Positions 1 through 64,000 of a DNA stretch of 64,000 nucleotides are shown here, one piece after another; position 1 is the first letter of the stretch; each line of letters begins with the position of its first letter. The notes beneath the pieces are model-generated. The model was not told where the DNA came from. It saw nothing but the letters and a program-made list of their open reading frames with translations, and did not search any database. This DNA is from Flavobacterium sp. 9AF (GTDB lineage: Bacteria > Bacteroidota > Bacteroidia > Flavobacteriales > Flavobacteriaceae), in the NCBI RefSeq assembly GCF_902506265.1, contig NZ_LR733556.1, positions 2,598,144-2,662,143 on the forward strand. Direction: 5' to 3'. A program made the position numbers and the translations under genes.

Positions 1-1676
1 ATTATATATAAATCTTGGCCTATAATTTCAAAGTCAATGATAGGATTAAATCTCCCAATGCTATTAATTTTTTGTATTCTACTTCCTTTGAGATTATAAA
101 TTTCATTGTTGGTACCCAAATAAATTTGATTATTAAATATTTTAATATGACTAAAAATTATTTTTTGATTTATGAAATTAAAAAGCTTATCCTTATTATA
201 AAACAATTTGCCATTATTTGTTATTCCCCATAATGTATCATTTTGATTGACAATTTTTTTAGCAAATACATTTTGATTATGATGTTGAATTTGTGAAATG
301 GTATTTTCTTTATCTATGCTAAATAATCCTTTGTTTGATGCAATATAAAGTGTTTCTTTTGATGCAGAATAAACACAAGATTTTGCACGTAAATTAGTAA
401 TGATATTCTTCTTTAGTATTTCTTCATTTGCAATAGAATGTATATCCATTTTTCCTGCATAACCTGTTGCAGCAATCCCTAGAGTAGTATCATTAATTTT
501 TGTAATTTCTTTTACAGAAGTGTAATTTCTATTAACTTTATTTTCTTTTATATTTTGTGCATAAAATCCATTACCAGTAAAAAAAATCCAATCTTTAAAA
601 GTTTTAAAGTCGAGATATAAGATGTGATTATTTTCGCCCGTATCAAAAAATAATTCTGTTTTTAAATCGAGAGAATGTGCATATATTTTTCCACTATTTG
701 TACCAGTATATATTTTTTTGTCTTTATTAGAAATACTTGAAAATTCGTCATTTTCTAAATAAAATTCGTGACTTGACAAGTCCTTTATTACATACATGCC
801 ATTAGTAGGTGATCCTATCCAAATAAAATTATTTGAATCATTAGTATAACTTGAAACATTTTTTCCTTCTAAAAAATGGGAATTTTGTAATGGTTTCATT
901 TGATAATCAAATCGGTAAATTCCATTTTTTGTAAAACACCAAATTTCATTAGGAAGTAAATACACATTTTGTAAAGTTTCTGGTAAATCCAAAAAGGATT
1001 GGGTATGTATTCCTAAATTATCTAAAATTATAAATGGCGTTTTTGGCGTACTACGATCTGCAAATGCAATATAACGATCATTTGAAAATGTAATTAAGGA
1101 TTTAAAATTTCTGTTGAGATTGCAAACCTTTTCTATTTTTTTTTGAGTAAGATGGTAACGGTAAACCACTTGGTTTCCATAATACAACCATTCGTCTATA
1201 AGGTGACAAAAAACAAAATTATTTCCTTTTATAAGGAGATTTTGCTTTAATGAAGTTAAATCAATTTGAACTATACCGTTATCAATTACTCTAAAAAGGA
1301 ACTTAGAATTCAAACTGTACGATTTAAAACCAGAACTTTCCTTCGAATGTAATTGTTTTAAGCTGTCATTTTCAACATAAAAAAAATATCCATCAAAAGA
1401 TTGATACCATATTCTCCCCAACTTATCTTCTTTAATGTAAGAACCAGACTTTGAAAGATTAGAAGAATTATCAAAGACTTGAAATGATTTACCATTAAAG
1501 CGTAATAAACCTATTTCTGAAGTACTCCAAATATATCCTTTTGAATCTTTATAAATGTCGTATATGTTTTCGGAAGGTAAGCCATATTGATGGTTTATAT
1601 TTTCAAAAAAAACTCCTTGTGCATACATAGTGGCACCAAGCAATAAATTGATAAAATTGAAAATAAACCTTTTCAT
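1..1676 (-). CDS. Propeller-type sensor protein, C-terminus cut by window edge
   Basis: The reading frame starts at ATG 1674-1676 and stays open to the left edge, giving 558 codons without a stop. It begins with a signal peptide (MKRFIFNF... ending near MYAQG). A typical Reg_prop repeat follows around residues 25-55 (LPSENIYDIYKDSKGYIW), and further WIGS/LYIAS/LWGIT-type blades recur through the rest. This is the periplasmic beta-propeller sensor of Bacteroidota two-component or one-component regulators. The output domain (histidine kinase, LuxR or LytTR) would lie outside the window, so the exact class is open. A TACATTTG box (1691-1698, minus strand) sits just upstream. No carbohydrate genes are next to it here; its targets cannot be told. 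Confidence 0.8.
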   Translation of the reverse strand, partial: MKRFIFNFINLLLGATMYAQGVFFENINHQYGLPSENIYDIYKDSKGYIWSTSEIGLLRFNGKSFQVFDNSSNLSKSGSYIKEDKLGRIWYQSFDGYFFYVENDSLKQLHSKESSGFKSYSLNSKFLFRVIDNGIVQIDLTSLKQNLLIKGNNFVFCHLIDEWLYYGNQVVYRYHLTQKKIEKVCNLNRNFKSLITFSNDRYIAFADRSTPKTPFIILDNLGIHTQSFLDLPETLQNVYLLPNEIWCFTKNGIYRFDYQMKPLQNSHFLEGKNVSSYTNDSNNFIWIGSPTNGMYVIKDLSSHEFYLENDEFSSISNKDKKIYTGTNSGKIYAHSLDLKTELFFDTGENNHILYLDFKTFKDWIFFTGNGFYAQNIKENKVNRNYTSVKEITKINDTTLGIAATGYAGKMDIHSIANEEILKKNIITNLRAKSCVYSASKETLYIASNKGLFSIDKENTISQIQHHNQNVFAKKIVNQNDTLWGITNNGKLFYNKDKLFNFINQKIIFSHIKIFNNQIYLGTNNEIYNLKGSRIQKINSIGRFNPIIDFEIIGQDLYI

Positions 1677-1690
1677 ATATATGATTTATG

Positions 1691-1698
1691 CAAATGTA
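1691..1698 (-). promoter_or_regulatory. -7 promoter box for the propeller sensor
   Basis: On the minus strand the sequence reads TACATTTG, which fits the Bacteroidota -7 consensus TAnnTTTG, about 15 bases upstream of the ATG at 1676. I found no convincing TTG -33 box. Confidence 0.5.
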
Positions 1699-1824
1699 AT
1701 TCATAAAGTTAATTTTAAAAGTGAATTTCACAAACTGAAATTCACCTTTCACCTTATTTACAACATGTTTTTTTCTGATAAACTAACAATTTTGCTCCAT
1801 TAAGTAATATAAAGTAAATTAAAT

Positions 1825-3042
1825 ATGAACGTAAAAGCATTTTTAGCCTTTGTGCTATTAGGAAGTTGTTTGCAAACAAATGCTCAATTGGGTGATTTTG
1901 TAAAAAATAAAATAAGCAAAAAAAAGGATAAAACAGAGAATTCTTCTGATTCTAAAGAATCTAAATCCGATTCTAAAATTAAAAAAAGCAAAAGTCCTTT
2001 AACGGTTCAAGTTCAAGAAGCGTTAGAGAATTTTAATTACGACGGAACTTTAACGGTAAAAAATGAAGATTGGACCAAGAATGAAGAAGTAAAAGATGCT
2101 AAAAAGATTTCAGGATATTACTATATATATTCACCAGTTTTTAATACGGTTGAAAAAGTATTTGTTCGTTGGAACGATTACACATACAAAAGTGAATCAA
2201 GGACCTTTCCTGGTATGAATGTGGTAACTTCTATTTGGACAAAAGAAAGCGCGGATAAATCATATATGCGTTACGATTTGTATCCTTACGAAAATAACTT
2301 ATTAAGTGCTCACGGATTATTGTATCAAATAACACCAGGAAAAATTTTAAGTCCAGAACAAGATATGTTTGTTTTGAATTATCCAAGAAATATGCGCGAT
2401 GATAAAGGTTGGATTAAAGATAATTATGATTTAAACACGCAAGAACCTTATCCTGATAGTAGAGTATCGAATAGTTATGATATATCTAATGAAGTAAATG
2501 GGTTTTTAAAAGAGCCTAAAAAAACATTATTGATTTTAGTTAAAGATATAAAACAATTAGAAGGTTTAACAGGTAAAAAGTTGATAGAAACAATTGAGAA
2601 AAAATACATTCCAAAAGAATATTTTTCTATGGCTGCTGCTGCAAGAGCTGGTAATCAAGCGAAACCAAAAGGAACAACTTCTGGTGAATTTTTTACTTCT
2701 AAGGAATGGTATACTACTGCTAAATCTGGAATGACAAATGATTTATCAGCTGGAAAAACAATTAAATATGGTTATGCTCCAAATGCAGGTTGGTTTACAA
2801 CCGTTCATGCCATTACAGGAGTGCCTTTGTATCAATCAGCTACCTATTGGTTTGTGGTAGAGCGTTCTCCAGAAGCTATGAAAAAGGATGTAAGAGGAAA
2901 GTATTATTTAATAGGAGCTAATTTAAGAAGAAAATATAATGGTTCAGGGTATGATAAGCCTTATTACAATGGATTTTCTTTTGCAGATCAAGATTTAACC
3001 GATGCAGAATTTGCAGAATTTAAAAAAATAGCTGTGAAATAA
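1825..3042 (+). CDS. Secreted protein of unknown function
   Basis: A 405-residue protein with a clear signal peptide (MNVKAFLAFVLLGSCLQTNAQ) followed by a Lys/Ser/Asp-rich stretch at residues 27-55, then a mostly polar globular region with many aromatic residues. I do not recognise the family. The start ATG is the first in frame and directly precedes the signal peptide. It is followed by a good intrinsic terminator (3059-3091), so it probably ends its own transcript. The divergent neighbour is the propeller sensor, but no functional link is visible. No lipobox and no T9SS tail are present, so periplasmic location is the simplest reading. Confidence 0.75.
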   Translation: MNVKAFLAFVLLGSCLQTNAQLGDFVKNKISKKKDKTENSSDSKESKSDSKIKKSKSPLTVQVQEALENFNYDGTLTVKNEDWTKNEEVKDAKKISGYYYIYSPVFNTVEKVFVRWNDYTYKSESRTFPGMNVVTSIWTKESADKSYMRYDLYPYENNLLSAHGLLYQITPGKILSPEQDMFVLNYPRNMRDDKGWIKDNYDLNTQEPYPDSRVSNSYDISNEVNGFLKEPKKTLLILVKDIKQLEGLTGKKLIETIEKKYIPKEYFSMAAAARAGNQAKPKGTTSGEFFTSKEWYTTAKSGMTNDLSAGKTIKYGYAPNAGWFTTVHAITGVPLYQSATYWFVVERSPEAMKKDVRGKYYLIGANLRRKYNGSGYDKPYYNGFSFADQDLTDAEFAEFKKIAVK

Positions 3043-3058
3043 GTTTTAAGTGTTAATC

Positions 3059-3091
3059 GAAAAAGCCTGTAATTTTTTACAGGTTTTTTTG
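3059..3091 (+). terminator. Intrinsic terminator
   Basis: The hairpin pairs AAGCCTGTAA with TTACAGG and is followed by seven T. It lies 17 bases after the stop of the 405-residue secreted protein. Confidence 0.8.
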
Positions 3092-3178
3092 TTTCACAAA
3101 CTCAAAAGAGGGTTTCACCTTATTCAAAATAAAATACAAATATGAATAGGAGAAATTTGTACTCAAAATAAGAATATT

Positions 3179-4804
3179 ATGAAGAAAATTTTACTTTTTT
3201 TAGTGTTGACTAGCTTAAATGTAGTAGCACAAACGCCTATTTATCAATACTCATTCAACGGTACTTTAAATGAAGCAACAAACATTACTGGAGCCGAATT
3301 TTATTCGCAAAATTCAACAATAGGAGCAACTTATCTTACCGATCGTCATGGTACAGCAAATGGTGCGCTTGCAAAAGTAGGTAATACGCATAATTATAGA
3401 GCTACCTTGCCTGCATTACCAGTAGGAACTTCTCCCAGAACAGTTTCTGTATGGGTAAAATACAACCACATTATCTCTACTAATCATACTTTTGGATTGT
3501 TTTTTTATGGAACTGAGAATCCAGGAAGAGGATTTGGTTTGCAACAAAGAAAAAATTATATGATTTCTTATTCATACGGTTATGACTATTCATCAGCGAC
3601 CAATGAAAGAAATTATATTAAATTGTCTACAGATCCACTAGACGGGTGGTATCATTATGTAATGACATTTGATGGAACTACTGTTAAAACGTATAGAAAT
3701 GGTAAATTAGTAATTGATACCGTTACTTCAGGTTGGACGACACTGTCAAATCTTTTTTATTTAGGAAAGCATTGTGCAAGTATGAATCAATATGATACTT
3801 ATTTGTTTGATGATTTGAAAATATATGATGTAGCTTTAACTGAAACACAAGTATTAAACAATTATATTCAGGAAAGTCCTTTAAATACTAATGATTTAGT
3901 GGCTTATTTTCCTTTTGAATCATCATTAAATTCACACGATAATGCACATAGTTTTACAAATATTCCTAGTATTCCTATTGGTGGAGATTATAATGGTGGT
4001 TATAGAGGGTCTGCACTTACATTAACTGGTGGTTTTGTAAACCAAACCTTAGATCAAGTAATTAATGATGATAATTTTACGGTTGCATTTTGGCAAAAAA
4101 GGGATGTTACCTTAACTAATTCTTATGAAACAAGTATCGAGTTGTTTAATTCTATGTATGTAAGACAGCGTTTTTATGGCGGTACACCAAAAGACAATTT
4201 TGGGTTGTTTTATAATTTTGGAAGCTCTAGCGGAGGTTCAGATTTAGAGGATTATGCTTTTTATGCTCAAGAAGACGGTTGGAATCATCATGCATTGGTT
4301 TTTAAAAATGTAGGAGGAACAAGAAGATTAACGTATTATATTAATGGCGATTATGCAGGAATACTTTATTTAGGTGCTGGTGATGTTTTGAATAAAATTT
4401 CGGATCAAATTTATTTAGGAACCGGTTTTGATAACCCTGCAAATGGTATGCCGATGTCTTCTAAAACAGCTGCAATAACTATGGACGAACTTTATTTTTT
4501 TAATAGAGCTTTAACGCAACAAGAAATTTTAGGATTGAAGTATCAAGCACCAGCTGCTTTATCTAGTGCAACATTTGAATCGGAAAATGTTATGTTGTAT
4601 CCGAATCCAGTTGATAATCAATTTGATGTAAAATTAAATAATGAGCAACTTAAGAAATTAACGGTTACTGATTTAACAGGTAAAAAAGTGTTTGAATCAA
4701 ATCGAGTTAACAATAATATTTCTCATTTGAATGCAGGAATGTATCTTGTAATTATAGAAACTGCATCTGGAAAAATTACGACAAGTAAGTTGTTGAAAAA
4801 ATAA
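3179..4804 (+). CDS. Secreted protein with two LamG domains and T9SS sorting tail
   Basis: 541 residues. A signal peptide (MKKILLFLVLTSLNVVAQ) is followed by two concanavalin A-like/LamG_3 domains at roughly 20-235 and 240-460. Each carries the family pattern of a DGWYH or DGWNHH core, a (R/I)NG turn and a final D-L/E-Y-F-x-x-A-L-T strand. The C-terminus (about 465-541) is a type A T9SS sorting domain: YPNPVDNQFDV, a TDLTGKKVFES turn, GMYLVIIET, and a basic end. It should therefore be exported through the type IX system and attached to the surface or released, and probably binds glycans or proteins. The partner is unknown; no glycosidase is adjacent. Confidence 0.85.
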   Translation: MKKILLFLVLTSLNVVAQTPIYQYSFNGTLNEATNITGAEFYSQNSTIGATYLTDRHGTANGALAKVGNTHNYRATLPALPVGTSPRTVSVWVKYNHIISTNHTFGLFFYGTENPGRGFGLQQRKNYMISYSYGYDYSSATNERNYIKLSTDPLDGWYHYVMTFDGTTVKTYRNGKLVIDTVTSGWTTLSNLFYLGKHCASMNQYDTYLFDDLKIYDVALTETQVLNNYIQESPLNTNDLVAYFPFESSLNSHDNAHSFTNIPSIPIGGDYNGGYRGSALTLTGGFVNQTLDQVINDDNFTVAFWQKRDVTLTNSYETSIELFNSMYVRQRFYGGTPKDNFGLFYNFGSSSGGSDLEDYAFYAQEDGWNHHALVFKNVGGTRRLTYYINGDYAGILYLGAGDVLNKISDQIYLGTGFDNPANGMPMSSKTAAITMDELYFFNRALTQQEILGLKYQAPAALSSATFESENVMLYPNPVDNQFDVKLNNEQLKKLTVTDLTGKKVFESNRVNNNISHLNAGMYLVIIETASGKITTSKLLKK

Positions 4805-4823
4805 GAATAGTAATCTAAAATAG

Positions 4824-4858
4824 AAAGGCGATTAAATATAATTTAGTCGCCTTTTTTA
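4824..4858. terminator. Bidirectional intrinsic terminator
   Basis: AAAGGCGATTAAAT pairs with ATTTAGTCGCCTTTT, with T-runs on both strands. It lies between the convergent LamG gene and the small secreted gene ending at 4870. Confidence 0.8.
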
Positions 4859-4869
4859 ATTTTAAACAA

Positions 4870-5283
4870 TTATTTATTTTGTTTCTTAGACTCATCTAAA
4901 GAAGTAATGCTTTCTTCTTTTTGAATGTCTATAGGGTTAACTACATTTCCAATAAAACTAGCCGTGTGATAACCTTTTGAATCTGTATAAACTACTTCAA
5001 TCGAAAAAACACCTAAAGCTGTTGGTTCTACAATTAATAAATTTTCATCATTTTTTCCAATTATTTTCAAACTTCCTAAATTCTTCTTGTTTTTAATTTG
5101 AGTTAGATTGGTATTCACACTCCATTCATAAGTATCTAATTTTTCAAAAGTATTTACTGAAAACGTTGTGGGTTGTCCTAAAATAACTGTAAAATAGCCA
5201 TTAATACTTCCATTATTTGATTGAGAAAATCCTGCTAGACAGAATCCAATTACTAAGGACATAGAAAAGATTAGTTTTTTCAT
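4870..5283 (-). CDS. Small secreted protein, tandem paralog A
   Basis: 137 residues from ATG 5281-5283. A longer frame (to 5322) exists, but the signal peptide MKKLIFSMSLVIGFCLAGFSQ begins at 5283 and the paralog next door starts at the same point. The mature part (NGSINGYFTVILGQPTTF..., YEWSVN..., GSLKIIG..., GYHTASFIGNVV) looks like a single Ig/PKD-type beta sandwich. It has no lipobox and no T9SS tail. It is clearly homologous along its length to the product of 5607-6020 and shares an upstream leader motif with it (5301-5333). Function unknown. Confidence 0.8.
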   Translation of the reverse strand: MKKLIFSMSLVIGFCLAGFSQSNNGSINGYFTVILGQPTTFSVNTFEKLDTYEWSVNTNLTQIKNKKNLGSLKIIGKNDENLLIVEPTALGVFSIEVVYTDSKGYHTASFIGNVVNPIDIQKEESITSLDESKKQNK

Positions 5284-5300
5284 ATTTTGAGGCTTTGTTT

Positions 5301-5333
5301 GTTCCATTAAGGTCTTGAACATTTATGCGACCT
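5301..5333 (-). promoter_or_regulatory. Conserved leader motif upstream of paralog A
   Basis: On the minus strand AGGTC, an 11-14 base spacer ending in GTTCAA, then GACCT and TGGAAC lie just upstream of the start. AGGTC/GACCT can pair as a hairpin, and GTTC/GAAC form a second nested dyad. The same arrangement occurs upstream of paralog B (6037-6067), so it may be an operator or a 5'-UTR element. Confidence 0.45.
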
Positions 5334-5523
5334 AATGCATTTTTAATAATTATTTTTATTGTTTTTTAACATTAAAATTGCATTTTGTTTTATAAATGTA
5401 ATAATATATTTTTGATTTTTTAACATATTTTTTTATTTTAATAAGATTAAGTGTTGTTTTTTGACGACAAATGGTTGTTTATAACTCGCTTAGGCATTGT
5501 TTTTTCTGCGCTTCTTATGTGAA

Positions 5524-5559
5524 TAAAAAAAAACGACCTCTAAAAAATCAGAGGTCGTT
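5524..5559 (-). terminator. Intrinsic terminator after paralog B
   Basis: On the minus strand AACGACCTCT pairs with AGAGGTCGTT and runs into about nine T. It separates the transcript of paralog B from paralog A, so the two genes are transcribed independently. The rest of the 5284-5606 gap is AT-rich; I see nothing else in it. Confidence 0.85.
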
Positions 5560-5606
5560 CAATACAAGAAAATTATTTATAGTTGTTTGTTAAGTTGATG
5601 CGTTTT

Positions 5607-6020
5607 TTATTTTAATTTCTTTTTTTCTTTTACTAAAGTTATTTGGTTTTGATTAGAAATCATTTCTGTAGGACTAACCACATTTCCCATAAATGTAGCC
5701 GTATGATACCCTTTTTCATCTATATAGGCTAAATGTATTGAAAATGAACCAACGGCTGTGGGCTCTATAGTTAGTGTTTTTTGTGTATCTGTTCCAATAA
5801 TTTTTAAGCTACCTATGGTCTGATTTTCAGTGGAAGTTAAATGATTGTTTATATCCCAATCATAACAATTTTCACATTGTGCATTTGGCGTGGCTGTAAA
5901 AGTGGTAGGTTGTCCTAAGATAATTGTAAAATACCCAGTAATCGTTCCGTCATTACATTGAGAGTAACCATAAAAGCAAAATCCAATTGCTAAAAAGAAT
6001 GATAAAGTAAAGTTTTTCAT
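5607..6020 (-). CDS. Small secreted protein, tandem paralog B
   Basis: 137 residues with signal peptide (MKNFTLSFFLAIGFCFYGYSQ). The mature domain aligns without gaps over most of its length to paralog A (shared NDGTITGYFT, ILGQPTTF, GSLKIIG, VGSF/SI, GYHTATFMGNVV). It differs by a CENCYDW cysteine pair where paralog A has DTYEW, so this copy could form a local disulfide. It is probably a periplasmic or surface beta-sandwich protein. The family is not one I can name. It has its own terminator (5524-5559) and its own copy of the leader motif (6037-6067). Confidence 0.8.
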   Translation of the reverse strand: MKNFTLSFFLAIGFCFYGYSQCNDGTITGYFTIILGQPTTFTATPNAQCENCYDWDINNHLTSTENQTIGSLKIIGTDTQKTLTIEPTAVGSFSIHLAYIDEKGYHTATFMGNVVSPTEMISNQNQITLVKEKKKLK

Positions 6021-6036
6021 AGTTTGGGTTGTTTCT

Positions 6037-6067
6037 GTTCCATAGGTCTTGAACGTTAAATTGACCT
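6037..6067 (-). promoter_or_regulatory. Conserved leader motif upstream of paralog B
   Basis: Minus-strand AGGTC, a spacer ending in GTTCAA, GACCT, then TGGAAC. This is the same order and nearly the same spacing as the element at 5301-5333. The remaining 6068-6340 region is AT-rich spacer in which I see no gene. Confidence 0.45.
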
Positions 6068-6347
6068 CATATTGTAAAGTGTATGAACACTATTAATTAG
6101 AATATGTAATCATTTTTTAATTAATAAAGTAAAAATAAAAACTATGATTAAAAAAAGTTTACAAGATTTTTGCCGATTTTGTTAAACTTTGTTTTGGGTG
6201 TTATCTTTATACATGTAATGTTTTAAAAAGCTTTTTTTGTAGTTATTTCCTAGTTAAAATGGAATAAAAATAATTTGCTAATGACTTTAAATGTTTTAAA
6301 TCGAATAAGAGGTAATTTATTATTCTTATATGTTTTCTTGATTGTAT

Positions 6348-6355
6348 TATCTTTG
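6348..6355 (+). promoter_or_regulatory. -7 promoter box for the cysteine desulfurase
   Basis: TATCTTTG matches TAnnTTTG, 16 bases before the ATG at 6372. Transcription would begin after the TTG at 6342, so it supports ATG 6372 as the true start. Confidence 0.6.
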
Positions 6356-6371
6356 TAATAATGTTTTAATT

Positions 6372-7493
6372 ATGACTAAAGTTTATTTTGATAATGCGGC
6401 TACAACAGCATTAAGAGAAGAAGTAATACATGAAATGGTTTCTGTATTAAATGAAAATTTTGGCAATCCATCTTCAACTCATAGTTTTGGTAGGAGTGCA
6501 AAAAGTGTTCTAGAATCATCTAGAAAAATAATAGCTAAGCAAATGAATGCTACAGCTTCAGAAATTATTTTTACTTCTGGTGCAACAGAAGCTACCAACT
6601 GGATTTTAAGAAGTGCAGTAAAAGATTTAGGTATAAAACAAATTATTACTTCTAAAATAGAACATCATGCTACTTTATATACGATTTTAGCCTTAGAAAA
6701 AGAATATGGTATTAAAATTAATTATTTGCCAATTTTAGATGATGGAAGTATTGATCTATCTATATTAAATGAGTCGATTGAATATGGAAGTCAAACCCTT
6801 GTTTCTTTGGTGCATGTAAATAACGAAACAGGTGAGATTTTATCTATTGACGAGGTGGGTAAAATTTGTAAAGAAAAGAAAGCTTATTTTCATTGTGATG
6901 CTGTGCAATCTATAGGTAAGTTTGTATTAGATATGAATTTATTAAATATCGATTTTATGGTAGCTACTGCGCATAAATTTCATGGGCCGAAAGGAGTAGG
7001 GTTTGCTTACATCAAAAAAAATACCATTTTGCAACCTATGATATATGGAGGTGAGCAAGAAAAAGGTTTTAGAGCGGGTACTGAAGCAGTACATCAAATT
7101 GTAGCTATGGCAAAGGCACTTGAATTGGCTTATTTGAATTTAGAAAAGGAGCAAAACTATATTGAAAATTTAAAAAAATATTGTTCCGAAACCTTAAAAG
7201 AAACATTCCCAGGTATAAAAATTATTGGTAATCACACTTTTTATAATATAATAAATGTTGTATTACCATTTGATTCTTCGAAAACCTCAATGTTACTTTT
7301 TTTATTAGATATGAAAGGAATAGCAGTTTCTAGAGGAAGTGCTTGTCAAAGTGGTAGTAATAAGCCTTCTCATGTTTTAGCTGAATTTCTAAGTTCAGAA
7401 GATCAATTAAAACCTAACATACGAATTTCTTTTAGCCATTTTAATACTAAAGAGGAAATAGATTATCTAGTTAGTGTATTGAAAGAAATTTGA
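6372..7493 (+). CDS. Cysteine desulfurase family protein (NifS/IscS-like)
   Basis: 373 residues from ATG 6372. PLP-dependent class V aminotransferase fold: the N-terminus VYFDNAATT is the family signature, SGATEATN binds the cofactor phosphate, and HVNNETGE and CDAVQSIGK follow. ATAHKFHGPKG holds the Schiff-base lysine. SRGSACQSGS carries the catalytic cysteine in a NifS/IscS-type loop. It would release sulfur from cysteine as a persulfide for Fe-S, thiamine or tRNA sulfur chemistry. No isc/suf genes are adjacent, so the acceptor is unknown. The gene is single, with its own promoter, and ends in an inverted-repeat element (7497-7659). Confidence 0.9.
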   Translation: MTKVYFDNAATTALREEVIHEMVSVLNENFGNPSSTHSFGRSAKSVLESSRKIIAKQMNATASEIIFTSGATEATNWILRSAVKDLGIKQIITSKIEHHATLYTILALEKEYGIKINYLPILDDGSIDLSILNESIEYGSQTLVSLVHVNNETGEILSIDEVGKICKEKKAYFHCDAVQSIGKFVLDMNLLNIDFMVATAHKFHGPKGVGFAYIKKNTILQPMIYGGEQEKGFRAGTEAVHQIVAMAKALELAYLNLEKEQNYIENLKKYCSETLKETFPGIKIIGNHTFYNIINVVLPFDSSKTSMLLFLLDMKGIAVSRGSACQSGSNKPSHVLAEFLSSEDQLKPNIRISFSHFNTKEEIDYLVSVLKEI

Positions 7494-7496
7494 TTA

Positions 7497-7659
7497 AAAA
7501 AGAAGCTGTCCAAAAAGTCTTATTTTTGTCATTCTGAATTTATTTAACTCCGTTGAATCCTCGATTTCGGAAACTAAAAATGGTAATAATCAGTGTTTTA
7601 AAGAAGCTGAAACAAGTTCAGCTTGACAAGATTGTATTTTTATGGACAGCCTCTTTTTT
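7497..7659. repeat. Palindromic dispersed repeat, copy 1
   Basis: The outer arms AAAAGAAGCTGTCC and GGACAGCCTCTTTT are inverted. Inside are GTCATTCTGAATTTATTT on the left and GAAACAAGTTCAGCTTGACA on the right, again imperfectly inverted. The element fills the space between two convergent stop codons, so it can serve as a bidirectional terminator. A second copy lies at 15228-15365. Confidence 0.75.
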
Positions 7660-7664
7660 GAATT

Positions 7665-10070
7665 TTAATATAAGCTTGGATATTTATTAGGGTTAGCTTC
7701 GTTCATAATAGCATATATCTTTTCATAAATATCTTCCGCACTTGGTTTCGAAAAATAATCACCATCAGTACCATATGCAGGTCTGTGAGCTTGAGCAGAA
7801 AGTGTTTGAGGCTGGCTGTCTAAATGATAGAACCCTTTTTGAGTTTCAAGTATTTCTTGCAAAATGTAAGCGCTAGCTCCACCAGGTACATCTTCGTCAA
7901 CTACTAATAATCTATTTGTTTTTGCTACACTTTTCACAATGTCATGATGAATGTCAAATGGAAGTAAAGATTGTATATCTATAATTTCGACATCAATACC
8001 TACTTCGAATAGTTCTTTAGCTGCTTGTTCTACTAGGCGTAATGTGGAACCATAAGAAACTACAGTAATATCTTTACCTTCTTTAATTGTTTCAGTTACA
8101 CCTATAGGTGTTTTAAATTCTCCAATATTAGTTGGTTTTTTTTCTTTTAAACGGTAACCATTTAGACATTCAATTAATAATGCCGGTTCATCTGTTTCTA
8201 ATAAAGTGTTGTAAAATCCAGCTGCTTTAGTCATGTTTCTAGGAACTAAAACATGCATTCCTCTAACAGCATTAATAATCATTCCCATTGGAGAACCAGC
8301 ATGCCAAATACCTTCTAAACGATGACCACGAGTTCTAACGATTAATGGTGCTTTTTGTTTGCCGTGTGTTCTGTATTGAAGTGTAGCCAAATCATCACTC
8401 ATGATTTGTAATGCATATAATAAATAGTCTAAATACTGAATCTCTGCAATAGGACGCAAACCTCTCATGGCTAAACCAATACCTTGGCCTAAAATGGTAG
8501 CTTCTCTAATTCCTGTATCAGAAACTCTTAATTCACCATATTTTTCCTGCATGCCTTCTAAACCTTGATTTACGTCACCAATATTACCCGAATCTTCTCC
8601 AAAGATTAATGTTTCAGGGTATTTAGAAAAAATATAATCAAAATTGTCTCTTAAAATTAAACGCGCATCTACTTCTTCACTTGTTTCATCATAAGTAGGC
8701 AACACTTCTTTAACATTATGAACATTATAGGAAGATTGCGAATATAAATGAGAGCTGAATTTGGGTTGAATAACTTTTAAATATTCTGAAATCCAGTTTC
8801 CAAGGATACTCTTTGTTTGTTCCGAATTAATTAGACGAAGTACTTTTCTAGCTGTTGTTAAAATATCTTTTCTAATGGGTTCTTTAATAGAAGCTAAATC
8901 ATTAGCATGTTTTTCAATAAAAACTTTATTTACGCTTGTTTTAGCAATTTTTTGGATAATTTCAACTAATTCCTGTAACTCTTTTTTGATGGGGTCATTA
9001 TAGGCTGCCCAAGCCGCCTTTTTGCCTTCTAGAACTTCTCTTTTACAAGCCGAATTGATATCATTTATTTCTTCTTCTGTAGCAATATTATTGCTAATCA
9101 TCCAAAGTTTCATTTGTTCGATACAATCAAATTCTTTTTCCCAATCTAAACGTTCTTTATTTTTGTATCTTTCATGACTTCCAGAGGTAGAATGCCCTTG
9201 AGGTTGTGTTAATTCATCTACATGTATTAAAACAGGTACGTGCTCCTCTCTTGCAATTTTTGCAGCTTTTTCATAAATGTCTATTAATGCAGGATAATCC
9301 CAACCTTTTACACGCAAAATTTCGTATCCCTTATTTTCGTCATCTCTTTGAAATCCTTTCAGAATTTCAGAAATATTTTCTTTTGTAGTTTGATGTTTCG
9401 CATGAACCGAAATTCCGTATTCATCATCCCAAACACTCATTACCATGGGTACTTGTAATACTCCAGCGGCATTTATAGTTTCAAAAAATAAACCTTCAGA
9501 GGTTGATGCGTTTCCTATAGTTCCCCATGCTATTTCATTTCCATTTATAGAAAATTGATTATGATTTTCTAACTCTTTTACATTTCTAAAAATTTTAGAT
9601 GCTTGAGCTAGTCCTAATAAACGAGGCATTTGACCAGCAGTTGGAGAAATATCGGCACTAGAATTTTTTTGTTGTGTAAGGTTTTTCCAATTTCCATTAT
9701 CATCTACACTATGGGTAGCAAAATGCCCACCCATTTGTCGTCCTGCACTCATTGGGTCAAAACGGATATCGGTATGCCCATATAATCCAGCAAAAAACTG
9801 TTCAATAGTTAATTCATTAATAGCCATCATAAAAGTCTGATCACGATAATATCCTGATCTAAAGTCGCCATTCTTAAAAGATTTAGCCATAGCTAATTGT
9901 GGAACTTCTTTTCCATCTCCAAAGATACCAAACTTGGCTTTCCCAGTAAGAACTTCTCTTCTCCCTAATAAACTACATTCTCTACTTATAACAGCCGTTT
10001 TGTAGTCTCTAAGTACTTCAGTTTTAAAATCTTGAAATGATAAAGTTTCTTTTATGACAGAATTACTCAT
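7665..10070 (-). CDS. 2-oxoacid dehydrogenase E1, fused alpha and beta subunits
   Basis: 801 residues. The N-terminal half (about 25-350) is a thiamine-diphosphate E1-alpha domain: GYYRDQTFM, then MGGHFATH and the TPP region TIGNASTSEG...VWDDEYG. A linker region (about 350-450) leads to the E1-beta transketolase-type domain (about 465-790): FGEDSGNIGDVNQGLEG, REATILGQGIGLAMRGLRPIAEIQY, and a C-terminal transketolase fold with VVDEDVPGGASA. It would decarboxylate a branched-chain 2-oxoacid (or pyruvate) and acylate a lipoyl E2, which is not encoded here. Length and fusion fit the flavobacterial alpha/beta E1 family. The exact substrate is not certain. It is transcribed alone from a good promoter at 10093-10123. 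Confidence 0.88.
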   Translation of the reverse strand: MSNSVIKETLSFQDFKTEVLRDYKTAVISRECSLLGRREVLTGKAKFGIFGDGKEVPQLAMAKSFKNGDFRSGYYRDQTFMMAINELTIEQFFAGLYGHTDIRFDPMSAGRQMGGHFATHSVDDNGNWKNLTQQKNSSADISPTAGQMPRLLGLAQASKIFRNVKELENHNQFSINGNEIAWGTIGNASTSEGLFFETINAAGVLQVPMVMSVWDDEYGISVHAKHQTTKENISEILKGFQRDDENKGYEILRVKGWDYPALIDIYEKAAKIAREEHVPVLIHVDELTQPQGHSTSGSHERYKNKERLDWEKEFDCIEQMKLWMISNNIATEEEINDINSACKREVLEGKKAAWAAYNDPIKKELQELVEIIQKIAKTSVNKVFIEKHANDLASIKEPIRKDILTTARKVLRLINSEQTKSILGNWISEYLKVIQPKFSSHLYSQSSYNVHNVKEVLPTYDETSEEVDARLILRDNFDYIFSKYPETLIFGEDSGNIGDVNQGLEGMQEKYGELRVSDTGIREATILGQGIGLAMRGLRPIAEIQYLDYLLYALQIMSDDLATLQYRTHGKQKAPLIVRTRGHRLEGIWHAGSPMGMIINAVRGMHVLVPRNMTKAAGFYNTLLETDEPALLIECLNGYRLKEKKPTNIGEFKTPIGVTETIKEGKDITVVSYGSTLRLVEQAAKELFEVGIDVEIIDIQSLLPFDIHHDIVKSVAKTNRLLVVDEDVPGGASAYILQEILETQKGFYHLDSQPQTLSAQAHRPAYGTDGDYFSKPSAEDIYEKIYAIMNEANPNKYPSLY

Positions 10071-10092
10071 AATATTAATTTAGATGTTGCCA

Positions 10093-10123
10093 CAAATATA
10101 GTTAAACACGACGTAAAAAGCAA
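10093..10123 (-). promoter_or_regulatory. Promoter of the E1 gene
   Basis: On the minus strand TTG (10121-10123), 20 bases, then TATATTTG (10093-10100). This matches the Bacteroidota TTG-N(17-23)-TAnnTTTG pattern, 22 bases upstream of the start codon. Confidence 0.7.
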
Positions 10124-10246
10124 TAGTGTTAAATTTAAAATATTAATAATTATTATAAATACATGTAAATTAATATAAATACTATATTTATTTGTTGATA
10201 TATTGTTGTTTTGTTGAAAAAAGTTTAAAAAAATAAGAAAATAGCA

Positions 10247-13069
10247 TTAAAACCATTTTCTAGTAAACAAAGAAACTAATGTTCTTGGACTAATAGTGAT
10301 AATAAATCTAATTTTTTGCTGATAATTTTTATCATTTAGTTCAAAACCATTCGAAGATTGAACAGGTAGAAACAACTCAAAATAATCAGGTACAAGATTT
10401 AAATGGATTCCAGAATCATAGCGAAATTTTGTAGGTTCAAAATGATTTTTCAATAATCCGGCATCACCATATACTTGTATCCAATTCCAAACATTTAGTG
10501 AAGCATTAAGGGTTGTCATCCAATTATTTGCATATCGCGTATCTAATTTTGACTTAAATCCTCCTTCTGAATATACGAATTGTTGACTAAAAAGGCCAGT
10601 AGATTCACTCCTTCCTAATAAATTCGTTTGAAACGTTAGATCTACGGGTTTATCTAAACCAAAACTGTATGAATTTGTATCATTTTTATTAGAATAAATA
10701 AATTTACCTGCAAATAAGCGCAAACTAATTTGTCGATTATTTTCAAATAATTTTCTATAATTTATAACTGAAGTAACATTTCCAAAAGAGTTTGAAATTT
10801 GTACTTGATTCGATAGGTTAAACACTTTAGTAATTTCTGATTGTGAATTTGTATAAGAAGCACTAAAGACAGCAAATCGAGAAGCTTCTGTATTTACTTT
10901 TAATCCTTGAGTTGCTTCTTTATCTATAAATAATTCTCTAATTGTTATGTTTTCGGATTTATTGGTTCTTAGATTTTTGTCTCTAAAAATAAATTGAACT
11001 GTTGGAGATATTCGGGTATATTTAGCATCTGGGGCATAATGAGATTGATTGCCACTAATTCCATACAAAATTCGATATAATTTACTATCATCTCTTACAT
11101 AGTCATCTACAGCTACTGAAAAGTTACCTATAATTTTTCCTGTATTGGTAGAATAAAAAGGAGCTACACTAAAAGTAAAAGGTTTGTTGAGTATCGATTT
11201 ATTATTAAAACGGATACCAAAAGCAACACCATCGTATAAATTAAATTCAAATTCAGGTACATAGAACAACTGATTATAATTTGGCTCTTCAAGATCTTTA
11301 TAAAAATTAAATTTTAAAGGTCTGTGATTAAAAAAGAATCCTTTTAATGATTTCCAATTGTTTCTTAAATTATATTCAGGAACTTCATTAAAATAGTTTA
11401 AGACTAATTTTGTAGCATCATTTCTTTTAATAGTAAAAGTGCTATCCGTTTTGATATTTTCTATCCAATTTTTTTCTATTATTGAATCATTTTTTAATTT
11501 ATATAAGGAAATAGGAACATCAGTATGCGTTTTATTTTTAATTGTTAAAGTAATGATTTCATCATCTTTAGAAATTTTAGTAATCTTAAAATCGATTAAA
11601 TCTCTACTTTTTATTATAGAATTAAAAAACCAATTAATATCCTTTTTTGTATTATTTTTTAAGATTATTTCAAAGTCAAGCGCGCTGGTTTCAATAAGTT
11701 GATTTAAAGTGATAAATTCTTTAATTGAATTTTCAACAATGTGATTGCCTAAATACTCATTTAAGTAATTTATACTTAAGCCTGCTTTGTATTTGTTAGC
11801 TATTTGCTCATTAAATTTAATCAATTCATCTTTAGATTCATTTAGAGGTTGGTCTAGATTTTTTCTAGCCATAAGCATATACAAATAATTATACTGTTGA
11901 TTAAAATCTAAATTTATAAAGTGATATGATTTTAAGAGTTTTATTTTGGCTAAATTACCTGTCATTTTTGTATCAGGGTGAAATTCTTCGATGTATTTCA
12001 TCATGATAAAAACTTGAAAAGCATCTAAAACCCATTGATCTTTCCTTGGATTTATTAATAAATTATCTTTTAAAAATGCATTAGTATATGTTTTAAGAAA
12101 CATGAGTTCAAACATAAACTCGTTTGAAAAAGGACTTAAAAATGAAGGCAATTGATTCAAACCATAAAAAGGTTGACGGCTGTAGTCTTCTTTAGAAACC
12201 AAGAGTTTTTTTGTAGCAGTGCTACCTGTCTTTTCTGTTACGAAATGAGTAATTTTATCAATCAATAATGCTTTTCTGACGTCATCAATTTTTGTTTCAA
12301 TATTAGTAACTACTTCTGTTAAATCGTTTTTGTAATATGTAAACTCATTTATTGGATTGATGCTTATGGTAAAATCGGTTTTATTGTGTCCGTAAAAAGT
12401 ATGACTATCTAATTCATTAGTAACACTCGCAGTTTTTTCGAGAATTAGATCTGAAACAATAAACACATTTTTAGTAGCTTCTAATGTAACTTTATAATCT
12501 GTAGGAGCATTTGAAATGTCGTCTAAATTTTCATTACTATAAATAATAAATTGTCTGTTTTCAAATCGAGCAGGAGATAGAAACCAATTTTTTAAATAGA
12601 TATTTCCATCATTATCATACCCATATTTTGTAAACTTTTCATGAGGAATTTTTACTTTATAGAATAAGGAAAGTTTTACAGAAGTATTAGGCTTTAAAGG
12701 CTCGTTTAATTCCAAAAGGATTACATCAAGATTATTTTTAGCTCTTGTCCAATTTATATTTTTAAATTCTGAATCTTTTGCATTGATAATTTGGGTATAA
12801 CCTCTCTCATTTTCTTTTGCTAAATGAAATGCTCTGGTATATTCATCAGAAAAACGTTTGCCTAAGGGAGAATTTTTATCTGAAAAGGCATTGTTCCAAT
12901 CATTAAGAGCAATTGTATTAAGAATGGTGTTACTTGTATTGTTATAAATTAATTCATGTTGCACCAAAATGGTTTTGTCTTCATGATTCAATCTTGCTGT
13001 AATAACAGAATTATGCTGTGAAAAGCATAAATAGGGAAACAAAAAAAATAATAAATTCTTAATTTTCAA
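10247..13069 (-). CDS. Degenerate M1-peptidase-like domain fused to an outer-membrane barrel
   Basis: 940 residues with a signal peptide (LLFFLFPYLCFS). Residues 20-250 resemble the beta-rich N-terminal domain of M1 aminopeptidases. Residues 295-360 align with the catalytic region (FYGLNQLPSFLSPF, then 18-residue spacing to WVLDAF). However, the zinc motif HExxH is replaced by KTYTN at 326-330, and the distal glutamate by D349, so it should be catalytically dead. Residues about 580-940 have alternating hydrophobic strands and end in KWF, as outer-membrane beta-barrels do. The start must be TTG 13067-13069: an in-frame stop lies 12 bases upstream and no ATG precedes the signal peptide. Role unknown; perhaps a surface scaffold. 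Confidence 0.75.
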   Translation of the reverse strand: MKIKNLLFFLFPYLCFSQHNSVITARLNHEDKTILVQHELIYNNTSNTILNTIALNDWNNAFSDKNSPLGKRFSDEYTRAFHLAKENERGYTQIINAKDSEFKNINWTRAKNNLDVILLELNEPLKPNTSVKLSLFYKVKIPHEKFTKYGYDNDGNIYLKNWFLSPARFENRQFIIYSNENLDDISNAPTDYKVTLEATKNVFIVSDLILEKTASVTNELDSHTFYGHNKTDFTISINPINEFTYYKNDLTEVVTNIETKIDDVRKALLIDKITHFVTEKTGSTATKKLLVSKEDYSRQPFYGLNQLPSFLSPFSNEFMFELMFLKTYTNAFLKDNLLINPRKDQWVLDAFQVFIMMKYIEEFHPDTKMTGNLAKIKLLKSYHFINLDFNQQYNYLYMLMARKNLDQPLNESKDELIKFNEQIANKYKAGLSINYLNEYLGNHIVENSIKEFITLNQLIETSALDFEIILKNNTKKDINWFFNSIIKSRDLIDFKITKISKDDEIITLTIKNKTHTDVPISLYKLKNDSIIEKNWIENIKTDSTFTIKRNDATKLVLNYFNEVPEYNLRNNWKSLKGFFFNHRPLKFNFYKDLEEPNYNQLFYVPEFEFNLYDGVAFGIRFNNKSILNKPFTFSVAPFYSTNTGKIIGNFSVAVDDYVRDDSKLYRILYGISGNQSHYAPDAKYTRISPTVQFIFRDKNLRTNKSENITIRELFIDKEATQGLKVNTEASRFAVFSASYTNSQSEITKVFNLSNQVQISNSFGNVTSVINYRKLFENNRQISLRLFAGKFIYSNKNDTNSYSFGLDKPVDLTFQTNLLGRSESTGLFSQQFVYSEGGFKSKLDTRYANNWMTTLNASLNVWNWIQVYGDAGLLKNHFEPTKFRYDSGIHLNLVPDYFELFLPVQSSNGFELNDKNYQQKIRFIITISPRTLVSLFTRKWF

Positions 13070-13217
13070 GTTTGTTTTTAATTAAAAGATTACAATTTTA
13101 CTAAAAAGTTGCGTCATTTTGTAGGTTTTACCCTTAAAATCGCTTTATATTTTCATTAAAGTAGTTTAATGTTAATAAAATCAACGCTTTATCATAAAGG
13201 AAGTAAATCTTAATACC

Positions 13218-13225
13218 TACATTTG
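13218..13225 (+). promoter_or_regulatory. -7 promoter box for the endonuclease gene
   Basis: TACATTTG, a match to TAnnTTTG, 18 bases before the ATG at 13243. The -33 region is weak. Confidence 0.55.
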
Positions 13226-13242
13226 TAAAAAAAAAAGAAAAT

Positions 13243-15204
13243 ATGATGCCCCAAAAATTACATCTATTACTAGCTCTTTTTTGTATTTCATTTTGTTCTT
13301 CACAAATTGTTATCAATGAAATTGATGCAGATAATCCTGGTTCTGACCAATTAGAATTTGTTGAATTAAAATCAAGTTCACCAAACTTTTCTTTAGACGG
13401 TTATGTTTTAGTTTTTTTTAATGAAACCAATTCTTCGAGTTATTTTACTATTGATTTAGATGGTTACACTACCGATATTAACGGAATAGTTCATTTTGGG
13501 AATAGTGCTGTTAATCCTGCACCAATGGGTGTTTTCTATAATGGAGCGATTCAAAATGGTCCAGATGTAGTAGCTCTTTATCAAGCTGATGCTTCCGATT
13601 TTCCTTTTGATGCTGCTACATCGACAGGAACTTTGGCTACGACAACGAATCTGATAGATGGGTTAGCTTACACCAATTCAACGAGTCAACCGGTTAACTT
13701 AATGTCAATTCTTGGAATCACATTATGCACAAGAGAATCTACATCTACTTCAGTACAACGAAAAAACGATGGTACTTATGAAGCAAAACCTCCTACACCA
13801 GGTGTGAATAATGATGGTACTGGTGTGGTAATAAATTATGTTACTGTTTCCATTCCTCAAACTTCTTATATTGAAGGAGAAAGTTTTATAATTACTTTTT
13901 CGACAGACACACCCGTTCAAGACCAACAATTAGTCTTTAATTACACTTTAGTAAATGGTAATTTTATGGTTAATGATTATACGTCAGTTAATCAGACAGT
14001 TTCTATTCCTGTAGGAGAAACATCTGCACAACGTTCTGTAACAATATACGATGATATAACGGACGAAGGGGATGAGGAAATGTTAATTCAAGTACAGTCA
14101 CTTCCTTTTGGTTACGCTTCAGCTAATAATAATGTTATTGTAAGGGTTTATGATAATGATTATGTAATACAAACTTATGGAACACCATTAAATCCAACTT
14201 ATGGTTTTGTAACTCCTACCACTCCGGCAGGTTATTATGACAACTTAGAAGGGGTTTCAGGAGCAAATTTAAAACAAGCATTGCAAAATATAATAGCGAA
14301 CTATAGTGTAGTACATGCTCATAATTACGGTGATATTGAATATATTTTAAAAGAAGCCGATAAAAATCCTTTAAACTCTAACCAAGTTTGGCAAATGTAT
14401 GTTGAAAGTCCGAGAGCTATTCTGGATTATCAAACGGGATCAAGTAATATTGGTGTTTGGAATAGAGAACATATTTTTCCACAGTCAAGAGGAGGATTTT
14501 CAGATGGGACTTCCTCTTCAGCAGATGGAATAAATGTTTGGTTACCTACTAATGCCAATGATATTTTAGCAGGACATGGTGATGCACATCATATAAGAGC
14601 AGAAGACGGTGCGGAAAATTCAACCAGAAGTAATAGAGATTATGGAGTAGATTATAATGGTCCATCAGGAAACCAAGGAAGTTGGCATGGAGATGTGGCT
14701 AGAGCTTTATTTTATATGGCAGTTCGTTATAACGGATTAAACTTAGTGAATGGTAATCCAGCTGATAATATTGTAGGACAAATGGGCGATTTAGCTACTT
14801 TATTAACTTGGAATTCACAAGATCCACCTGATGATTTTGAAATGCATCGAAACAATTACATCTACACTTGGCAATTGAATAGAAATCCGTTTATCGACTA
14901 TCCTCAGTTGGCCAATTATATATTTGGTGCTAATTTTGGACAACCATGGTCTTTTACCTTGTCTAATGAAAATTTTGAAACGAATCAAGTTAAAGTGTAT
15001 CCTAATCCAACAACTAATTATTTGATTTTTTCGGGTGTAAAAGGTCAAGCAATTGCTGAAATAATCAATTTATCAGGTCAAGTGGTTGTTAAACATCAAT
15101 TCGACAAAGAATCACGTTTGGAAATTGATTTGCCATCTGGTATATACTTAGTTACAGTATCGGATCAAGATTCTAAAGTACACAAGAAAATTGTGGTAAG
15201 ATAA
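13243..15204 (+). CDS. Secreted endonuclease I with lamin-tail domain and T9SS tail
   Basis: 653 residues. A signal peptide (to about residue 20) is followed by a lamin-tail (LTD) domain (IVINEIDADNPGSDQLEFVEL, about 21-190) and a Calx-beta-like region (about 195-305, DDITDEGDEE). The endonuclease I (EndA/NucM, PF04231) domain spans about 325-570: WNREHIFPQSRGG with the metal-binding histidine, then GDAHHIRAED, SWHGDVARALFYMAVRY, and the NRNPFIDYP end motif. The last 80 residues are a type A T9SS sorting domain (YPNPTTNYL..., GIYLVTVS). It would degrade extracellular DNA for nutrient uptake at the surface or in the medium. Domain order is typical of secreted nucleases of this family. A start at the second ATG (13246) is equally possible. 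Confidence 0.92.
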   Translation: MMPQKLHLLLALFCISFCSSQIVINEIDADNPGSDQLEFVELKSSSPNFSLDGYVLVFFNETNSSSYFTIDLDGYTTDINGIVHFGNSAVNPAPMGVFYNGAIQNGPDVVALYQADASDFPFDAATSTGTLATTTNLIDGLAYTNSTSQPVNLMSILGITLCTRESTSTSVQRKNDGTYEAKPPTPGVNNDGTGVVINYVTVSIPQTSYIEGESFIITFSTDTPVQDQQLVFNYTLVNGNFMVNDYTSVNQTVSIPVGETSAQRSVTIYDDITDEGDEEMLIQVQSLPFGYASANNNVIVRVYDNDYVIQTYGTPLNPTYGFVTPTTPAGYYDNLEGVSGANLKQALQNIIANYSVVHAHNYGDIEYILKEADKNPLNSNQVWQMYVESPRAILDYQTGSSNIGVWNREHIFPQSRGGFSDGTSSSADGINVWLPTNANDILAGHGDAHHIRAEDGAENSTRSNRDYGVDYNGPSGNQGSWHGDVARALFYMAVRYNGLNLVNGNPADNIVGQMGDLATLLTWNSQDPPDDFEMHRNNYIYTWQLNRNPFIDYPQLANYIFGANFGQPWSFTLSNENFETNQVKVYPNPTTNYLIFSGVKGQAIAEIINLSGQVVVKHQFDKESRLEIDLPSGIYLVTVSDQDSKVHKKIVVR

Positions 15205-15227
15205 AACTACTCTTCTTTTAAAAATAC

Positions 15228-15365
15228 AAAGAGGCAGCCCAAAAAGTCAACAAAGGTGTTATTCTGAATTTATTTTAGAATTTTAAAATATTGATTATTT
15301 TTTAATTTAGAATCTGAAACAAGTTCATATTGACAAAAATCATTACTTTTTGTACAGCTTCTTTG
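15228..15365. repeat. Palindromic dispersed repeat, copy 2
   Basis: AAAGAGGCAGCCCAAAAAGTC at the left end and GTACAGCTTCTTT at the right end are inverted. Inside are TTATTCTGAATTTATTTTAGAA and TTTAGAATCTGAAACAAGTT. The ends and the TTCTGAATTTATTT / GAAACAAGTTCA blocks match copy 1 at 7497-7659 in the same order; the centre differs. It lies between the endonuclease and DUF4252 genes. Confidence 0.7.
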
Positions 15366-15423
15366 TTACAAAACTTTATCTGTGTCGTCTAGCTTTTTAT
15401 AATAACAATAAAACCAGATAATT

Positions 15424-15855
15424 ATGAAAAATTTGTTTTGCACGTTAGTCTTGTTATGTAGTGTTAATTTATTTTTTGGTCAGTCCTTTAAAAAATTTGA
15501 AAACAATAAAGAGGTGTCTTCTTTTGTAATCAACAAAGATTTATTTTCGGACTTAGAAATAAACACCAATGGAAAAGATCAAGAAGATAAGAAAATTATC
15601 GATTTTTTGAAAAAAATTGAATTTGTAAAAGTCTTTTCAACTTCAAACGATGAGCTTAGAGGTGATATGAAAGCAGTTGCTAAAAAATATAAAAAGAATA
15701 AGAGTTTGGAACAATTAATGAAATATTCAGCTAATGGTAAAGAAGCTAGTTTTTTAATGAAAACCAACAAAAAAGATGAATTAGAAGAATTAATGATTTT
15801 TGTGGAAGGCTCGGGTAAAAATGATAGTGTTCTAATTCTCTTTTCATTAAGTTAA
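15424..15855 (+). CDS. DUF4252-family secreted protein
   Basis: 143 residues with signal peptide MKNLFCTLVLLCSVNLFFGQ. The mature part fits DUF4252: an early F-x-x-N-K-E-V-S-S-F-V-I-N-K-D-L-F motif, a central IEFVKVFSTS strand, a YKKNKSLEQLMKYS helix and ELEELMIFVEG...SVLILFS at the end. Family members are often near ECF sigma/anti-sigma genes in Bacteroidota, but none is present here. Function unknown. A terminator follows at 15883-15914. Confidence 0.8.
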   Translation: MKNLFCTLVLLCSVNLFFGQSFKKFENNKEVSSFVINKDLFSDLEINTNGKDQEDKKIIDFLKKIEFVKVFSTSNDELRGDMKAVAKKYKKNKSLEQLMKYSANGKEASFLMKTNKKDELEELMIFVEGSGKNDSVLILFSLS

Positions 15856-15882
15856 ATAGAGTAGTAAAGAGTTAGTTTTAAG

Positions 15883-15914
15883 AACCTGTTTCGAAAGTAG
15901 AAACAGGTTTTTTC
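15883..15914 (+). terminator. Intrinsic terminator
   Basis: AACCTGTTT and AAACAGGTT form the stem around a nine-base loop, followed by a T-run. It lies 27 bases after the DUF4252 stop. Confidence 0.8.
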
Positions 15915-16016
15915 TTTAAATAGGAAATGCTTACTATTTAAATTTAGTAATCCTTTATACAATGCCCGTTTTGTTCTTAAAAAATGTGTACTTTAGTATG
16001 CTTATAAACAATAAGC

Positions 16017-17579
16017 ATGATACGCATAAAAAAAATAGCTATTTTTTTAATTGGTGGTATTCTGTTCCTTGGAATACTCAATTTCGGTCTTAATCTATGG
16101 ATTGAACTTAAATTGCCTAAACTAATCGCTGATAAAAATAATTCTGCTTACAACATAGCGTATAAAGATATAGATATTTCACTTTGGAATACAACATTAA
16201 AAGTATTTGATGTTTCGGTCGCTCCTAAAACAGAAATTGAAAATACCAATAAAAAAATTGGAATATATGCTAAAGTACCCCAAATAAAAGTAGCTCATTT
16301 TAGCATCTTGAGTATTTTGTTTGGAGATAAAATTAAAGCAGATCAACTCGTTATTGTAGCACCAGAAATTATACTGCATAAAAACAACGATGAGGTGCTG
16401 TCCCATGCTAAAAGTATTCAGTCTAAAATAATCGAACCTTTTGAAAAAATTATTGTGGTGAATGCTATTTATTTAAGAGAAGGGAACGTACAAATTGTAA
16501 AAGCCGAAAACGACCAACTTTTAGCTTCTTTAAAACAGCTTAATTTAAAAGTTGAAGGTTTAGTATTAAACGAAAAGACTTTGCAAAATAAAATTCCTTT
16601 TACTTATAAAAATTACAGTATTAATTGTACCCATCTTTTGTATCAGGTTAACGAATTTTACACTTTGAAGGTTTCAAAATTCAATACAACAAATACCGCT
16701 TTGCAAATGGATGATCTTGAGCTAAAACCAACCTATTCAAGAAAAGTTTTTGTCCAAAAAATACCGAAAGAAAGAGATTTGTATAACCTTAGGATGAAGC
16801 AAATTTCCTTGAAAGAAATGCATTGGGGTTTCCATGAAGATGTTTTCTTTTGTAAAATTCCAGAAATAGTGTTTGACCAATTGGAAGCCACTATTTATAG
16901 AGGCAAAATGCCAGAAGACGATTTAAGTAAGAAGAAACTATATAACAAATTATTGCGTAATCTTCCTTTTGATTTACAAGTTGATATGTTAAAAATAGCA
17001 CAATCTAAAATAGTATATGAAGAAGAAAAAACCTTTGAAGAAGGTCCAGGAAAATTAATTTTTGATGCTTTTAACCTAAAAGCAACCTCTATACAAAGTG
17101 GTGTTCATAAAACAAAAGTACCTGATACAAAAATAAGTGTTCAGTCCCGATTTATGGAAGAGTCTATTTTAGATGTAGATTGGTCTTTTAATGTGTTAGA
17201 TAGTACAGATGGTTTTAAGATTAAAGGAAAAATAAATCATTTTAATGCCGAAAAATTAGTCTATTTTACAAAACCCTATCTCAATGTTGTTGTGAAAGGC
17301 GATTTAGAGAAAGTGTATTTTAATTTCAGTGGAAATAATGAGATGAGCCAAGGAGATTTTGCATTAAAATATGATGACTTAAAAGTTGAAATCTATCAAA
17401 ATAATAAACGCTACAAAAAGAACGGTCTTTTAACAGCAATAGGAAATTTATTCGTAAAAGATGATTCTGGAGAAGAGTTAAAAGCAGTATCAGTTAAAGT
17501 AGAACGCGTTCCTGAAAAATCCTTCTACAATTTGTTATGGATAAGTGTTGCCGATGGTTTAAAGCAAGTTTTATTATAA
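16017..17579 (+). CDS. AsmA/DUF748-like envelope protein
   Basis: 520 residues with one N-terminal membrane helix (about 6-28, IAIFLIGGILFLGILNFGL) and a long periplasmic region. The opening AYNIAYKDIDISLWNTTLKVFDVSVAPK, the repeated amphipathic beta-strand pattern and the closing FNFSGNNEMSQGDFALKYDDLKV segment are typical of AsmA/DUF748-type bridge proteins. Such proteins are linked to lipid or outer-membrane assembly. The match is by pattern rather than a decisive motif. It appears monocistronic, with a bidirectional terminator downstream. Confidence 0.65.
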   Translation: MIRIKKIAIFLIGGILFLGILNFGLNLWIELKLPKLIADKNNSAYNIAYKDIDISLWNTTLKVFDVSVAPKTEIENTNKKIGIYAKVPQIKVAHFSILSILFGDKIKADQLVIVAPEIILHKNNDEVLSHAKSIQSKIIEPFEKIIVVNAIYLREGNVQIVKAENDQLLASLKQLNLKVEGLVLNEKTLQNKIPFTYKNYSINCTHLLYQVNEFYTLKVSKFNTTNTALQMDDLELKPTYSRKVFVQKIPKERDLYNLRMKQISLKEMHWGFHEDVFFCKIPEIVFDQLEATIYRGKMPEDDLSKKKLYNKLLRNLPFDLQVDMLKIAQSKIVYEEEKTFEEGPGKLIFDAFNLKATSIQSGVHKTKVPDTKISVQSRFMEESILDVDWSFNVLDSTDGFKIKGKINHFNAEKLVYFTKPYLNVVVKGDLEKVYFNFSGNNEMSQGDFALKYDDLKVEIYQNNKRYKKNGLLTAIGNLFVKDDSGEELKAVSVKVERVPEKSFYNLLWISVADGLKQVLL

Positions 17580-17597
17580 TACAATAGAATGAGAATA

Positions 17598-17634
17598 AGA
17601 AAGCCTGCTTTAATTAATTAAAACAGGCTTTCTT
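17598..17634. terminator. Bidirectional intrinsic terminator
   Basis: AGAAAGCCTG and CAGGCTTTCT pair around an AT-rich inner stem. It lies between convergent genes ending at 17579 and 17651. Confidence 0.8.
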
Positions 17635-17650
17635 AATTTAGAATGAAGTA

Positions 17651-17845
17651 TTAATTTTTTTCTTCATTGTTTAATTTGTCATCCCAATCGGGTTGTTCAC
17701 CAATAAATTTTTGAGTATCCACATCATAGTTTTCATCATTCGTTAATACATCATCATGATTTCTATATTGATGTTTTCTAGTATCACTACGATGATCGGC
17801 TCCATTTTTGTTTACGCGTTGCGAATTTTGATTTTGTGCTTTCAT
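17651..17845 (-). CDS. Small hydrophilic protein of unknown function
   Basis: 64 residues, very polar and rich in Asn, Asp, Lys and Gln, with no hydrophobic core (MKAQNQNSQRVNKNGADHRS...). I cannot name a family; it is probably disordered or stress-related. Support for a real gene is an ATG preceded by a TAATTTTG box (17868-17875, minus strand), a terminator immediately after the stop, and no competing frame on the other strand. Confidence 0.65.
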   Translation of the reverse strand: MKAQNQNSQRVNKNGADHRSDTRKHQYRNHDDVLTNDENYDVDTQKFIGEQPDWDDKLNNEEKN

Positions 17846-17867
17846 GTTCTATGTTTTTTAGTTTACT

Positions 17868-17875
17868 CAAAATTA
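17868..17875 (-). promoter_or_regulatory. -7 promoter box for the small hydrophilic protein
   Basis: Reads TAATTTTG on the minus strand, 22 bases upstream of the ATG. No good -33 box was seen. Confidence 0.45.
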
Positions 17876-18082
17876 CTTTTTGTAGAGAGAAAAGGAGTTA
17901 TAAAATTTGTATCAATAGTTATAAAATTATGAGTAAATTCAATTGGAAAATCATTGAAAATGGTATGTAACAGATAGCTATGTTTATCTTAAAATTTGAT
18001 TAAGACTTTACGTATAGAACCAAAATACTTGAATTAAGTACTGATTTTTTTTAAATTTAAACTACAGTTTAAATCTTTGCAA

Positions 18083-18616
18083 ATGAGAAAATTTTTATTT
18101 CTATTCGTGTTTTTGTGTTCCCAATGGGGAAATACACAAGTACAAAGTACTTTTGCTGAGTCTACAGGTGATGCTTTATTATATGCACTTCCAATTTCTA
18201 CTATAGCAACCACTATATTTATTAAAGATTACAAAGGGGTGAAGCAATTTTCAAAAGGTTTCTTAGTAAATGCAGTTACAACCGAAGCTTTAAAATTAAT
18301 CATTAAAAAAGAACGACCCAATCAAGCGAATTTTAAATCATTCCCTTCCGGACATACTTCTATAACCTTTCAAAGTGCTGCTTTTATTCAAAAAAGATAC
18401 GGTTGGGAATACGGTATTCCAGTCTATGCCTTAGCCGCTTTTACAGGTTATTCGAGAATAGAATCTAAAAATCATTATTTTATCGATGTAGTAGCAGGAG
18501 CTGCTATTGGCATTTCGAGTTCGTACTTATTTACTACCAAATATGAAAGAAACATTGATGTAAGTCTAGCAATTGACAGTTATGGATCTTCAATCATTTT
18601 TGTCTATCAGTTTTAA
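18083..18616 (+). CDS. PAP2-family phosphatase
   Basis: 177 residues from ATG 18083; a TTG six bases earlier is less likely. A signal peptide or first membrane helix is followed by the three phosphatase motifs: KxxxxxRP as IKKERPNQ, PSGHTS as FPSGHTS, and SRxxxxxHxxxD as SRIESKNHYFIDV. These supply the histidine nucleophile and the phosphate-binding arginines and lysine. It probably dephosphorylates lipid phosphates such as undecaprenyl-PP or phosphatidate in the envelope. It is short for the family and has fewer obvious membrane helices than the classic six. The gene ends at a terminator shared with tmRNA. Confidence 0.88.
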   Translation: MRKFLFLFVFLCSQWGNTQVQSTFAESTGDALLYALPISTIATTIFIKDYKGVKQFSKGFLVNAVTTEALKLIIKKERPNQANFKSFPSGHTSITFQSAAFIQKRYGWEYGIPVYALAAFTGYSRIESKNHYFIDVVAGAAIGISSSYLFTTKYERNIDVSLAIDSYGSSIIFVYQF

Positions 18617-18634
18617 AGAATAAAAGTTGTACAA

Positions 18635-18673
18635 TAAAAAACCCTGTAAAATAAGTGTTTTACAGGGTTTTTT
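18635..18673. terminator. Bidirectional terminator between PAP2 gene and tmRNA
   Basis: AAAACCCTGTAAAA pairs with TTTTACAGGGTTTT, with T-runs on both strands. It serves the plus-strand PAP2 gene and the minus-strand tmRNA. Confidence 0.85.
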
Positions 18674-18674
18674 G

Positions 18675-19070
18675 TGGAGTCGGAGAGAATCGAACTCTCG
18701 TCCAAACAAGCAATCGAAGAGCTTTCTACACGTTTAGTTTCTGTTTGAATTTTCGACAAAAAGCAAGACCAGAAACAGCCACTCTTTGCTTAGCTTTGTT
18801 AGTTGTCAGAAAGGATTTAAAGCTTTACCTTTCCTAGGTTTACTTTTACGGTTCACCTGAATCAAACTCCATAAACCAAGGATGTTGAGGTGAATCTAGC
18901 TTTCCAACCTTGTTGGAACTAGGCAAATCGTACTAAACTTCGGATTAAGCAGCTAAAGCGTAATTATTTTCGCCGTTTAATGTTTGTATAGCAGATATTT
19001 ACGAGCCTACCATACTTGGCTCGACGTGCTTACTAATCAATTCCACTCGCTGTCAAAACCAGTCGACCCC
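18675..19070 (-). ncRNA. ssrA: tmRNA (SsrA), tag GENNYALAA
   Basis: On the minus strand the 5' end reads GGGGTCGACTGGTTTTGACA, the tmRNA hallmark. The 3' end reads GAGAGTTCGATTCTCTCC then GACTCCA, the T-arm and acceptor with encoded CCA. The tag frame lies at 18945-18974: GGC GAA AAT AAT TAC GCT TTA GCT GCT TAA, giving GENNYALAA after the alanine carried by tmRNA. The tag ends in ALAA for ClpXP-type proteolysis. The 396-base length fits a one-piece bacterial tmRNA. It rescues stalled ribosomes with SmpB, which is not in the window. Confidence 0.97.
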
Positions 19071-19186
19071 AAATGAAATAAGAATTTAGAAACTAGAATT
19101 TAGAAATGAAATCCTTTTCCTATTCTAAATTAATAGTGCTTCTAAAAGTGTGACAAAATTACATTATTTTTTCCATTAAAAAAAAA

Positions 19187-19217
19187 TTGTTTTTAGAAAT
19201 CTATAAAGTTATATTTG
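19187..19217 (+). promoter_or_regulatory. Promoter of the AlaDH/saccharopine dehydrogenase-like gene
   Basis: TTG (19187-19189), 20 bases, then TATATTTG (19210-19217), 36 bases upstream of the ATG at 19254. Both boxes fit the Bacteroidota consensus. Confidence 0.7.
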
Positions 19218-19253
19218 TAACATTATTGATAAAACTTAACTTAAAACTAACAA

Positions 19254-20459
19254 ATGAAATTCGGAATAATAAAGGAACGTAAAAACCCTCCAGATAGACG
19301 TGTGGTTTTTTCACCAAATGAATTACTTAATTTTAAAAATGAATTTCCACAAGCTACTATAAAAGTTGAATCTTCAGATATAAGAATTTTTTCAGATCAA
19401 GAATACATAGAGAAAGGTTTTGAAGTGACTAACAATATGGAAGACTGTGATATTTTATTAGGAGTAAAAGAAGTTCCAATCAATGATTTAATTCCCGAAA
19501 AAAAATACTTCTTTTTCTCACATACAATTAAAAAACAACCCTACAATAGAAAATTGCTAAAAGCAGTTTTAGATAAAAACATAGTTTTATATGATCATGA
19601 AACTATAGTAGATAATAATAATGGGCGATTAATAGGTTTTGGTAAGTATGCAGGAATAGTGGGTGCTTATAATGGGATAAGAGCTTTTGGTATTAAATAT
19701 GACTTATTTAATCTAGCCAAGGCTGAAACATTGCCAGATCAAAAAGCATTAATAGAAAGATTAAAAAGACACCCATTACCTTATATAAAGATTGTTTTGA
19801 CCGGAAGTGGTAAAGTGGCACACGGAGCAAAAGAGATGTTAGATGCCATGAAAATTAAACAAGTTTCGGTAGAAAATTACCTGACAAAAAAATACACTGA
19901 ACCTGTTTACACGATGATAGATGTTCTGGATTATAATAAGAGAAAAGATGGACAAGTATTAGATAAGCATGATTTTTATAATAATCCTGAGGAATATGTT
20001 TCCGATTTTGAAAGATTTGCGGAAGTTTCAGACCTGTTTATAGCAGGACATTTCCATGGAAATAATGCACCTATCATACTTTCTAAAGAAATGTTGCAAT
20101 CGCCTAAATGTAGTTTAAAAGTTGTGGCAGATATTTCTTGCGATATCGATGGTCCAGTTGCTTGCACATTAAGAGCAAGTACCATAGCAGACCCTGTATA
20201 TGGTTATTTGCCTAAAGAGCATAAAGAAGTCTCTTTAAATCATCCATCTGCGATATGGGTAATGGCAGTAGATAATTTACCTTGTGAATTACCTAAAGAC
20301 GCTAGTGAAGGTTTTGGTAAAATGTTTTTAAATAGTGTTATTCCTGCTTTTTATAATGGTGATGCTGATGGTGTTTTAGAAAGAGCAAAAATTACTGAAA
20401 AGGGTAAATTAACTCCACGTTTTTCTTATTTACAAGATTATGTGGATGAAAAAGAGTAA
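19254..20459 (+). CDS. NAD(P)-dependent oxidoreductase, AlaDH/PNT and saccharopine dehydrogenase-like
   Basis: 401 residues. The N-terminal half (MKFGIIKERKNPPDRRVVFSP) is the alanine dehydrogenase/PNT N-domain as found in LYS1-type saccharopine dehydrogenases. FFSHTIKKQPYNR and GFGKYAGIVGAYNG match that branch. A Rossmann segment at about 180-205 (KIVLTGSGKVAHGAKEML) would bind NAD(P). ISCDIDGPVACTLRAST and NLPCELPKDASEGFG are conserved C-terminal active-site regions. It could interconvert lysine/2-oxoglutarate and saccharopine, or act on a related amino acid. The substrate cannot be fixed from sequence alone. No lysine genes are adjacent. Confidence 0.8.
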   Translation: MKFGIIKERKNPPDRRVVFSPNELLNFKNEFPQATIKVESSDIRIFSDQEYIEKGFEVTNNMEDCDILLGVKEVPINDLIPEKKYFFFSHTIKKQPYNRKLLKAVLDKNIVLYDHETIVDNNNGRLIGFGKYAGIVGAYNGIRAFGIKYDLFNLAKAETLPDQKALIERLKRHPLPYIKIVLTGSGKVAHGAKEMLDAMKIKQVSVENYLTKKYTEPVYTMIDVLDYNKRKDGQVLDKHDFYNNPEEYVSDFERFAEVSDLFIAGHFHGNNAPIILSKEMLQSPKCSLKVVADISCDIDGPVACTLRASTIADPVYGYLPKEHKEVSLNHPSAIWVMAVDNLPCELPKDASEGFGKMFLNSVIPAFYNGDADGVLERAKITEKGKLTPRFSYLQDYVDEKE

Positions 20460-20481
20460 TTTTAAATATATTTTAATTTCA

Positions 20482-20510
20482 AAAAATCCTAAATCACATT
20501 AGGATTTTTT
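20482..20510 (+). terminator. Intrinsic terminator
   Basis: AAATCCTAA pairs with TTAGGATTT and is followed by T. It separates the dehydrogenase gene from the PUL regulator. Confidence 0.75.
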
Positions 20511-20529
20511 CATTTATAAGAACTTATGT

Positions 20530-20537
20530 TATATTTG
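20530..20537 (+). promoter_or_regulatory. -7 promoter box for the PUL regulator
   Basis: TATATTTG, 18 bases before the ATG at 20556. No TTG at a fitting distance was seen. Confidence 0.5.
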
Positions 20538-20555
20538 ATTAGAAAAAAATAGTTA

Positions 20556-23306
20556 ATGAAAACACTAAGTCTTTATATCATTCTCATCTTTTTTTGCACT
20601 TTAAAAATAAGTAGCCAAGGAATTTTACCTTTTGTAAACAATTTCTCCAAACAAGATTACAATGGTGATAATCAGATTTGGAGTCTTACGCAAGGGGAAG
20701 ACAACGCTATGTATTTTGCAAATAATAGTTTTTTAATTCGCTTTGATGGAGTAAAATGGGAAAAGTATACTTTACCAAATAAATCAATTATACGTTCGGT
20801 CTTTTCTTTTGAAAAAAGAATATATACAGGTTCTTATAACGAATTTGGATATTGGGAAAGAATAGAAGGAAAAATGCATTATATTTCTCTTTCTGAACCC
20901 AATAATTTTTTTGATAATAATTCGAAAAGCGAAGAAATTTGGAAAATTTTTGAATTAAATTCTAAAATTTATTTTCAAAGTTTTAACGAACTTTTTATTT
21001 ACGATCAAAAAACGATTCAAAAAAAAGAATTTCCTTTTCAGATATCGTATTGTTTTGTCGTAGATAATCAAATTTTTGCTGCTACGGTAAGAAAAGGGAT
21101 TTATAATTTCGATGGAGTTAATTTTGAAAAAGAAGAAACGTATAATGTTATTGATAATAATATTATTTACGGGATTGAAAAGGATGAAAATCAATATTAT
21201 TTTTTCACTCAGAAAAGTGGCGTTTTTGTAAAAAAAAATGAAAAAGCATTAATGCCTTGGAAGCATGCTTTAAATGAAAAATTAAAAACTCAAATAATCA
21301 TTTCTGCTAAAATTTTTGAAAATAAAATGCTTATAGGAACAGCTTTCAATGGCCTATATGTTGTTGATTTAAAAACAGACGAATATTATAATGTAAACAG
21401 AAATAATTCATTGAGAAATAATTCGGTGTTAAATATTTATGTAGATAAAGAAAAGAATTTTTGGTTGGGTCTTGATAATGGTATATCGCATGTTGTACAA
21501 AATTCGCCATATAAAATTTTTCTAGATAATAGTGGGCATCTAGGAACGGTATATAGTATAGCTAAATACAATGATGGATATTTATTAGGGTCTAACCATG
21601 GTGTTTTTAAAGCCTTAAAAAATCAGTTAGAATTAATACCTAATTCGCAAGGACAAGTTTGGAATATTTCTGCAATAAACAATAAATTTATAATTGGGCA
21701 TAATGAAGGTACTTTTAAATTTTCTGCTAATAATCAGTATGAGAAGGTGAGTAATTTAGTTGGAGGATGGAATTTAAAAGAAAATAAATTTAGTGATGGA
21801 TATATTCAATCAAACTATATTGGATTATATAAATTCTATGATTCCGATTTTAAAGTTTCAAAAAAATTGAACGAAAAAATGAAGCCAGTTAGCGATTTCG
21901 TTCAATTATCTGCATCTAAAATTTTATTTACTGATGGGTATAGAGGGTTATATAAATTAGAGTTAAATTCTGATGATACATTTAAAAAAATAACAAATCT
22001 TACCGAAAAAAATAATATTAAAAATGATTACGGAATTATGCTTTTCGAATATAAAGGAACCGAATTATTTTACATTAATAATCAATGGTTTTTTTTAGAT
22101 CAAGTAGAGGAGAAATTAAAATTACATGAAGCATTCAACCAGCAATTTAAAGATATTCAGGAAATTATTCCCATCAATGAAAACGCTTTTATGATTAATA
22201 GAGAAGGGACATTATACATTATCAATCAATACAAAGATATGTTTAATTGGACACCTATTCCAACACAATATTATAAGGGTAAATTGATAAATAATAAAAC
22301 TAAAGTTTTTGCAATAGATGGGAAATATTTAGTAAATATGGATGATGGATTTTTACAAATTGATTCCTTAAATTATAATTTTCAAAATCAAAAGATAAAA
22401 ATTGAAGCATACGATTCTAACAATAAGTTAGTGCATAAAGAGGAAGCAATTCCTTTTAAAGAACAATTGTCGTTTTATGTTATTTCCGAATATTTTGGAA
22501 GTAAAAAGGCTATATTATACTATAGCTTAGATGATGAGAAAATAATAGAAATGACAACCGGATTAATTGAATTTAAAAATTTATCAAGTGGGTTACATAA
22601 GGTGAAAATTTTTACTATTGAAAAAGGCAATTATATTGAAATTGAAGGCTTTAATTTTAGTGTTTTGAATCCTTGGTATTTATCCGTTTGGATGAAAGTA
22701 TTATATGTATTACTTTTTGGATTTATTCTGTTTTTATATTATAAATGGAATAAAATAAAATATGTTCAAAAACTTAAATTAAAAGAAGAAGAACTTAGAC
22801 ACAAAAACGAGATTAGTAAATTAGAAATACAAGCTGAAAATAAATTGAAAATTCAGGAATATGAAAAACATATTCTGGAAAATCAAGTTAAAAGTAAAGC
22901 TAATGAATTAGCTAGCAAATCATTATCTATTGTTAAACAATCAGAATTAATTGAAAGTATTCAAAAAATATTAGATTCAGAAACCTCTTCGGCAAATTTA
23001 AAATCGAAAATTAATAAGGCAATTAAAATCAATAGTATTAACAAAAACGAATGGAAATCATTTGAAAATAATTTATTGAAAAGTAATGAAGATTTTGTGA
23101 AGAAATTATCACATCAATATCATAATCTTACTTCTAAAGATATTAAACTATGCATTTACTTAAAAATGAATTTATCTTCCAAAGAAATAGCGCCTTTAAT
23201 GAATATTGGTTATAGAGGAGTAGAATTGCATAGATATCGTCTTAGAAAAAAAATGAATTTAGATCCTTCAGAAAATCTAAATGTGTTTATGAATAATATA
23301 TTATAA
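20556..23306 (+). CDS. SusR-like regulator: propeller, Y_Y_Y, membrane helix, LuxR HTH
   Basis: 916 residues. A signal peptide (to about 20) is followed by a beta-propeller sensor of Reg_prop-type blades (about 25-600, e.g. NIYVDKEKNFWLGLDNGISHV) and a Y_Y_Y Ig-like domain (about 625-695). One membrane helix lies at about 705-730 (VLYVLLFGFILFLYY), then a Lys/Glu-rich coiled coil (about 735-800). The cytoplasmic LuxR-type HTH (about 850-910) reads LTSKDIKLCIYLKMNLSSKEIAPLMNIGYRGVELHRYRLRKKM. There is no kinase domain, so signal and DNA binding sit in one chain. Its position 257 bases before susC points to control of the glycan locus by a periplasmic oligosaccharide. Confidence 0.9.
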   Translation: MKTLSLYIILIFFCTLKISSQGILPFVNNFSKQDYNGDNQIWSLTQGEDNAMYFANNSFLIRFDGVKWEKYTLPNKSIIRSVFSFEKRIYTGSYNEFGYWERIEGKMHYISLSEPNNFFDNNSKSEEIWKIFELNSKIYFQSFNELFIYDQKTIQKKEFPFQISYCFVVDNQIFAATVRKGIYNFDGVNFEKEETYNVIDNNIIYGIEKDENQYYFFTQKSGVFVKKNEKALMPWKHALNEKLKTQIIISAKIFENKMLIGTAFNGLYVVDLKTDEYYNVNRNNSLRNNSVLNIYVDKEKNFWLGLDNGISHVVQNSPYKIFLDNSGHLGTVYSIAKYNDGYLLGSNHGVFKALKNQLELIPNSQGQVWNISAINNKFIIGHNEGTFKFSANNQYEKVSNLVGGWNLKENKFSDGYIQSNYIGLYKFYDSDFKVSKKLNEKMKPVSDFVQLSASKILFTDGYRGLYKLELNSDDTFKKITNLTEKNNIKNDYGIMLFEYKGTELFYINNQWFFLDQVEEKLKLHEAFNQQFKDIQEIIPINENAFMINREGTLYIINQYKDMFNWTPIPTQYYKGKLINNKTKVFAIDGKYLVNMDDGFLQIDSLNYNFQNQKIKIEAYDSNNKLVHKEEAIPFKEQLSFYVISEYFGSKKAILYYSLDDEKIIEMTTGLIEFKNLSSGLHKVKIFTIEKGNYIEIEGFNFSVLNPWYLSVWMKVLYVLLFGFILFLYYKWNKIKYVQKLKLKEEELRHKNEISKLEIQAENKLKIQEYEKHILENQVKSKANELASKSLSIVKQSELIESIQKILDSETSSANLKSKINKAIKINSINKNEWKSFENNLLKSNEDFVKKLSHQYHNLTSKDIKLCIYLKMNLSSKEIAPLMNIGYRGVELHRYRLRKKMNLDPSENLNVFMNNIL

Positions 23307-23495
23307 TTATCTGTTTTTTATTAAAATCATATTTTTTTATTCAAAAATATATTATATTCTAATACATCATTTATACATCTTAATTACTTCTTTTTGATGT
23401 GTTTTTTGATATTAATTTTAAATTTATTTATTTAATAATCAGTATTTTAATTTTTTTTTCCACTTTTTTGATGTAGTAGTGTAGTGCTTAATTTT

Positions 23496-23527
23496 TTGCT
23501 AATTATAACGTTGTAGCTGTAAATTTG
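23496..23527 (+). promoter_or_regulatory. Promoter of the PUL structural genes
   Basis: TTG (23496-23498), 21 bases, then TAAATTTG (23520-23527), 36 bases before the susC start at 23563. The 257-base gap after the regulator gene is the likely binding region for that regulator; I could not pick out a clear operator. Confidence 0.6.
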
Positions 23528-23562
23528 ATAAATCAACCTTAACAAAAATTTAATAATTAAAA

Positions 23563-26559
23563 ATGAGAAAAATTTATCTATTGTTAATTACAATGATTTG
23601 TTCTACTATTTCTTTCTCACAAGAGATCAGTGGTACAATCGTAGATGAGTTTGGAAACTCTTTACCAGGAGTAAATGTCCAAACTTTAAAATCCAAGAAG
23701 TTTGCAACTTCAAATTTTGATGGTAGCTTTTCTATTGAAGGTATAATAGGAGAAGAGATTAAATTTACTATGGTAGGCATGGAAGAATTAATTTTAATAG
23801 CTTCTAAAGGTATGAAAGTTACTATGTTACAGAGTGTAACTGAACTTGAAACAGTGGTTATGATTGGTTATGGAACAGCAAAGAAACGTGATCTTACAGG
23901 TTCAATTGTAAGTATTAAAGGTGAAGAAATTGCAGATAAACCCAATAATAATATTTTAAATTCTTTACAAGGTAAAGTAGCTGGATTAAGTGTAGTAAAT
24001 TCTGGGCAACCGGGTGTTGAACCTGATGTACGTATAAGAGGAACTATAAGTCTTTATCAGTCAAAACCCTTATATGTTATTGATGGTATTTTTTCTGAAA
24101 CTATGGATTTTGTGAATTCGAATGATGTAAAATCAATTGAAGTTTTAAAAGATCCATCTTCTTTATCCGTATTTGGTGCTCGAGGTGCAAATGGAGTTAT
24201 TTTAGTTACAACTAAGAGAGCTAAAAGTGGAGAAACACAAATTTCCTACAACTCTACAATTGGAATAAAAAATATTACAGGCAAGCCCAATATGACTAAT
24301 GGGGAAGAATTTAAATATTTATATGATATGCAACGTGCAAATCAAGGTGCTTCTCCATACCCATATTATAATTTATATAATGCTAATACCGATTGGGTAG
24401 ATGAAATTTCTAATGATAATGCATTGTTTACAAATCATAATTTATCTTTTTCAAATGCCACTGATAATAATAATTTTTATGCTGGTTTTGGTTATTCAAA
24501 TGAAGAGGGATTAATTAAAAATGAATTATATAAAAAGTTTACTGTTAATTTGAACGATGAATTAAAGGTATCCAAATATTTAAAGATGGGTATCAACGCA
24601 AACTTTTTAGACGCTCGTTTGCCTAGGTTAGGAGGGTTTACTACAGCTTTAAATACAACCCCATTAGCTACTCCTTATAATTATGAATTAGGAGTTTATA
24701 ATCAATTGCCTACAGATATGGGAGCAGCTCAATTAGGAAATGCGCTATTAGAAGTAGAGGGTAAAAGTGGTACACAATTAAATAGAGATACAAAAATCGT
24801 AGGAAATATTTACGGTGAATTAACTTTTCTTAAAAACTTTAAATTTAGAGGTGCTTATATGGCAAGCCTTGATTTTTATAAAGGTAGAGGTTATTTACCT
24901 GTATTTAATGTTTATGCAGCTGAAACAGATAATTTGACACCTTATTCAGGTAATGTATTAACTAAAGTGAATCAATTCAATAACTATAAGCAAAATTTAC
25001 AACAAGATTATACATTAACGTATCAAAATACATTTGGTAAGCATGATGTTACTTTACTTGTTGGAAATACAAGATACGAAGAATATTTTTCAGCAATGAA
25101 TGGTACAGTATCTCAATATGCACCAAGCTATAATAGTGATGGTGTAGATACAAATCAAATTCCAAATGACCCAAGATGGTGGTATTTAAATGTTTTCCCT
25201 TATGGAGATCCAGAAACTCGTTTTTCTAATTCTGATCAATGGGATAGAGCAACTCTATCTTATTTAGGACGTGTTTTGTATAATTATGATGGTAAATATA
25301 TGCTGAATGCTTCTTTTAGAAACGATGAATCTTCTGAAGTTAGAACATCACAAAACTTTTGGGCTGTTGGGGCTGCTTGGGAAGTTTCAAAAGAAAAATT
25401 CTTCGAAAATAAATATGTTAATTATCTAAAATTAAAAGGTTCAATGGGAGAGCAAGGTAATCAATATACTTCATTGCATTATCCTACTTATCCATTATAT
25501 GTTCCTGGGCAAAGTGCTGTTTTTGGAGAAGAATTGGTTCCGGCTTATATACTTGCTTTTAGAACTAATCGTGATTTAAAATGGGAAACGGTATTATCTA
25601 AAGAAATAGGTGTAGAAGTGGGTGCATTTGACAATAAATTATCTTTTGAAGCAAACTATTATGATAAAACAACAAAAGGATTATTAGCCTTTATTAGCGG
25701 AACGGATAATTTTTATGGGAATGTAGGTGAGGTTAATAATCACGGATTTGAATTGGTAGCTACCTGGAAAAATACAGTTAAAGAAGGATTTGATTATACA
25801 GTATCTGCCAATTTAACAACCATCAAAAATAAAGTAGTTAGCCTATACCAAGATGGGTTCGAATATTTTTCTGACCCTACGAGAACTTATGCAGGACAAC
25901 CCATTAGTTATTTTTATGGATATGAAGTTGAAGGTGTTTATCAAACCTATGCAGATATTCTAAATTCTCCTATAAGTACACTAGGTGATTATACAGTGGG
26001 TGATTTAAAATACAAAGATGTAAATGGTGATGGACAAATTACTCCAGATGATAGAACAAATATTGGTAATCCAACACCCGATTTTACCTACGGTTTTTCT
26101 GCAAGTATAAATTATAATAGATGGAATTTAGGACTAGACTTCCAAGGTGTATATGGAAATGAAATTTTTAGATCTTGGGGAAATGGTTCTTCATTCGCGC
26201 AATTTAATTATAGAACGGATAGATTAGGTGCATGGACAGGAGAAGGAACATCTAATTGGGAACCAAGAGTAAATGATGGCTCTGGATATAATAGGCTTAA
26301 TTCTTCTTATATGATTGAAGATGGTAGCTATTTACGATTAAGAAATATTCAATTGGGTTATAATTTTAACACAGCATTTTTGAATAAATTGAGTATAAAA
26401 AGTTTAAAAATGTTTATCAATGCACAGAATATGATTACATGGAAAAATAATTCCGGATTTACTCCAGAATTTGGCGGTAGTCCTACAAGATTTGGTGTAG
26501 ATAGTGGTTCTTATCCTGTTCCAGTAATTACTACATTCGGTTTAAATGTTACATTTTAA
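23563..26559 (+). CDS. susC: SusC/RagA-family TonB-dependent outer-membrane transporter
   Basis: 998 residues. Signal peptide MRKIYLLLITMICSTISFSQ; a carboxypeptidase-regulatory-like domain (about 20-100, ISGTIVDEFGNSLPGVNV). A TonB-dependent plug (about 110-230) carries the SusC marker region NNILNSLQGKVAGLSVV, then YVIDGIF, SIEVLKDPSSLSVFGARGANGVILVTT. The remainder is a 22-strand-type barrel ending in FGLNVTF. It imports oligosaccharides across the outer membrane using TonB energy, with SusD (26573) as lid. It starts the PUL operon and lies 13 bases before susD. Confidence 0.95.
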   Translation: MRKIYLLLITMICSTISFSQEISGTIVDEFGNSLPGVNVQTLKSKKFATSNFDGSFSIEGIIGEEIKFTMVGMEELILIASKGMKVTMLQSVTELETVVMIGYGTAKKRDLTGSIVSIKGEEIADKPNNNILNSLQGKVAGLSVVNSGQPGVEPDVRIRGTISLYQSKPLYVIDGIFSETMDFVNSNDVKSIEVLKDPSSLSVFGARGANGVILVTTKRAKSGETQISYNSTIGIKNITGKPNMTNGEEFKYLYDMQRANQGASPYPYYNLYNANTDWVDEISNDNALFTNHNLSFSNATDNNNFYAGFGYSNEEGLIKNELYKKFTVNLNDELKVSKYLKMGINANFLDARLPRLGGFTTALNTTPLATPYNYELGVYNQLPTDMGAAQLGNALLEVEGKSGTQLNRDTKIVGNIYGELTFLKNFKFRGAYMASLDFYKGRGYLPVFNVYAAETDNLTPYSGNVLTKVNQFNNYKQNLQQDYTLTYQNTFGKHDVTLLVGNTRYEEYFSAMNGTVSQYAPSYNSDGVDTNQIPNDPRWWYLNVFPYGDPETRFSNSDQWDRATLSYLGRVLYNYDGKYMLNASFRNDESSEVRTSQNFWAVGAAWEVSKEKFFENKYVNYLKLKGSMGEQGNQYTSLHYPTYPLYVPGQSAVFGEELVPAYILAFRTNRDLKWETVLSKEIGVEVGAFDNKLSFEANYYDKTTKGLLAFISGTDNFYGNVGEVNNHGFELVATWKNTVKEGFDYTVSANLTTIKNKVVSLYQDGFEYFSDPTRTYAGQPISYFYGYEVEGVYQTYADILNSPISTLGDYTVGDLKYKDVNGDGQITPDDRTNIGNPTPDFTYGFSASINYNRWNLGLDFQGVYGNEIFRSWGNGSSFAQFNYRTDRLGAWTGEGTSNWEPRVNDGSGYNRLNSSYMIEDGSYLRLRNIQLGYNFNTAFLNKLSIKSLKMFINAQNMITWKNNSGFTPEFGGSPTRFGVDSGSYPVPVITTFGLNVTF

Positions 26560-26572
26560 AAAAAAACTTGTC

Positions 26573-28051
26573 ATGAAAAAAATAAAGAGTATAAAATTAT
26601 TATCAATCGCATCCTTATTATTTCTAGGAATTATTTCTTGTGATGACGATTTTTTAGATAAAAAACCATTAGGAGTAGCAGCAGAAGGCGATTTAGGAGC
26701 AGGAGGTTTTGAAGAATCTGCTTTTGGTTTATATGGAAAATTAAGAACTGAAGGAGGTATTACTGATTTTTCAAAAGTGTGGTTTCAAAGTATTCGTTCA
26801 GATGATGCAGCTAAAGGAAGTACCGTTACCGATGCCGCTTCATTAGGCAATATTTTTGATTCATTCAATTATGATGCAGCGGAAGGTTGGATTACCAAAG
26901 GAAATTGGCAAGGGCATTATCGTTTAATTTATGCTTGTAATGATTTAGTTGATGCTATTGAGAATTCAGGATTAACCGATGAAGGTACGATGATTAATAA
27001 GGCCGAAGCTTTGGCTATTAGAGCTTTTGCCTATTTTGATTTAAGAAGAGATTTTGGAGAAGTACCTATTATTTTAAATAAAGTGCAAACACCAGCAGAT
27101 GAAATTGCACCTAAATCTACTGTAGCTCAGGTAGATGCTCAAATTGTAGCCGATTTAACTTTTGCTAAACAATATTTACCAACTACTTGGCCAAGTTACC
27201 CAGGTAGAGCTACAAAAGGTTTCGCTCAAACTTTATTAGGAAAATTGTATTTGTATCAAGAAAATTGGTCTGCAGCGGCTAATGAATTTTCTGAAGTGAT
27301 GTCTTATGGATATAATTTACATAATGATTTTAGTACTTTATTTCTTCAAGAAGGAGATAATTCAATCGAGTCAATTTTTGAAGTTCAATTTTTACGTTTG
27401 GCTGGCGTAAATTATTCTAATAATTATTGGGAAACTCAAGGAGTTAGAGGATCAGGAACTTGGGATTTAGGTTGGGGTTTTAACGTACCTACACAAAGCT
27501 TAGTAGATGCATTTGAATCTGGAGATCCTAGAAAGGAAGCAACAATTTTATACTCAGGTCAAAATGATGGTTATGGTTTAACAGTACCAAGTAGCCCACC
27601 ATTAGCACAGCCTTACTGGAATAAAAAAGCATATACATTACCTGCAGAAAGAACAGAATATTCTGAGAATAAAAATCATTGGGCAAATATTAAAGTTTTA
27701 CGATATGCAGATGTGGTATTAATGTATGCAGAAGCATTAAATGAACAAGGACAATCTTCAACTGCAGTTGATTATATCAATTTGGTAAGAGCAAGAGCCA
27801 GAAATGGAAATAATAGTGTATTACCAGATGTTGTTGCTACTGATCAAATTGCTGTAAGAAACGCAATTAAACAAGAAAGAAGAGTAGAATTTGCTATGGA
27901 AGGCGAACGTTTCTATGATCTAGTACGCTGGGGAGATGCAATAACTGTTTTGGGACCATTAGGTTATCAATCTAGAAATGCATGGTATCCAATCCCTCAA
28001 TTTGCTATCGATCAATCAGGGGGAGTTTTAGTTCAAAACCCAAACTATTAA
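26573..28051 (+). CDS. susD: SusD/RagB-family outer-membrane glycan-binding lipoprotein
   Basis: 492 residues from ATG 26573. An upstream start at 26546 would overlap susC and add nine residues before the signal peptide. The lipobox LGIISC puts the lipidated cysteine at residue 23. The body has SusD hallmarks: a TPR-like N-terminal half (NKAEALAIRAFAYFDLRRDFGEVP) and the C-terminal VLRYADVVLMYAEALNE and AIKQERRVEFAMEGERFYDLVRWGD. It caps SusC and binds the oligosaccharide at the surface. The ligand is inferred from the neighbouring enzymes. Confidence 0.95.
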   Translation: MKKIKSIKLLSIASLLFLGIISCDDDFLDKKPLGVAAEGDLGAGGFEESAFGLYGKLRTEGGITDFSKVWFQSIRSDDAAKGSTVTDAASLGNIFDSFNYDAAEGWITKGNWQGHYRLIYACNDLVDAIENSGLTDEGTMINKAEALAIRAFAYFDLRRDFGEVPIILNKVQTPADEIAPKSTVAQVDAQIVADLTFAKQYLPTTWPSYPGRATKGFAQTLLGKLYLYQENWSAAANEFSEVMSYGYNLHNDFSTLFLQEGDNSIESIFEVQFLRLAGVNYSNNYWETQGVRGSGTWDLGWGFNVPTQSLVDAFESGDPRKEATILYSGQNDGYGLTVPSSPPLAQPYWNKKAYTLPAERTEYSENKNHWANIKVLRYADVVLMYAEALNEQGQSSTAVDYINLVRARARNGNNSVLPDVVATDQIAVRNAIKQERRVEFAMEGERFYDLVRWGDAITVLGPLGYQSRNAWYPIPQFAIDQSGGVLVQNPNY

Positions 28052-28082
28052 CAGATAAATTGTTTCAATTAAACTTTATAAG

Positions 28083-28943
28083 ATGAAAAAAATATTTAAA
28101 AACTATACTGTATTTTCCTTGCTTTTAGGTAGCTTATTATTTGTAGGTTGTCAAAATATGGATGAACCAGCTTTAGGAGATTACCCAAAAGACGAAAATC
28201 CTGCTGGAGGCCCTTTAAAATTTTATGTTCCATTTGATTTTCAAAATGAGAGTAATTTGTTTAATGCGGTAGATATGATTAGAGCTAAATTTCCAACGGA
28301 TAACGGATTTAATCAAATTGATGGCGTTTCAGGAAAAGCCTTTCATGGTGTAACGGATGCTAAAATTCAATATGCGAAACCAAACGATTGGGCATCTACA
28401 GTTAGTAGTTTTACAGTTGCTTTTTGGGAAAAACATGATGGTCAAACAAGAAATGGTTCAAATCCTGGAGCAGAACATATTTTTAGTATTCCTTCAACTA
28501 ACGGGCATTGGTCTAATTCAACTATGTTCTTATTATTTGATTCTTATTCGGGTTCTGCAACAGCAGCAGCTATTAAATTTGTAATGATTGATGCCGATAT
28601 GTCAGATACTTGGATGACTTGGGAAGGAGCTAATTCAATTGAAGGTTTATTAGATAATCAATGGCATCATTTTGCTTTTAGTTATGATGGCACTACATCA
28701 ACTATGACTTTATATATTGATGGGCAAGTTTATGGAACTAAAACATGGGGAACTCATGGAGGTTTAACACTTGATAATTCTAAAATCTCGTCTTTCAGAA
28801 TAGGAAATGGACCACAATCACAAAATTCAAATGGAGATAATTGGTTGTACTCTAATTGGAAAGGTGGTTTAGATCAATTTAGATTATATAATATTGCTTT
28901 AACAGCAACAGATGTACAAGAACTCTATACTAATAACCAATAA
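28083..28943 (+). CDS. LamG-domain lipoprotein, probable surface glycan-binding protein
   Basis: 286 residues with lipobox LFVGC (cysteine 23). After a short linker (about 24-50) comes a single LamG_3/concanavalin A-like domain (about 50-280): WASTVSSFTVAFWEKHDG, NQWHHFAFSYDGTTSTMTLYIDGQ and GGLDQFRLYNIALTATDVQEL. The position directly after susD (31 bases) and the lipid anchor fit the SusE/SusF-like surface glycan-binding role found in most PULs. Binding specificity cannot be read from the sequence. A terminator-like hairpin lies just after it. Confidence 0.85.
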   Translation: MKKIFKNYTVFSLLLGSLLFVGCQNMDEPALGDYPKDENPAGGPLKFYVPFDFQNESNLFNAVDMIRAKFPTDNGFNQIDGVSGKAFHGVTDAKIQYAKPNDWASTVSSFTVAFWEKHDGQTRNGSNPGAEHIFSIPSTNGHWSNSTMFLLFDSYSGSATAAAIKFVMIDADMSDTWMTWEGANSIEGLLDNQWHHFAFSYDGTTSTMTLYIDGQVYGTKTWGTHGGLTLDNSKISSFRIGNGPQSQNSNGDNWLYSNWKGGLDQFRLYNIALTATDVQELYTNNQ

Positions 28944-28950
28944 ACTTTCA

Positions 28951-28992
28951 CTATCAGGCTATGTTTTTAAATCATAGTCTGATGGTTTTTTT
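28951..28992 (+). terminator. Intra-operon hairpin ending against the GH144 start
   Basis: A stem of about 13 pairs (CTATCAGGCTATG with CATAGTCTGATGG) is followed by seven T. The T-run ends three bases before the ATG of the next gene. It has the form of an intrinsic terminator but sits inside the PUL operon, so partial read-through or translational masking is likely. Confidence 0.7.
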
Positions 28993-28995
28993 ATC

Positions 28996-30354
28996 ATGAA
29001 ATTAATTCCACTTATATTTATTTTTACCCTATTTTCTTCAGCAAGTTGCACGGATAATTCGACATCGAATGTTGAAAATGAAACACCTACATTTACTGAC
29101 GAACAGTTAATGGATCAAGTACAACAAGATGCTTTTAAGTATTTTTGGGATTGGGCTAATCCAAATTCTAAACTAGCACGTGAAAGGTATTTAGTTGACA
29201 ATCCAAGCTTTGAAGCAAATGTAGTCACAACTGGAGGTTCAGGTTTTGGTTTAATGACAATTTTAGTAGGAATAGAAAGAGGTTTTGTTTCTCGACCAGA
29301 AGCTGTTTCTAGATTATCCATTGCGTTAAATTTTTTAGCATCTGCAGATAGATTTCACGGAGCTTGGCCACATTGGTTAAACGGATCTACTGGTCAAGTT
29401 ATCCCTTTCGGTACTGTGGATAATGGAGGTGATTTAGTAGAAACTGCTTTTTTATGTGAAGGACTAATTACTGTTAGAGAGTATTTTAAGAATGGAAACG
29501 CTTCTGAACAAGCTTTAGCTCAAAAGGCAGATGATTTATGGAAAGGGGTAGAATGGAATTGGTACACTAAAGGTGAAAATGTACTTTATTGGCATTGGTC
29601 TCCTAATTATGAATGGCAACTAAATCATAAAATTCAAGGGTATGACGAATGTTTAATTACATACCTTATGGCAGCAGCTTCTCCTACACATGCAATAATA
29701 CCTCAAGTATATCAACAAGGTTGGGCAAGAAATGGAGCTATAGTAAGTAGTGGATCAAAGTACGATATTCCATTAGTCTTTAATCATAATGGCGCTTCAG
29801 GAAATGTAGGCCCTATGTTTTGGGCACATTATTCTTACTTAGGATTAGATCCAAGAGGTCTAAGTGATCAATATGCAAATTATTGGGATTTAACCAAAAA
29901 TCATGCTGATATAATGTACAATTATTGTGTGAATAACCCACAAGGTTGGCAAGGATATAGTGATAAATGTTGGGGCTTAACGGCTAGTTACACAAGAAAC
30001 TCAGATGGGTCTACTGGATATTCTGCTCACCAACCCAATAACGATAAAGGGGTTATTTCTCCAACTGCAGCTTTGTCTTCGTTTCCTTATAAACCTGATG
30101 CTGCCATGCGATTTTTACGTTATTTATATCAAGAAAAGAAAAATCAATATGTTGGATTTGCAGGACCTTATGATGCATTTTCACCTCAATATAATTGGGT
30201 AACCCAAAGATATTTGGCGATAGACCAAGGAACGATTGCACCAATGATTGAAAATCATAGAACAGGTTTACTATGGAATTTATTCATGCAAGCTCCTGAA
30301 ATACAAAATGGATTACAAAATTTAGGATTTTCATCATCTCAACACGGTTTTTAA
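28996..30354 (+). CDS. GH144 endo-beta-1,2-glucanase, lipoprotein
   Basis: 452 residues, lipobox SASC with cysteine 18. An (alpha/alpha)6 glycosidase of the glucoamylase-like PF10091/GH144 type: FTDEQLMDQVQQDAFKYFWDWA, GFGLMTILVGIERGF, GTVDNGGDLVETAFLCEGL, HKIQGYDECLITYLMA and a C-terminal VTQRYLAIDQGTIAPMIENHRTG. Acidic residues D146, E149 and E218 have exactly the spacing that I recall for the key residues (D139, E142, E211) of the Chitinophaga pinensis endo-beta-1,2-glucanase. It would cut beta-1,2-glucan into sophoro-oligosaccharides at the surface or periplasm. It overlaps the next gene by one base. PF10091 also includes uncharacterised members. Confidence 0.85.
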   Translation: MKLIPLIFIFTLFSSASCTDNSTSNVENETPTFTDEQLMDQVQQDAFKYFWDWANPNSKLARERYLVDNPSFEANVVTTGGSGFGLMTILVGIERGFVSRPEAVSRLSIALNFLASADRFHGAWPHWLNGSTGQVIPFGTVDNGGDLVETAFLCEGLITVREYFKNGNASEQALAQKADDLWKGVEWNWYTKGENVLYWHWSPNYEWQLNHKIQGYDECLITYLMAAASPTHAIIPQVYQQGWARNGAIVSSGSKYDIPLVFNHNGASGNVGPMFWAHYSYLGLDPRGLSDQYANYWDLTKNHADIMYNYCVNNPQGWQGYSDKCWGLTASYTRNSDGSTGYSAHQPNNDKGVISPTAALSSFPYKPDAAMRFLRYLYQEKKNQYVGFAGPYDAFSPQYNWVTQRYLAIDQGTIAPMIENHRTGLLWNLFMQAPEIQNGLQNLGFSSSQHGF

Positions 30355-31052
30355 TGAAAAATATATTTTATTTGATATTGTTTGTTTTTTGTCAACAAAA
30401 TGTTGGACAAACTAGTAATAAAAGTTTTAAAACGGATATTAAAACCTCTTATCAATATCTATACGCATTGCACAAACCAAAAGGAGAAGAAAAGAAACCA
30501 TTGCTTATTTTTCTTCATGGTTCTGGAGAAAAGGGTACAGATATTGAATTAGTAAAGGTTCACGGGCCATTTAAATATTTAAAGAATCATGAATTAGATG
30601 CTTATGTTTTAGCTCCTCAATGTCCCAAAGAGACCTATTGGGAATCCGAATCTTTATATCAATTGATTCAAAAAATCATTAAAGAAAATAAGAATATAGA
30701 CAAAAGTAGAATTTACTTAACAGGCTTAAGTATGGGTGCATGGGGCGCTTGGAATTTAGCTTTCGCTCACCCAGAAATGTTTGCTGCTTTAGTCCCTATT
30801 GCAGGTTTTGTAGATCGTGTACCCATGCTAGAAAATTGTAAAATTAAAGATATTCCTACACGCATTTTTCATGGTTTACTAGACGATGTGGTTGATGTTC
30901 GTTATTCAATTGAAATTTATAAAAAATTAAAAAATTGCAGTACAGATATAGCGTTAACCATTTTTGATGACGCAAACCATGATAGCTGGTCTAGAGTATA
31001 TGATAATGATGTTATTTATGAATGGATATTGCAACAAAAAAAGCCCAATTAA
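30354..31052 (+). CDS. Secreted alpha/beta hydrolase, esterase/PHB depolymerase-like
   Basis: 232 residues with a signal peptide (to about residue 18). Alpha/beta-hydrolase fold: oxyanion region LLIFLHGSGEKG, nucleophile elbow GLSMGAWG (serine within GLSMG), FHGLLDDVVDV with the acid, and NHDSW with the catalytic histidine. This matches the prolyl-oligopeptidase/phospholipase-carboxylesterase branch seen in many PULs. There it may remove acyl decorations from the glycan. The start ATG overlaps the GH144 stop (TAATG), which indicates translational coupling. Confidence 0.83.
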   Translation: MKNIFYLILFVFCQQNVGQTSNKSFKTDIKTSYQYLYALHKPKGEEKKPLLIFLHGSGEKGTDIELVKVHGPFKYLKNHELDAYVLAPQCPKETYWESESLYQLIQKIIKENKNIDKSRIYLTGLSMGAWGAWNLAFAHPEMFAALVPIAGFVDRVPMLENCKIKDIPTRIFHGLLDDVVDVRYSIEIYKKLKNCSTDIALTIFDDANHDSWSRVYDNDVIYEWILQQKKPN

Positions 31053-31071
31053 TACAATAAATTAATCTAAA

Positions 31072-33375
31072 ATGAAATTAAGATACTTTATAACAATATT
31101 AGTTATAAATATATTTACAAGTTGTGCCCAAAAAAAGCAACTGATTACTGAAAATTTTAAGTCCAAAGAACAATTCATTAACGAATTGTTAGCAAAAATG
31201 ACTCTTGAAGAGAAAGTAGGGCAATTAAACTTACCAAGCGCAGGAGATTTTACTACAGGACAAGCTACCAATTCTAACATTGGAAAAAAAATAGAGGAAG
31301 GATTAGTAGGCGGACTTTTTAATATAAAATCAGTGGCTAAAATAAAGGATGTTCAACGTGTTGCAGTCGAAAAAAGCCGTCTAAAAATCCCCTTACTTTT
31401 CGGTATGGATGTGATTCATGGCTACGAAACTACTTTTCCTATTCCTTTAGGTAGTTCTTGTACGTGGAATATGGAATTAACTCAAAAAATGGCTCAAATT
31501 GCAGCTAAAGAAGCAAGTGCAGATGGAATCTGTTGGACTTTTTCACCTATGGTTGATTTATCTAGAGATCCAAGATGGGGTAGAGTAGCTGAAGGTGGAG
31601 GTGAAGATCCTTATTTAGGTGGTGAAATAGCTAAAGCCATGGTAAAAGGGTATCAAGGAGATGATTTAAAAAATGCTCAAACTATTATGTCATGTGTAAA
31701 GCATTTTGCATTATATGGCGCTCCAGAAGCTGGAAGAGATTATAACACGGTAGATATGAGTCGTACCAGTATGTATAATTATTATTTCAAACCGTACCAA
31801 GCTGCAATTGAAGCAGGAGTAGGTTCAGTAATGGCTTCATTTAATGAGGTTGATGGTGTTCCCGCAACGGGTAATAAATGGTTGATGACCGAAGTTTTAC
31901 GTAACCAATGGAGTTTCAATGGTTTTGTTGTTACCGATTATACAGGTGTTAATGAAATGATTGATCATGGTATGGGTGATTTAACAACAGTTTCTGCATT
32001 GGCGATAAATGCTGGTATAGACATGGATATGGTGGGAGAAGGGTTTTTAAAAACACTTAAAAAATCTGTAGAAGAGGGAAAAGTGAGTATGCATCAACTA
32101 GATGCAGCCGTAAAACGAATTCTAGAAGCCAAATATGAATTAGGATTGTTTGAAAATCCATATAAATATTGTGATGAAAATAGAGCGAAGACTGAAATTT
32201 TTACCAAAGAACATAGAGCATTTGCACAACAAGTTGCCACAGAATCTTTTGTGTTATTAAAAAATGAAAATCAAGTGTTGCCTTTACAAGCTAATCAAAA
32301 AGTGGCACTTGTAGGTCCTTTAGCCGATGCGAAAGAAAACATGCCAGGAACCTGGAGTGTGGCTACCAAATTTGAAAACGCAATTGCTTTAAAAACCAGC
32401 CTTTCTGAAAAATTAGGAACTAATTTAGTATATGCTAAAGGATGTAATTTAGATTATGATTTAGAATTTGAAAAAAGAGTGGGTGTCTTTGGAAAAGCAA
32501 TTCAACGTGACGGTCGTTCTGATCAAGAATTGCATCAAGAAGCTATGGATGTGGCTAAAAAAGCAGATGTAATAGTATTTGCTATTGGGGAAGCTGCTGA
32601 AATGAGTGGAGAATGTAGTAGTCGTTCTGATATTACAATTCCACAAGCACAGAAAGATTTATTAAAAAAATTAAGCACTTTAAATAAACCCATTGTTCTT
32701 GTATTGTTTACGGGAAGACCTTTAGCCATTACTGAAGAATCAGATATAGCAAATGCGATTTTAAATGTATGGTTTCCAGGTACAGAAGCTGGTCCAGCTA
32801 TAACAGAAGTATTATATGGAGATGTTAATCCTTCTGGAAAATTATCCATGACATTTCCTAGAAATTTAGGGCAAGTACCTATTTATTACAATCATAAGAA
32901 TACAGGTAGGCCTTTAAGTCCTGAGAAAATAGAAAAAGGTGAGTTTGAAAAGTTTAAATCCAATTATTTAGATGTTGCCAATACCCCTTTATATCCTTTC
33001 GGTTTTGGGCTTAGTTATACCCGTTTTGAATATTCTCCTGTAACACTTTCTAGTAATAAAATAGCAAAAGGAAGCATCATCAAAGCTAGTGTAAAAGTTA
33101 CGAATACTGGTAAATATGATGGGAAAGAAGTAGTGCAATTGTATATCAGAGATTTGGTTGGTTCTACAACTCGACCGGTAAAAGAACTAAAAGGCTTCCA
33201 AAAAATATTTCTTAAAAAAGGAGAAACAAAAGAGGTAACCTTTACAATTACAGAAGAGGACTTGAAGTTTTATGATTTCGATTTGAATTTTGTAGCTGAA
33301 CCAGGACAATTCGAGGTTTTTATTGGGACCAATTCTGATACCAAAAATAAGATGTTGTTTGAGTTAGTTAATTAA
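31072..33375 (+). CDS. GH3 beta-glucosidase (BglX-like), lipoprotein
   Basis: 767 residues, lipobox IFTSC near residue 18. The GH3 N-terminal barrel has FSPMVDLSRDPRWGRVAEG, CVKHFALYG and the nucleophile Asp289 in GFVVTDYTGV. The GH3_C sandwich (about 400-620) has GEAAEMSGECSSRSD and ending WFPGTEAGPAI...GDVNPSGKL. A FnIII-like domain at about 660-760 completes the BglX architecture. It would remove glucose from the non-reducing end of oligosaccharides delivered by GH144. Some GH3 enzymes of Bacteroides PULs prefer beta-1,2-gluco-oligosaccharides, which supports that substrate here but is not proof. Confidence 0.92.
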   Translation: MKLRYFITILVINIFTSCAQKKQLITENFKSKEQFINELLAKMTLEEKVGQLNLPSAGDFTTGQATNSNIGKKIEEGLVGGLFNIKSVAKIKDVQRVAVEKSRLKIPLLFGMDVIHGYETTFPIPLGSSCTWNMELTQKMAQIAAKEASADGICWTFSPMVDLSRDPRWGRVAEGGGEDPYLGGEIAKAMVKGYQGDDLKNAQTIMSCVKHFALYGAPEAGRDYNTVDMSRTSMYNYYFKPYQAAIEAGVGSVMASFNEVDGVPATGNKWLMTEVLRNQWSFNGFVVTDYTGVNEMIDHGMGDLTTVSALAINAGIDMDMVGEGFLKTLKKSVEEGKVSMHQLDAAVKRILEAKYELGLFENPYKYCDENRAKTEIFTKEHRAFAQQVATESFVLLKNENQVLPLQANQKVALVGPLADAKENMPGTWSVATKFENAIALKTSLSEKLGTNLVYAKGCNLDYDLEFEKRVGVFGKAIQRDGRSDQELHQEAMDVAKKADVIVFAIGEAAEMSGECSSRSDITIPQAQKDLLKKLSTLNKPIVLVLFTGRPLAITEESDIANAILNVWFPGTEAGPAITEVLYGDVNPSGKLSMTFPRNLGQVPIYYNHKNTGRPLSPEKIEKGEFEKFKSNYLDVANTPLYPFGFGLSYTRFEYSPVTLSSNKIAKGSIIKASVKVTNTGKYDGKEVVQLYIRDLVGSTTRPVKELKGFQKIFLKKGETKEVTFTITEEDLKFYDFDLNFVAEPGQFEVFIGTNSDTKNKMLFELVN

Positions 33376-33392
33376 CTGCTTTTATTTTTATG

Positions 33393-33426
33393 GATACCCT
33401 CAAACGATTTTTGAGGGTATTTTTTT
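33393..33426 (+). terminator. Intrinsic terminator after GH3
   Basis: ATACCCTCAAA pairs with TTTGAGGGTAT around CGAT, followed by seven T. It is only 12 bases before the next start codon, so the GH43 and EEP genes probably depend on read-through or a weak promoter. Confidence 0.8.
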
Positions 33427-33437
33427 AATTTTATACT

Positions 33438-35201
33438 ATGATAAATAAATTTTTTAATACATTACTTTTCTTTTTAATAGTTACAAATGTTTTTTCTCAA
33501 CAGAAAACTTTTTGTAATCCTATAAACATAGATTACGGGTATACACCTATACCTAATTTATACGCTCAAGGAAAACATAGAGCTACAGCAGATCCCGTAA
33601 TTGTAAATTTTAAAGGGAAATATTTTTTATTTTCAACCAATCAATGGGGGTATTGGTGGAGTACCGATATGCTACACTGGAATTTTGTTTCTCGAAAATT
33701 TTTAAAAGCAGATTCCAAAGTGTATGACGAATTATGCGCTCCAGCAGCTTTTGTAATGAAAGATGAAATGTATTTAATTGGTTCCACTCATAAACCTTAT
33801 TTTTCTTTGTTTAAAACCAAAGATGGTACTACTGATGACTGGGAAGTAGCAGTAGAAGATTTTAAAGTAGGCGCTTGGGATCCAGGCTTTTTATATGATG
33901 AAGAGAAAGATAAATTGTATTTGTATTGGGGTTCGAGTAATGAATTTCCAATTTTAGGAACAGAAATCAATACAAAGACTTTGCAATCTGAAGGATTTGT
34001 AAAACCCATGATATCCTTACATCCTGAAGATCATGGTTGGGAACGTTTTGGAGAATATAACGACAATACTTTTTTACAACCTTTTATGGAAGGTGCTTGG
34101 ATGACAAAATATAATGGGAAATATTATTTACAATATGGAGCTCCAGCTACCGAGTTTAGTGGTTATGCTGACGGTGTTTTTACCAGTAAAGATCCATTAG
34201 ATGCTTTTGCTTATCAATCGCATAATCCTTTTTCGTATAAACCAGGTGGTTTTGCACGTGGTGCGGGTCATGGTGCTACGTATCAAGATAATTTTGGGAA
34301 TTGGTGGCATATTTCAACTCTAATTTTAGGACAAAAAAATAACTTTGAAAGACGTATCGGAATATGGCCTTCAGGTTTTGATCAAGATGATGTGATGTAC
34401 TGTAACACAGCTTATGGAGACTATCCTACATTCTTACCAGAATTTGCTCAAGGAAAAGACTTTACTAAAGGATTATTTAGTGGTTGGATGTTGCTAAACT
34501 ATAATAAACCGGTCCAAGTTTCCTCAACTTTAGGTGGCTACCAACCGAATTTTGCAGTTGATGAAGACATGAAAACCTATTGGAGCGCTAAATCAGGAAA
34601 TAAAGGAGAATGGTTTCAAACCGATTTAGGGGAAACAGCAACCATAAACGCTATTCAGATTAATTACGCAGATCAAGATGCCACTTTTACAGGTAAAAGT
34701 TTAGGTGTTTTTCATCAATACAAAATTTATGGTTCTTTAGATGGAAAGAAATGGAAAGTAATTGTTGATAAAAGTAATAATACAACCGATGTTCCTCATG
34801 ATTATGTAGAATTGGTGCAACCTGCAACAGCACGCTACCTTAAATTAGAAAACATAAAAATGCCTACCGGAAAATTTGCGTTAAGTGGTTTTCGAATTTT
34901 TGGTAAAGGAAATGGAGTAGCTCCTAAAAAAGTAGAAAACTTTATGGTACTTCGAGCAGATAAAAATAAATTTGGAGAAAGAAGAAGTTCGTGGATTCGT
35001 TGGCAACAAAATGAAGGCGCTGATGGTTATGTTATTTATTTTGGTAAAAGTCCAGATAAATTATATGGAAGTATTATGGTTTATGGAAAAAACGATTATT
35101 TCTTTACAGGAATGGATCGAACCGACACCTATTATTTCCAAATTGAAGCCTTTAATGCAAATGGAATTAGTGAAAGAACAGAAATTATAAAAGTAGAATA
35201 A
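33438..35201 (+). CDS. GH43-like hydrolase with F5/8 type C and FnIII domains
   Basis: 587 residues, signal peptide to about 21. The five-bladed GH43-type propeller (about 25-345) has D52 in ATADPVIVNFKGKYFLFS, D148 in GAWDPGFLYDEEKDKLYLYWGSS and E218 in FMEGAWMTKYNGKYYLQYGA. These are the expected base, pKa modulator and acid. A discoidin (F5/8 C) domain follows (about 350-475, TYWSAKSGNKGEWFQTDLG, YLKLENIKMPTGKFALSGFRIFG), then FnIII (about 495-587). Specificity is unclear: the family spans arabinosidases, xylosidases and galactosidases. It might act on a side chain of the target glycan. It abuts the next gene. Confidence 0.82.
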   Translation: MINKFFNTLLFFLIVTNVFSQQKTFCNPINIDYGYTPIPNLYAQGKHRATADPVIVNFKGKYFLFSTNQWGYWWSTDMLHWNFVSRKFLKADSKVYDELCAPAAFVMKDEMYLIGSTHKPYFSLFKTKDGTTDDWEVAVEDFKVGAWDPGFLYDEEKDKLYLYWGSSNEFPILGTEINTKTLQSEGFVKPMISLHPEDHGWERFGEYNDNTFLQPFMEGAWMTKYNGKYYLQYGAPATEFSGYADGVFTSKDPLDAFAYQSHNPFSYKPGGFARGAGHGATYQDNFGNWWHISTLILGQKNNFERRIGIWPSGFDQDDVMYCNTAYGDYPTFLPEFAQGKDFTKGLFSGWMLLNYNKPVQVSSTLGGYQPNFAVDEDMKTYWSAKSGNKGEWFQTDLGETATINAIQINYADQDATFTGKSLGVFHQYKIYGSLDGKKWKVIVDKSNNTTDVPHDYVELVQPATARYLKLENIKMPTGKFALSGFRIFGKGNGVAPKKVENFMVLRADKNKFGERRSSWIRWQQNEGADGYVIYFGKSPDKLYGSIMVYGKNDYFFTGMDRTDTYYFQIEAFNANGISERTEIIKVE

Positions 35202-36044
35202 ATGAAATTTTTTGTAGCGCTTTTTGTAACATTAGTAAGCCATTGTATTTTGGCACAAACTGAAATGAATGTAATGAGTTATAATATTCGTTTGGGTTCT
35301 GCTCAAGATGGAGAAAATAATTGGGAAAACAGAAAAGAGAAACTAGTAGCTTTATTAGACTATTATGAAGCAGATTTCATTGGTTTACAAGAAGTTCAAA
35401 AATTTCAATTGGATTACATAACCACTTATTTGACTAATTATAAAGTTATTGGTTTGCCAAGAGAAGAGGGAGAATGGGCTGAATATTCCTGTGTTTTATA
35501 CAATGAAAAACGCTTTACAGTGGAAGAGCAACATACGCTTTGGTTATCCGAAACCCCAAATAAAATGTCTAAAGGTTGGGATGCAGCTTGCCATCGTATT
35601 GTAACTTATGGAAGGTTTAAAGATAAAAAAGACAAGAAAGAATATTGGATAGCCAATACGCATTTGGATCATCAAGGGTTGCAAGCAAGAGAAAAATCAG
35701 CTGAAATGATAGTTAGTCTTAGCAATGAGTTACATCAACAAAAAGCAATCCCTTTTATTTTAACGGGAGATTTTAATGCTCCTAAAGAAGAAAAAACGAT
35801 TGCTATTTTAAAAGAAAATTTGTGGGATACTTATGAAAAAACAGTAAAAAAACCATACGGACCTAAAGGTACGTGGAATGCGTTTCGTTTTCAAGAGGAA
35901 GTTAAAAATAGAATCGATTATATTTTTTCTACGAAAGAAAGTAAGTTACAAGTAAAAAAAATAGCCATAATTGATGATTTTTATGATTTTAAATACCCAA
36001 GTGATCATTTGCCTGTGTTAGTATCATTTGAAAGTAAAAAATAA
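35202..36044 (+). CDS. Secreted endonuclease/exonuclease/phosphatase-family protein
   Basis: 280 residues with signal peptide MKFFVALFVTLVSHCILAQ. The EEP fold motifs are MNVMSYNIRLG, GLQEV, IANTHLDHQG, LTGDFNAP and SDHLPVLV. These give the metal-binding Asn, Glu, Asp and His residues. Such genes are common at the end of Bacteroidota PULs; the substrate is not known (phosphoester or sugar-phosphate cleavage is possible). The ATG follows the GH43 stop without a gap. A strong terminator (36075-36110) ends the locus. Confidence 0.87.
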   Translation: MKFFVALFVTLVSHCILAQTEMNVMSYNIRLGSAQDGENNWENRKEKLVALLDYYEADFIGLQEVQKFQLDYITTYLTNYKVIGLPREEGEWAEYSCVLYNEKRFTVEEQHTLWLSETPNKMSKGWDAACHRIVTYGRFKDKKDKKEYWIANTHLDHQGLQAREKSAEMIVSLSNELHQQKAIPFILTGDFNAPKEEKTIAILKENLWDTYEKTVKKPYGPKGTWNAFRFQEEVKNRIDYIFSTKESKLQVKKIAIIDDFYDFKYPSDHLPVLVSFESKK

Positions 36045-36074
36045 ATAAAATAATGAAAAAGAATTAAAGGGATA

Positions 36075-36110
36075 AAAAAAGTCAGTGTAAATAGAGACAC
36101 TGACTTTTTT
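36075..36110. terminator. Terminator at the end of the PUL
   Basis: AAAGTCAGTGT pairs with ACACTGACTTT, with A and T runs on both sides. It lies between the convergent EEP and ndk genes. Confidence 0.85.
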
Positions 36111-36167
36111 GTTGAACTGTATTTCCAGTTCGATATAATTTTTGAATGCTAATTTTTCAACTGAAAA

Positions 36168-36587
36168 TTAAAATTGCTCTCTTCCTGCAAAGTGGAAAGC
36201 ACCTTCAATAGCTGCATTTTCATCAGAATCTGAACCGTGAACTGCATTTTCACCAATTGAAGTAGCATATTTTTTACGAATAGTTCCTTCAGCTGCATCT
36301 GCTGGATTTGTAGCTCCAATTAATGTTCTGAAATCTTCTACTGCATTTTCTTTTTCTAAAATAGCCGCTACGATAGGACCTCTTGTCATGAATTCAACTA
36401 ATTCACCAAAAAATGGTCTTTCACTGTGCACCGCATAAAATTTTTGAGCATCTGCAACAGTTAATTGTGTTAATTTCATTGCTACAATTCTGAAACCACC
36501 TTCAGTAATCATGTTTAAAATACCACCAATATGTCCGTTTTCAACAGCATCTGGTTTAATCATTGTAAAAGTTCTATTCGTTGCCAT
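36168..36587 (-). CDS. ndk: Nucleoside diphosphate kinase
   Basis: 139 residues, full length for the family. [11 protein letters not shown] is the conserved start, and ENAVHGSDS carries the phosphorylated His117 and the following Gly-Ser-Asp signature. The enzyme moves the gamma phosphate of ATP to nucleoside diphosphates and keeps NTP/dNTP pools balanced in the cytoplasm. It is monocistronic, with a TACTTTTG box upstream (36619-36626, minus strand). Confidence 0.96.
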
Positions 36588-36618
36588 AACGTTTCTTCTG
36601 TTTTTTTAAAATTTGGTG

Positions 36619-36626
36619 CAAAAGTA
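36619..36626 (-). promoter_or_regulatory. -7 promoter box for ndk
   Basis: TACTTTTG on the minus strand, about 31 bases upstream of the ATG at 36587. The -33 region is not clear. Confidence 0.45.
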
Positions 36627-36650
36627 GTCTTTTTGTTTGGAGTTTAAAAA

Positions 36651-37048
36651 CTATTCGATAGGATTTTTGAATTCTTCTTTTAGTTGATTTGGCATTGGAG
36701 TAAATTCAATTGCATTTAAATCATTTTTTAAACTTAAAAGAGTTTCAATCATAAATTGATCTAAATCATCAGGGATTTGCATTTTGCTGTCATGGAATTG
36801 TTTTATAAGAAACAATAAATACTCAGAAATAGTCTTTTTACCATCAGCATCTAAAAACATTTCTTGGAACCAAAAGTCCATTGTAGTTGTTTTAATAGAA
36901 CCTTTTTCGTCTTTATGAACCAAAGCGATTTCTTCTTTTGTAATCCACATCCATTGTTTTGTACGAACAAAATAAAAGTCTTTTTCAGAAAATATATTTA
37001 TAAATTCGAATTCAGGAATTACAGATTTTTTTTGAAGAATGAAAACAT
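36651..37048 (-). CDS. Small conserved-looking protein, probably frameshifted at an A8 run
   Basis: The readable frame from ATG 36950 gives 99 residues (MWITKEEIALVHKDEKG...). The same frame continues upstream without a stop as SVIPEFEFINIFSEKDFYFVRTKQW but has no start codon. An ATG at 37046-37048 opens MFSFFKKN and then stops. The two pieces join perfectly if the eight-A run at 37026-37033 held nine A: MFSFFKKKSVIPEFEF..., 132 residues. The gene is therefore broken, mis-sequenced or read by slippage. Function unknown; the C-terminal part is acidic and helical (FWFQEMFLDADGKKTISEYLLFL). Confidence 0.7.
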
Positions 37049-37215
37049 AAAAATAAAATTGATAAAAATTAAAGATATTAATATTAATATATTAAATAGT
37101 GTTCTTGTAATATTTATTTTAATTAACGAACAAGGCTTTATTTTATGAAAGAGATTAATTTTCAAATTGTGAATATCTATTTTGAAAATTAACAACCTAT
37201 TTTTTGATTAAAAAG

Positions 37216-37223
37216 TATCTTTG
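37216..37223 (+). promoter_or_regulatory. -7 promoter box for the DUF4494 gene
   Basis: TATCTTTG fits TAnnTTTG, 22 bases before the ATG at 37246. No convincing -33 box was seen. Confidence 0.5.
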
Positions 37224-37245
37224 GCCTCCTTAAAAAATAAAGAAT

Positions 37246-37815
37246 ATGAGTGCAACTTGGTATGAATGTAAAGTAAAGTATAGAAAAATAGATGAAAACG
37301 GAGTGCAGAAAGTAGTAACTGAACCTTATTTGGTCGATGCGATTTCTTATACTGAAGCGGAAAGAAGAATCAATGAAGAAATGGCAGCGTATGTGAGCGA
37401 AGAATTTAAGATTACCAATATAAAATTTGCTAATTATGCTGAAATTCATCCATTTGAAAAAGCGGATCGATGGTTCAAATCTAAAGTTGCTTTAGTGGCT
37501 TATGATGAAGAAAGTGGAAAAGAACGCAAAACAAATATCTATTTATTGGTACAAGCCAATGATGTAAAAGAAGCCTACGATAATACGCTTCATGCAATGC
37601 AAAATACCATGGGTGATTATACCATTCCTGCAATTGCAGAATCTCCAATCATGGATGTTTTTCCTTATTTTAGTGGAGAAGAAGGCGATTTAGAAGCCTT
37701 AGAAAAATTTAACGCTGTAAAAGCTTCAAAGTTAGAAATACAAGAAATGGAAGATCCATTGGATTTTGAAGAAACAGTGGACGAATTTGTAATTGAAGAA
37801 GATATAGAGTCTTAA
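37246..37815 (+). CDS. DUF4494-family cytoplasmic protein
   Basis: 189 residues without signal peptide. It fits DUF4494: the start WYECKVKYRKIDENGVQKVVTEPYLVDA, then SYTEAERRINEE, WFKSKVALVAYDEESGKERKTNIYLLVQAND, EAYDNTLHAMQNTMGDYTIPAIAESPI and a Glu/Asp-rich tail after residue 150. The family is widespread in Bacteroidota with no assigned function. It is a single gene with a promoter box and terminator. Confidence 0.9.
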   Translation: MSATWYECKVKYRKIDENGVQKVVTEPYLVDAISYTEAERRINEEMAAYVSEEFKITNIKFANYAEIHPFEKADRWFKSKVALVAYDEESGKERKTNIYLLVQANDVKEAYDNTLHAMQNTMGDYTIPAIAESPIMDVFPYFSGEEGDLEALEKFNAVKASKLEIQEMEDPLDFEETVDEFVIEEDIES

Positions 37816-37823
37816 GAAAATAT

Positions 37824-37864
37824 AAAAAACCTGATTTGTCGTTGTTTAAATCAGGTTTTTTTTA
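37824..37864. terminator. Bidirectional intrinsic terminator
   Basis: AAAACCTGATTT pairs with AAATCAGGTTTT. It is flanked by A/T runs and lies between convergent genes ending at 37815 and 37876. Confidence 0.85.
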
Positions 37865-37875
37865 AGCAAGCCTAA

Positions 37876-38874
37876 TTATTTATTATTTGACCATTTTTTT
37901 ATTGCGTTAAGTGCTGTTTCGTCCATGTTATATAAAGAGTCTCCAATAACAGCATTTTTATCGGTCAACCAATGATTGAGATCTTTAAAAATTTGAATCT
38001 CAATATTTTGATTATTAAATTTTCGAAGTAAATCTATTTCTTTCTCATAGTCTATAATTTTATTTTTTGTACCGGTTAAATAAAGTACAGGAATTGAGAT
38101 AGTTTCTACTACACTTTCTAAATTAGTAGTTAACATTTCAACTAAAAGATCATCTTGAATAATTGCTGAACATTTTTTGTTAAACCCTTTTTCTTTTATA
38201 TATTTTTTTATATTACTTTGGTTAAATAATTCATTGTTTGAAATAATTTTGAATAGGCCATCAAGAAATACTAAAGTTTCTTCTTTAGATTTATCCTTTC
38301 TCATAATTTCAGGAATTATTTTCTCGTAATCCATTTTTATTTGATTCGTAACAAAAGCACCATTTTTTATTACTGGAGTTTCAATTAAAATAATGAAATC
38401 AGGAATTGATTTATTTTGAATAATATCTAAAGTTGCGATTCCTCCAAGACTATGACCTATTATACCTATTTTCATATTTTTATAGGAATCTTTTAAATAT
38501 TTAAAGACAAAGTTTAAATCTTCTGATAAATCTTTTGCCAATTCAGAATATTTGCCTCCCGATTTGCCAATACCTCTTTCATCAAATCGATATACTGCTA
38601 TTCCTTCTTTTAATAAACTAGCTGCCAATTTGAAATGGGAATGTCTTGTGTCTTTCCCACTTCCTGGAACTATAATTACTATTTTATTGAATTCTTTTTT
38701 AGGTTGTAGGAGCGTACCAGAGAGTATTATTTTTTTAATTGTATTATCAATATTGATTTCTGTGGAAATATAATTTTCAATGGAATCAACTTCTTTTTCA
38801 TAAGTAAAGATATTTTGAGAATTTGCAACAATGGAAAAGAATAGAAGAAAAAGAATTTTTTTAGAGATAAACAT
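37876..38874 (-). CDS. Secreted alpha/beta hydrolase
   Basis: 332 residues with signal peptide (to about 19). It has oxyanion segment IVIIVPGSGKDTR, strand and turn AVYRFDERGIGKSGG, nucleophile elbow GIIGHSLGGIA and the late LNHWLTD histidine. ISIPVLYLTGTKNKIID is the strand that bears the acid in this fold. It resembles the YfhR/BAAT-type serine hydrolases of the Bacteroidota periplasm. Substrate unknown. It is transcribed alone on the minus strand. Confidence 0.85.
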   Translation of the reverse strand: MFISKKILFLLFFSIVANSQNIFTYEKEVDSIENYISTEINIDNTIKKIILSGTLLQPKKEFNKIVIIVPGSGKDTRHSHFKLAASLLKEGIAVYRFDERGIGKSGGKYSELAKDLSEDLNFVFKYLKDSYKNMKIGIIGHSLGGIATLDIIQNKSIPDFIILIETPVIKNGAFVTNQIKMDYEKIIPEIMRKDKSKEETLVFLDGLFKIISNNELFNQSNIKKYIKEKGFNKKCSAIIQDDLLVEMLTTNLESVVETISIPVLYLTGTKNKIIDYEKEIDLLRKFNNQNIEIQIFKDLNHWLTDKNAVIGDSLYNMDETALNAIKKWSNNK

Positions 38875-38972
38875 TTTTTTAAATATGATTTTTTATTTTT
38901 TTGATATAACAAATTTTATAAAAATATTTTGATATGTTTCTATAGGAATTAATTAGAAATATGAAAAACAAC

Positions 38973-39812
38973 TTATTCCTCGGTCACAATTTCTTTTCCA
39001 TTTCTCGACCATTCACTCCAAGAGCCTACATACAAACTAGGCATCGGTAAGCTAGCACTTGCAATAGCTAATAGGGTATGACAAGCCGTAACTCCAGAAC
39101 CGCAATGTACTATTTGATTTTCAACGGGAATATTTCCTAAAATAGCTTGGTATTTTTCTTTCAATAGTGAAGGAGACAAAAACAACCCGTTTTCATCCAA
39201 ATTAGTCGAAAAAGGAACATTCACAGCATTCGGAATATGACCCGCAATTAAATCTAAAGGTTCTACATGGCCTTTATAGCGAGCCGTTTCTCTTACGTCA
39301 ATTATAATTGCATCAGGATTTGTGGTCGCTTTTTCTACGTCATTCAATGTAACTTGTGGTAATTGCCAATTGCTGAAAGGGTAATTACTTACTGGTGTTG
39401 CTTTTTTATTGCCTTTCTCCATGGGAAAACCTATCTTTTCCGCTGCTTGTCTGCCACCATTTAAAACCTGAATTTTTTCATGACCAACTGCTTTTAGCAT
39501 CCACCAAAAACGAGCCGCTGCATTCGCTCCGTTTTTGTCATCATACACCACCACATGACTTTCTGGAGTAATGCCTAATGTACCAACAACTTTTGAAAAT
39601 TGCTCCAAAGTAGGTAAGGGGTGACGACCACCTTCAGCAGCATCTTCTTTAATAGCTGCCAATTGTGTATTCAAATCGACAAATAAAGCACCTTGTAAAT
39701 GACTTTCTAAATAGTTGTCATAAGCGTTATTACCGTTACTAGCGTCGATGAGTATTAGATTTTTAGTTTCTAGTAAAGCGAGAAGTTCGGTTGAATTGAT
39801 GATTGGATTCAT
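38973..39812 (-). CDS. Sulfurtransferase, tandem rhodanese (mercaptopyruvate type)
   Basis: 279 residues made of two rhodanese domains (about 1-130 and 145-279). The catalytic loop HCGSGVTACH carries Cys237. CGSGVTA is typical of 3-mercaptopyruvate sulfurtransferases rather than thiosulfate rhodaneses (usually CRxGxR/T). ATARYKGHVE and GHIPNAVNVPF in domain 2 and GGRHPLPT in domain 1 are further family marks. It moves sulfane sulfur to thiols or cyanide in the cytoplasm. It overlaps the preceding gene by four bases (ATGA), so the two are translationally coupled. Confidence 0.9.
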   Translation of the reverse strand: MNPIINSTELLALLETKNLILIDASNGNNAYDNYLESHLQGALFVDLNTQLAAIKEDAAEGGRHPLPTLEQFSKVVGTLGITPESHVVVYDDKNGANAAARFWWMLKAVGHEKIQVLNGGRQAAEKIGFPMEKGNKKATPVSNYPFSNWQLPQVTLNDVEKATTNPDAIIIDVRETARYKGHVEPLDLIAGHIPNAVNVPFSTNLDENGLFLSPSLLKEKYQAILGNIPVENQIVHCGSGVTACHTLLAIASASLPMPSLYVGSWSEWSRNGKEIVTEE

Positions 39813-40228
39813 AGTTTTAAAATTTTCTTAGAAAGAAGTTGATTAATTATCTCTTCAGCTAACCATAATTCCATAGATTCATTTGGTGTCCATCCTAATT
39901 TTAGTAATCCATTGCCTAATATGTAAGAAAAATTAGAGGACCAAAATGATTTGAAAATTTCATCAAGGTCTTCAAAATCTTCAAAATCTTTATCTTTGAA
40001 AAAAGGGATTGCTTTTTTAGAGATTCTAAACGATTCTGCTTCACCTGATCCACCACCAACGAGTATGTCTCCTTTCATTCCATCAAAACGGTATTCATCA
40101 AATGGTATATCTTGTTCTAATTGATAAATTGCAATCTGTCTAGTAGTATTACCATTTATTAAATTGTAATCACTTGGGCAAATGAAAAAATCTAATAATT
40201 TATGTTTATATTGATCTATTGTTGCCAT
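39809..40228 (-). CDS. Cytoplasmic protein of unknown function
   Basis: 139 residues without signal peptide. It has an N-terminal helical start (IDQYKHKLLDFF), a glycine patch GDILVGGGSGEAESFRIS, an acidic stretch FEDFEDLDEIF and a C-terminal helix WLAEEIINQLLSKK. I do not recognise the family. The overall feel (small, acidic, SUKH-like length) would allow an immunity-type role, but no toxin is adjacent, so this is only a thought. It overlaps the sulfurtransferase start by ATGA. Confidence 0.7.
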   Translation of the reverse strand: MATIDQYKHKLLDFFICPSDYNLINGNTTRQIAIYQLEQDIPFDEYRFDGMKGDILVGGGSGEAESFRISKKAIPFFKDKDFEDFEDLDEIFKSFWSSNFSYILGNGLLKLGWTPNESMELWLAEEIINQLLSKKILKL

Positions 40229-40285
40229 TTTATACGATTTTTAAACACTAACTGTATATCATAAATATTAAATATTAATAAGTTG

Positions 40286-40966
40286 TCAATTGCTTTCTTG
40301 TAATATTGTATTGTAATCTTCAATTGTTCCAAAATGATTAAACCCTTCCATGGAATCAATAAACCATTTATTGTCAACTTTTTTAGCAGTCATTTTGTAT
40401 TTATGAGAACGTTCTCTATCCCAAGTCCAACAAAAGCTAGCGAAATTATCACTGATTTTTAAATCATCAATCATCAATAAATTCCAGTAATCGTCTGGAT
40501 AATCTTGACAACCACACCAATCATCAGCACCTGTTGACCATAAAGGAATTCCATTGTTTATATTTCTCCATTTTATATCCGCTTTTTTTATTGACGTGTC
40601 AATCGTATTTGCAATGTTTTGGTGAGAAATAAAAAACGTATTTGTAAAATAATTAATCTTTTTTAATTTGGTAATGTTCTCATTATAAGTATCCCAATTA
40701 ATTCCTGTAAATATAGTGTCTAATGCATTTCCATATTCATAAGGGAAATCATCTAGATTCTCTTCTAAGTGAAATTTATAGACATTCTTTACCAATGTGG
40801 AAAGTTCAATACTATCTTTTTGATTAGTATTTTCTGTTATTTCACTTTCTGTTAAAGATATTTCATCATTAATAGTTGTTTTTTCCTTTTTTGAATCATT
40901 GCAACTCACTAGTAATGCAAAAACGACAGTAAAAAAAGATTTTATAAGGATTTGTTTTTGCTTCAT
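40286..40966 (-). CDS. Lipoprotein of unknown function
   Basis: 226 residues with lipobox FALLVSC (cysteine 22), followed by an acidic Ser/Thr/Glu linker (about 23-55) and a globular domain. That domain has a WCGCQDYPDDYWNLLMIDDL cluster and the end motif KVDNKWFIDSMEGF, the latter like the lipocalin/NTF2-like final strand of many small Bacteroidota lipoproteins. No family could be assigned. It lies 38 bases after bshC on the same strand, so the two may share a transcript. Confidence 0.75.
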   Translation of the reverse strand: MKQKQILIKSFFTVVFALLVSCNDSKKEKTTINDEISLTESEITENTNQKDSIELSTLVKNVYKFHLEENLDDFPYEYGNALDTIFTGINWDTYNENITKLKKINYFTNTFFISHQNIANTIDTSIKKADIKWRNINNGIPLWSTGADDWCGCQDYPDDYWNLLMIDDLKISDNFASFCWTWDRERSHKYKMTAKKVDNKWFIDSMEGFNHFGTIEDYNTILQESN

Positions 40967-41004
40967 TTTACATTTTAGTTAGAATAAAATTGATTTCGTT
41001 ATAG

Positions 41005-42594
41005 TTACAAAACAACAACTTTAAACTCTTGTTTCAAAGGGTTCAACTCTTCCAAAAGTGTTTCAATTAATTTAGGACCAAAAGCTTCATAAAAAGCAGC
41101 AAAATTTACTTTTCGTTCTTGTAAACTTTGGCCAGGAAATAATTCATTTTGTAAGAGTGTGATGCGTTCTAATTGATCTGCTAAAACACGCTTTTCGGCT
41201 TTTAATAAGCGTTTTTCTAAATTGTCTAATCCTTTCAATTGCTTTTTTTCTTGTGCTTCCACAGCTCCAATAAAGGATTTATCCGTTTGTTTTGCCATCT
41301 CTTTTAACCCAACAAATTGTTGTTTCAGATGTTCTTTTTGCTCTGAAAAATCAATCGTAAATTGCGACAATTGTCTGGTTTTATCCGTTAAAAGTACCTG
41401 CTGTTTTTGAAATAAATCAGACCAATTTAAATCCAATTTAGATGCTTTTTGGGCTTGTTTCTCGGTTGCCAAAAGCACCGAATTGCGTAACAAAAGAATA
41501 GGAAAAGGAACTTTATTTGCCTTAAAATTAGATTGTAATTGTAACCAATACGCCAATTCGCCGCCACCACCAATGTAGCATAAATTCGGTAAAATAACTT
41601 CTTGATACAAAGGCCTTAAAATCACATTCGGACTAAATTTTTCGGGATGATTTTCTAATTCGGCAAGTATTTCTTTTTCTGAAAAAGTCATTTTAGTATT
41701 CAAAACGCTGTATTGGCCGTTTTCGAAAACAATGCGTTCTCTCAAATGATCCTCAATGTAAAACAAGTTAATTTCCCTAGGATTTACCTGAATTTTATAG
41801 TCACGCAATGCTTCATTCGTTTGTAAAACTTCTGTACTTGAGGTTTGATGCAACAATTCTTCTTTTGCATAGGGAACGAAGAGTTGTTTCAAGTTTTTAT
41901 CATCACCATCCACAATAACTAAGCCTTCCTCTTTAAACAACTCGTTTGCCAAAAAACGAGTTGCATCAGCTAAATTAGAATGCTCTAAATAGGCTTTTTG
42001 AAACACTTTTTTCAAGTAATGGGCATGGTCACTAATCCCAATGGCTTTTGAAAATTCCTCAAAAACAACGTCTAAACCTTCCGTTGACAAGCGACCAACA
42101 GGCCCAAAGCTGTCTTTTTTCCATTGTATTTTCTTCCCATTTAGGTTAAAATAATTGATTTCTTCAAAATCATGATCCTCAGTTGCCATCCAATAAATAG
42201 GTACAAAATTATTTTCTGGATATTTTTTTTGTAATTCTTTACATAAATTAATAGTAGAAATAATTTTATATAAAAAATACAACGGACCTGTAAATAAATT
42301 CAATTGATGACCGGTTGTAATGGTAAAAGTAGTCGTATTTTTTAAAAGCTGAATGTTTTTTAAAGTAAACTCAGAAACTTCAAAATTTGAATATTGTTTT
42401 TCTAATGAAGTAGCTAAAATAATTCTATTTTCTAGAGTAAAACTATCTTGTTTTTCAAGGAGTTGGTCTTTAAAATTTTCTAACTTAGGAAAGCGATGGT
42501 ACAGCGGCCTCAATGCGTCTTTTTCATTTAAATAATCTATCATTAAATCTGAAAAATATCCTGAATTTTGGTAGCTGATACAGTCGGTTGGCAT
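41005..42594 (-). CDS. bshC: BshC, bacillithiol biosynthesis cysteine-adding enzyme
   Basis: 529 residues, full length. The Rossmann-like core has TTGHQLNLFTGPLYFLYKI and FVPIYWMATEDHDFEEINYF, both diagnostic. ILRPLYQEVILPNLCYIGGGGELAYWLQL follows, and a long coiled coil (about 395-495) lies near the C-terminus. It joins cysteine to glucosaminyl-malate, the last step of bacillithiol formation. BshA and BshB are not in the window. The gene leads a small minus-strand group (bshC, lipoprotein). Confidence 0.95.
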   Translation of the reverse strand: MPTDCISYQNSGYFSDLMIDYLNEKDALRPLYHRFPKLENFKDQLLEKQDSFTLENRIILATSLEKQYSNFEVSEFTLKNIQLLKNTTTFTITTGHQLNLFTGPLYFLYKIISTINLCKELQKKYPENNFVPIYWMATEDHDFEEINYFNLNGKKIQWKKDSFGPVGRLSTEGLDVVFEEFSKAIGISDHAHYLKKVFQKAYLEHSNLADATRFLANELFKEEGLVIVDGDDKNLKQLFVPYAKEELLHQTSSTEVLQTNEALRDYKIQVNPREINLFYIEDHLRERIVFENGQYSVLNTKMTFSEKEILAELENHPEKFSPNVILRPLYQEVILPNLCYIGGGGELAYWLQLQSNFKANKVPFPILLLRNSVLLATEKQAQKASKLDLNWSDLFQKQQVLLTDKTRQLSQFTIDFSEQKEHLKQQFVGLKEMAKQTDKSFIGAVEAQEKKQLKGLDNLEKRLLKAEKRVLADQLERITLLQNELFPGQSLQERKVNFAAFYEAFGPKLIETLLEELNPLKQEFKVVVL

Positions 42595-42698
42595 AGGTTA
42601 AAATTTTTGTAAAAATAGAGAAATTAAAACAAGATGTTAAACGCTTTAACATTCACTTAATATAGTTTTTCTACTACAAAAAAAATTTTTTTTAAAAA

Positions 42699-42706
42699 TA
42701 AATTTG
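42699..42706 (+). promoter_or_regulatory. -7 promoter box of a micro transcription unit
   Basis: TAAATTTG fits TAnnTTTG. It lies 65 bases before the 27-codon reading frame at 42771. No -33 TTG was seen at 17-23 bases. Confidence 0.45.
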
Positions 42707-42770
42707 GAAATGTGAAAAATAATTACAAAAATTTGTCCCAGAAAAAAATAACATTAAAAACGAAGAAAAA

Positions 42771-42854
42771 ATGACATTATTCAATTTATACTTTCAAAGC
42801 AACCCATCAGTAAGTACTGGTGCCGCTTTTCTTCGTGGTTTATTTCATTCCTAA
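42771..42854 (+). CDS. Possible 27-residue small protein
   Basis: ATG at 42771 is preceded by GAAGAAAAA and opens a 27-codon frame with product MTLFNLYFQSNPSVSTGAAF followed by LRGLFHS. It is flanked by a TAAATTTG box (42699-42706) and a strong hairpin terminator (42874-42908), so it looks like a complete small unit. The peptide is fairly hydrophobic with two basic residues. It could instead be a leader peptide of an attenuator, or the transcript may be a small RNA. I know no family for it. Confidence 0.4.
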   Translation: MTLFNLYFQSNPSVSTGAAFLRGLFHS

Positions 42855-42873
42855 AATCAGAATCAAAGATATG

Positions 42874-42908
42874 AAAAAGCCCGAAGCTATTTAGATTCGG
42901 GCTTTTTT
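42874..42908 (+). terminator. Strong intrinsic terminator after the 27-codon frame
   Basis: AAAAAGCCCGAA pairs with TTCGGGCTTTTTT across an 11-base loop. It is followed by AT-rich spacer until the repeat at 42997. Confidence 0.8.
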
Positions 42909-42996
42909 AATTCTAGACCCTTCAAAAATTCCCGAAATACACGAACTTTTACATTATCATTTTGATAATGCGGTTTTACCTAATTCATTGTGCTGT

Positions 42997-43059
42997 ATTC
43001 AAAACCGTCAATTCGAGTGCTTTTTCAAAGAAAAAGTGTATCGAGAATAGGTTTTGAAT
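42997..43059. repeat. GTCAATTCGAG...TCGAGAA dispersed repeat, copy 1
   Basis: Outer arms ATTCAAAACC and GGTTTTGAAT are perfectly inverted. Inside are GTCAATTCGAGTG and GTATCGAGAA around a CTTTTTC/GAAAAAG stem. The core is shared with 44727-44777 and 49855-49878. The rest of the 42909-43172 gap shows no gene. Confidence 0.65.
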
Positions 43060-43172
43060 CACTTAAATGCTTTTTTTAAAGCTATTTAGCTTAATGGTTG
43101 CTACACTTTTGCGAAGACATTTAAGAATAGAATAATTATTGGGTAATTAATTTTAACATTATTGAAAATTTC

Positions 43173-44564
43173 ATGGGAAATAAATTATCAGGAAAAGACC
43201 TAATCAAATTAGGCTTTCCAAAGAATAACGCCATCAATATTGCTTTAGGGCAAATTAATAGATACAGAAAAAGAGAAAAAAAGGAAAGTATTTTAAATGA
43301 AGCCAAAGAGGTTTTATTGCATCCAGAAAAGTTTAAAATGCATGGTACTTGGGGAAAAGTAGCAGAAGGGTTGGTAAATCCGGTTCAAGTGAAATTCAAC
43401 CAATTAAAAAATACAAGAGCACCTTTTTCCATTTTTGGAGAAAATGAAATCGATGAACAAGCAAAGTTTCAATTGTACGATGCTTTAAAATTACCCGTAG
43501 CAGTTAAAGGTGCTTTAATGCCCGATGCACACTCTGGTTATGGTTTGCCAATTGGAGGTGTTTTGGCAACTGAAAATGCAGTGATCCCTTATGGCGTAGG
43601 TGTCGATATTGGTTGTAGAATGAGTTTGTCCATTTTTGATTTACCAGCTTCTTTTTTAAAAGGAAAAGACCATCAATTGGAAGCGATTTTAAAAGACCAT
43701 ACCCAATTTGGTATGTATGAAACACACAAAATCAAAGCCGATCATGAGGTGTTTTATCGCAACGAGTTTGATACAATTCCTTTACTGAAAAAGTTAAAAG
43801 ATAAAGCGTATAAACAATTGGGTACATCTGGTGGAGGGAATCATTTTGTGGAATTTGGTATTGTAAAATTAGAGCAACCCTTACCCGAATGGAAATTAGA
43901 ACCTAAAGAATATTTAGCGGTATTATCACATAGTGGTTCAAGAGGTTTGGGAGCAAATATTGCGAAGCATTATACGTATTTGGCAACCAAACAATGTCCG
44001 TTGCCTAAAAATGTACAGTATTTAGCTTGGCTCGATTTGAATACACATGATGGTCAGGAATATTGGTTGGCGATGAATTTAGCAGGTGATTATGCCAAAG
44101 CGTGTCACGATGATATTCACAGAAGAATAGCCAAAGCTTTAGGAAAACGAGTAGTGGTTACGATAGAAAACCATCACAATTTTGCTTGGAAAGAAACGGT
44201 TGATGGTAACGAATGCATTGTGCATCGAAAAGGAGCAACCCCAGCGCAAAAAGGAGTTTTAGGCATTATTCCTGGTTCCATGACTGCACCTGGGTTTATC
44301 GTTATGGGAAAAGGAAATGAAGCCAGTTTAGATTCTGCTTCTCACGGAGCTGGGCGTTTGTTTTCAAGAGCCAAATGCAAAGCAAATTTTACGCAAAGTC
44401 AGATTAAAAAAGAATTGGCCGCACAAGATGTGAAATTAATAGGAGGCAATGTAGACGAAGCTCCAATGGCGTATAAAGACATACACAAAGTAATGGCTTT
44501 ACAATCGGAATTAGTGGAGGTTTTAGGCACATTTACCCCTAAAATAGTACGAATGGATCGCTAA
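43173..44564 (+). CDS. rtcB: RtcB-family RNA ligase
   Basis: 463 residues. Core motifs of RtcB: LMPDAHSGYGLPIGGVLAT, GVGVDIGCRM with metal-binding Cys148, GGGNHFVEF with His224, LSHSGSRGLG with His253, ENHHNFAW, HRKGATPA and SASHGAGRLFSR. In the last motif His391 is in the position of the guanylylated histidine. The enzyme joins 2',3'-cyclic phosphate or 3'-phosphate to 5'-OH RNA ends using GTP and Mn. An N-terminal segment of about 60 residues (KLGFPKNNAINIALGQINRYR) is typical of the RtcB forms encoded beside prfH. It heads a plus-strand series with a nucleotidyltransferase and prfH, so rRNA or tRNA repair is likely. Confidence 0.93.
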   Translation: MGNKLSGKDLIKLGFPKNNAINIALGQINRYRKREKKESILNEAKEVLLHPEKFKMHGTWGKVAEGLVNPVQVKFNQLKNTRAPFSIFGENEIDEQAKFQLYDALKLPVAVKGALMPDAHSGYGLPIGGVLATENAVIPYGVGVDIGCRMSLSIFDLPASFLKGKDHQLEAILKDHTQFGMYETHKIKADHEVFYRNEFDTIPLLKKLKDKAYKQLGTSGGGNHFVEFGIVKLEQPLPEWKLEPKEYLAVLSHSGSRGLGANIAKHYTYLATKQCPLPKNVQYLAWLDLNTHDGQEYWLAMNLAGDYAKACHDDIHRRIAKALGKRVVVTIENHHNFAWKETVDGNECIVHRKGATPAQKGVLGIIPGSMTAPGFIVMGKGNEASLDSASHGAGRLFSRAKCKANFTQSQIKKELAAQDVKLIGGNVDEAPMAYKDIHKVMALQSELVEVLGTFTPKIVRMDR

Positions 44565-44587
44565 TTTTTTTGTAGGAGCGAATGGTT

Positions 44588-44680
44588 TGGGCATTTTTGG
44601 CTCACCATTTTCCCGCTTTTCGAAGTAGTCCCGAAATATCGGGAGCTACTTCCTACAATCGGGGCTAAACAGGAAGCCAA
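44588..44680. repeat. Dispersed intergenic repeat with inner hairpin
   Basis: Starts GGGCATTTTTGGCTCACC, contains TTTCCCGCTTTTC and an inner hairpin (GAAGTAG...TCCCGA, TCGGGA...CTACTTC), and ends CTACAATCGGGGCTAAAC. The TTTCC-GCTTTT...CTACAATC-GGGCTA skeleton recurs at 62104-62170. It lies in the 283-base space between rtcB and the nucleotidyltransferase. Confidence 0.6.
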
Positions 44681-44726
44681 TCGAATTTTTGGAAAGAGAG
44701 ATGAAGTAGTTAACTCTAGTTACTCG

Positions 44727-44777
44727 TCAGTTCGAGTGTTTTTGTGTAGTGAAACGAAACAAAAAAGTATCGAGAAC
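44727..44777. repeat. GTCAGTTCGAG...TCGAGAAC dispersed repeat, copy 2
   Basis: TCAGTTCGAGTG at the left, GTATCGAGAAC at the right, a variable centre with AAACGAAAC. Same edges as 42997-43059 and 49855-49878. Confidence 0.65.
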
Positions 44778-44847
44778 ATTCTTATAAGGAATGAATTTTT
44801 AAATGAAGCATGTTTTAATAGTGACATGTTTATAATAAATAATAAGT

Positions 44848-45393
44848 ATGGGAGCACCACATAATAAAAACAGATATGGTGAACTATGGAATCAAAATAG
44901 AATCGATGAAAGTTTAAAAATCTTACATCTTTTAAAAGAGTACATCGTTCTCTCAGGAGGTTGGGCCTGGCATTTTATGAGCATACCCAATCATATAGAG
45001 TATAAACACGCTCACGATCATAAAGATATCGACATTTTTGTACATCCTAAAAATGTAGCAAAAGTGATGGAAGTGTTATTAGGAAACAGTTTTGAAAAAG
45101 TTTGGACAAGATATGATTATTTGTATAGTGCAGAAAACTTTAGAAGATATGAAAAAGTAATTGCAATAACTAATGAAAAAGCATTTCGAATTACAATTGA
45201 TTTTTTTGAAAGAGCTGATTTACAAACGGAAATATGCAATGGTTTTACAGTGGTATCTCCAGAAATGTTATTGCGTTTTTATTCTAATATACATTCCAGC
45301 GATAAATGTTGGGCGGTAATTAAAGCAAAGGAATTTTTAGAGAAAGGAATCAATCCAATAGGAAGAAAAGAACTCTCTGAAATACCAAAATAG
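44848..45393 (+). CDS. Nucleotidyltransferase-fold protein between rtcB and prfH
   Basis: 181 residues without signal peptide. [11 protein letters not shown] (about 34-44) is the GG/GS nucleotide-binding turn. HDHKDIDIF gives the paired aspartates D60 and D62, and RITIDFF gives the third carboxylate D118. These are the complete catalytic set of the polymerase-beta-like nucleotidyltransferase superfamily, as in AbiEii-, ANT- or HEPN-MNT-type proteins. The product could add a nucleotide to RNA ends, to a protein or to a small molecule. The location between an RNA ligase and release factor H suggests an RNA-end or ribosome-related role. It begins 283 bases after rtcB and ends 7 bases before prfH. 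Confidence 0.8.
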
Positions 45394-45400
45394 TAAAATT

Positions 45401-46135
45401 ATGAACAATAATAATAAGAAGTCACTTTCTTCCTCTCCGTTGGAGAGGATTGAGGTGAGGCTAATACAAATCACCTCAGGAAGAGGTCCAGCAGAATGTA
45501 CTTGGGTAGTAGCTCAGGTTGTAAAAAAAGTGTTGGAAGAAGCTCATGAAAAACAGCTAAAAGCAACAGTTGTGCAACGCGAAGCTGGTCAGGAAAACGG
45601 AACGGTTGAAACAGCTATTATTCAACTGGAAGGTAAAAATGCAAGCACTTTTGTTGCTTCTTGGGTAGGCGCCATTCAATGGATTGGTAAGAGTACGTTT
45701 CGAAAGTTTCACCAACGTAAGAATTGGTTTGTAGGTATTTTTGAAATTGAACAATCAAAAGATACTGCATTTCATGAAAAAGACGTGCAATACCAAGCCA
45801 TGAGAAGTTCTGGTGCAGGTGGCCAACATGTAAATAAAGTGAGTTCTGCCATTAGAGCGACACACATTCCTACAGGTATTGCTGTAGTTGCTATGGATTC
45901 GAGATCACAACATCAAAATAAGAAGTTAGCTACGGAACGCTTAAAACAGAAGATTGAAGAAAACAATTGGAACCAATTTAAAAATCAGGAGCAACATACT
46001 TGGTCGAATCAAATGCAAATAGAACGCGGTAATCCTGTTCGGGTTTTTGAAGGTTCCGATTTTAAGAAGCAAAAAGAGGATAAAAGTTATAAAAAAGAGC
46101 GATTGAAATTGAAACGACAAGATTATAAGGAATAG
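45401..46135 (+). CDS. prfH: Peptide chain release factor H
   Basis: 244 residues. The RF-1-type catalytic domain has [21 protein letters not shown] with GGQ at 140-142 and [11 protein letters not shown]. The N-terminal [20 protein letters not shown] and [14 protein letters not shown] are RF-H marks; codon-recognition domain 2 of RF1/RF2 is absent. RF-H is known to act with an RtcB paralog on ribosomes with damaged 16S rRNA. The first 18 codons lie on a repeat-like sequence (45431-45460). An in-frame GTG at 45455 would give a 226-residue protein that starts right at the conserved [10 protein letters not shown] list ATG 45401 but GTG 45455 may be the native start. Confidence 0.92.
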
Positions 46136-46140
46136 CACTT

Positions 46141-46228
46141 TTTTGCGTGAAGGATTGCAGCGAAAAGCCCACAATGAGGAACGAATGAGGACTTGTAGCG
46201 CAAAGCCTGACCTGAAAGGGCACGCCCA
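46141..46228. repeat. Dispersed intergenic repeat after prfH
   Basis: Contains GCGTGAAGGATTGCAGCGAAAAGCCC, then GAGGACTTGTAGCGCAAAGCC and CCTGAAAGGGCACGCCC. It is more GC-rich than its surroundings, non-coding, and of the type I recall as common between flavobacterial genes. Only one copy is in the window. Confidence 0.5.
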
Positions 46229-46233
46229 AGACA

Positions 46234-46268
46234 GAGGAAAGAGGAAAGAGGAAAGAGGAAAGAGGAAA
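46234..46268 (+). repeat. Heptanucleotide microsatellite (GAGGAAA)5
   Basis: Five perfect tandem copies of GAGGAAA, 47 bases before the start of the TPR-like gene. The tract is non-coding, so copy-number change could alter promoter spacing or mRNA structure rather than reading frame. Confidence 0.9.
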
Positions 46269-46314
46269 GAGTATACGTTACTAACCACTAATTACTAAAA
46301 ACTAATTACTAGAT

Positions 46315-46848
46315 ATGAAATCAATAGATAAATATTTGTTTCAAGCGATGGATAATTATCCGTATTGTTTGGAAGAAACCATAGAGTCTTTAGATTATGC
46401 CTTATCTTATGACGATAAGAATACAACCGCTTTATGTTTGTATGCGCGAATACAAGCCGAGCAATTGTTTCATTATGAGGAAGCGAAAAATTATTATGAA
46501 CAAGCCTTAGGTATAAATATTAATGCGATTGAAGTGTATCCTTTTTACATTCAAACCTTATTGTGGAATGAAGATTTTGAGGAAGCCGCTACGTTGATTG
46601 ACTTTGCTTTAACGGTAAAAGGAATCAATAAAGTTGAGATTTTGATGAAGAAAATTCAATTTTTAGAGATAAAAAAAGAGTTTAAAGCAGCCAAAAAAAT
46701 CTTGAAAGAGTTGCAGTTACTAGTCGTTTCAAATGAATATACGTATTATTTGGAAGAAACTAAGAAAAGAATCAATGAGAAACTAGCACTCCTAAAACCT
46801 AAAAAGAAAAAAAGTAAGAAATCTAAAAAAGACAAAAAGAAAAAATAA
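46315..46848 (+). CDS. TPR-like protein with poly-lysine tail
   Basis: 177 residues with paired helices of TPR size: YCLEETIESLDYALSYDDKNTTALCLYARI, FHYEEAKNYYEQALGININAIEVYPFYIQTLL, EDFEEAATLIDFALTV and EFKAAKKILKEL. The last 20 residues are almost only Lys and Ser (KPKKKKSKKSKKDKKKK), which would bind nucleic acid or ribosomes. It follows prfH on the same strand after 179 bases of repeats. A link to the RNA-repair unit is possible but unproven. Confidence 0.78.
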   Translation: MKSIDKYLFQAMDNYPYCLEETIESLDYALSYDDKNTTALCLYARIQAEQLFHYEEAKNYYEQALGININAIEVYPFYIQTLLWNEDFEEAATLIDFALTVKGINKVEILMKKIQFLEIKKEFKAAKKILKELQLLVVSNEYTYYLEETKKRINEKLALLKPKKKKSKKSKKDKKKK

Positions 46849-46931
46849 AAAAAACGGTGTTTTTTGGTAAAATTACAATAAAAATGTATGTTTTTTAACA
46901 CAAATAATAATTTTAAGGTATGTTTTTTTGT

Positions 46932-46939
46932 TAATTTTG
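46932..46939 (+). promoter_or_regulatory. -7 promoter box for the double-glycine peptide
   Basis: TAATTTTG fits TAnnTTTG, 71 bases before ATG 47011. No -33 TTG at the usual spacing. Confidence 0.4.
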
Positions 46940-47010
46940 TAATGAAAGGAAAGGAAATTTAATGTTAAAAATGAAGCATTCAAATATTTCAAACTATAAA
47001 TTTTAAAATT

Positions 47011-47172
47011 ATGTTAAAAAAAGTTTTCAATCAAACGGGAATTAAAGTACTAAGTAATGAAGAAAAAAAGAACATTAATGGAGGATTAGCTTGTAGGCCA
47101 GATGGGTCTTGTCCAAGAGGGAGTTACTGTGTAACTTCTGGAACATTTGAAGGATTGTGTAGGCCTTTATAG
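47011..47172 (+). CDS. Double-glycine-leader peptide (bacteriocin/RiPP-like precursor)
   Basis: 53 codons, ATG to TAG. The leader MLKKVFNQTG + IKVLSNEEKKNINGG has the LSxxExKxIxGG pattern of Bacteroidota precursors that are cut after GG by peptidase-containing ABC exporters. The predicted mature part of 28 residues (LACRPDGSC, PRGSYC, VTSGTFEGLCRPL) has four cysteines at 28, 34, 40 and 50, enough for two disulfides. The gene was too short for ordinary ORF lists. A TAATTTTG box lies upstream and a terminator follows (47296-47326). No exporter or modification enzyme is adjacent, except that a PhyH dioxygenase gene follows. Activity as toxin, signal or neither is open. Confidence 0.75.
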   Translation: MLKKVFNQTGIKVLSNEEKKNINGGLACRPDGSCPRGSYCVTSGTFEGLCRPL

Positions 47173-47295
47173 AATTTAGGATATATTTTTAAATTTAACA
47201 TGGCACATTAAAAATCAAAATAGTATTGTAAATGGAATAATTTATTATTAAATTCATCTAATTTGGTTTTTAAAATAAATAAAAGCAGTAAAAAG

Positions 47296-47326
47296 GAATT
47301 TCATCTTGTATGAAATTCTTTTTTTT
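47296..47326 (+). terminator. Intrinsic terminator after the double-glycine peptide
   Basis: GAATTTCAT pairs with ATGAAATTC around CTTGT, followed by eight T. It separates the peptide gene from the PhyH gene. Confidence 0.85.
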
Positions 47327-47367
47327 ATATAGAAAATCAAGTATTTTTGAGAATAACAATCGTGCAA

Positions 47368-48270
47368 ATGGATGAGATTATACTTTCAAATTTTTGGAGA
47401 AGAACCTTGCAAAATGACCCTAATCAAACGACAACTTGGGACGAAGAAACGGGTTATTTGTATCGTTTAGGAATTAGTATGGAACTTACTTTGCAATATA
47501 TATATGAAACAAAACCTAATTTAGAAGATTTTAAACAATGGATTACTACAAATAGTAAGGCATTTGATTCTGAAAAGTATGAAGAAAATGTACTTACAGC
47601 TGAAGATTTGCAATTTTGGGAAACCAATGGTTATGTGATTGTAAAAAATGCTATTCCAATTCAGGATTGCTTAGAGACACAACAGGTCATTTGGGATTTT
47701 TTAGAGAAAAATCCTGAGGATAATACTACTTGGTATACGTTTCACGAAGCGCAAAAAGGACTCATGGTGCATTTTTTTAATCATCCCATTTTAGAAAAAA
47801 ACAGAGCGTCTTTAAAAATTAAAAAAGCATACGAACAGTTATACGGCACGGATGCAATTTTTAAAACAATAGATAAAGTAAGTTTTAACCCTCCTATTAC
47901 AGACAAGTATAATTTTTTAGGCAGTAATCTGCATTGGGATGTGAGCCTAAAACAACCGATCCCTTTTCGTTTGCAAGGGTTGTTGTATTTATCAGACTGC
48001 GGTGTAAATGATGGTGCTTTTCATTGTGTTCCTGGTTTTCATCATAAAATTGAAAATTGGATGCAATCTTTAGGACCTAATGACAATCCTAGACAAATAG
48101 CATTAGAAACTTTAAAACCAAAACCTATTATAGGAAATGCAGGTGATTTTATTATATGGCATCAGGCTTTACCACATTGTGCTACTCCTAATAGAGGTAG
48201 TAAACCGAGACTGGTACAGTATTTAACCTATTTTACTGAAAATTATAAAGAAGCAGAAGAATGGATATAG
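47368..48270 (+). CDS. Phytanoyl-CoA dioxygenase (PhyH)-family protein
   Basis: 300 residues from ATG 47368; the TTG at 47347 is less likely. After an N-terminal segment (to about 80), the PhyH double-stranded beta-helix begins at FWETNGYVIVKNAIP. Iron ligands are the HxD in NLHWDVS and the later histidine in WHQALPHCATPN, and PRLVQY supplies the basic residue for 2-oxoglutarate. It would hydroxylate an unknown small molecule, lipid or peptide. It lies just after the double-glycine peptide but behind a terminator, so joint function is only a possibility. Confidence 0.87.
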   Translation: MDEIILSNFWRRTLQNDPNQTTTWDEETGYLYRLGISMELTLQYIYETKPNLEDFKQWITTNSKAFDSEKYEENVLTAEDLQFWETNGYVIVKNAIPIQDCLETQQVIWDFLEKNPEDNTTWYTFHEAQKGLMVHFFNHPILEKNRASLKIKKAYEQLYGTDAIFKTIDKVSFNPPITDKYNFLGSNLHWDVSLKQPIPFRLQGLLYLSDCGVNDGAFHCVPGFHHKIENWMQSLGPNDNPRQIALETLKPKPIIGNAGDFIIWHQALPHCATPNRGSKPRLVQYLTYFTENYKEAEEWI

Positions 48271-48368
48271 TTATAATCACTAAGAATTTGTGATGATTAT
48301 TATTTATAAATTTATTAACGAAAAGTTAAACTTATTAACAAATTTTCTTAATAAAAAAATAAACCTAA

Positions 48369-48401
48369 TTGTTTTTTCGTTATAATTAAAAGATATTTTT
48401 G
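48369..48401 (+). promoter_or_regulatory. Promoter of the mini T9SS-tail protein
   Basis: TTG (48369-48371), 22 bases, then TATTTTTG (48394-48401), 43 bases upstream of the ATG at 48445. Confidence 0.6.
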
Positions 48402-48444
48402 GTATCGCAAACAAAACACAATTATAAACTATAAAAAAGCAATT

Positions 48445-48846
48445 ATGAAAAAAATGAAATTAAGTCTTATCATGACTTGTATTGTCACGTCATGCATATT
48501 CGCTCAGGAAACAACTACTAGTAATGAAGTTAAAGGAGTTACAAATTCTAAAGATGTAGTTTTTTTTCAAAATGATTATAACGAAGGAGGCGGAAAGGAT
48601 AAAGATAAAAAGAACGCTAAAAAAGAAGACAAAACAATTGGGGTTTATCCTAATCCAGCTAAAGATTTAGTTACCTTACAAGGTGTTAAACTAGATGATC
48701 AGATTGTAATTATTGATGAAAAGGGAAAAAATAGATTGCAAATTAAAGCGAAAGCGGAAGTAGAAATCATACCTATCGATTTTTTAGAATCAGGAATATA
48801 TACCCTATTAATTAATAACGAAAAAAGAAAATTAATAGTAGAGTAG
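48445..48846 (+). CDS. Small secreted protein consisting mainly of a T9SS-type tail
   Basis: 133 residues. Signal peptide (MKKMKLSLIMTCIVTSCIFAQ), a linker of about 45 residues rich in Lys/Asp/Gly (GGGKDKDKKNAKKEDK), then a type A sorting-domain-like tail from about 65. The tail has the usual order: VYPNPAKDLVTL, a QIVIIDEKGKNRLQ turn, ESGIYTLLINNEKRKLIVE. There is no room for a separate functional domain, which is unusual for T9SS cargo. It may compete for or occupy the secretion/anchoring machinery, or the linker is the functional part. It is monocistronic with a good promoter and terminator. Confidence 0.8.
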   Translation: MKKMKLSLIMTCIVTSCIFAQETTTSNEVKGVTNSKDVVFFQNDYNEGGGKDKDKKNAKKEDKTIGVYPNPAKDLVTLQGVKLDDQIVIIDEKGKNRLQIKAKAEVEIIPIDFLESGIYTLLINNEKRKLIVE

Positions 48847-48860
48847 TAATTAATTTTGAT

Positions 48861-48903
48861 AAAAAAAGAAGGCTGTAAATAACTATTTACAGCCTTCTTT
48901 TTT
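48861..48903 (+). terminator. Intrinsic terminator
   Basis: AGAAGGCTGTAAAT pairs with ATTTACAGCCTTCT, with A and T runs. It is a long perfect stem, 15 bases after the stop at 48846. Confidence 0.9.
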
Positions 48904-48978
48904 ATCTCTTTAAAGTCAGTTAATCTAAAGTAAGTGCATAAAATTTAACAAAAGTAGTATTATCTAAAACAGATAAAG

Positions 48979-48986
48979 TAATTTTG
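48979..48986 (+). promoter_or_regulatory. -7 promoter box for the radical SAM gene
   Basis: TAATTTTG fits TAnnTTTG, 18 bases before the ATG at 49005. No convincing -33 box. Confidence 0.45.
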
Positions 48987-49004
48987 TCCTCATTTTAATT
49001 TACA

Positions 49005-51236
49005 ATGAAAGACATTCTATTAATCACTCCACCTTTTACCCAACTGAATACTCCGTATCCAGCCACGGCATATTTAAAAGGTTTTTTGAATACCAAAAAT
49101 ATTTCTTCTTTTCAAATGGATTTAGGAATAGAAGTGATTTTAGAATTATTTTCTAAATCTGGATTAACCAATATTTTTCAATATGCTTCCAAACAATCTA
49201 AAAAAGATTGGTCAGAGAACGCGCAACGTATTTTTGCACTCCAACAAGAATATGGTAAAACAATTGAAGCTACAATTGCTTTTTTACAAGGAAAAAATGC
49301 CTCTCTAGCAAGGCAAATTTGTAGTGGTAATTTCTTACCCGAAGCTTCACGATTTAACGCTTTTAATGAAGATGAAGAGGGTTTTACTTGGGCTTTTGGA
49401 GCCATGGGAATGCAAGATAAAGCCAAACATTTGGCCACATTATATTTAGAAGATATTTCTGATTTTATAGTGGAATGTGTCGATGCTAATTTTGGTTTTA
49501 GTCGCTATGCAGAACGATTAGGACGAAGTGCCAATTCTTTTGATGAATTATACAACGAATTACAAAAAGAACTTACTTACATCGATACTATAACTTTAAA
49601 ACTTTTAAAGGAAATAGTAGTAGCTGTGGAACCAAAATTAGTCTTATTTTCTGTTCCTTTTCCTGGTAATTTGTATAGCGCTTTTCGATGTGCACAATGG
49701 ATTAAAGAAAATATTCCTGCTGTTAAAATTGCAATGGGTGGAGGTTTTCCAAATACCGAATTAAGAGATTTGAAAGACAAACGCGTGTTTGAGTTTTTTG
49801 ATTTCATTACATTAGATGATGGAGAGCTACCAGTAGAATTGTTATATACTTTAGTCAGTTCGAGCGGAGTCGAGAACCAATTGAAACGCACCTTTCTTCT
49901 GGAAAATAAGGAAGTTGTCTATAAGAATAATTCCTTACAAAAAGATTATAAGCAGAGTGAAATAGGTACACCAGATTATACTGATTTAGTTTTGGATAAA
50001 TATATTTCAGTGATTGAAATAGCCAACCCTATGCATAGCTTGTGGAGTGATGGTAGATGGAATAAACTAACCATGGCTCATGGATGTTATTGGGGAAAAT
50101 GTACGTTTTGTGATATTTCATTAGACTATATTAAGGTGTACGAACCTATTGCCGCAAAGCTTTTAGTGGATCGAATGGAAGAATTAATTGCACAAACGGG
50201 AGAAACTGGTTTTCATTTTGTAGATGAAGCGGCTCCACCAGCCTTAATGCGAGAAGTAGCACTCGAAATTTTGAGAAGAGATTTAGTTGTTACTTGGTGG
50301 ACTAATATCCGCTTTGAAAAAAGTTTTACTTCCGATTTGTGTTATTTATTAAAAACTTCTGGTTGTATTGCTGTTTCGGGTGGTTTAGAAGTCGCTTCCG
50401 ATCGCTTGTTAGAATTAATAAAGAAAGGAGTAACTGTTGAACAGGTAGCCCAAGTTACCCAAAATTTCACCGTGAATGGAATTATGGTACATGCTTATTT
50501 AATGTATGGTTACCCAACGCAAACCGTTCAAGAAACGGTGGATAGTTTGGAAATGGTAAGACAATTATTCGAATTAGGTATTATTCAATCAGGTTTTTGG
50601 CACCAATTTGCCATGACAGCTCATAGTCCTGTTGGGCTTGATCCAGATGCCTTTGGTGTTATTCCGCAACAAAATGGTACGAGCTTTAGCGAATTGGCGA
50701 AGCAAATTACTTTTGCAAACAACGACATCGCATTTAAAGATAAAACAGGTATTAATCATGACAAATTTAGTTTTGGATTAAAGAAGTCATTGTTCAATTA
50801 TATGCACGGTGTTTGTTTTGATTATGAGTTACAAGATTGGTTTGATTTTAAAATTCCTAAGACAAAAATTCAACCCGATTTTATTGCAACTTGTTTAGAA
50901 AAAGAAGCGGTTTTTACAATAAAAGCAAATATAAAAGTGATTTGGTTAGGTGGAAAACCAACGCAAGAAAGAATAATAAAGACTAAAAAAGGTAAATCTT
51001 GGGAAATGCTCCAACTTACTTTTTACGATAAAATCAATACTTTTTCAATAGCTTTAGACCAAGAAAAAGGGGAATGGCTGTGTGGCTTTCTAGAAATTTT
51101 AGCACTTCAAAATAAACTAATAACAACATTAGGCCAAATGAAATTGGATTTTGAAACTTACTTTGATGATTTTGAATTATTTTGGTTTTCCAAGCCTATG
51201 GAAATCTTAAAAAGTAATGGTTTGCTAACTTTGTAA
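49005..51236 (+). CDS. B12-binding-domain radical SAM protein
   Basis: 743 residues. The N-terminal part (ILLITPPFTQLNTPYPATAYLKGFL) and the later VLFSVPFPGNLYSAFRCAQWIKE...MGGGFPNTEL form a cobalamin-binding-like fold. The radical SAM barrel starts at HGCYWGKCTFC, whose Cys361, Cys366 and Cys369 bind the 4Fe-4S cluster with CxxxxCxxC spacing. GGLEVASDRLLELIKKG and YLMYGYPTQT are typical later motifs. Substrate unknown; related proteins are often methyltransferases or lipid-modifying enzymes. Residues about 284-292 (SSSGVENQ) lie on a dispersed repeat (49855-49878), so this loop is probably a tolerated insertion. No clear partner gene. Confidence 0.87.
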   Translation: MKDILLITPPFTQLNTPYPATAYLKGFLNTKNISSFQMDLGIEVILELFSKSGLTNIFQYASKQSKKDWSENAQRIFALQQEYGKTIEATIAFLQGKNASLARQICSGNFLPEASRFNAFNEDEEGFTWAFGAMGMQDKAKHLATLYLEDISDFIVECVDANFGFSRYAERLGRSANSFDELYNELQKELTYIDTITLKLLKEIVVAVEPKLVLFSVPFPGNLYSAFRCAQWIKENIPAVKIAMGGGFPNTELRDLKDKRVFEFFDFITLDDGELPVELLYTLVSSSGVENQLKRTFLLENKEVVYKNNSLQKDYKQSEIGTPDYTDLVLDKYISVIEIANPMHSLWSDGRWNKLTMAHGCYWGKCTFCDISLDYIKVYEPIAAKLLVDRMEELIAQTGETGFHFVDEAAPPALMREVALEILRRDLVVTWWTNIRFEKSFTSDLCYLLKTSGCIAVSGGLEVASDRLLELIKKGVTVEQVAQVTQNFTVNGIMVHAYLMYGYPTQTVQETVDSLEMVRQLFELGIIQSGFWHQFAMTAHSPVGLDPDAFGVIPQQNGTSFSELAKQITFANNDIAFKDKTGINHDKFSFGLKKSLFNYMHGVCFDYELQDWFDFKIPKTKIQPDFIATCLEKEAVFTIKANIKVIWLGGKPTQERIIKTKKGKSWEMLQLTFYDKINTFSIALDQEKGEWLCGFLEILALQNKLITTLGQMKLDFETYFDDFELFWFSKPMEILKSNGLLTL
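49855..49878. repeat. GTCAGTTCGAG...TCGAGAAC repeat, short copy inside a gene
   Basis: GTCAGTTCGAG, a few bases, GTCGAGAACC. It shares both edges with 42997-43059 and 44727-44777 but lacks the long centre. It lies in frame within the radical SAM gene and encodes SSSGVEN. Confidence 0.6.
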
Positions 51237-51272
51237 ATAAAATTTTATAAAAATTATTACAAAATCCTTAAT

Positions 51273-51280
51273 TATCTTTG
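51273..51280 (+). promoter_or_regulatory. -7 promoter box for the hybrid kinase
   Basis: TATCTTTG fits TAnnTTTG, 45 bases before the ATG at 51326. Confidence 0.5.
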
Positions 51281-51325
51281 TAATAATTATTTTTTTAACT
51301 AAGTTTATTGTATCAAACTTAAATT

Positions 51326-53437
51326 ATGTCATTTGCAACTGCTAGAAAAAACCTAAGAGTTACCACTTATTCTAAAGTAGTTTTCTTATTACTAGTAGTT
51401 TCTATTGGATTTATACTTTTATTTACAGCTTTATTTTATTTTAATCAGAAACAAGAAAAAGAGTTTTATACAACATCTTCCTTAGGTCTCGAGAGAGAAA
51501 TTAATGGTTTGATGGAACTTAATTCGGAATCTTATATCTCTTTAATTAACGAGATAACCTATTGGGATGATTTAGTTAATTTTGTTGAAAATAAAAATAT
51601 AGATTGGTTTGATAATTCTGTAGTTTACTTAATAGATTCATATAAAGTCGATTATATTGATGTTTATACGATGCATGAAGAATTTATTTGTAAGGCTTCA
51701 ACTACTAAGATAAATTCTAAAAATTTTATTCCTAAAGAAGTTTTTCCTAAATTAAAAAATGATAAACTAATTAAATTTTATACAAAAACACCCGAAGGTA
51801 TTGTTGTTGTATATGGAGCAACTATTCATTCTTCTTTAGATCCTTTTAAAAATAAAACAGCTCCTAAAGGCTATTTTTTTCTAGCCAAACTATTGGATAA
51901 AAAATATTTTTCAAATATTGAGAATGTTAGTAGTGCGTCTGTAGAATTTTATAATCCAAATAAAATTTTAGATAAAAAAAACATCCATTATATAAAAAAA
52001 ATAAAGAATATAAAAGGACAAGATATTGGGGCATTATTATTCCAAAGAGTAGCCAAAGTCGATTTTTCGGGAACAAGAAGAATTTTATATATCATGTCTA
52101 TTGCATTTTGTTTATCAATTTTAATTTTCTTGTACTATGCAAAAAAGTGGGCACAAAAGCCTATTCGGTTAATTAAAGAAGTATTAGAAAAAGGAAATAT
52201 GTCTGCGATAGACTCATTGAAAAGGATAAGAGGAGAATTTAGATATATTGGAAAGTTATTTGAGCAAAATTACAACCAAAAAATTCAATTAGAAAGAACT
52301 AAAAAGAAAGCAGAAGAAAGTGATAAACTCAAATCGGCCTTCTTAATGAATCTCTCACACGAAATTAGAACTCCTATGAATGCTATTATGGGTTTTTCCG
52401 ATTTATTGCTGAAAAAAGATTTGAAAGAATCGGAAAAAGAAGAATACTTAAAAATCATCCAAAAAAGTGGGAAAAGTTTAATCGATATTATTGATGATTT
52501 AGTAGAAATGTCTAAAATTGATTCTGATTTAATAGAACCTAAAAACAGCAGTATCAATTTGAAAAATATGGTTCAAGCTACGTTTGAATCGATAAAAGTT
52601 ACTCAGCCAAACTATAAAAATATTGATTTTAAACTCATTAGTCCTAAAATAGAGGCACAACAAAACATAATTACTGATGCTGTAAAATTGAATCAGGTTT
52701 TGACTAATTTATTAACTAATGCAATTAAGTTTACAGAAGAAGGATTTATCGTTTTAGATTACAACTTTGATTTAAAAAATAGACTCATTCATTTTTCAGT
52801 GAGAGATTCAGGAAGAGGCATTCCAGATGAATTACAGGAGAAAATTTTCTCTCGTTTCAATAAGATTGATTTTTTAACCGATGAAGATAATAAAGGATTA
52901 GGACTGGGGTTAGCAATATCAAAAGCTTATATTGAGATGCTTGGAGGAACTATATCCTTAAAATCTGAAGTTGGTTTAGGTTCCACTTTTTCTTTTACTA
53001 TTCCTTTAGTATTCGATATAAATACTACTGAGGAAAAAGAAGTAGTTTTAGATAAAATAGAATTAGGTGAAGAAGAAATTATATTAGTTGCTGAAGATGA
53101 TAATATTAATTATCTATTAATTCAAAAGTTGCTTAAAATTTTTAATTTTAAAGTTCTTAGAGCTAATAATGGAAAAGAGGCAATTGAAATTTGCAAAGAG
53201 AATAATGAAATAGATTTAATTCTAATGGACATTAAGATGCCAATTATTGATGGCTACGAAGCGTATAAAAAGATTAGAGAATTCAATAAAAATATTCCAA
53301 TTATAGCTCAAACTTCCTATTCTTTTCAAGAAGAAATTGAAAAAATTAATGTTACAGGATTTAATGATTTTATATCTAAACCTATTGATAAAGAGAAACT
53401 TTATATATTAATTAGAAAATACCTCAAAAAAGAATAA
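51326..53437 (+). CDS. CHASE4 hybrid sensor histidine kinase
   Basis: 703 residues. Membrane helix (about 18-40), a periplasmic CHASE4-type sensor (about 45-245, NEITYWDDLVNFVENKNIDWFDNSVV), a second helix (about 253-270), then HisKA with His345 in SHEIRTPMNAIMGFSD. The HATPase_c region has NLLTNAIKF, DSGRGIP and GLGLAISK. A C-terminal receiver has Asp635 in LILMDIKMPIIDG and Lys in ISKPIDKEKL. The signal is unknown; CHASE4 binds small ligands. There is no adjacent response regulator or HPt, so the output must be elsewhere. Confidence 0.93.
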   Translation: MSFATARKNLRVTTYSKVVFLLLVVSIGFILLFTALFYFNQKQEKEFYTTSSLGLEREINGLMELNSESYISLINEITYWDDLVNFVENKNIDWFDNSVVYLIDSYKVDYIDVYTMHEEFICKASTTKINSKNFIPKEVFPKLKNDKLIKFYTKTPEGIVVVYGATIHSSLDPFKNKTAPKGYFFLAKLLDKKYFSNIENVSSASVEFYNPNKILDKKNIHYIKKIKNIKGQDIGALLFQRVAKVDFSGTRRILYIMSIAFCLSILIFLYYAKKWAQKPIRLIKEVLEKGNMSAIDSLKRIRGEFRYIGKLFEQNYNQKIQLERTKKKAEESDKLKSAFLMNLSHEIRTPMNAIMGFSDLLLKKDLKESEKEEYLKIIQKSGKSLIDIIDDLVEMSKIDSDLIEPKNSSINLKNMVQATFESIKVTQPNYKNIDFKLISPKIEAQQNIITDAVKLNQVLTNLLTNAIKFTEEGFIVLDYNFDLKNRLIHFSVRDSGRGIPDELQEKIFSRFNKIDFLTDEDNKGLGLGLAISKAYIEMLGGTISLKSEVGLGSTFSFTIPLVFDINTTEEKEVVLDKIELGEEEIILVAEDDNINYLLIQKLLKIFNFKVLRANNGKEAIEICKENNEIDLILMDIKMPIIDGYEAYKKIREFNKNIPIIAQTSYSFQEEIEKINVTGFNDFISKPIDKEKLYILIRKYLKKE

Positions 53438-53482
53438 CAAAAACATAAAGGTATTTTTTTTCTTTTTTTATAATAGGATTCC

Positions 53483-53490
53483 TAAATTTG
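53483..53490 (+). promoter_or_regulatory. -7 promoter box for the aldo/keto reductase
   Basis: TAAATTTG fits TAnnTTTG, 15 bases before the ATG at 53506. No -33 box was seen. Confidence 0.45.
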
Positions 53491-53505
53491 TAAAAATACC
53501 TTTCA

Positions 53506-54462
53506 ATGAAATACAATAGATGCGGAAAAAGTGGTTTGTTATTGCCACAAATTTCTCTTGGATTATGGCATAATTTTGGTTCTGTAGACAGTTTTGAAAA
53601 TGCTCAAAGTATAGCTTTGAAAGCTTTTGATCAAGGAATAACTCATTTTGATTTAGCAAACAATTATGGGCCTGTTCCAGGTTCGGCTGAAGAAAACTTT
53701 GGAAAAATTATACAAAATAATTTCAAAGGCTTTCTAAGAGATGAGTTAGTAATTACTACCAAAGCTGGATTTAAAATGTGGGAAGGTCCATACGGAGAAT
53801 GGGGATCAAGAAAATATTTGATTTCAAGTTTAAATCAAAGCTTAAAACGAATGAACTTGGAATATGTAGATATATTTTATTCCCATCGCCCTGATCCCAA
53901 TACGCCTATTGAAGAAACAATGTCGGCTTTAGATTATGCAGTACGTTCGGGTAAAGCAATGTATGCTGGAATAAGTAATTATAGCGCAGAAGAAACAGAG
54001 AAAGCAATTGCAATATTAAAAGAACTAGGCACGCCCTGTATAGTACACCAAGCTAAATATTCTATGTTTGAACGTTGGGTAGAAGAAAGATTATTAGATG
54101 TCTTACAAACAAATGGATTAGGATGTGTTGCTTTTTCTCCTTTAGCACAAGGTTTATTAACCACTAAATATTTAAAAGGTATTCCTGAAAACTCAAGAGC
54201 AGCTAACCCAAATGGATATTTACAATCTTCTGAAATAACTGAAGATAAACTTCAGAAAATTAGCGCACTAAATAATTTAGCTTTAGAAAGAAGCCAAACG
54301 TTAGCTCAAATGGCAATAGCTTGGTTACTTAAGAAAGAAATAATAACCACAGTTCTCGTAGGAGCAAGTTCTGTTAATCAATTATTAGACAGTATAGGTA
54401 GTCTGAAAAAATTAGAATTTTCTTCAAATGAATTGCAACAAATTGAAGATATCTTAAAATAA
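53506..54462 (+). CDS. Aldo/keto reductase (YghZ/GPR-like)
   Basis: 318 residues, one TIM barrel. MKYNRCGKSGLLLPQISLGLWHNFG is the start typical of the YghZ (L-glyceraldehyde 3-phosphate reductase) and Kv-beta-like branch. HFDLANNYGP holds the catalytic Asp and Tyr, ITTKAG the Lys, and FYSHRPDPNTP the His. The C-terminal TTVLVGASSVNQLLDSIGSLKKLEFS binds NADP(H). It would reduce aldehydes such as glyceraldehyde phosphate or methylglyoxal. It stands between a kinase and a cell-wall hydrolase without an evident link. Confidence 0.9.
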   Translation: MKYNRCGKSGLLLPQISLGLWHNFGSVDSFENAQSIALKAFDQGITHFDLANNYGPVPGSAEENFGKIIQNNFKGFLRDELVITTKAGFKMWEGPYGEWGSRKYLISSLNQSLKRMNLEYVDIFYSHRPDPNTPIEETMSALDYAVRSGKAMYAGISNYSAEETEKAIAILKELGTPCIVHQAKYSMFERWVEERLLDVLQTNGLGCVAFSPLAQGLLTTKYLKGIPENSRAANPNGYLQSSEITEDKLQKISALNNLALERSQTLAQMAIAWLLKKEIITTVLVGASSVNQLLDSIGSLKKLEFSSNELQQIEDILK

Positions 54463-54514
54463 TTTACTATTTTACCCGTTTAAAAAATAAACTCTATAGA
54501 AGAAATCCTTTATA

Positions 54515-55651
54515 ATGAATAAACTGAAAATAATATCTTTTTTTATAATAGTATTTAATAATTTTAGTTTTGGTCAAAACCAAGATAAACATAAAGTTGT
54601 TTCTGGTGAAACTATTTATGCTATTGCTAGAAAATATAATACTTCGGTTGAAAATATTTATCAACTTAATCCTAGTTTAAAAGGGAAGTCATTACAGATT
54701 AATTCTATTGTAAATATTCCAAAGAATACGATACAAATTGTAGAAAATCAAAATAAACCAAAGTCGCATAAAGTAACTAAAGGTGAATCTCTATATAGTA
54801 TTTCCAAAAAATATGATTTAGCTATTGAAGATTTACAAGCATTGAATCCTTCGGTTAATCCAAAGAAAATTAAACCAGGAATGCTACTCACTATCCAACC
54901 AGAAAGTAATGTGTCTCTTTCTAATCAACAAGATCAAACTGTAGCTATCGTATCAGAAGCAAAGGAAGAAAAAAATGAAAAAGAGAAAAATACTATAGTG
55001 TTAGAAGTTAAAAATAATGATTCATTTACAATTTTTCATTCGATTAAACCTAAAGAAACAAAATATGGTATTGCAAAACTGTATGGAATTACAATTCATG
55101 AATTAGAAGTATTAAATCCTAATTTACCGTCTGATTTTCCTGTAGGTTACGAACTTGTTATAAAGAAAGATAATGAAAATATTGCTGCTACAAATTCTAA
55201 TTCGGGTAATCAACTTTCCTATGAAGAAGAAGAAACTGTAGAAAAAATGTCTAGTGACTTTAATTCTAAAGCCGATTTTTTAATCGAAAAAGCGTCTCAA
55301 TATATAGGAATTAAATATAAATTTGGAGGCACCACTCCAAATGGTTTTGATTGTTCGGGTTTAATGTGTACAACTTTTAAAGAAATCGATTTGAATCTGC
55401 CAAGATCTTCTGTGGACCAAGCTAAATACGGGGAAAAAATTGCACTAGATGAATCTCAAAAAGGAGATTTGATTTTCTTTGCAACGGGTAGTAAAAAACG
55501 TATTTCTCATGTAGGTTTAATTACAGAAGTTAATGAAGACGAAATTAAATTTATTCATTCTTCAACTTCTTCAGGTGTAATGATTTCATCAAGTAAAGAA
55601 CCTTATTATGCTTCTAGAATTGTTCAAGTGAATAGGGTGCTGAGCGAATGA
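54515..55651 (+). CDS. LysM and NlpC/P60 cell-wall hydrolase
   Basis: 378 residues, signal peptide to about 20. Two clear LysM repeats (about 24-70, HKVVSGETIYAIARKYNTSVENIYQLNP; about 85-130, HKVTKGESLYSISKKYDLAIEDLQALNP) and a third diverged one (about 170-215, IKPKETKYGIAKLYGITIHELEVLNP) bind peptidoglycan. The NlpC/P60 (C40) domain (about 250-378) has the catalytic cysteine in FDCSGLMCTTF, a histidine in SHVGLITEV and another in FIHSS. It would cut peptide stems (probably D-Glu-diaminopimelate). It is 52 bases after the reductase and 43 before an AraC gene. Confidence 0.93.
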   Translation: MNKLKIISFFIIVFNNFSFGQNQDKHKVVSGETIYAIARKYNTSVENIYQLNPSLKGKSLQINSIVNIPKNTIQIVENQNKPKSHKVTKGESLYSISKKYDLAIEDLQALNPSVNPKKIKPGMLLTIQPESNVSLSNQQDQTVAIVSEAKEEKNEKEKNTIVLEVKNNDSFTIFHSIKPKETKYGIAKLYGITIHELEVLNPNLPSDFPVGYELVIKKDNENIAATNSNSGNQLSYEEEETVEKMSSDFNSKADFLIEKASQYIGIKYKFGGTTPNGFDCSGLMCTTFKEIDLNLPRSSVDQAKYGEKIALDESQKGDLIFFATGSKKRISHVGLITEVNEDEIKFIHSSTSSGVMISSSKEPYYASRIVQVNRVLSE

Positions 55652-55694
55652 TTGTTAGTAGGCAAATTTTTCTTTATTAAATTAGTTTGTCCTA

Positions 55695-56543
55695 ATGATT
55701 TTATCTCATCAATATTTTCGTTTACAAGACAAAACAGTAATTGAAAGGCTACAAATTAAAGGCTCTTTAAAGCAAAGTCCTGTTTTTCAAAATGAAGCTT
55801 GTTTTCTTTATTTTAAAGAGGGTAGTAGTACCATTATTACAGCCACAGAGCAAATGCATATTGCTACAAAAGAAAGTGTTGTATTGAAATGTGGAACTTA
55901 TTTTGCTGAGATTATAAATAAGGCAAGCTTAGCAATTTCTGAAGTTTATGTTATTCATCTCTTTCCCGAAATACTTAAAGAAATTTATAAAAACGAAATT
56001 CCCGATTTTATAAAAGTGGCAGAAAAACCTTATTTTGCTAAAAAAATTCCTCAAAAAAATCTTATCAATCAGTTTATTCAAAGTATCGAAATCTATTTTG
56101 AAAACCAACAGGTTGTTAGTGCCGAATTACTTCATTTAAAACTCAAAGAGTTAATTCTACTTTTACTTGAAACAGATAAAAAAGAAACAATTATTGGGCT
56201 TTTTGCACATTTGTTTTCTCCTAGAAAAGTAGCTCTTACAGCCCTTGTTCAAGCGCATTTGTTTACCAATTGTAATCTGCAAGAAATGGCAGTACTGGCA
56301 GGAATGAGTATGTCGACTTTTAAGAGAGAATTTAAATTGCATTTTCAAATGCCTCCTGTTCAATATATTCGAGAAAAAAGAATGAAAAAAGCAGCAGATT
56401 TACTCGTTGCTTCTCATTTTACTATTGCAGAGATTAGTTACCAACTAGGGTATGAAGATAGCTCTTATTTTACTAGAGTATTTCATCAATATTACCAAAT
56501 GTCTCCTTCCTCATATAGAAACGGACATCAAATAGCCAACTGA
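55695..56543 (+). CDS. AraC-family transcriptional regulator
   Basis: 282 residues. The N-terminal ligand-binding-like half (about 1-170) resembles the cupin-type N-domains (ACFLYFKEGSSTIITA). The two HTH motifs of AraC lie at about 190-280: NLQEMAVLAGMSMSTFKREFK, then HFTIAEISYQLGYEDSSYFTRVFHQYYQMSPSSYR. Two genes of the same strand follow (membrane protein, thioredoxin-like), and it probably controls those. A TACATTTG box (56599-56606) precedes them. Confidence 0.92.
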   Translation: MILSHQYFRLQDKTVIERLQIKGSLKQSPVFQNEACFLYFKEGSSTIITATEQMHIATKESVVLKCGTYFAEIINKASLAISEVYVIHLFPEILKEIYKNEIPDFIKVAEKPYFAKKIPQKNLINQFIQSIEIYFENQQVVSAELLHLKLKELILLLLETDKKETIIGLFAHLFSPRKVALTALVQAHLFTNCNLQEMAVLAGMSMSTFKREFKLHFQMPPVQYIREKRMKKAADLLVASHFTIAEISYQLGYEDSSYFTRVFHQYYQMSPSSYRNGHQIAN

Positions 56544-56598
56544 ACTTAAAATCATAGTTTTTGAACTTTTTATCCTAAAATTTCAAAAGGATGAAACA

Positions 56599-56606
56599 TA
56601 CATTTG
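56599..56606 (+). promoter_or_regulatory. -7 promoter box for the membrane protein / thioredoxin-like pair
   Basis: TACATTTG fits TAnnTTTG, 24 bases before the ATG at 56631. The preceding 55 bases after the AraC stop are a likely operator region. Confidence 0.5.
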
Positions 56607-56630
56607 TTCTGTTAATTTAAGCAGAATCAT

Positions 56631-57113
56631 ATGAATCCGTTATTCGTTTTAGTTATTCAGTGTACTTTTAGCATTGTAGTTTTTTTTCTTTTAGGGAAAT
56701 GGTATCTCGAACCCAAAATGGGAATCTATTCGAAATATAAAATACTTCAAATTTTATTTCTTATTAATGTATTTCGCTATTTGCCACTTTCATTATATAT
56801 GCCTGGTCAAGTGGCAGAAAATTTCCCTGAAAAAGTTAAAGAAATTGTTGCTCACGGTGATTTTTTAGCTGCTATTGTTGCTTTAATCACGCTATTGTTA
56901 ATTAAAAATAAAAGTCGCTTTACCACTTTGTTCATAAACGTGTTTTGCATCATTAGTTGTGTTGATATGGTTTTGGCATTAGTATTTGCGATGTATGCAA
57001 AAGTATATCTTCTACCACTCGGTGTTAATTATTTTACTATTGCGTTATACGTACCATTATTAATCATCGCACAATATTATATATTTAAAATACTCACTTT
57101 AAAAAATAAATAA
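56631..57113 (+). CDS. Four-helix integral membrane protein of unknown function
   Basis: 160 residues with hydrophobic segments at about 4-22, 38-56, 73-92, 98-122 and 131-152; the second is weaker. I cannot name the family. It resembles small DoxX- or DUF-type membrane proteins in size. It lies four bases before the thioredoxin-like gene and behind the AraC regulator, so the pair is probably one inducible operon. Confidence 0.75.
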   Translation: MNPLFVLVIQCTFSIVVFFLLGKWYLEPKMGIYSKYKILQILFLINVFRYLPLSLYMPGQVAENFPEKVKEIVAHGDFLAAIVALITLLLIKNKSRFTTLFINVFCIISCVDMVLALVFAMYAKVYLLPLGVNYFTIALYVPLLIIAQYYIFKILTLKNK

Positions 57114-57117
57114 AATC

Positions 57118-57645
57118 ATGTTACAAAAAGGAGATAAGGCACCTATATTTAGTGCCAATGCAATAGCAAACGCTCAACGAATCGAGTTTAAAAACAACCA
57201 ATGGACCTATATTTCCTTTCATAGATTTGCCGCTTGTCCATTTTGTGTGTTACGTACTAGAGAATTGATGCATAATTATAAGTATTTTCAAGAAAAAAAT
57301 ATAGAAATCATTAGTATTTGGCCCTCTTCAATTCAAAATATGTTGCAATATGTAGGACAGGAAACGGCTCCTTTTCCCTTAATTGCGGATCCTCAAAAGA
57401 TAATCTTTCAAAAATATCAAGTTACCCATTCTTCCTATTTAGCTGCTCTAAAATTGCTATTACATCCCATTTTAATTTACAAAGCTTTAAGAGGAAAATA
57501 TAAAAATATAACGGTGGATGCTGATCCTAATTTGTTACCTGCTGAATTTTTAGTCAATCCAAGTGGAAATATTGCAATAGCTTATTATGGAAAACATTAT
57601 GGAGATCATTTGCCTTTGGAACAAATTCTCAAAAGTGTTGTGTAA
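57118..57645 (+). CDS. Peroxiredoxin/thioredoxin-fold protein (AhpC/TSA-like)
   Basis: 175 residues. KGDKAPIFSANAI is the usual peroxiredoxin start, and FHRFAACPFCVLR carries a CPFC redox pair near residue 40. That is more like the Prx-like2/FAM213 group than the single-Cys PxxxTxxC of AhpC. The C-terminal VNPSGNIAIAYYGKHYGDHLPLEQIL fits the thioredoxin fold. It would act as a cytoplasmic thiol oxidoreductase or peroxidase. Operon with the membrane protein upstream. Confidence 0.85.
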   Translation: MLQKGDKAPIFSANAIANAQRIEFKNNQWTYISFHRFAACPFCVLRTRELMHNYKYFQEKNIEIISIWPSSIQNMLQYVGQETAPFPLIADPQKIIFQKYQVTHSSYLAALKLLLHPILIYKALRGKYKNITVDADPNLLPAEFLVNPSGNIAIAYYGKHYGDHLPLEQILKSVV

Positions 57646-57757
57646 CTTATTTGAAAGGAGTAATTTTATCTTACCAATGTTTTTTAGTTTAATTATTTAA
57701 AATAAGAATTAAATAGCTAAATTATAATTTATTGTAGTAAAATAAAATCACGCAATT

Positions 57758-58120
57758 ATGAATACTACACCAGAACACGATCAGAAAATTGCCAAATTAA
57801 CATTAGCATCAGTATGGCCACATTATATTACAAAAATTGAAAAAAAAGGAAGAACGCTTTCCGAATTATATGAAGTTACGAATTGGTTAACTGGCTTTTC
57901 AAAAGAAGAAATAGATAATTATATTGCAACAAAAGTAACTTTTGAGGTTTTTTTTAAAGAAGCAAAAATCAATACAAAGGCAAATTTAATTACAGGTGTT
58001 ATTTGTGGTTATCGTATTGAAGAAATTTCCACACCTTTAACCCAACAAATTCGCTATTTAGATAAATTAGTGGATGAATTGGCTAAAGGCAAGAAGATGG
58101 AAAAAATACTAAGAAAATAA
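57758..58120 (+). CDS. DUF2200-family protein
   Basis: 120 residues. It fits DUF2200 over its full length: KIAKLTLASVWPHYITKIEKKGRTLSELYEVTNWLTGF, then IATKVTFEVFFKEA, ITGVICGYRIEEI and IRYLDKLVDELAKGK. The family is small, cytoplasmic and of unknown function. It lies 44 bases before the DUF1003 gene. Confidence 0.9.
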   Translation: MNTTPEHDQKIAKLTLASVWPHYITKIEKKGRTLSELYEVTNWLTGFSKEEIDNYIATKVTFEVFFKEAKINTKANLITGVICGYRIEEISTPLTQQIRYLDKLVDELAKGKKMEKILRK

Positions 58121-58164
58121 TAATCCCTTTTTTGTAATATAACAAAGAATAAGATATAAATTAT

Positions 58165-58707
58165 ATGGATCAAGACATAGAAAAGCTGTTAAATGCTGAA
58201 AGCGAACAAATCATAAAATTACAGCAAATAGTAAAGAAAACGATTGAAGATGAAAATCTGATTATTCAAAACCTGTTGCATCCTCCAAAAGAGATTGTCA
58301 CCAAAGGTCAAAATATATCTGATAAAGTAGCTCGTTTTGGAGGTAGTTGGCTTTTTATAATTTCGTTCTTATCACTTTTAACTGTTTGGATTCTTTTTAA
58401 TGTATTAGTACCAAAAGGCGATCAATTTGATCCCTATCCATTTATTTTAATGAATTTAGTTTTGTCTTGTGTAGCTGCGTTACAAGCTCCCATAATTATG
58501 ATGAGTCAAAATAGGCAAGAAGAAAAAGATCGCAAAAGAAGTGAAAATGATTATCTTATTAATTTAAAAGCAGAATTAGAAATTCGTTCTTTAAATCAAA
58601 AATTAGATTTATTAGTTCAGGAACAAATTAAAGTGTTATTTGATAGTCAAGCCAAACAGATGGAAATCTTAAAAAAGATTGAAAGCCATTTGGAAAAACA
58701 CAAATAA
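58165..58707 (+). CDS. DUF1003-family membrane protein
   Basis: 180 residues. DUF1003 signature: DKVARFGGSWLFIISFLSLLTVWILFN, DQFDPYPFILMNLVLSCVAALQAPIIMMSQNRQEEKDRKRSENDY. Two membrane helices at about 65-85 and 95-115, with a coiled coil after (LKAELEIRSLNQKLDLL). Cytoplasmic ends on both sides. Function unknown; the family is linked to the envelope. A strong terminator follows. Confidence 0.93.
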   Translation: MDQDIEKLLNAESEQIIKLQQIVKKTIEDENLIIQNLLHPPKEIVTKGQNISDKVARFGGSWLFIISFLSLLTVWILFNVLVPKGDQFDPYPFILMNLVLSCVAALQAPIIMMSQNRQEEKDRKRSENDYLINLKAELEIRSLNQKLDLLVQEQIKVLFDSQAKQMEILKKIESHLEKHK

Positions 58708-58722
58708 ATCAACAATAAAAAA

Positions 58723-58762
58723 GCAAAAACCCTATTGTTTTCATAAACAAAAGGGTTTTTTA
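58723..58762. terminator. Bidirectional intrinsic terminator
   Basis: AAAACCCTATTGTTT pairs with AAACAAAAGGGTTTT, with A and T runs, between convergent genes. Confidence 0.85.
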
Positions 58763-58789
58763 ATCAAATTTTAGTTAGTTATTGATAAA

Positions 58790-59026
58790 TTAATTGTTAT
58801 TCAAATAAGTGTAAATCTCATCTTTTTTGTGTACACGTTCCATTCGTAAACTATTTAAAACGTCATCTGAAGCTGGTTCAGCTTCTGATTCTATACGATA
58901 AATTTGATGATCTACCGAATCATATTCTTCAAAAAGCTTTTTAAAATGAGCATCAGAAGATTTTAAATCGTGTATTTTAGTTTCAAACTCTGGAAAATCA
59001 ACCACTAATTGATGTTTTGTAATCAT
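58790..59026 (-). CDS. DUF465 (YdcH-like) small helical protein
   Basis: 78 residues: FPEFETKIHDLKSSDAHFKKLFEEYDSVDHQIYRIES, then SLRMERVHKKDEIYTYLNNN. The F-x-x-L-x-x-x-Y-x-x-x-x-x-I pattern and the K-D-E-I-Y end fit DUF465/YdcH. It is an all-helical cytoplasmic protein without known function. A TAATTTTG box (59052-59059, minus strand) precedes it. Confidence 0.9.
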   Translation of the reverse strand: MITKHQLVVDFPEFETKIHDLKSSDAHFKKLFEEYDSVDHQIYRIESEAEPASDDVLNSLRMERVHKKDEIYTYLNNN

Positions 59027-59051
59027 ATTTTTCTTTTTTATTATCTATTTT

Positions 59052-59059
59052 CAAAATTA
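59052..59059 (-). promoter_or_regulatory. -7 promoter box for the DUF465 gene
   Basis: TAATTTTG on the minus strand, 25 bases upstream of the ATG at 59026. Confidence 0.45.
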
Positions 59060-59162
59060 GATAGTATCAAGCATCTTTCATATGATATTTGTCATAAGAA
59101 AAAGAAATAAATAAAGTTAAATTAGTAGATTGTAAAATTAAATATTGCCGCATAAAGAATTT

Positions 59163-60152
59163 TTAATTCCCTTTTAGACGAATAAAAAGTTTTTTAAATA
59201 TTTCACTAAAATTGTCTGGTCTTTTTTGCTCTAAAACATAAGTGCCATCATCATTAAAAGTTAAGGGAAATAGAAATATTGCCTTGTCATTTTCAATAGC
59301 TAAAGGTCCAAATTTCGTACCATATATGCTCATTTTTCCATCTTCCTCACGCGCTAATGCGAATCCTTCTGTAAAATTAAAAAACGGCTCTAATTCTTTT
59401 AGATTTTGTTTACTCTCTAAGAAAGCTATATTGTTTTTTTCATAATGAAAGTCAAGTGTTTTTTTGGAATCAAGTAAGCTATAATCGGCAAAATAAAGTC
59501 CTTCATTAGTTTTTACAATGCCTTGCCAAAGTATTGTGTTAAAAGGTGTTGGAACGATTTTTAATTGGTTATAACTAATTTGTTGTCTTTCTAATTCATT
59601 TTTAAAATGATTTCGCACATATAAGTTAGCTACTAATCCAAAAATTAAATAGGCTGTTGATAAAGTTAAAGCCCATTTTATAACTAAATCTCTTTTAGGG
59701 TTTTGATTCTTCATGAAGAGCAAAACAATACATCCAATTAAAAGCCAAATAGTATATAATGGATCAATTACAAATACATTGTCTAAACTGTAAAAAGAGC
59801 TACTTAAAGGGTATAAAATGCGAGTTCCATAAGTAGTGCAAATATCTAATAAAGGATGTGTAAATAAGGCTAAAAAGCTAGCCCAAAACCAAGATAAATA
59901 GGATGTTTTGTATTTGTAAGAAAACCATTTAGCAAAAAGTAAGCTAAGTAAAAAAGAGAAAAAGATAGAATGTGAAAATGCTCTGTGAATAGCTAATTGT
60001 TGAATAGGATCAAAAAAAGAGTTAAGCACTACATCTAAATCTGGAATTGTGCCTAAAATAGCTCCATAAAGCAAAGCTTTTTTACCAATTTCTTTATCTT
60101 TTACTAAAGCGAAAGTAGCAGCGCCTAAAACAATTTGTGATAGTGAATCCAT
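59163..60152 (-). CDS. Membrane-bound metal-dependent hydrolase (YbcI/YdjM family)
   Basis: 329 residues. MDSLSQIVLGAATF is the family start; GTIPDLDVVLNSFF and HRAFSHSIFFS give the metal-binding Asp and His set (PDxD, HR..SHS). HPLLDICTTYGTRILYPLS follows. Four membrane helices in the first 180 residues, then a mostly soluble C-terminal half. The reaction is not known for this family. It follows two minus-strand genes (RimO and a small membrane protein) with short gaps and is likely co-transcribed. Confidence 0.88.
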   Translation of the reverse strand: MDSLSQIVLGAATFALVKDKEIGKKALLYGAILGTIPDLDVVLNSFFDPIQQLAIHRAFSHSIFFSFLLSLLFAKWFSYKYKTSYLSWFWASFLALFTHPLLDICTTYGTRILYPLSSSFYSLDNVFVIDPLYTIWLLIGCIVLLFMKNQNPKRDLVIKWALTLSTAYLIFGLVANLYVRNHFKNELERQQISYNQLKIVPTPFNTILWQGIVKTNEGLYFADYSLLDSKKTLDFHYEKNNIAFLESKQNLKELEPFFNFTEGFALAREEDGKMSIYGTKFGPLAIENDKAIFLFPLTFNDDGTYVLEQKRPDNFSEIFKKLFIRLKGN

Positions 60153-60158
60153 AATTTT

Positions 60159-60686
60159 TTATTTTATCCAAAAATAAAATTCTCTTTCAATTTCCAATTT
60201 GAAGTTTTTTACAGATGATTTTATCATAAAAAAAGGAATTGTAAACATTAGGGTAGCATGAATAATTATAAATGGAAATGCAATTAAAGAAAATAAACTA
60301 TCTATAAAGCTAATAGAAAGTATGGCAAGAATAAAAATAGAATAGAAGAAAATTAAAAAGCCATAAAAAAATTTCATTATTGGCGAAATGCCATTAATTT
60401 CCATAGTAACAGTAATACCATTTATATTTTCTATTATCTTTCCAGTAGCAATAGGATGAGTTTGTTTTGCAGCAAATAATTTTTTCTTTTTTTGAATTGT
60501 AAAGATGTTTTCTAATATATTTCCTTTATAAATATAAGGGCTATTAGATAAAGCTTCAAAAGGAGTAAATGACAAATCAGAAGGTTCTACATTTTCCTTA
60601 AATTTTTCAATAAATTTTGCTTTATTGCTTGGTAAGGATAAACTTAAACTATCAATTAATTTGTTTTTTCTTAAAAAAGATTGCAT
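60159..60686 (-). CDS. Membrane protein of unknown function
   Basis: 175 residues: a soluble N-terminal domain (about 1-110, e.g. PYIYKGNILENIFTIQKKKKLFAAKQTHPIATGKI) and two adjacent membrane helices (about 112-133 and 138-158), then a basic end. No family recognised. Six bases separate it from the hydrolase, and 17 from RimO, so the three form a probable operon. Confidence 0.72.
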   Translation of the reverse strand: MQSFLRKNKLIDSLSLSLPSNKAKFIEKFKENVEPSDLSFTPFEALSNSPYIYKGNILENIFTIQKKKKLFAAKQTHPIATGKIIENINGITVTMEINGISPIMKFFYGFLIFFYSIFILAILSISFIDSLFSLIAFPFIIIHATLMFTIPFFMIKSSVKNFKLEIEREFYFWIK

Positions 60687-60703
60687 AAATTGCTTTAGTG
60701 TTT

Positions 60704-62017
60704 TTAATTTACAGGTTCAGCATACAAGTCAAACTCTGTTGCATCAGTAATTTTTAATTGTACAAAATCACCCGTCTTTAAATAGTGTTTGGAAGCATCA
60801 ACTAATACTTCATTATCTACATCTGGGCTATCAAATTCTGTTCTACCAATAAAATATTCTCCTTCTTTTCTATCAATCACACATTTAAAAATTTTACCTA
60901 TTTTCTCTTGATTTAATTCCCAAGAAATCTGTGCTTGAATATCCATAATTTCCATAGCACGTTGTTGTTTTACTTCATCTGGAATATCATCAACAAGACT
61001 ATATGCATGCGTATTTTCTTCATGAGAATAAGCAAAACAACCTAAACGTTCAAAACGCATTTCAGTTACCCAATCTTTTAAAATTTGGAAATCTTCTTCT
61101 GTTTCTCCAGGATAACCAACGATTAATGTGGTACGTATAGCCATTTCGGGAACCGTTTTTCTAAAATCTTTTAATAAGTTGGTCGTTTTTTCATAGGTTG
61201 TACCTCTTCGCATCGATTTTAAGACATTATCAGAAATATGCTGCAACGGAATGTCGATGTAATTACAAATCTTTGGTTCCCGTTTCATCAAATCTAAAAC
61301 TTCCATTGGAAAACCAGTTGGGAATGCATAATGTAAACGAATCCATTCAATTCCTTCTACCTTTATTAAAGCTTCAAGTAACTCCGCTAAGTTTCTTTTT
61401 TTATATAAATCCAGCCCATAATAAGTTAAATCTTGAGCAATAAGAATTAATTCTTTAACACCGTTTTTGGCTAATTTTTCAGCTTCAATTACTAGTTTTT
61501 CAATAGGAGTGGATATGTGTTTACCTCTCATTAATGGAATGGCACAAAAACTACAAGGGCGATCACAACCTTCCGATATTTTTAAATAGGCATAATTCTT
61601 TGGTGTAGTCGTTAAACGTTCTCCAATTAATTCGTGTTTATAATCAGCACCTAAAGCTTTTAATAACAAAGGGAGTTCAGTAGTTCCAAAAAACTGATCC
61701 ACATTTGGGATTTCTTTTTCTAAATCGGGTCTGTATCTTTCAGATAAACAGCCTGTAACAAATACTTTATCAACTAAGCCTTGTTCTTTTTTTTCAGCAT
61801 ATTCTAAAATCGTATTTACCGATTCCTCTTTAGCATTGTCAATAAAACCACAAGTATTAATTACAATAATATTTCCTTCATCATTTGCTGCTTCATGAGT
61901 CACTTCTTTGCCATTAGCTTTTAATTGTCCCATTAGAACTTCACTATCATACACATTTTTAGAGCATCCTAGTGTAATGACATTGATTTTATTTTTCTTT
62001 AACGATTTGGTTCTCAT
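60704..62017 (-). CDS. rimO: RimO, ribosomal protein S12 methylthiotransferase
   Basis: 437 residues from ATG 62015-62017. A TTG 33 bases upstream would only add MRPNLRVNFKY, which is not conserved-looking. UPF0004 domain: NVITLGCSKNVYDSEVLMGQL, NTCGFIDNAKEES and VTGCLSERY carry the three auxiliary-cluster cysteines. Radical SAM: ISEGCDRPCSFCAIPLMRG with the CxxxCxxC triad. IDIPLQHISDNVLKSMRRG and the C-terminal TRAM region follow. It adds a methylthio group to Asp of S12. The CSKN N-terminal signature favours RimO over MiaB. Confidence 0.96.
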   Translation of the reverse strand: MRTKSLKKNKINVITLGCSKNVYDSEVLMGQLKANGKEVTHEAANDEGNIIVINTCGFIDNAKEESVNTILEYAEKKEQGLVDKVFVTGCLSERYRPDLEKEIPNVDQFFGTTELPLLLKALGADYKHELIGERLTTTPKNYAYLKISEGCDRPCSFCAIPLMRGKHISTPIEKLVIEAEKLAKNGVKELILIAQDLTYYGLDLYKKRNLAELLEALIKVEGIEWIRLHYAFPTGFPMEVLDLMKREPKICNYIDIPLQHISDNVLKSMRRGTTYEKTTNLLKDFRKTVPEMAIRTTLIVGYPGETEEDFQILKDWVTEMRFERLGCFAYSHEENTHAYSLVDDIPDEVKQQRAMEIMDIQAQISWELNQEKIGKIFKCVIDRKEGEYFIGRTEFDSPDVDNEVLVDASKHYLKTGDFVQLKITDATEFDLYAEPVN

Positions 62018-62103
62018 ATACTTAAAATTCACCCGAAGATTAGGGCGCAAAATTACATAAAATTATTCATTAGAAGCATTAGCATTCGGGAGTTTTTTTA
62101 AAG

Positions 62104-62170
62104 TTTCTACCTGCTTTCCGTTTTATCTCTCGATAAATCGAGAGGATGTCACTACAATCAGGGCTAGCTG
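62104..62170. repeat. Dispersed intergenic repeat with inner hairpin, second copy
   Basis: TTTCTACCTGCTTTCCGTTTTAT, a perfect CTCTCGATAAATCGAGAG hairpin, then CACTACAATCAGGGCTAGCTG. The right half (CTACAATC-GGGCTA) and the TTTCC-TTTT left half correspond to 44588-44680, with a different hairpin in the middle. Confidence 0.6.
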
Positions 62171-62182
62171 TAAGCATAAGGT

Positions 62183-62210
62183 AAAAAAAAATCCTTCTGT
62201 TAAGAAGGAT
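62183..62210 (-). terminator. Intrinsic terminator of the FadL-like gene
   Basis: On the minus strand ATCCTTCTTAACAGAAGGAT, then nine T. It lies 29 bases beyond the stop of the porin gene. Confidence 0.85.
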
Positions 62211-62238
62211 CTGAATAAATACTTACTTTGTAGAGTTA

Positions 62239-63720
62239 TTAAAAATTAATAGAGTAAGTAAGCGTTACATTATTTTGTCTTGTTCTAATCCTTGCAGTAT
62301 CATTCATGCCAGAAGAAACAAAATTTTGATTGTAATTTCTATCAGTATGAGAATAAGCTAAATCTAATTTGCTTTCTCCAAAGTTAAATCCTACACCTCC
62401 TGAATAACCAGTTAAATCGCCAAGAGCATAATCTACTTTATAAGGACTTTCGTCAAAACGATAACCTGCTCGTAAACTAAATTGCTTAATTCTATATTCG
62501 CCACCTATACGTACTTCTAATGATGTTTTTAAATTATCAGCCATAAAAGAATTTAGATTCACATAAGCAGGATCATTAGTAGGAGAGAATCTAGTAATAC
62601 TATAATCTTTTAAAGAAGCATCTATACTAATAAGCCCTTTTTTCTTAAATATATAAGAAGCGCTACCTGTAAGCTTTTGAGAGGTTTGTAATCTATAAGT
62701 AGGATATACATTCAATACGTTAGGATCAAAACTATCAACATAGGTATTTGCACCATCAATAGAAACGGCTCTTATTCTCTGCGATAATTCATCATTTAAA
62801 CGATACCAAGTAGGAGATTCGTAAGCAACACCTAAACGTAATTCTTCAATAGGCTGAAAAATAGCACCCAAATTCATTGAAAACCCAGCACCATAAGTGT
62901 ATAATTCGTTATCAAACTTAATCTCTGTAACACCAATATTTGGGTCATTATGATTTCTTTCTAAAACGGTTGATTTTCTTACATAGTCTGTAAAATGAGC
63001 ATTTAGATTTAGCCCCAAATAAAGTTTGTCTTTATAAGAAGTAGCAAAGTTAAAGGCTAATTTACCGTTATAACCATTGCTAACAATATAATTTTCTTGA
63101 TAAAAATTTCCAGGAGGAATATTACTAGTATAAGTGTCTGGAGAATCTGGGTCAAATAGATAGGTGTTGTAGCCTAAATAAGCTTGTTGTTCAGGGAAAC
63201 TTAATTCTGCATAAGTATAATTATCTAAGACCGAAACAGGTATTCCTTGTGCAAAATTTAAAAAATAATTACCTATTGTGTTATTAGGATTTGTACCAGC
63301 AGAAAATAACCTATCATCTAAATTATTTGTATTTTCATAATTGATAGCCAAAGAAAACTTTTTCCAATCTGTTTTTCCACTTTGGTCGGCAAATACAAAA
63401 ACAGCACCTATTTGGTTTAAATCCAAAATACTATAACTATCGGATGTTCTTCCACCAAAATAATTAGATTTATTATAAGTGTTGAAACTACTTGCTGTTA
63501 TAGAAGCCATATTGTGGTTAAAAATGGCAGAACCTGCAGGGTTAATATTTATGGCAGATAAATCTCCTCCTAAGGATCCAAATGCTCCACTCATGGCTCT
63601 AAATCGTGCTGTTCCTGTAAGATTATCCATAGAATAACGTAAAGCGTCTTGTACTGTAGTTTCTTGACTCATTCCTGTATAACCAAAAGTGAGAAGAAGT
63701 AGCATATATATTTTTTTCAT
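62239..63720 (-). CDS. OmpP1/FadL-family outer-membrane protein
   Basis: 493 residues from ATG 63718-63720; a TTG 18 bases earlier is not preferred. Signal peptide MKKIYMLLLLTFGYTGMSQ. ALRYSMDNLTGTARFRAMSGAFGSLGGDLSAININPAGSAIF is the family start, with the conserved NPAG plug motif. The remainder is a barrel with alternating strands, ending in VTLTYSINF. Members transport hydrophobic molecules such as fatty acids or aromatic compounds across the outer membrane. Substrate unknown. It is followed by a terminator, so it is not part of the RimO operon. Confidence 0.9.
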   Translation of the reverse strand: MKKIYMLLLLTFGYTGMSQETTVQDALRYSMDNLTGTARFRAMSGAFGSLGGDLSAININPAGSAIFNHNMASITASSFNTYNKSNYFGGRTSDSYSILDLNQIGAVFVFADQSGKTDWKKFSLAINYENTNNLDDRLFSAGTNPNNTIGNYFLNFAQGIPVSVLDNYTYAELSFPEQQAYLGYNTYLFDPDSPDTYTSNIPPGNFYQENYIVSNGYNGKLAFNFATSYKDKLYLGLNLNAHFTDYVRKSTVLERNHNDPNIGVTEIKFDNELYTYGAGFSMNLGAIFQPIEELRLGVAYESPTWYRLNDELSQRIRAVSIDGANTYVDSFDPNVLNVYPTYRLQTSQKLTGSASYIFKKKGLISIDASLKDYSITRFSPTNDPAYVNLNSFMADNLKTSLEVRIGGEYRIKQFSLRAGYRFDESPYKVDYALGDLTGYSGGVGFNFGESKLDLAYSHTDRNYNQNFVSSGMNDTARIRTRQNNVTLTYSINF

Positions 63721-63834
63721 GAATTTTATTTTTAGCAATTTATTTTAACCTAAATTTAGTTTCTGCTTAAAAAAATGGCATACTTATCTAATCTAAAAAT
63801 AGGCCTAAAAGTTATAACAATGTATAGGGAAATT

Positions 63835-64000
63835 TTATCCTCTTCCACCTCTTCCGCCTCCAGATCGGCCACCACCACCTCCTGATGATCTGCCACCACC
63901 AGACGATGAGCCACCACCATAAGAACCGCCTGAACTTCTAGAAGGAGTGTAACTTCCTCCAGAGCTTCTAGTAGATGAACTACTACTTCTTGTTGGAGAA
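63835..64000 (-). CDS. C-terminus of a protein with Gly/Ser/Arg-rich tail, cut by window edge
   Basis: On the minus strand 54 codons and a TAA stop can be read: SPTRSSSSSTRSSGG, then SYGGGSSSGGGRSSGGGGG and RSGGGRGGRG. The tail is extreme low complexity with RGG-like ends, so it is probably disordered, and it could bind nucleic acid or be a surface stalk. The folded part lies beyond the window, so the family cannot be named. 114 bases separate it from the FadL-like start. Confidence 0.65.
   Translation of the reverse strand, partial: SPTRSSSSSTRSSGGSYTPSRSSGGSYGGGSSSGGGRSSGGGGGRSGGGRGGRG

Follow-up and report, generated by a model that had tools for sequence, protein, structure and literature searches.

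Sequence and comparative analyses of a 64,000-nt window from Flavobacterium sp. 9AF (GCF_902506265.1, NZ_LR733556.1, contig positions 2,598,144-2,662,143, forward strand) revealed a real and conserved four-gene unit, which encodes the RNA ligase RtcB, a Pol-beta-superfamily nucleotidyltransferase (termed NTase), release factor H (PrfH) and a Lys-tailed TPR protein. The linkage of NTase to this unit is well above chance. With moderate confidence, we propose that the four genes constitute one RNA-repair and ribosome-rescue cassette, in which NTase would repair or tail 3'-OH RNA ends, most likely those of tRNA. All four genes occupy positions 43173-46848 of the window on the plus strand; their coordinates, the 181-residue length of NTase and the 7-bp gap between NTase and prfH are exactly those given in the sequence-only reading of this DNA. 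The features of the locus are as follows.

43173..44564, plus strand: rtcB, RNA 3'-phosphate/5'-OH ligase, 463 aa; Pfam RtcB PF01139, E 4.9e-82
44565..44847, plus strand: rtcB-NTase spacer, 283 bp; contains an inverted-repeat element and, at 44721-44738, a terminator-like hairpin
44848..45393, plus strand: RFH/RtcB-associated Pol-beta-superfamily NTase, 181 aa
44953..44961, plus strand: SGG motif of NTase, residues 36-38, invariant in all homologues compared
45025..45033, plus strand: DxD metal-binding pair of NTase, D60 and D62, invariant in all homologues compared
45199..45201, plus strand: third catalytic carboxylate of NTase, D118, invariant in all homologues compared
45401..46135, plus strand: prfH (release factor H), 244 aa, with GGQ at 45818-45826
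45433..45460, plus strand: repeat-like insert in the 5' end of prfH, which lengthens the N-terminus and varies among the loci L006-L009
46315..46848, plus strand: TPR protein, 177 aa; Lys-rich C-terminal tail at 46795-46845; TPR_19 match

The translation of rtcB, the sole RtcB gene of its genome, contains the motifs GGGNHF, SHSGSRG, ENHHNF and SHGAGR. PrfH scores 239.4 bits against NCBIfam TIGR03072, over the cut-off of 166.65, which together with the adjacent rtcB places the locus in the PrfH/RFH-RtcB system. The first ~20 residues of PrfH derive partly from the repeat-like insert and are variable among close relatives. In L009, a more distant relative, the spacer between rtcB and NTase is not the same, and a single transcript of the two genes is only putative, given the 283-bp gap with its terminator-like hairpin. 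The TPR protein barely exceeds the cut-off of TPR_19 (26 versus 25 bits), and a basic tail (at least 50% Lys/Arg) was found in 57 of the 89 TPR copies compared. An Rfam search of the locus gave no match; against the anti-phage defence models of PADLOC-DB 2.0.0, rtcB, NTase and prfH had no significant match and the TPR protein only one of E 0.008.

The catalytic set of NTase, predicted earlier as a GG turn with D60, D62 and D118, is borne out by comparison: SGG, D60, D62 and D118 are invariant across 28 bacterial homologues and likewise across 21-22 bacterial and viral homologues. In addition, the gene is under purifying selection, with a dN/dS of about 0.1. The AlphaFold2 model (pLDDT 91.4) places the G[GS]...DxD...D set within a Pol-beta fold, which assigns NTase to the Pol-beta/minimal nucleotidyltransferase superfamily and predicts a metal-dependent enzyme with an intact catalytic set. 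Structural comparison using VIA gave Z-scores of 10.3 to ANT(2'')-Ia, 10.2 to LnuA and 9.6 to MenT1 and MenT3. Antibiotic adenylyltransferases and tRNA-modifying MenT toxins thus match the modeled fold about equally well, and the fold does not by itself choose the substrate of NTase. The family is near neutral, with a median pI of 6.6, and PrfH is basic. A profile search of PDB sequences with NTase gave no match, and a PHROGs search yielded a single sub-significant match only.

A census of 376 Flavobacteriales genomes identified PrfH in 76 and NTase in 30, and all 30 NTase genomes possess PrfH (P = 6e-24). NTase and prfH share a contig in 29 of 29 cases, with a median gap of 17 bp. Moreover, the best 80 NTase homologues in GTDB genomes adjoin prfH and/or rtcB, and no PrfH-free copy was found in the bacterial genomes searched. 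The association is therefore neither peculiar to this strain nor equalled by copies elsewhere, and in bacteria NTase is tied almost absolutely to the PrfH/RtcB repair system. The TPR gene is present in 88 of the 98 prfH/NTase loci compared and usually accompanies prfH, whether or not NTase is present; both genes thus belong to the RtcB/PrfH unit, as the sequence-only reading had suggested. NTase is missing from 46 of the 76 PrfH genomes, and is therefore accessory.

Three gene orders retain NTase: rtcB-NTase-prfH-TPR, rtcB-prfH-TPR-NTase in Kordia sp. and Aquimarina, and rtcB-TPR-prfH-NTase in K. algicida. The NTase of K. algicida is 73-78% identical to those of Kordia and Aquimarina, whereas the corresponding PrfH identity is only 37-39%; NTase has therefore joined a second PrfH lineage, and sits beside two deeply different ones. 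Mapping of NTase gain and loss on the PrfH tree gave 14 changes, at least six of them forced. An argument for independence of NTase from its partners, built on loci with broken prfH or rtcB and an intact NTase (L040, L064 and G564), was dropped, as some of these may be assembly errors. The accessory distribution is what might be expected of a chance neighbour or hitchhiker that has no role in common with the cassette; nevertheless, the co-occurrence statistics, the three gene orders, the two PrfH lineages and the purifying selection make this extremely unlikely, and the Flavobacteriales census led us to reject it.

Among the neighbouring genes, an RNase_T exonuclease follows NTase in four Kordia/Aquimarina loci, and relatives of the locus also carry a Zn-ribbon protein whose C-terminus is charged and a charged-helix protein. 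Uncharacterized neighbours exist, though no antitoxin-like neighbour is constant across the 98 loci. The assignment of a gene overlapping NTase in locus L199 as a macro domain was abandoned for want of Pfam support. Genes for RlaP (PF10127), which likewise has a Pol-beta fold and accompanies RNA ligases both in bacteria and in jumbo phages, are present in six compared loci, four of them NTase-positive. RlaP is distinct from NTase: none of 28 NTase members matches PF10127 at E <= 0.1, whereas genuine RlaPs in such islands score E 4e-65 and 3e-27.

Relatives of NTase (41-54% identity) were also found in huge-phage and viral contigs, comprising 13 IMG/VR contigs and one 735-kb phage. RtcB is encoded in eight of the 10 viral records searched, a raw count without a size-matched contig baseline; in the viral locus L209, rtcB starts 238 bp past the stop codon of NTase. 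PrfH exceeded the cut-off in none of the 10 records, the profile matches in three being well below it and not counted, and the neighbourhoods of the viral NTase copies yielded no TPR homologue. Arrays of 4-16 tRNAs lie within 8 kb of NTase in six of 14 viral loci. As the viral copies mostly accompany RtcB, none accompanies a clear PrfH and several lie near tRNA arrays, RtcB is probably the deeper partner of NTase and tRNA its likely substrate. We found no published report of the family in viruses.

The cassette explanation builds on gene identity, conservation, linkage, fold and an intact catalytic set, all established directly. By analogy with the E. coli homologues, PrfH would free the peptide where RNA damage has jammed a ribosome, and RtcB would reseal RNA breaks with cyclic-phosphate/5'-OH ends. 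The most likely activity of NTase is the addition of one or a few nucleotides to RNA ends that bear a 3'-OH and are beyond the reach of RtcB; tRNA with a 3' end that has been damaged or trimmed is the likeliest target, followed by the 3' end of 16S rRNA. NTase would thus form a branch of repair that complements the ligase, rather than a step directly before RtcB ligation, and the basic-tailed TPR protein probably serves as a scaffold for the factors on the ribosome. RNA as the acceptor, tRNA as the target and the order of the steps are what we infer. More tentatively, NTase might represent a distinct family for repair of RNA 3'-OH ends, separate from RlaP and CCA-adding enzymes and common to flavobacterial PrfH-RtcB islands and large RtcB-encoding phages, which would act on tRNA with ends damaged during toxin-related or anti-phage conflict and provide a second repair chemistry for RtcB systems.

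The sequence-only reading had suggested that NTase could restore a lost nucleotide ahead of ligation. A Pol-beta enzyme adds to a 3'-OH, whereas RtcB requires a 3'-phosphate or 2',3'-cyclic phosphate end, so that filling in and then ligating fails with RtcB alone. Such rebuilding before sealing by RtcB or another ligase has been predicted in print, for this NTase (PMC6514570) and, in jumbo phages, for RlaP (PMC7824862), and true RlaP genes do occur in the same islands. However, RlaP already fills that niche in several of these loci, and the 3'-OH product would call for a further end-processing enzyme, none of which is fixed in the cassette; we thus regard this role as rather unlikely. It is likewise unlikely that NTase is a toxin or a MenT-like translational brake that tails or masks tRNA 3' ends during ribosome repair. 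MenT enzymes act on tRNA, the MenT1/MenT3 (TglT) toxins and JHP933 have the same core fold as NTase (Z 9.1-9.6), no less of the model is aligned with MenT1 and MenT3 than with ANT, and the phage and translation context would fit. In contrast to those toxins, NTase is linked to repair genes and has no constant antitoxin-like partner in the 98 loci, and a protective role is favoured by its retention in phages alongside RtcB and tRNA genes; the toxin-like partner of the sequence-only reading accordingly finds little support.

A resistance enzyme that inactivates a ribosome-targeting antibiotic, riding with a ribosome-protection cassette, is suggested by the best fold matches, as ANT(2'')-Ia and LnuA share the minimal fold and size of NTase, and by weak matches to NCBIfam Lnu and Pfam Aminoglyc_resit (best E 3.5e-5 among family members, the window protein having no match at E <= 1). 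We consider it improbable: identity to ANT(2'')-Ia and LnuA is only 12-20%, every sequence match is far below the curated Lnu/ANT cut-offs (LnuP, 18.9 versus 300 bits), the genomic setting differs, no copy was found on 72,556 plasmids, and strict PrfH linkage together with RtcB-bearing phage contigs would be unusual in a resistance gene. Some members of the wider Pol-beta/MNT fold nucleotidylate proteins, and the same proteins are constantly in the company of NTase, which could modify RtcB, PrfH, the TPR protein or a ribosomal protein to regulate the cassette. Such a role is very improbable, as the viral copies lack PrfH and their surroundings gave no TPR homologue; RtcB alone could be the common target, yet two of the 10 viral records lack it.

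The association of NTase with PrfH, RtcB and the TPR protein, presented as a new find in the sequence-only reading, is not new, for the gene set has been in print since 2019. In the part of their paper available to us, Burroughs and Aravind (PMC6514570) describe an RFH-RtcB system with the same four components, including TPR and Pol-beta NTase proteins, in the same proposed counter-ribonuclease context, predict RNA repair, and report charged-helix proteins and Zn-ribbon proteins with a charged C-terminus like those beside relatives of our locus. From the gene set we infer that their NTase belongs to the same family. Unlike the present analysis, that part of the text contains no census, viral relatives or second-lineage case. 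The RtcB2-PrfH operon of E. coli ATCC25922, likewise a ligase with release factor H, protects against the colicin E3 cut of 16S rRNA at A1493/G1494; peptide release from toxin-cleaved ribosomes and their resealing have been demonstrated for the E. coli homologues only (PMC9223846). Compared to that two-gene operon, which lacks NTase and TPR genes, the Flavobacterium locus holds the only RtcB of its genome.

Strict linkage, small size and an intact active site make NTase directly testable in vitro, and its presence in large phage contigs, most of which carry RtcB, eases testing of its job. To our knowledge, PrfH-RtcB is among the few systems demonstrated to reverse ribosome-killing RNA cleavage. 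The role of NTase would reveal a second type of RNA damage that these bacteria, and the phage contigs with both NTase and RtcB, must undo.

The four genes of the cassette lie on the forward strand, exactly where the sequence-only reading had placed them:

window 43173-44564, +, rtcB, a clear RtcB by family match and the sole RtcB gene of the whole genome
window 44848-45393, +, the Pol-beta-type nucleotidyltransferase (NTase)
window 45401-46135, +, prfH (release factor H, RFH), clearly above the curated cut-off and with GGQ intact
window 46315-46848, +, a TPR protein with a Lys tail at its C-terminal end

A repeat-like sequence, CTCTCCGTTGGAGAGGATTGAGGTGAGG, within the 5' end of prfH (window 45433-45460) alters the PrfH N-terminus, and this insert region varies among close relatives. 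The interval between prfH and the TPR gene carries a perfect 7-bp tandem repeat (AGAGGAA, 5.6 copies; window 46233-46271). A little downstream of the TPR gene, a short ORF (window 47012-47172) with a GG motif and a Cys-rich end (GGLACRPDGSCPRGSYCV...) looks like a ribosomally made peptide precursor.

The 181-residue NTase indeed possesses the catalytic set ascribed to it, namely SGG(36-38), D60, D62 and D118, and its gene evolves under purifying selection, with a dN/dS of about 0.1. In profile searches it fell under the curated cut-off of all Pfam and NCBIfam families, and thus represents an unnamed subfamily. The model built from bacterial and viral homologues (mean pLDDT 91.4) resembles ANT(2'')-Ia (Z 10.3), LnuA (10.2), MenT1 (9.6), MenT3 (9.6) and JHP933 (9.1); Z differences below 1 count as ties, and the acceptor is therefore not named by the fold alone.

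The best 80 NTase homologues in GTDB genomes, from Flavobacterium, many Chryseobacterium, Kordia, Aquimarina and other genera, are located in rtcB/prfH islands, a few of them with broken frames or ended by a contig edge. A census of sampled genomes provided an unbiased test of the association. Among 376 Flavobacteriales genomes, PrfH exceeded the cut-off in 76 and the NTase was present in 30, and all 30 NTase genomes also possess PrfH (hypergeometric P = 6e-24, which overstates the number of independent events because the sampled genomes are related). The two genes share one contig in 29 genomes, separated by 13-585 bp (median 17 bp), and lie on different contigs of a draft assembly in the remaining one. 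The four NTase genomes of the family sample (4/249) are all among the 18 with PrfH (18/248), and the seven of the phylum sample are a subset of those with PrfH (27/365). The NTase is thus neither peculiar to this strain nor as common away from prfH/rtcB as beside them: no NTase without PrfH was found in the order, family or phylum samples, in which it is an accessory of PrfH loci.

Given that kinship inflates the P value, independence rests on gene orders, the PrfH tree and one species. Three gene orders were seen: rtcB-NTase-prfH-TPR, rtcB-prfH-TPR-NTase (Kordia sp., Aquimarina) and rtcB-TPR-prfH-NTase (K. algicida). NTase presence mapped on the PrfH tree requires 14 changes, at least six of them forced by well-supported branches. 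The sharpest case is K. algicida, the NTase of which shares 73-78% identity with those of Kordia sp. and Aquimarina, while its PrfH, from a different deep lineage, shares just 37-39%. In Flavobacterium, RtcB and PrfH group by genus (RtcB 81-90% identical to that of NTase-free members), so the rtcB-prfH pair is resident and it is the NTase that has been gained or lost.

With or without the NTase, prfH is usually accompanied by the TPR gene in the compared loci, and the place proposed for that gene as fourth member therefore holds. A conserved, highly charged protein of ~245 residues with no Pfam match is encoded upstream of rtcB in 61 relative loci (L011:3649-4386 and 60 others); in the window, gene calling gave no full-length copy next to rtcB. 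Relative loci also carry genes for a Zn-ribbon protein (10 loci), a Band_7 protein (9) and true RlaP, the RNA-ligase-associated Pol-beta NTase of PF10127 (6); RlaP and the NTase thus coexist and are different enzymes. In addition, four Kordia/Aquimarina loci have an RNase_T exonuclease gene directly after or near the NTase, and four RNA-repair islands (L131:5033-5983, L132, L077 and L081) have a gene for an AAT/NAAA-type N-terminal-nucleophile hydrolase next to it.

The NTase is also found in a 735-kb phage genome (LR756501, with the equal-length record LR756503) and in 13 contigs classed as viral by IMG/VR. Of ten NTase-bearing viral records searched whole, eight encode RtcB and none has PrfH over the cut-off. 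In the viral locus L209, rtcB starts 238 bp past the NTase stop codon, and the distance is about 2 and 4 kb in L205 and L210, respectively. At 6 of the 14 viral NTase loci, an array of 4-16 tRNA genes is found within 8 kb; among these six, two pairs each appear to come from one virus. In jumbo phages, RtcB is described as rarer than the other ligases (PMC7824862). Overall, 661 of 50,697 phage records encode RtcB, these records not being size-matched to the NTase-bearing ones. The gene overlapping the NTase in viral locus L200 (L200:8564-9391) contains DUF5915 (PF19302), a domain known from isoleucyl-tRNA synthetases, which is a further hint of tRNA.

Burroughs and Aravind name, as genes around RFH-RtcB, those for a TPR protein, a charged-helix protein, a Zn-ribbon/charged protein and a Pol-beta NTase that is uncharacterised and has no specific relationship to RlaP; they propose trimmed-tRNA repair (PMC6514570). 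As the gene sets match, we infer that theirs is the NTase of the window; the cassette is a member of an already described system. New here are the census, the second-lineage case of K. algicida, the finding that the NTase coexists with RlaP, its RtcB context in viruses and an objection from end chemistry. Literature searches found no experimental work on this NTase.

For the E. coli homologues, PrfH occupies the A site of colicin-E3-cut ribosomes and frees the peptide, and RtcB2 rejoins 16S rRNA between A1493 and G1494 (PMC9223846). The phage data indicate that the shared context of the NTase is RtcB and tRNA, more than PrfH. RtcB joins a 3'-phosphate or cyclic-phosphate end to a 5'-OH, whereas Pol-beta enzymes extend a 3'-OH; RtcB could therefore ligate an end extended by the NTase only once that end had been modified further, and no end-modifying enzyme is a fixed cassette member in the compared loci. 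This favours a branch acting on 3'-OH ends over rebuilding before ligation. The earlier observation is confirmed, and its interpretation is supported in part. We propose that the NTase may repair or tail RNA 3'-OH ends, most likely of tRNA, in parallel to RtcB; the RNase_T neighbour in Kordia/Aquimarina would suit trimming and rebuilding.
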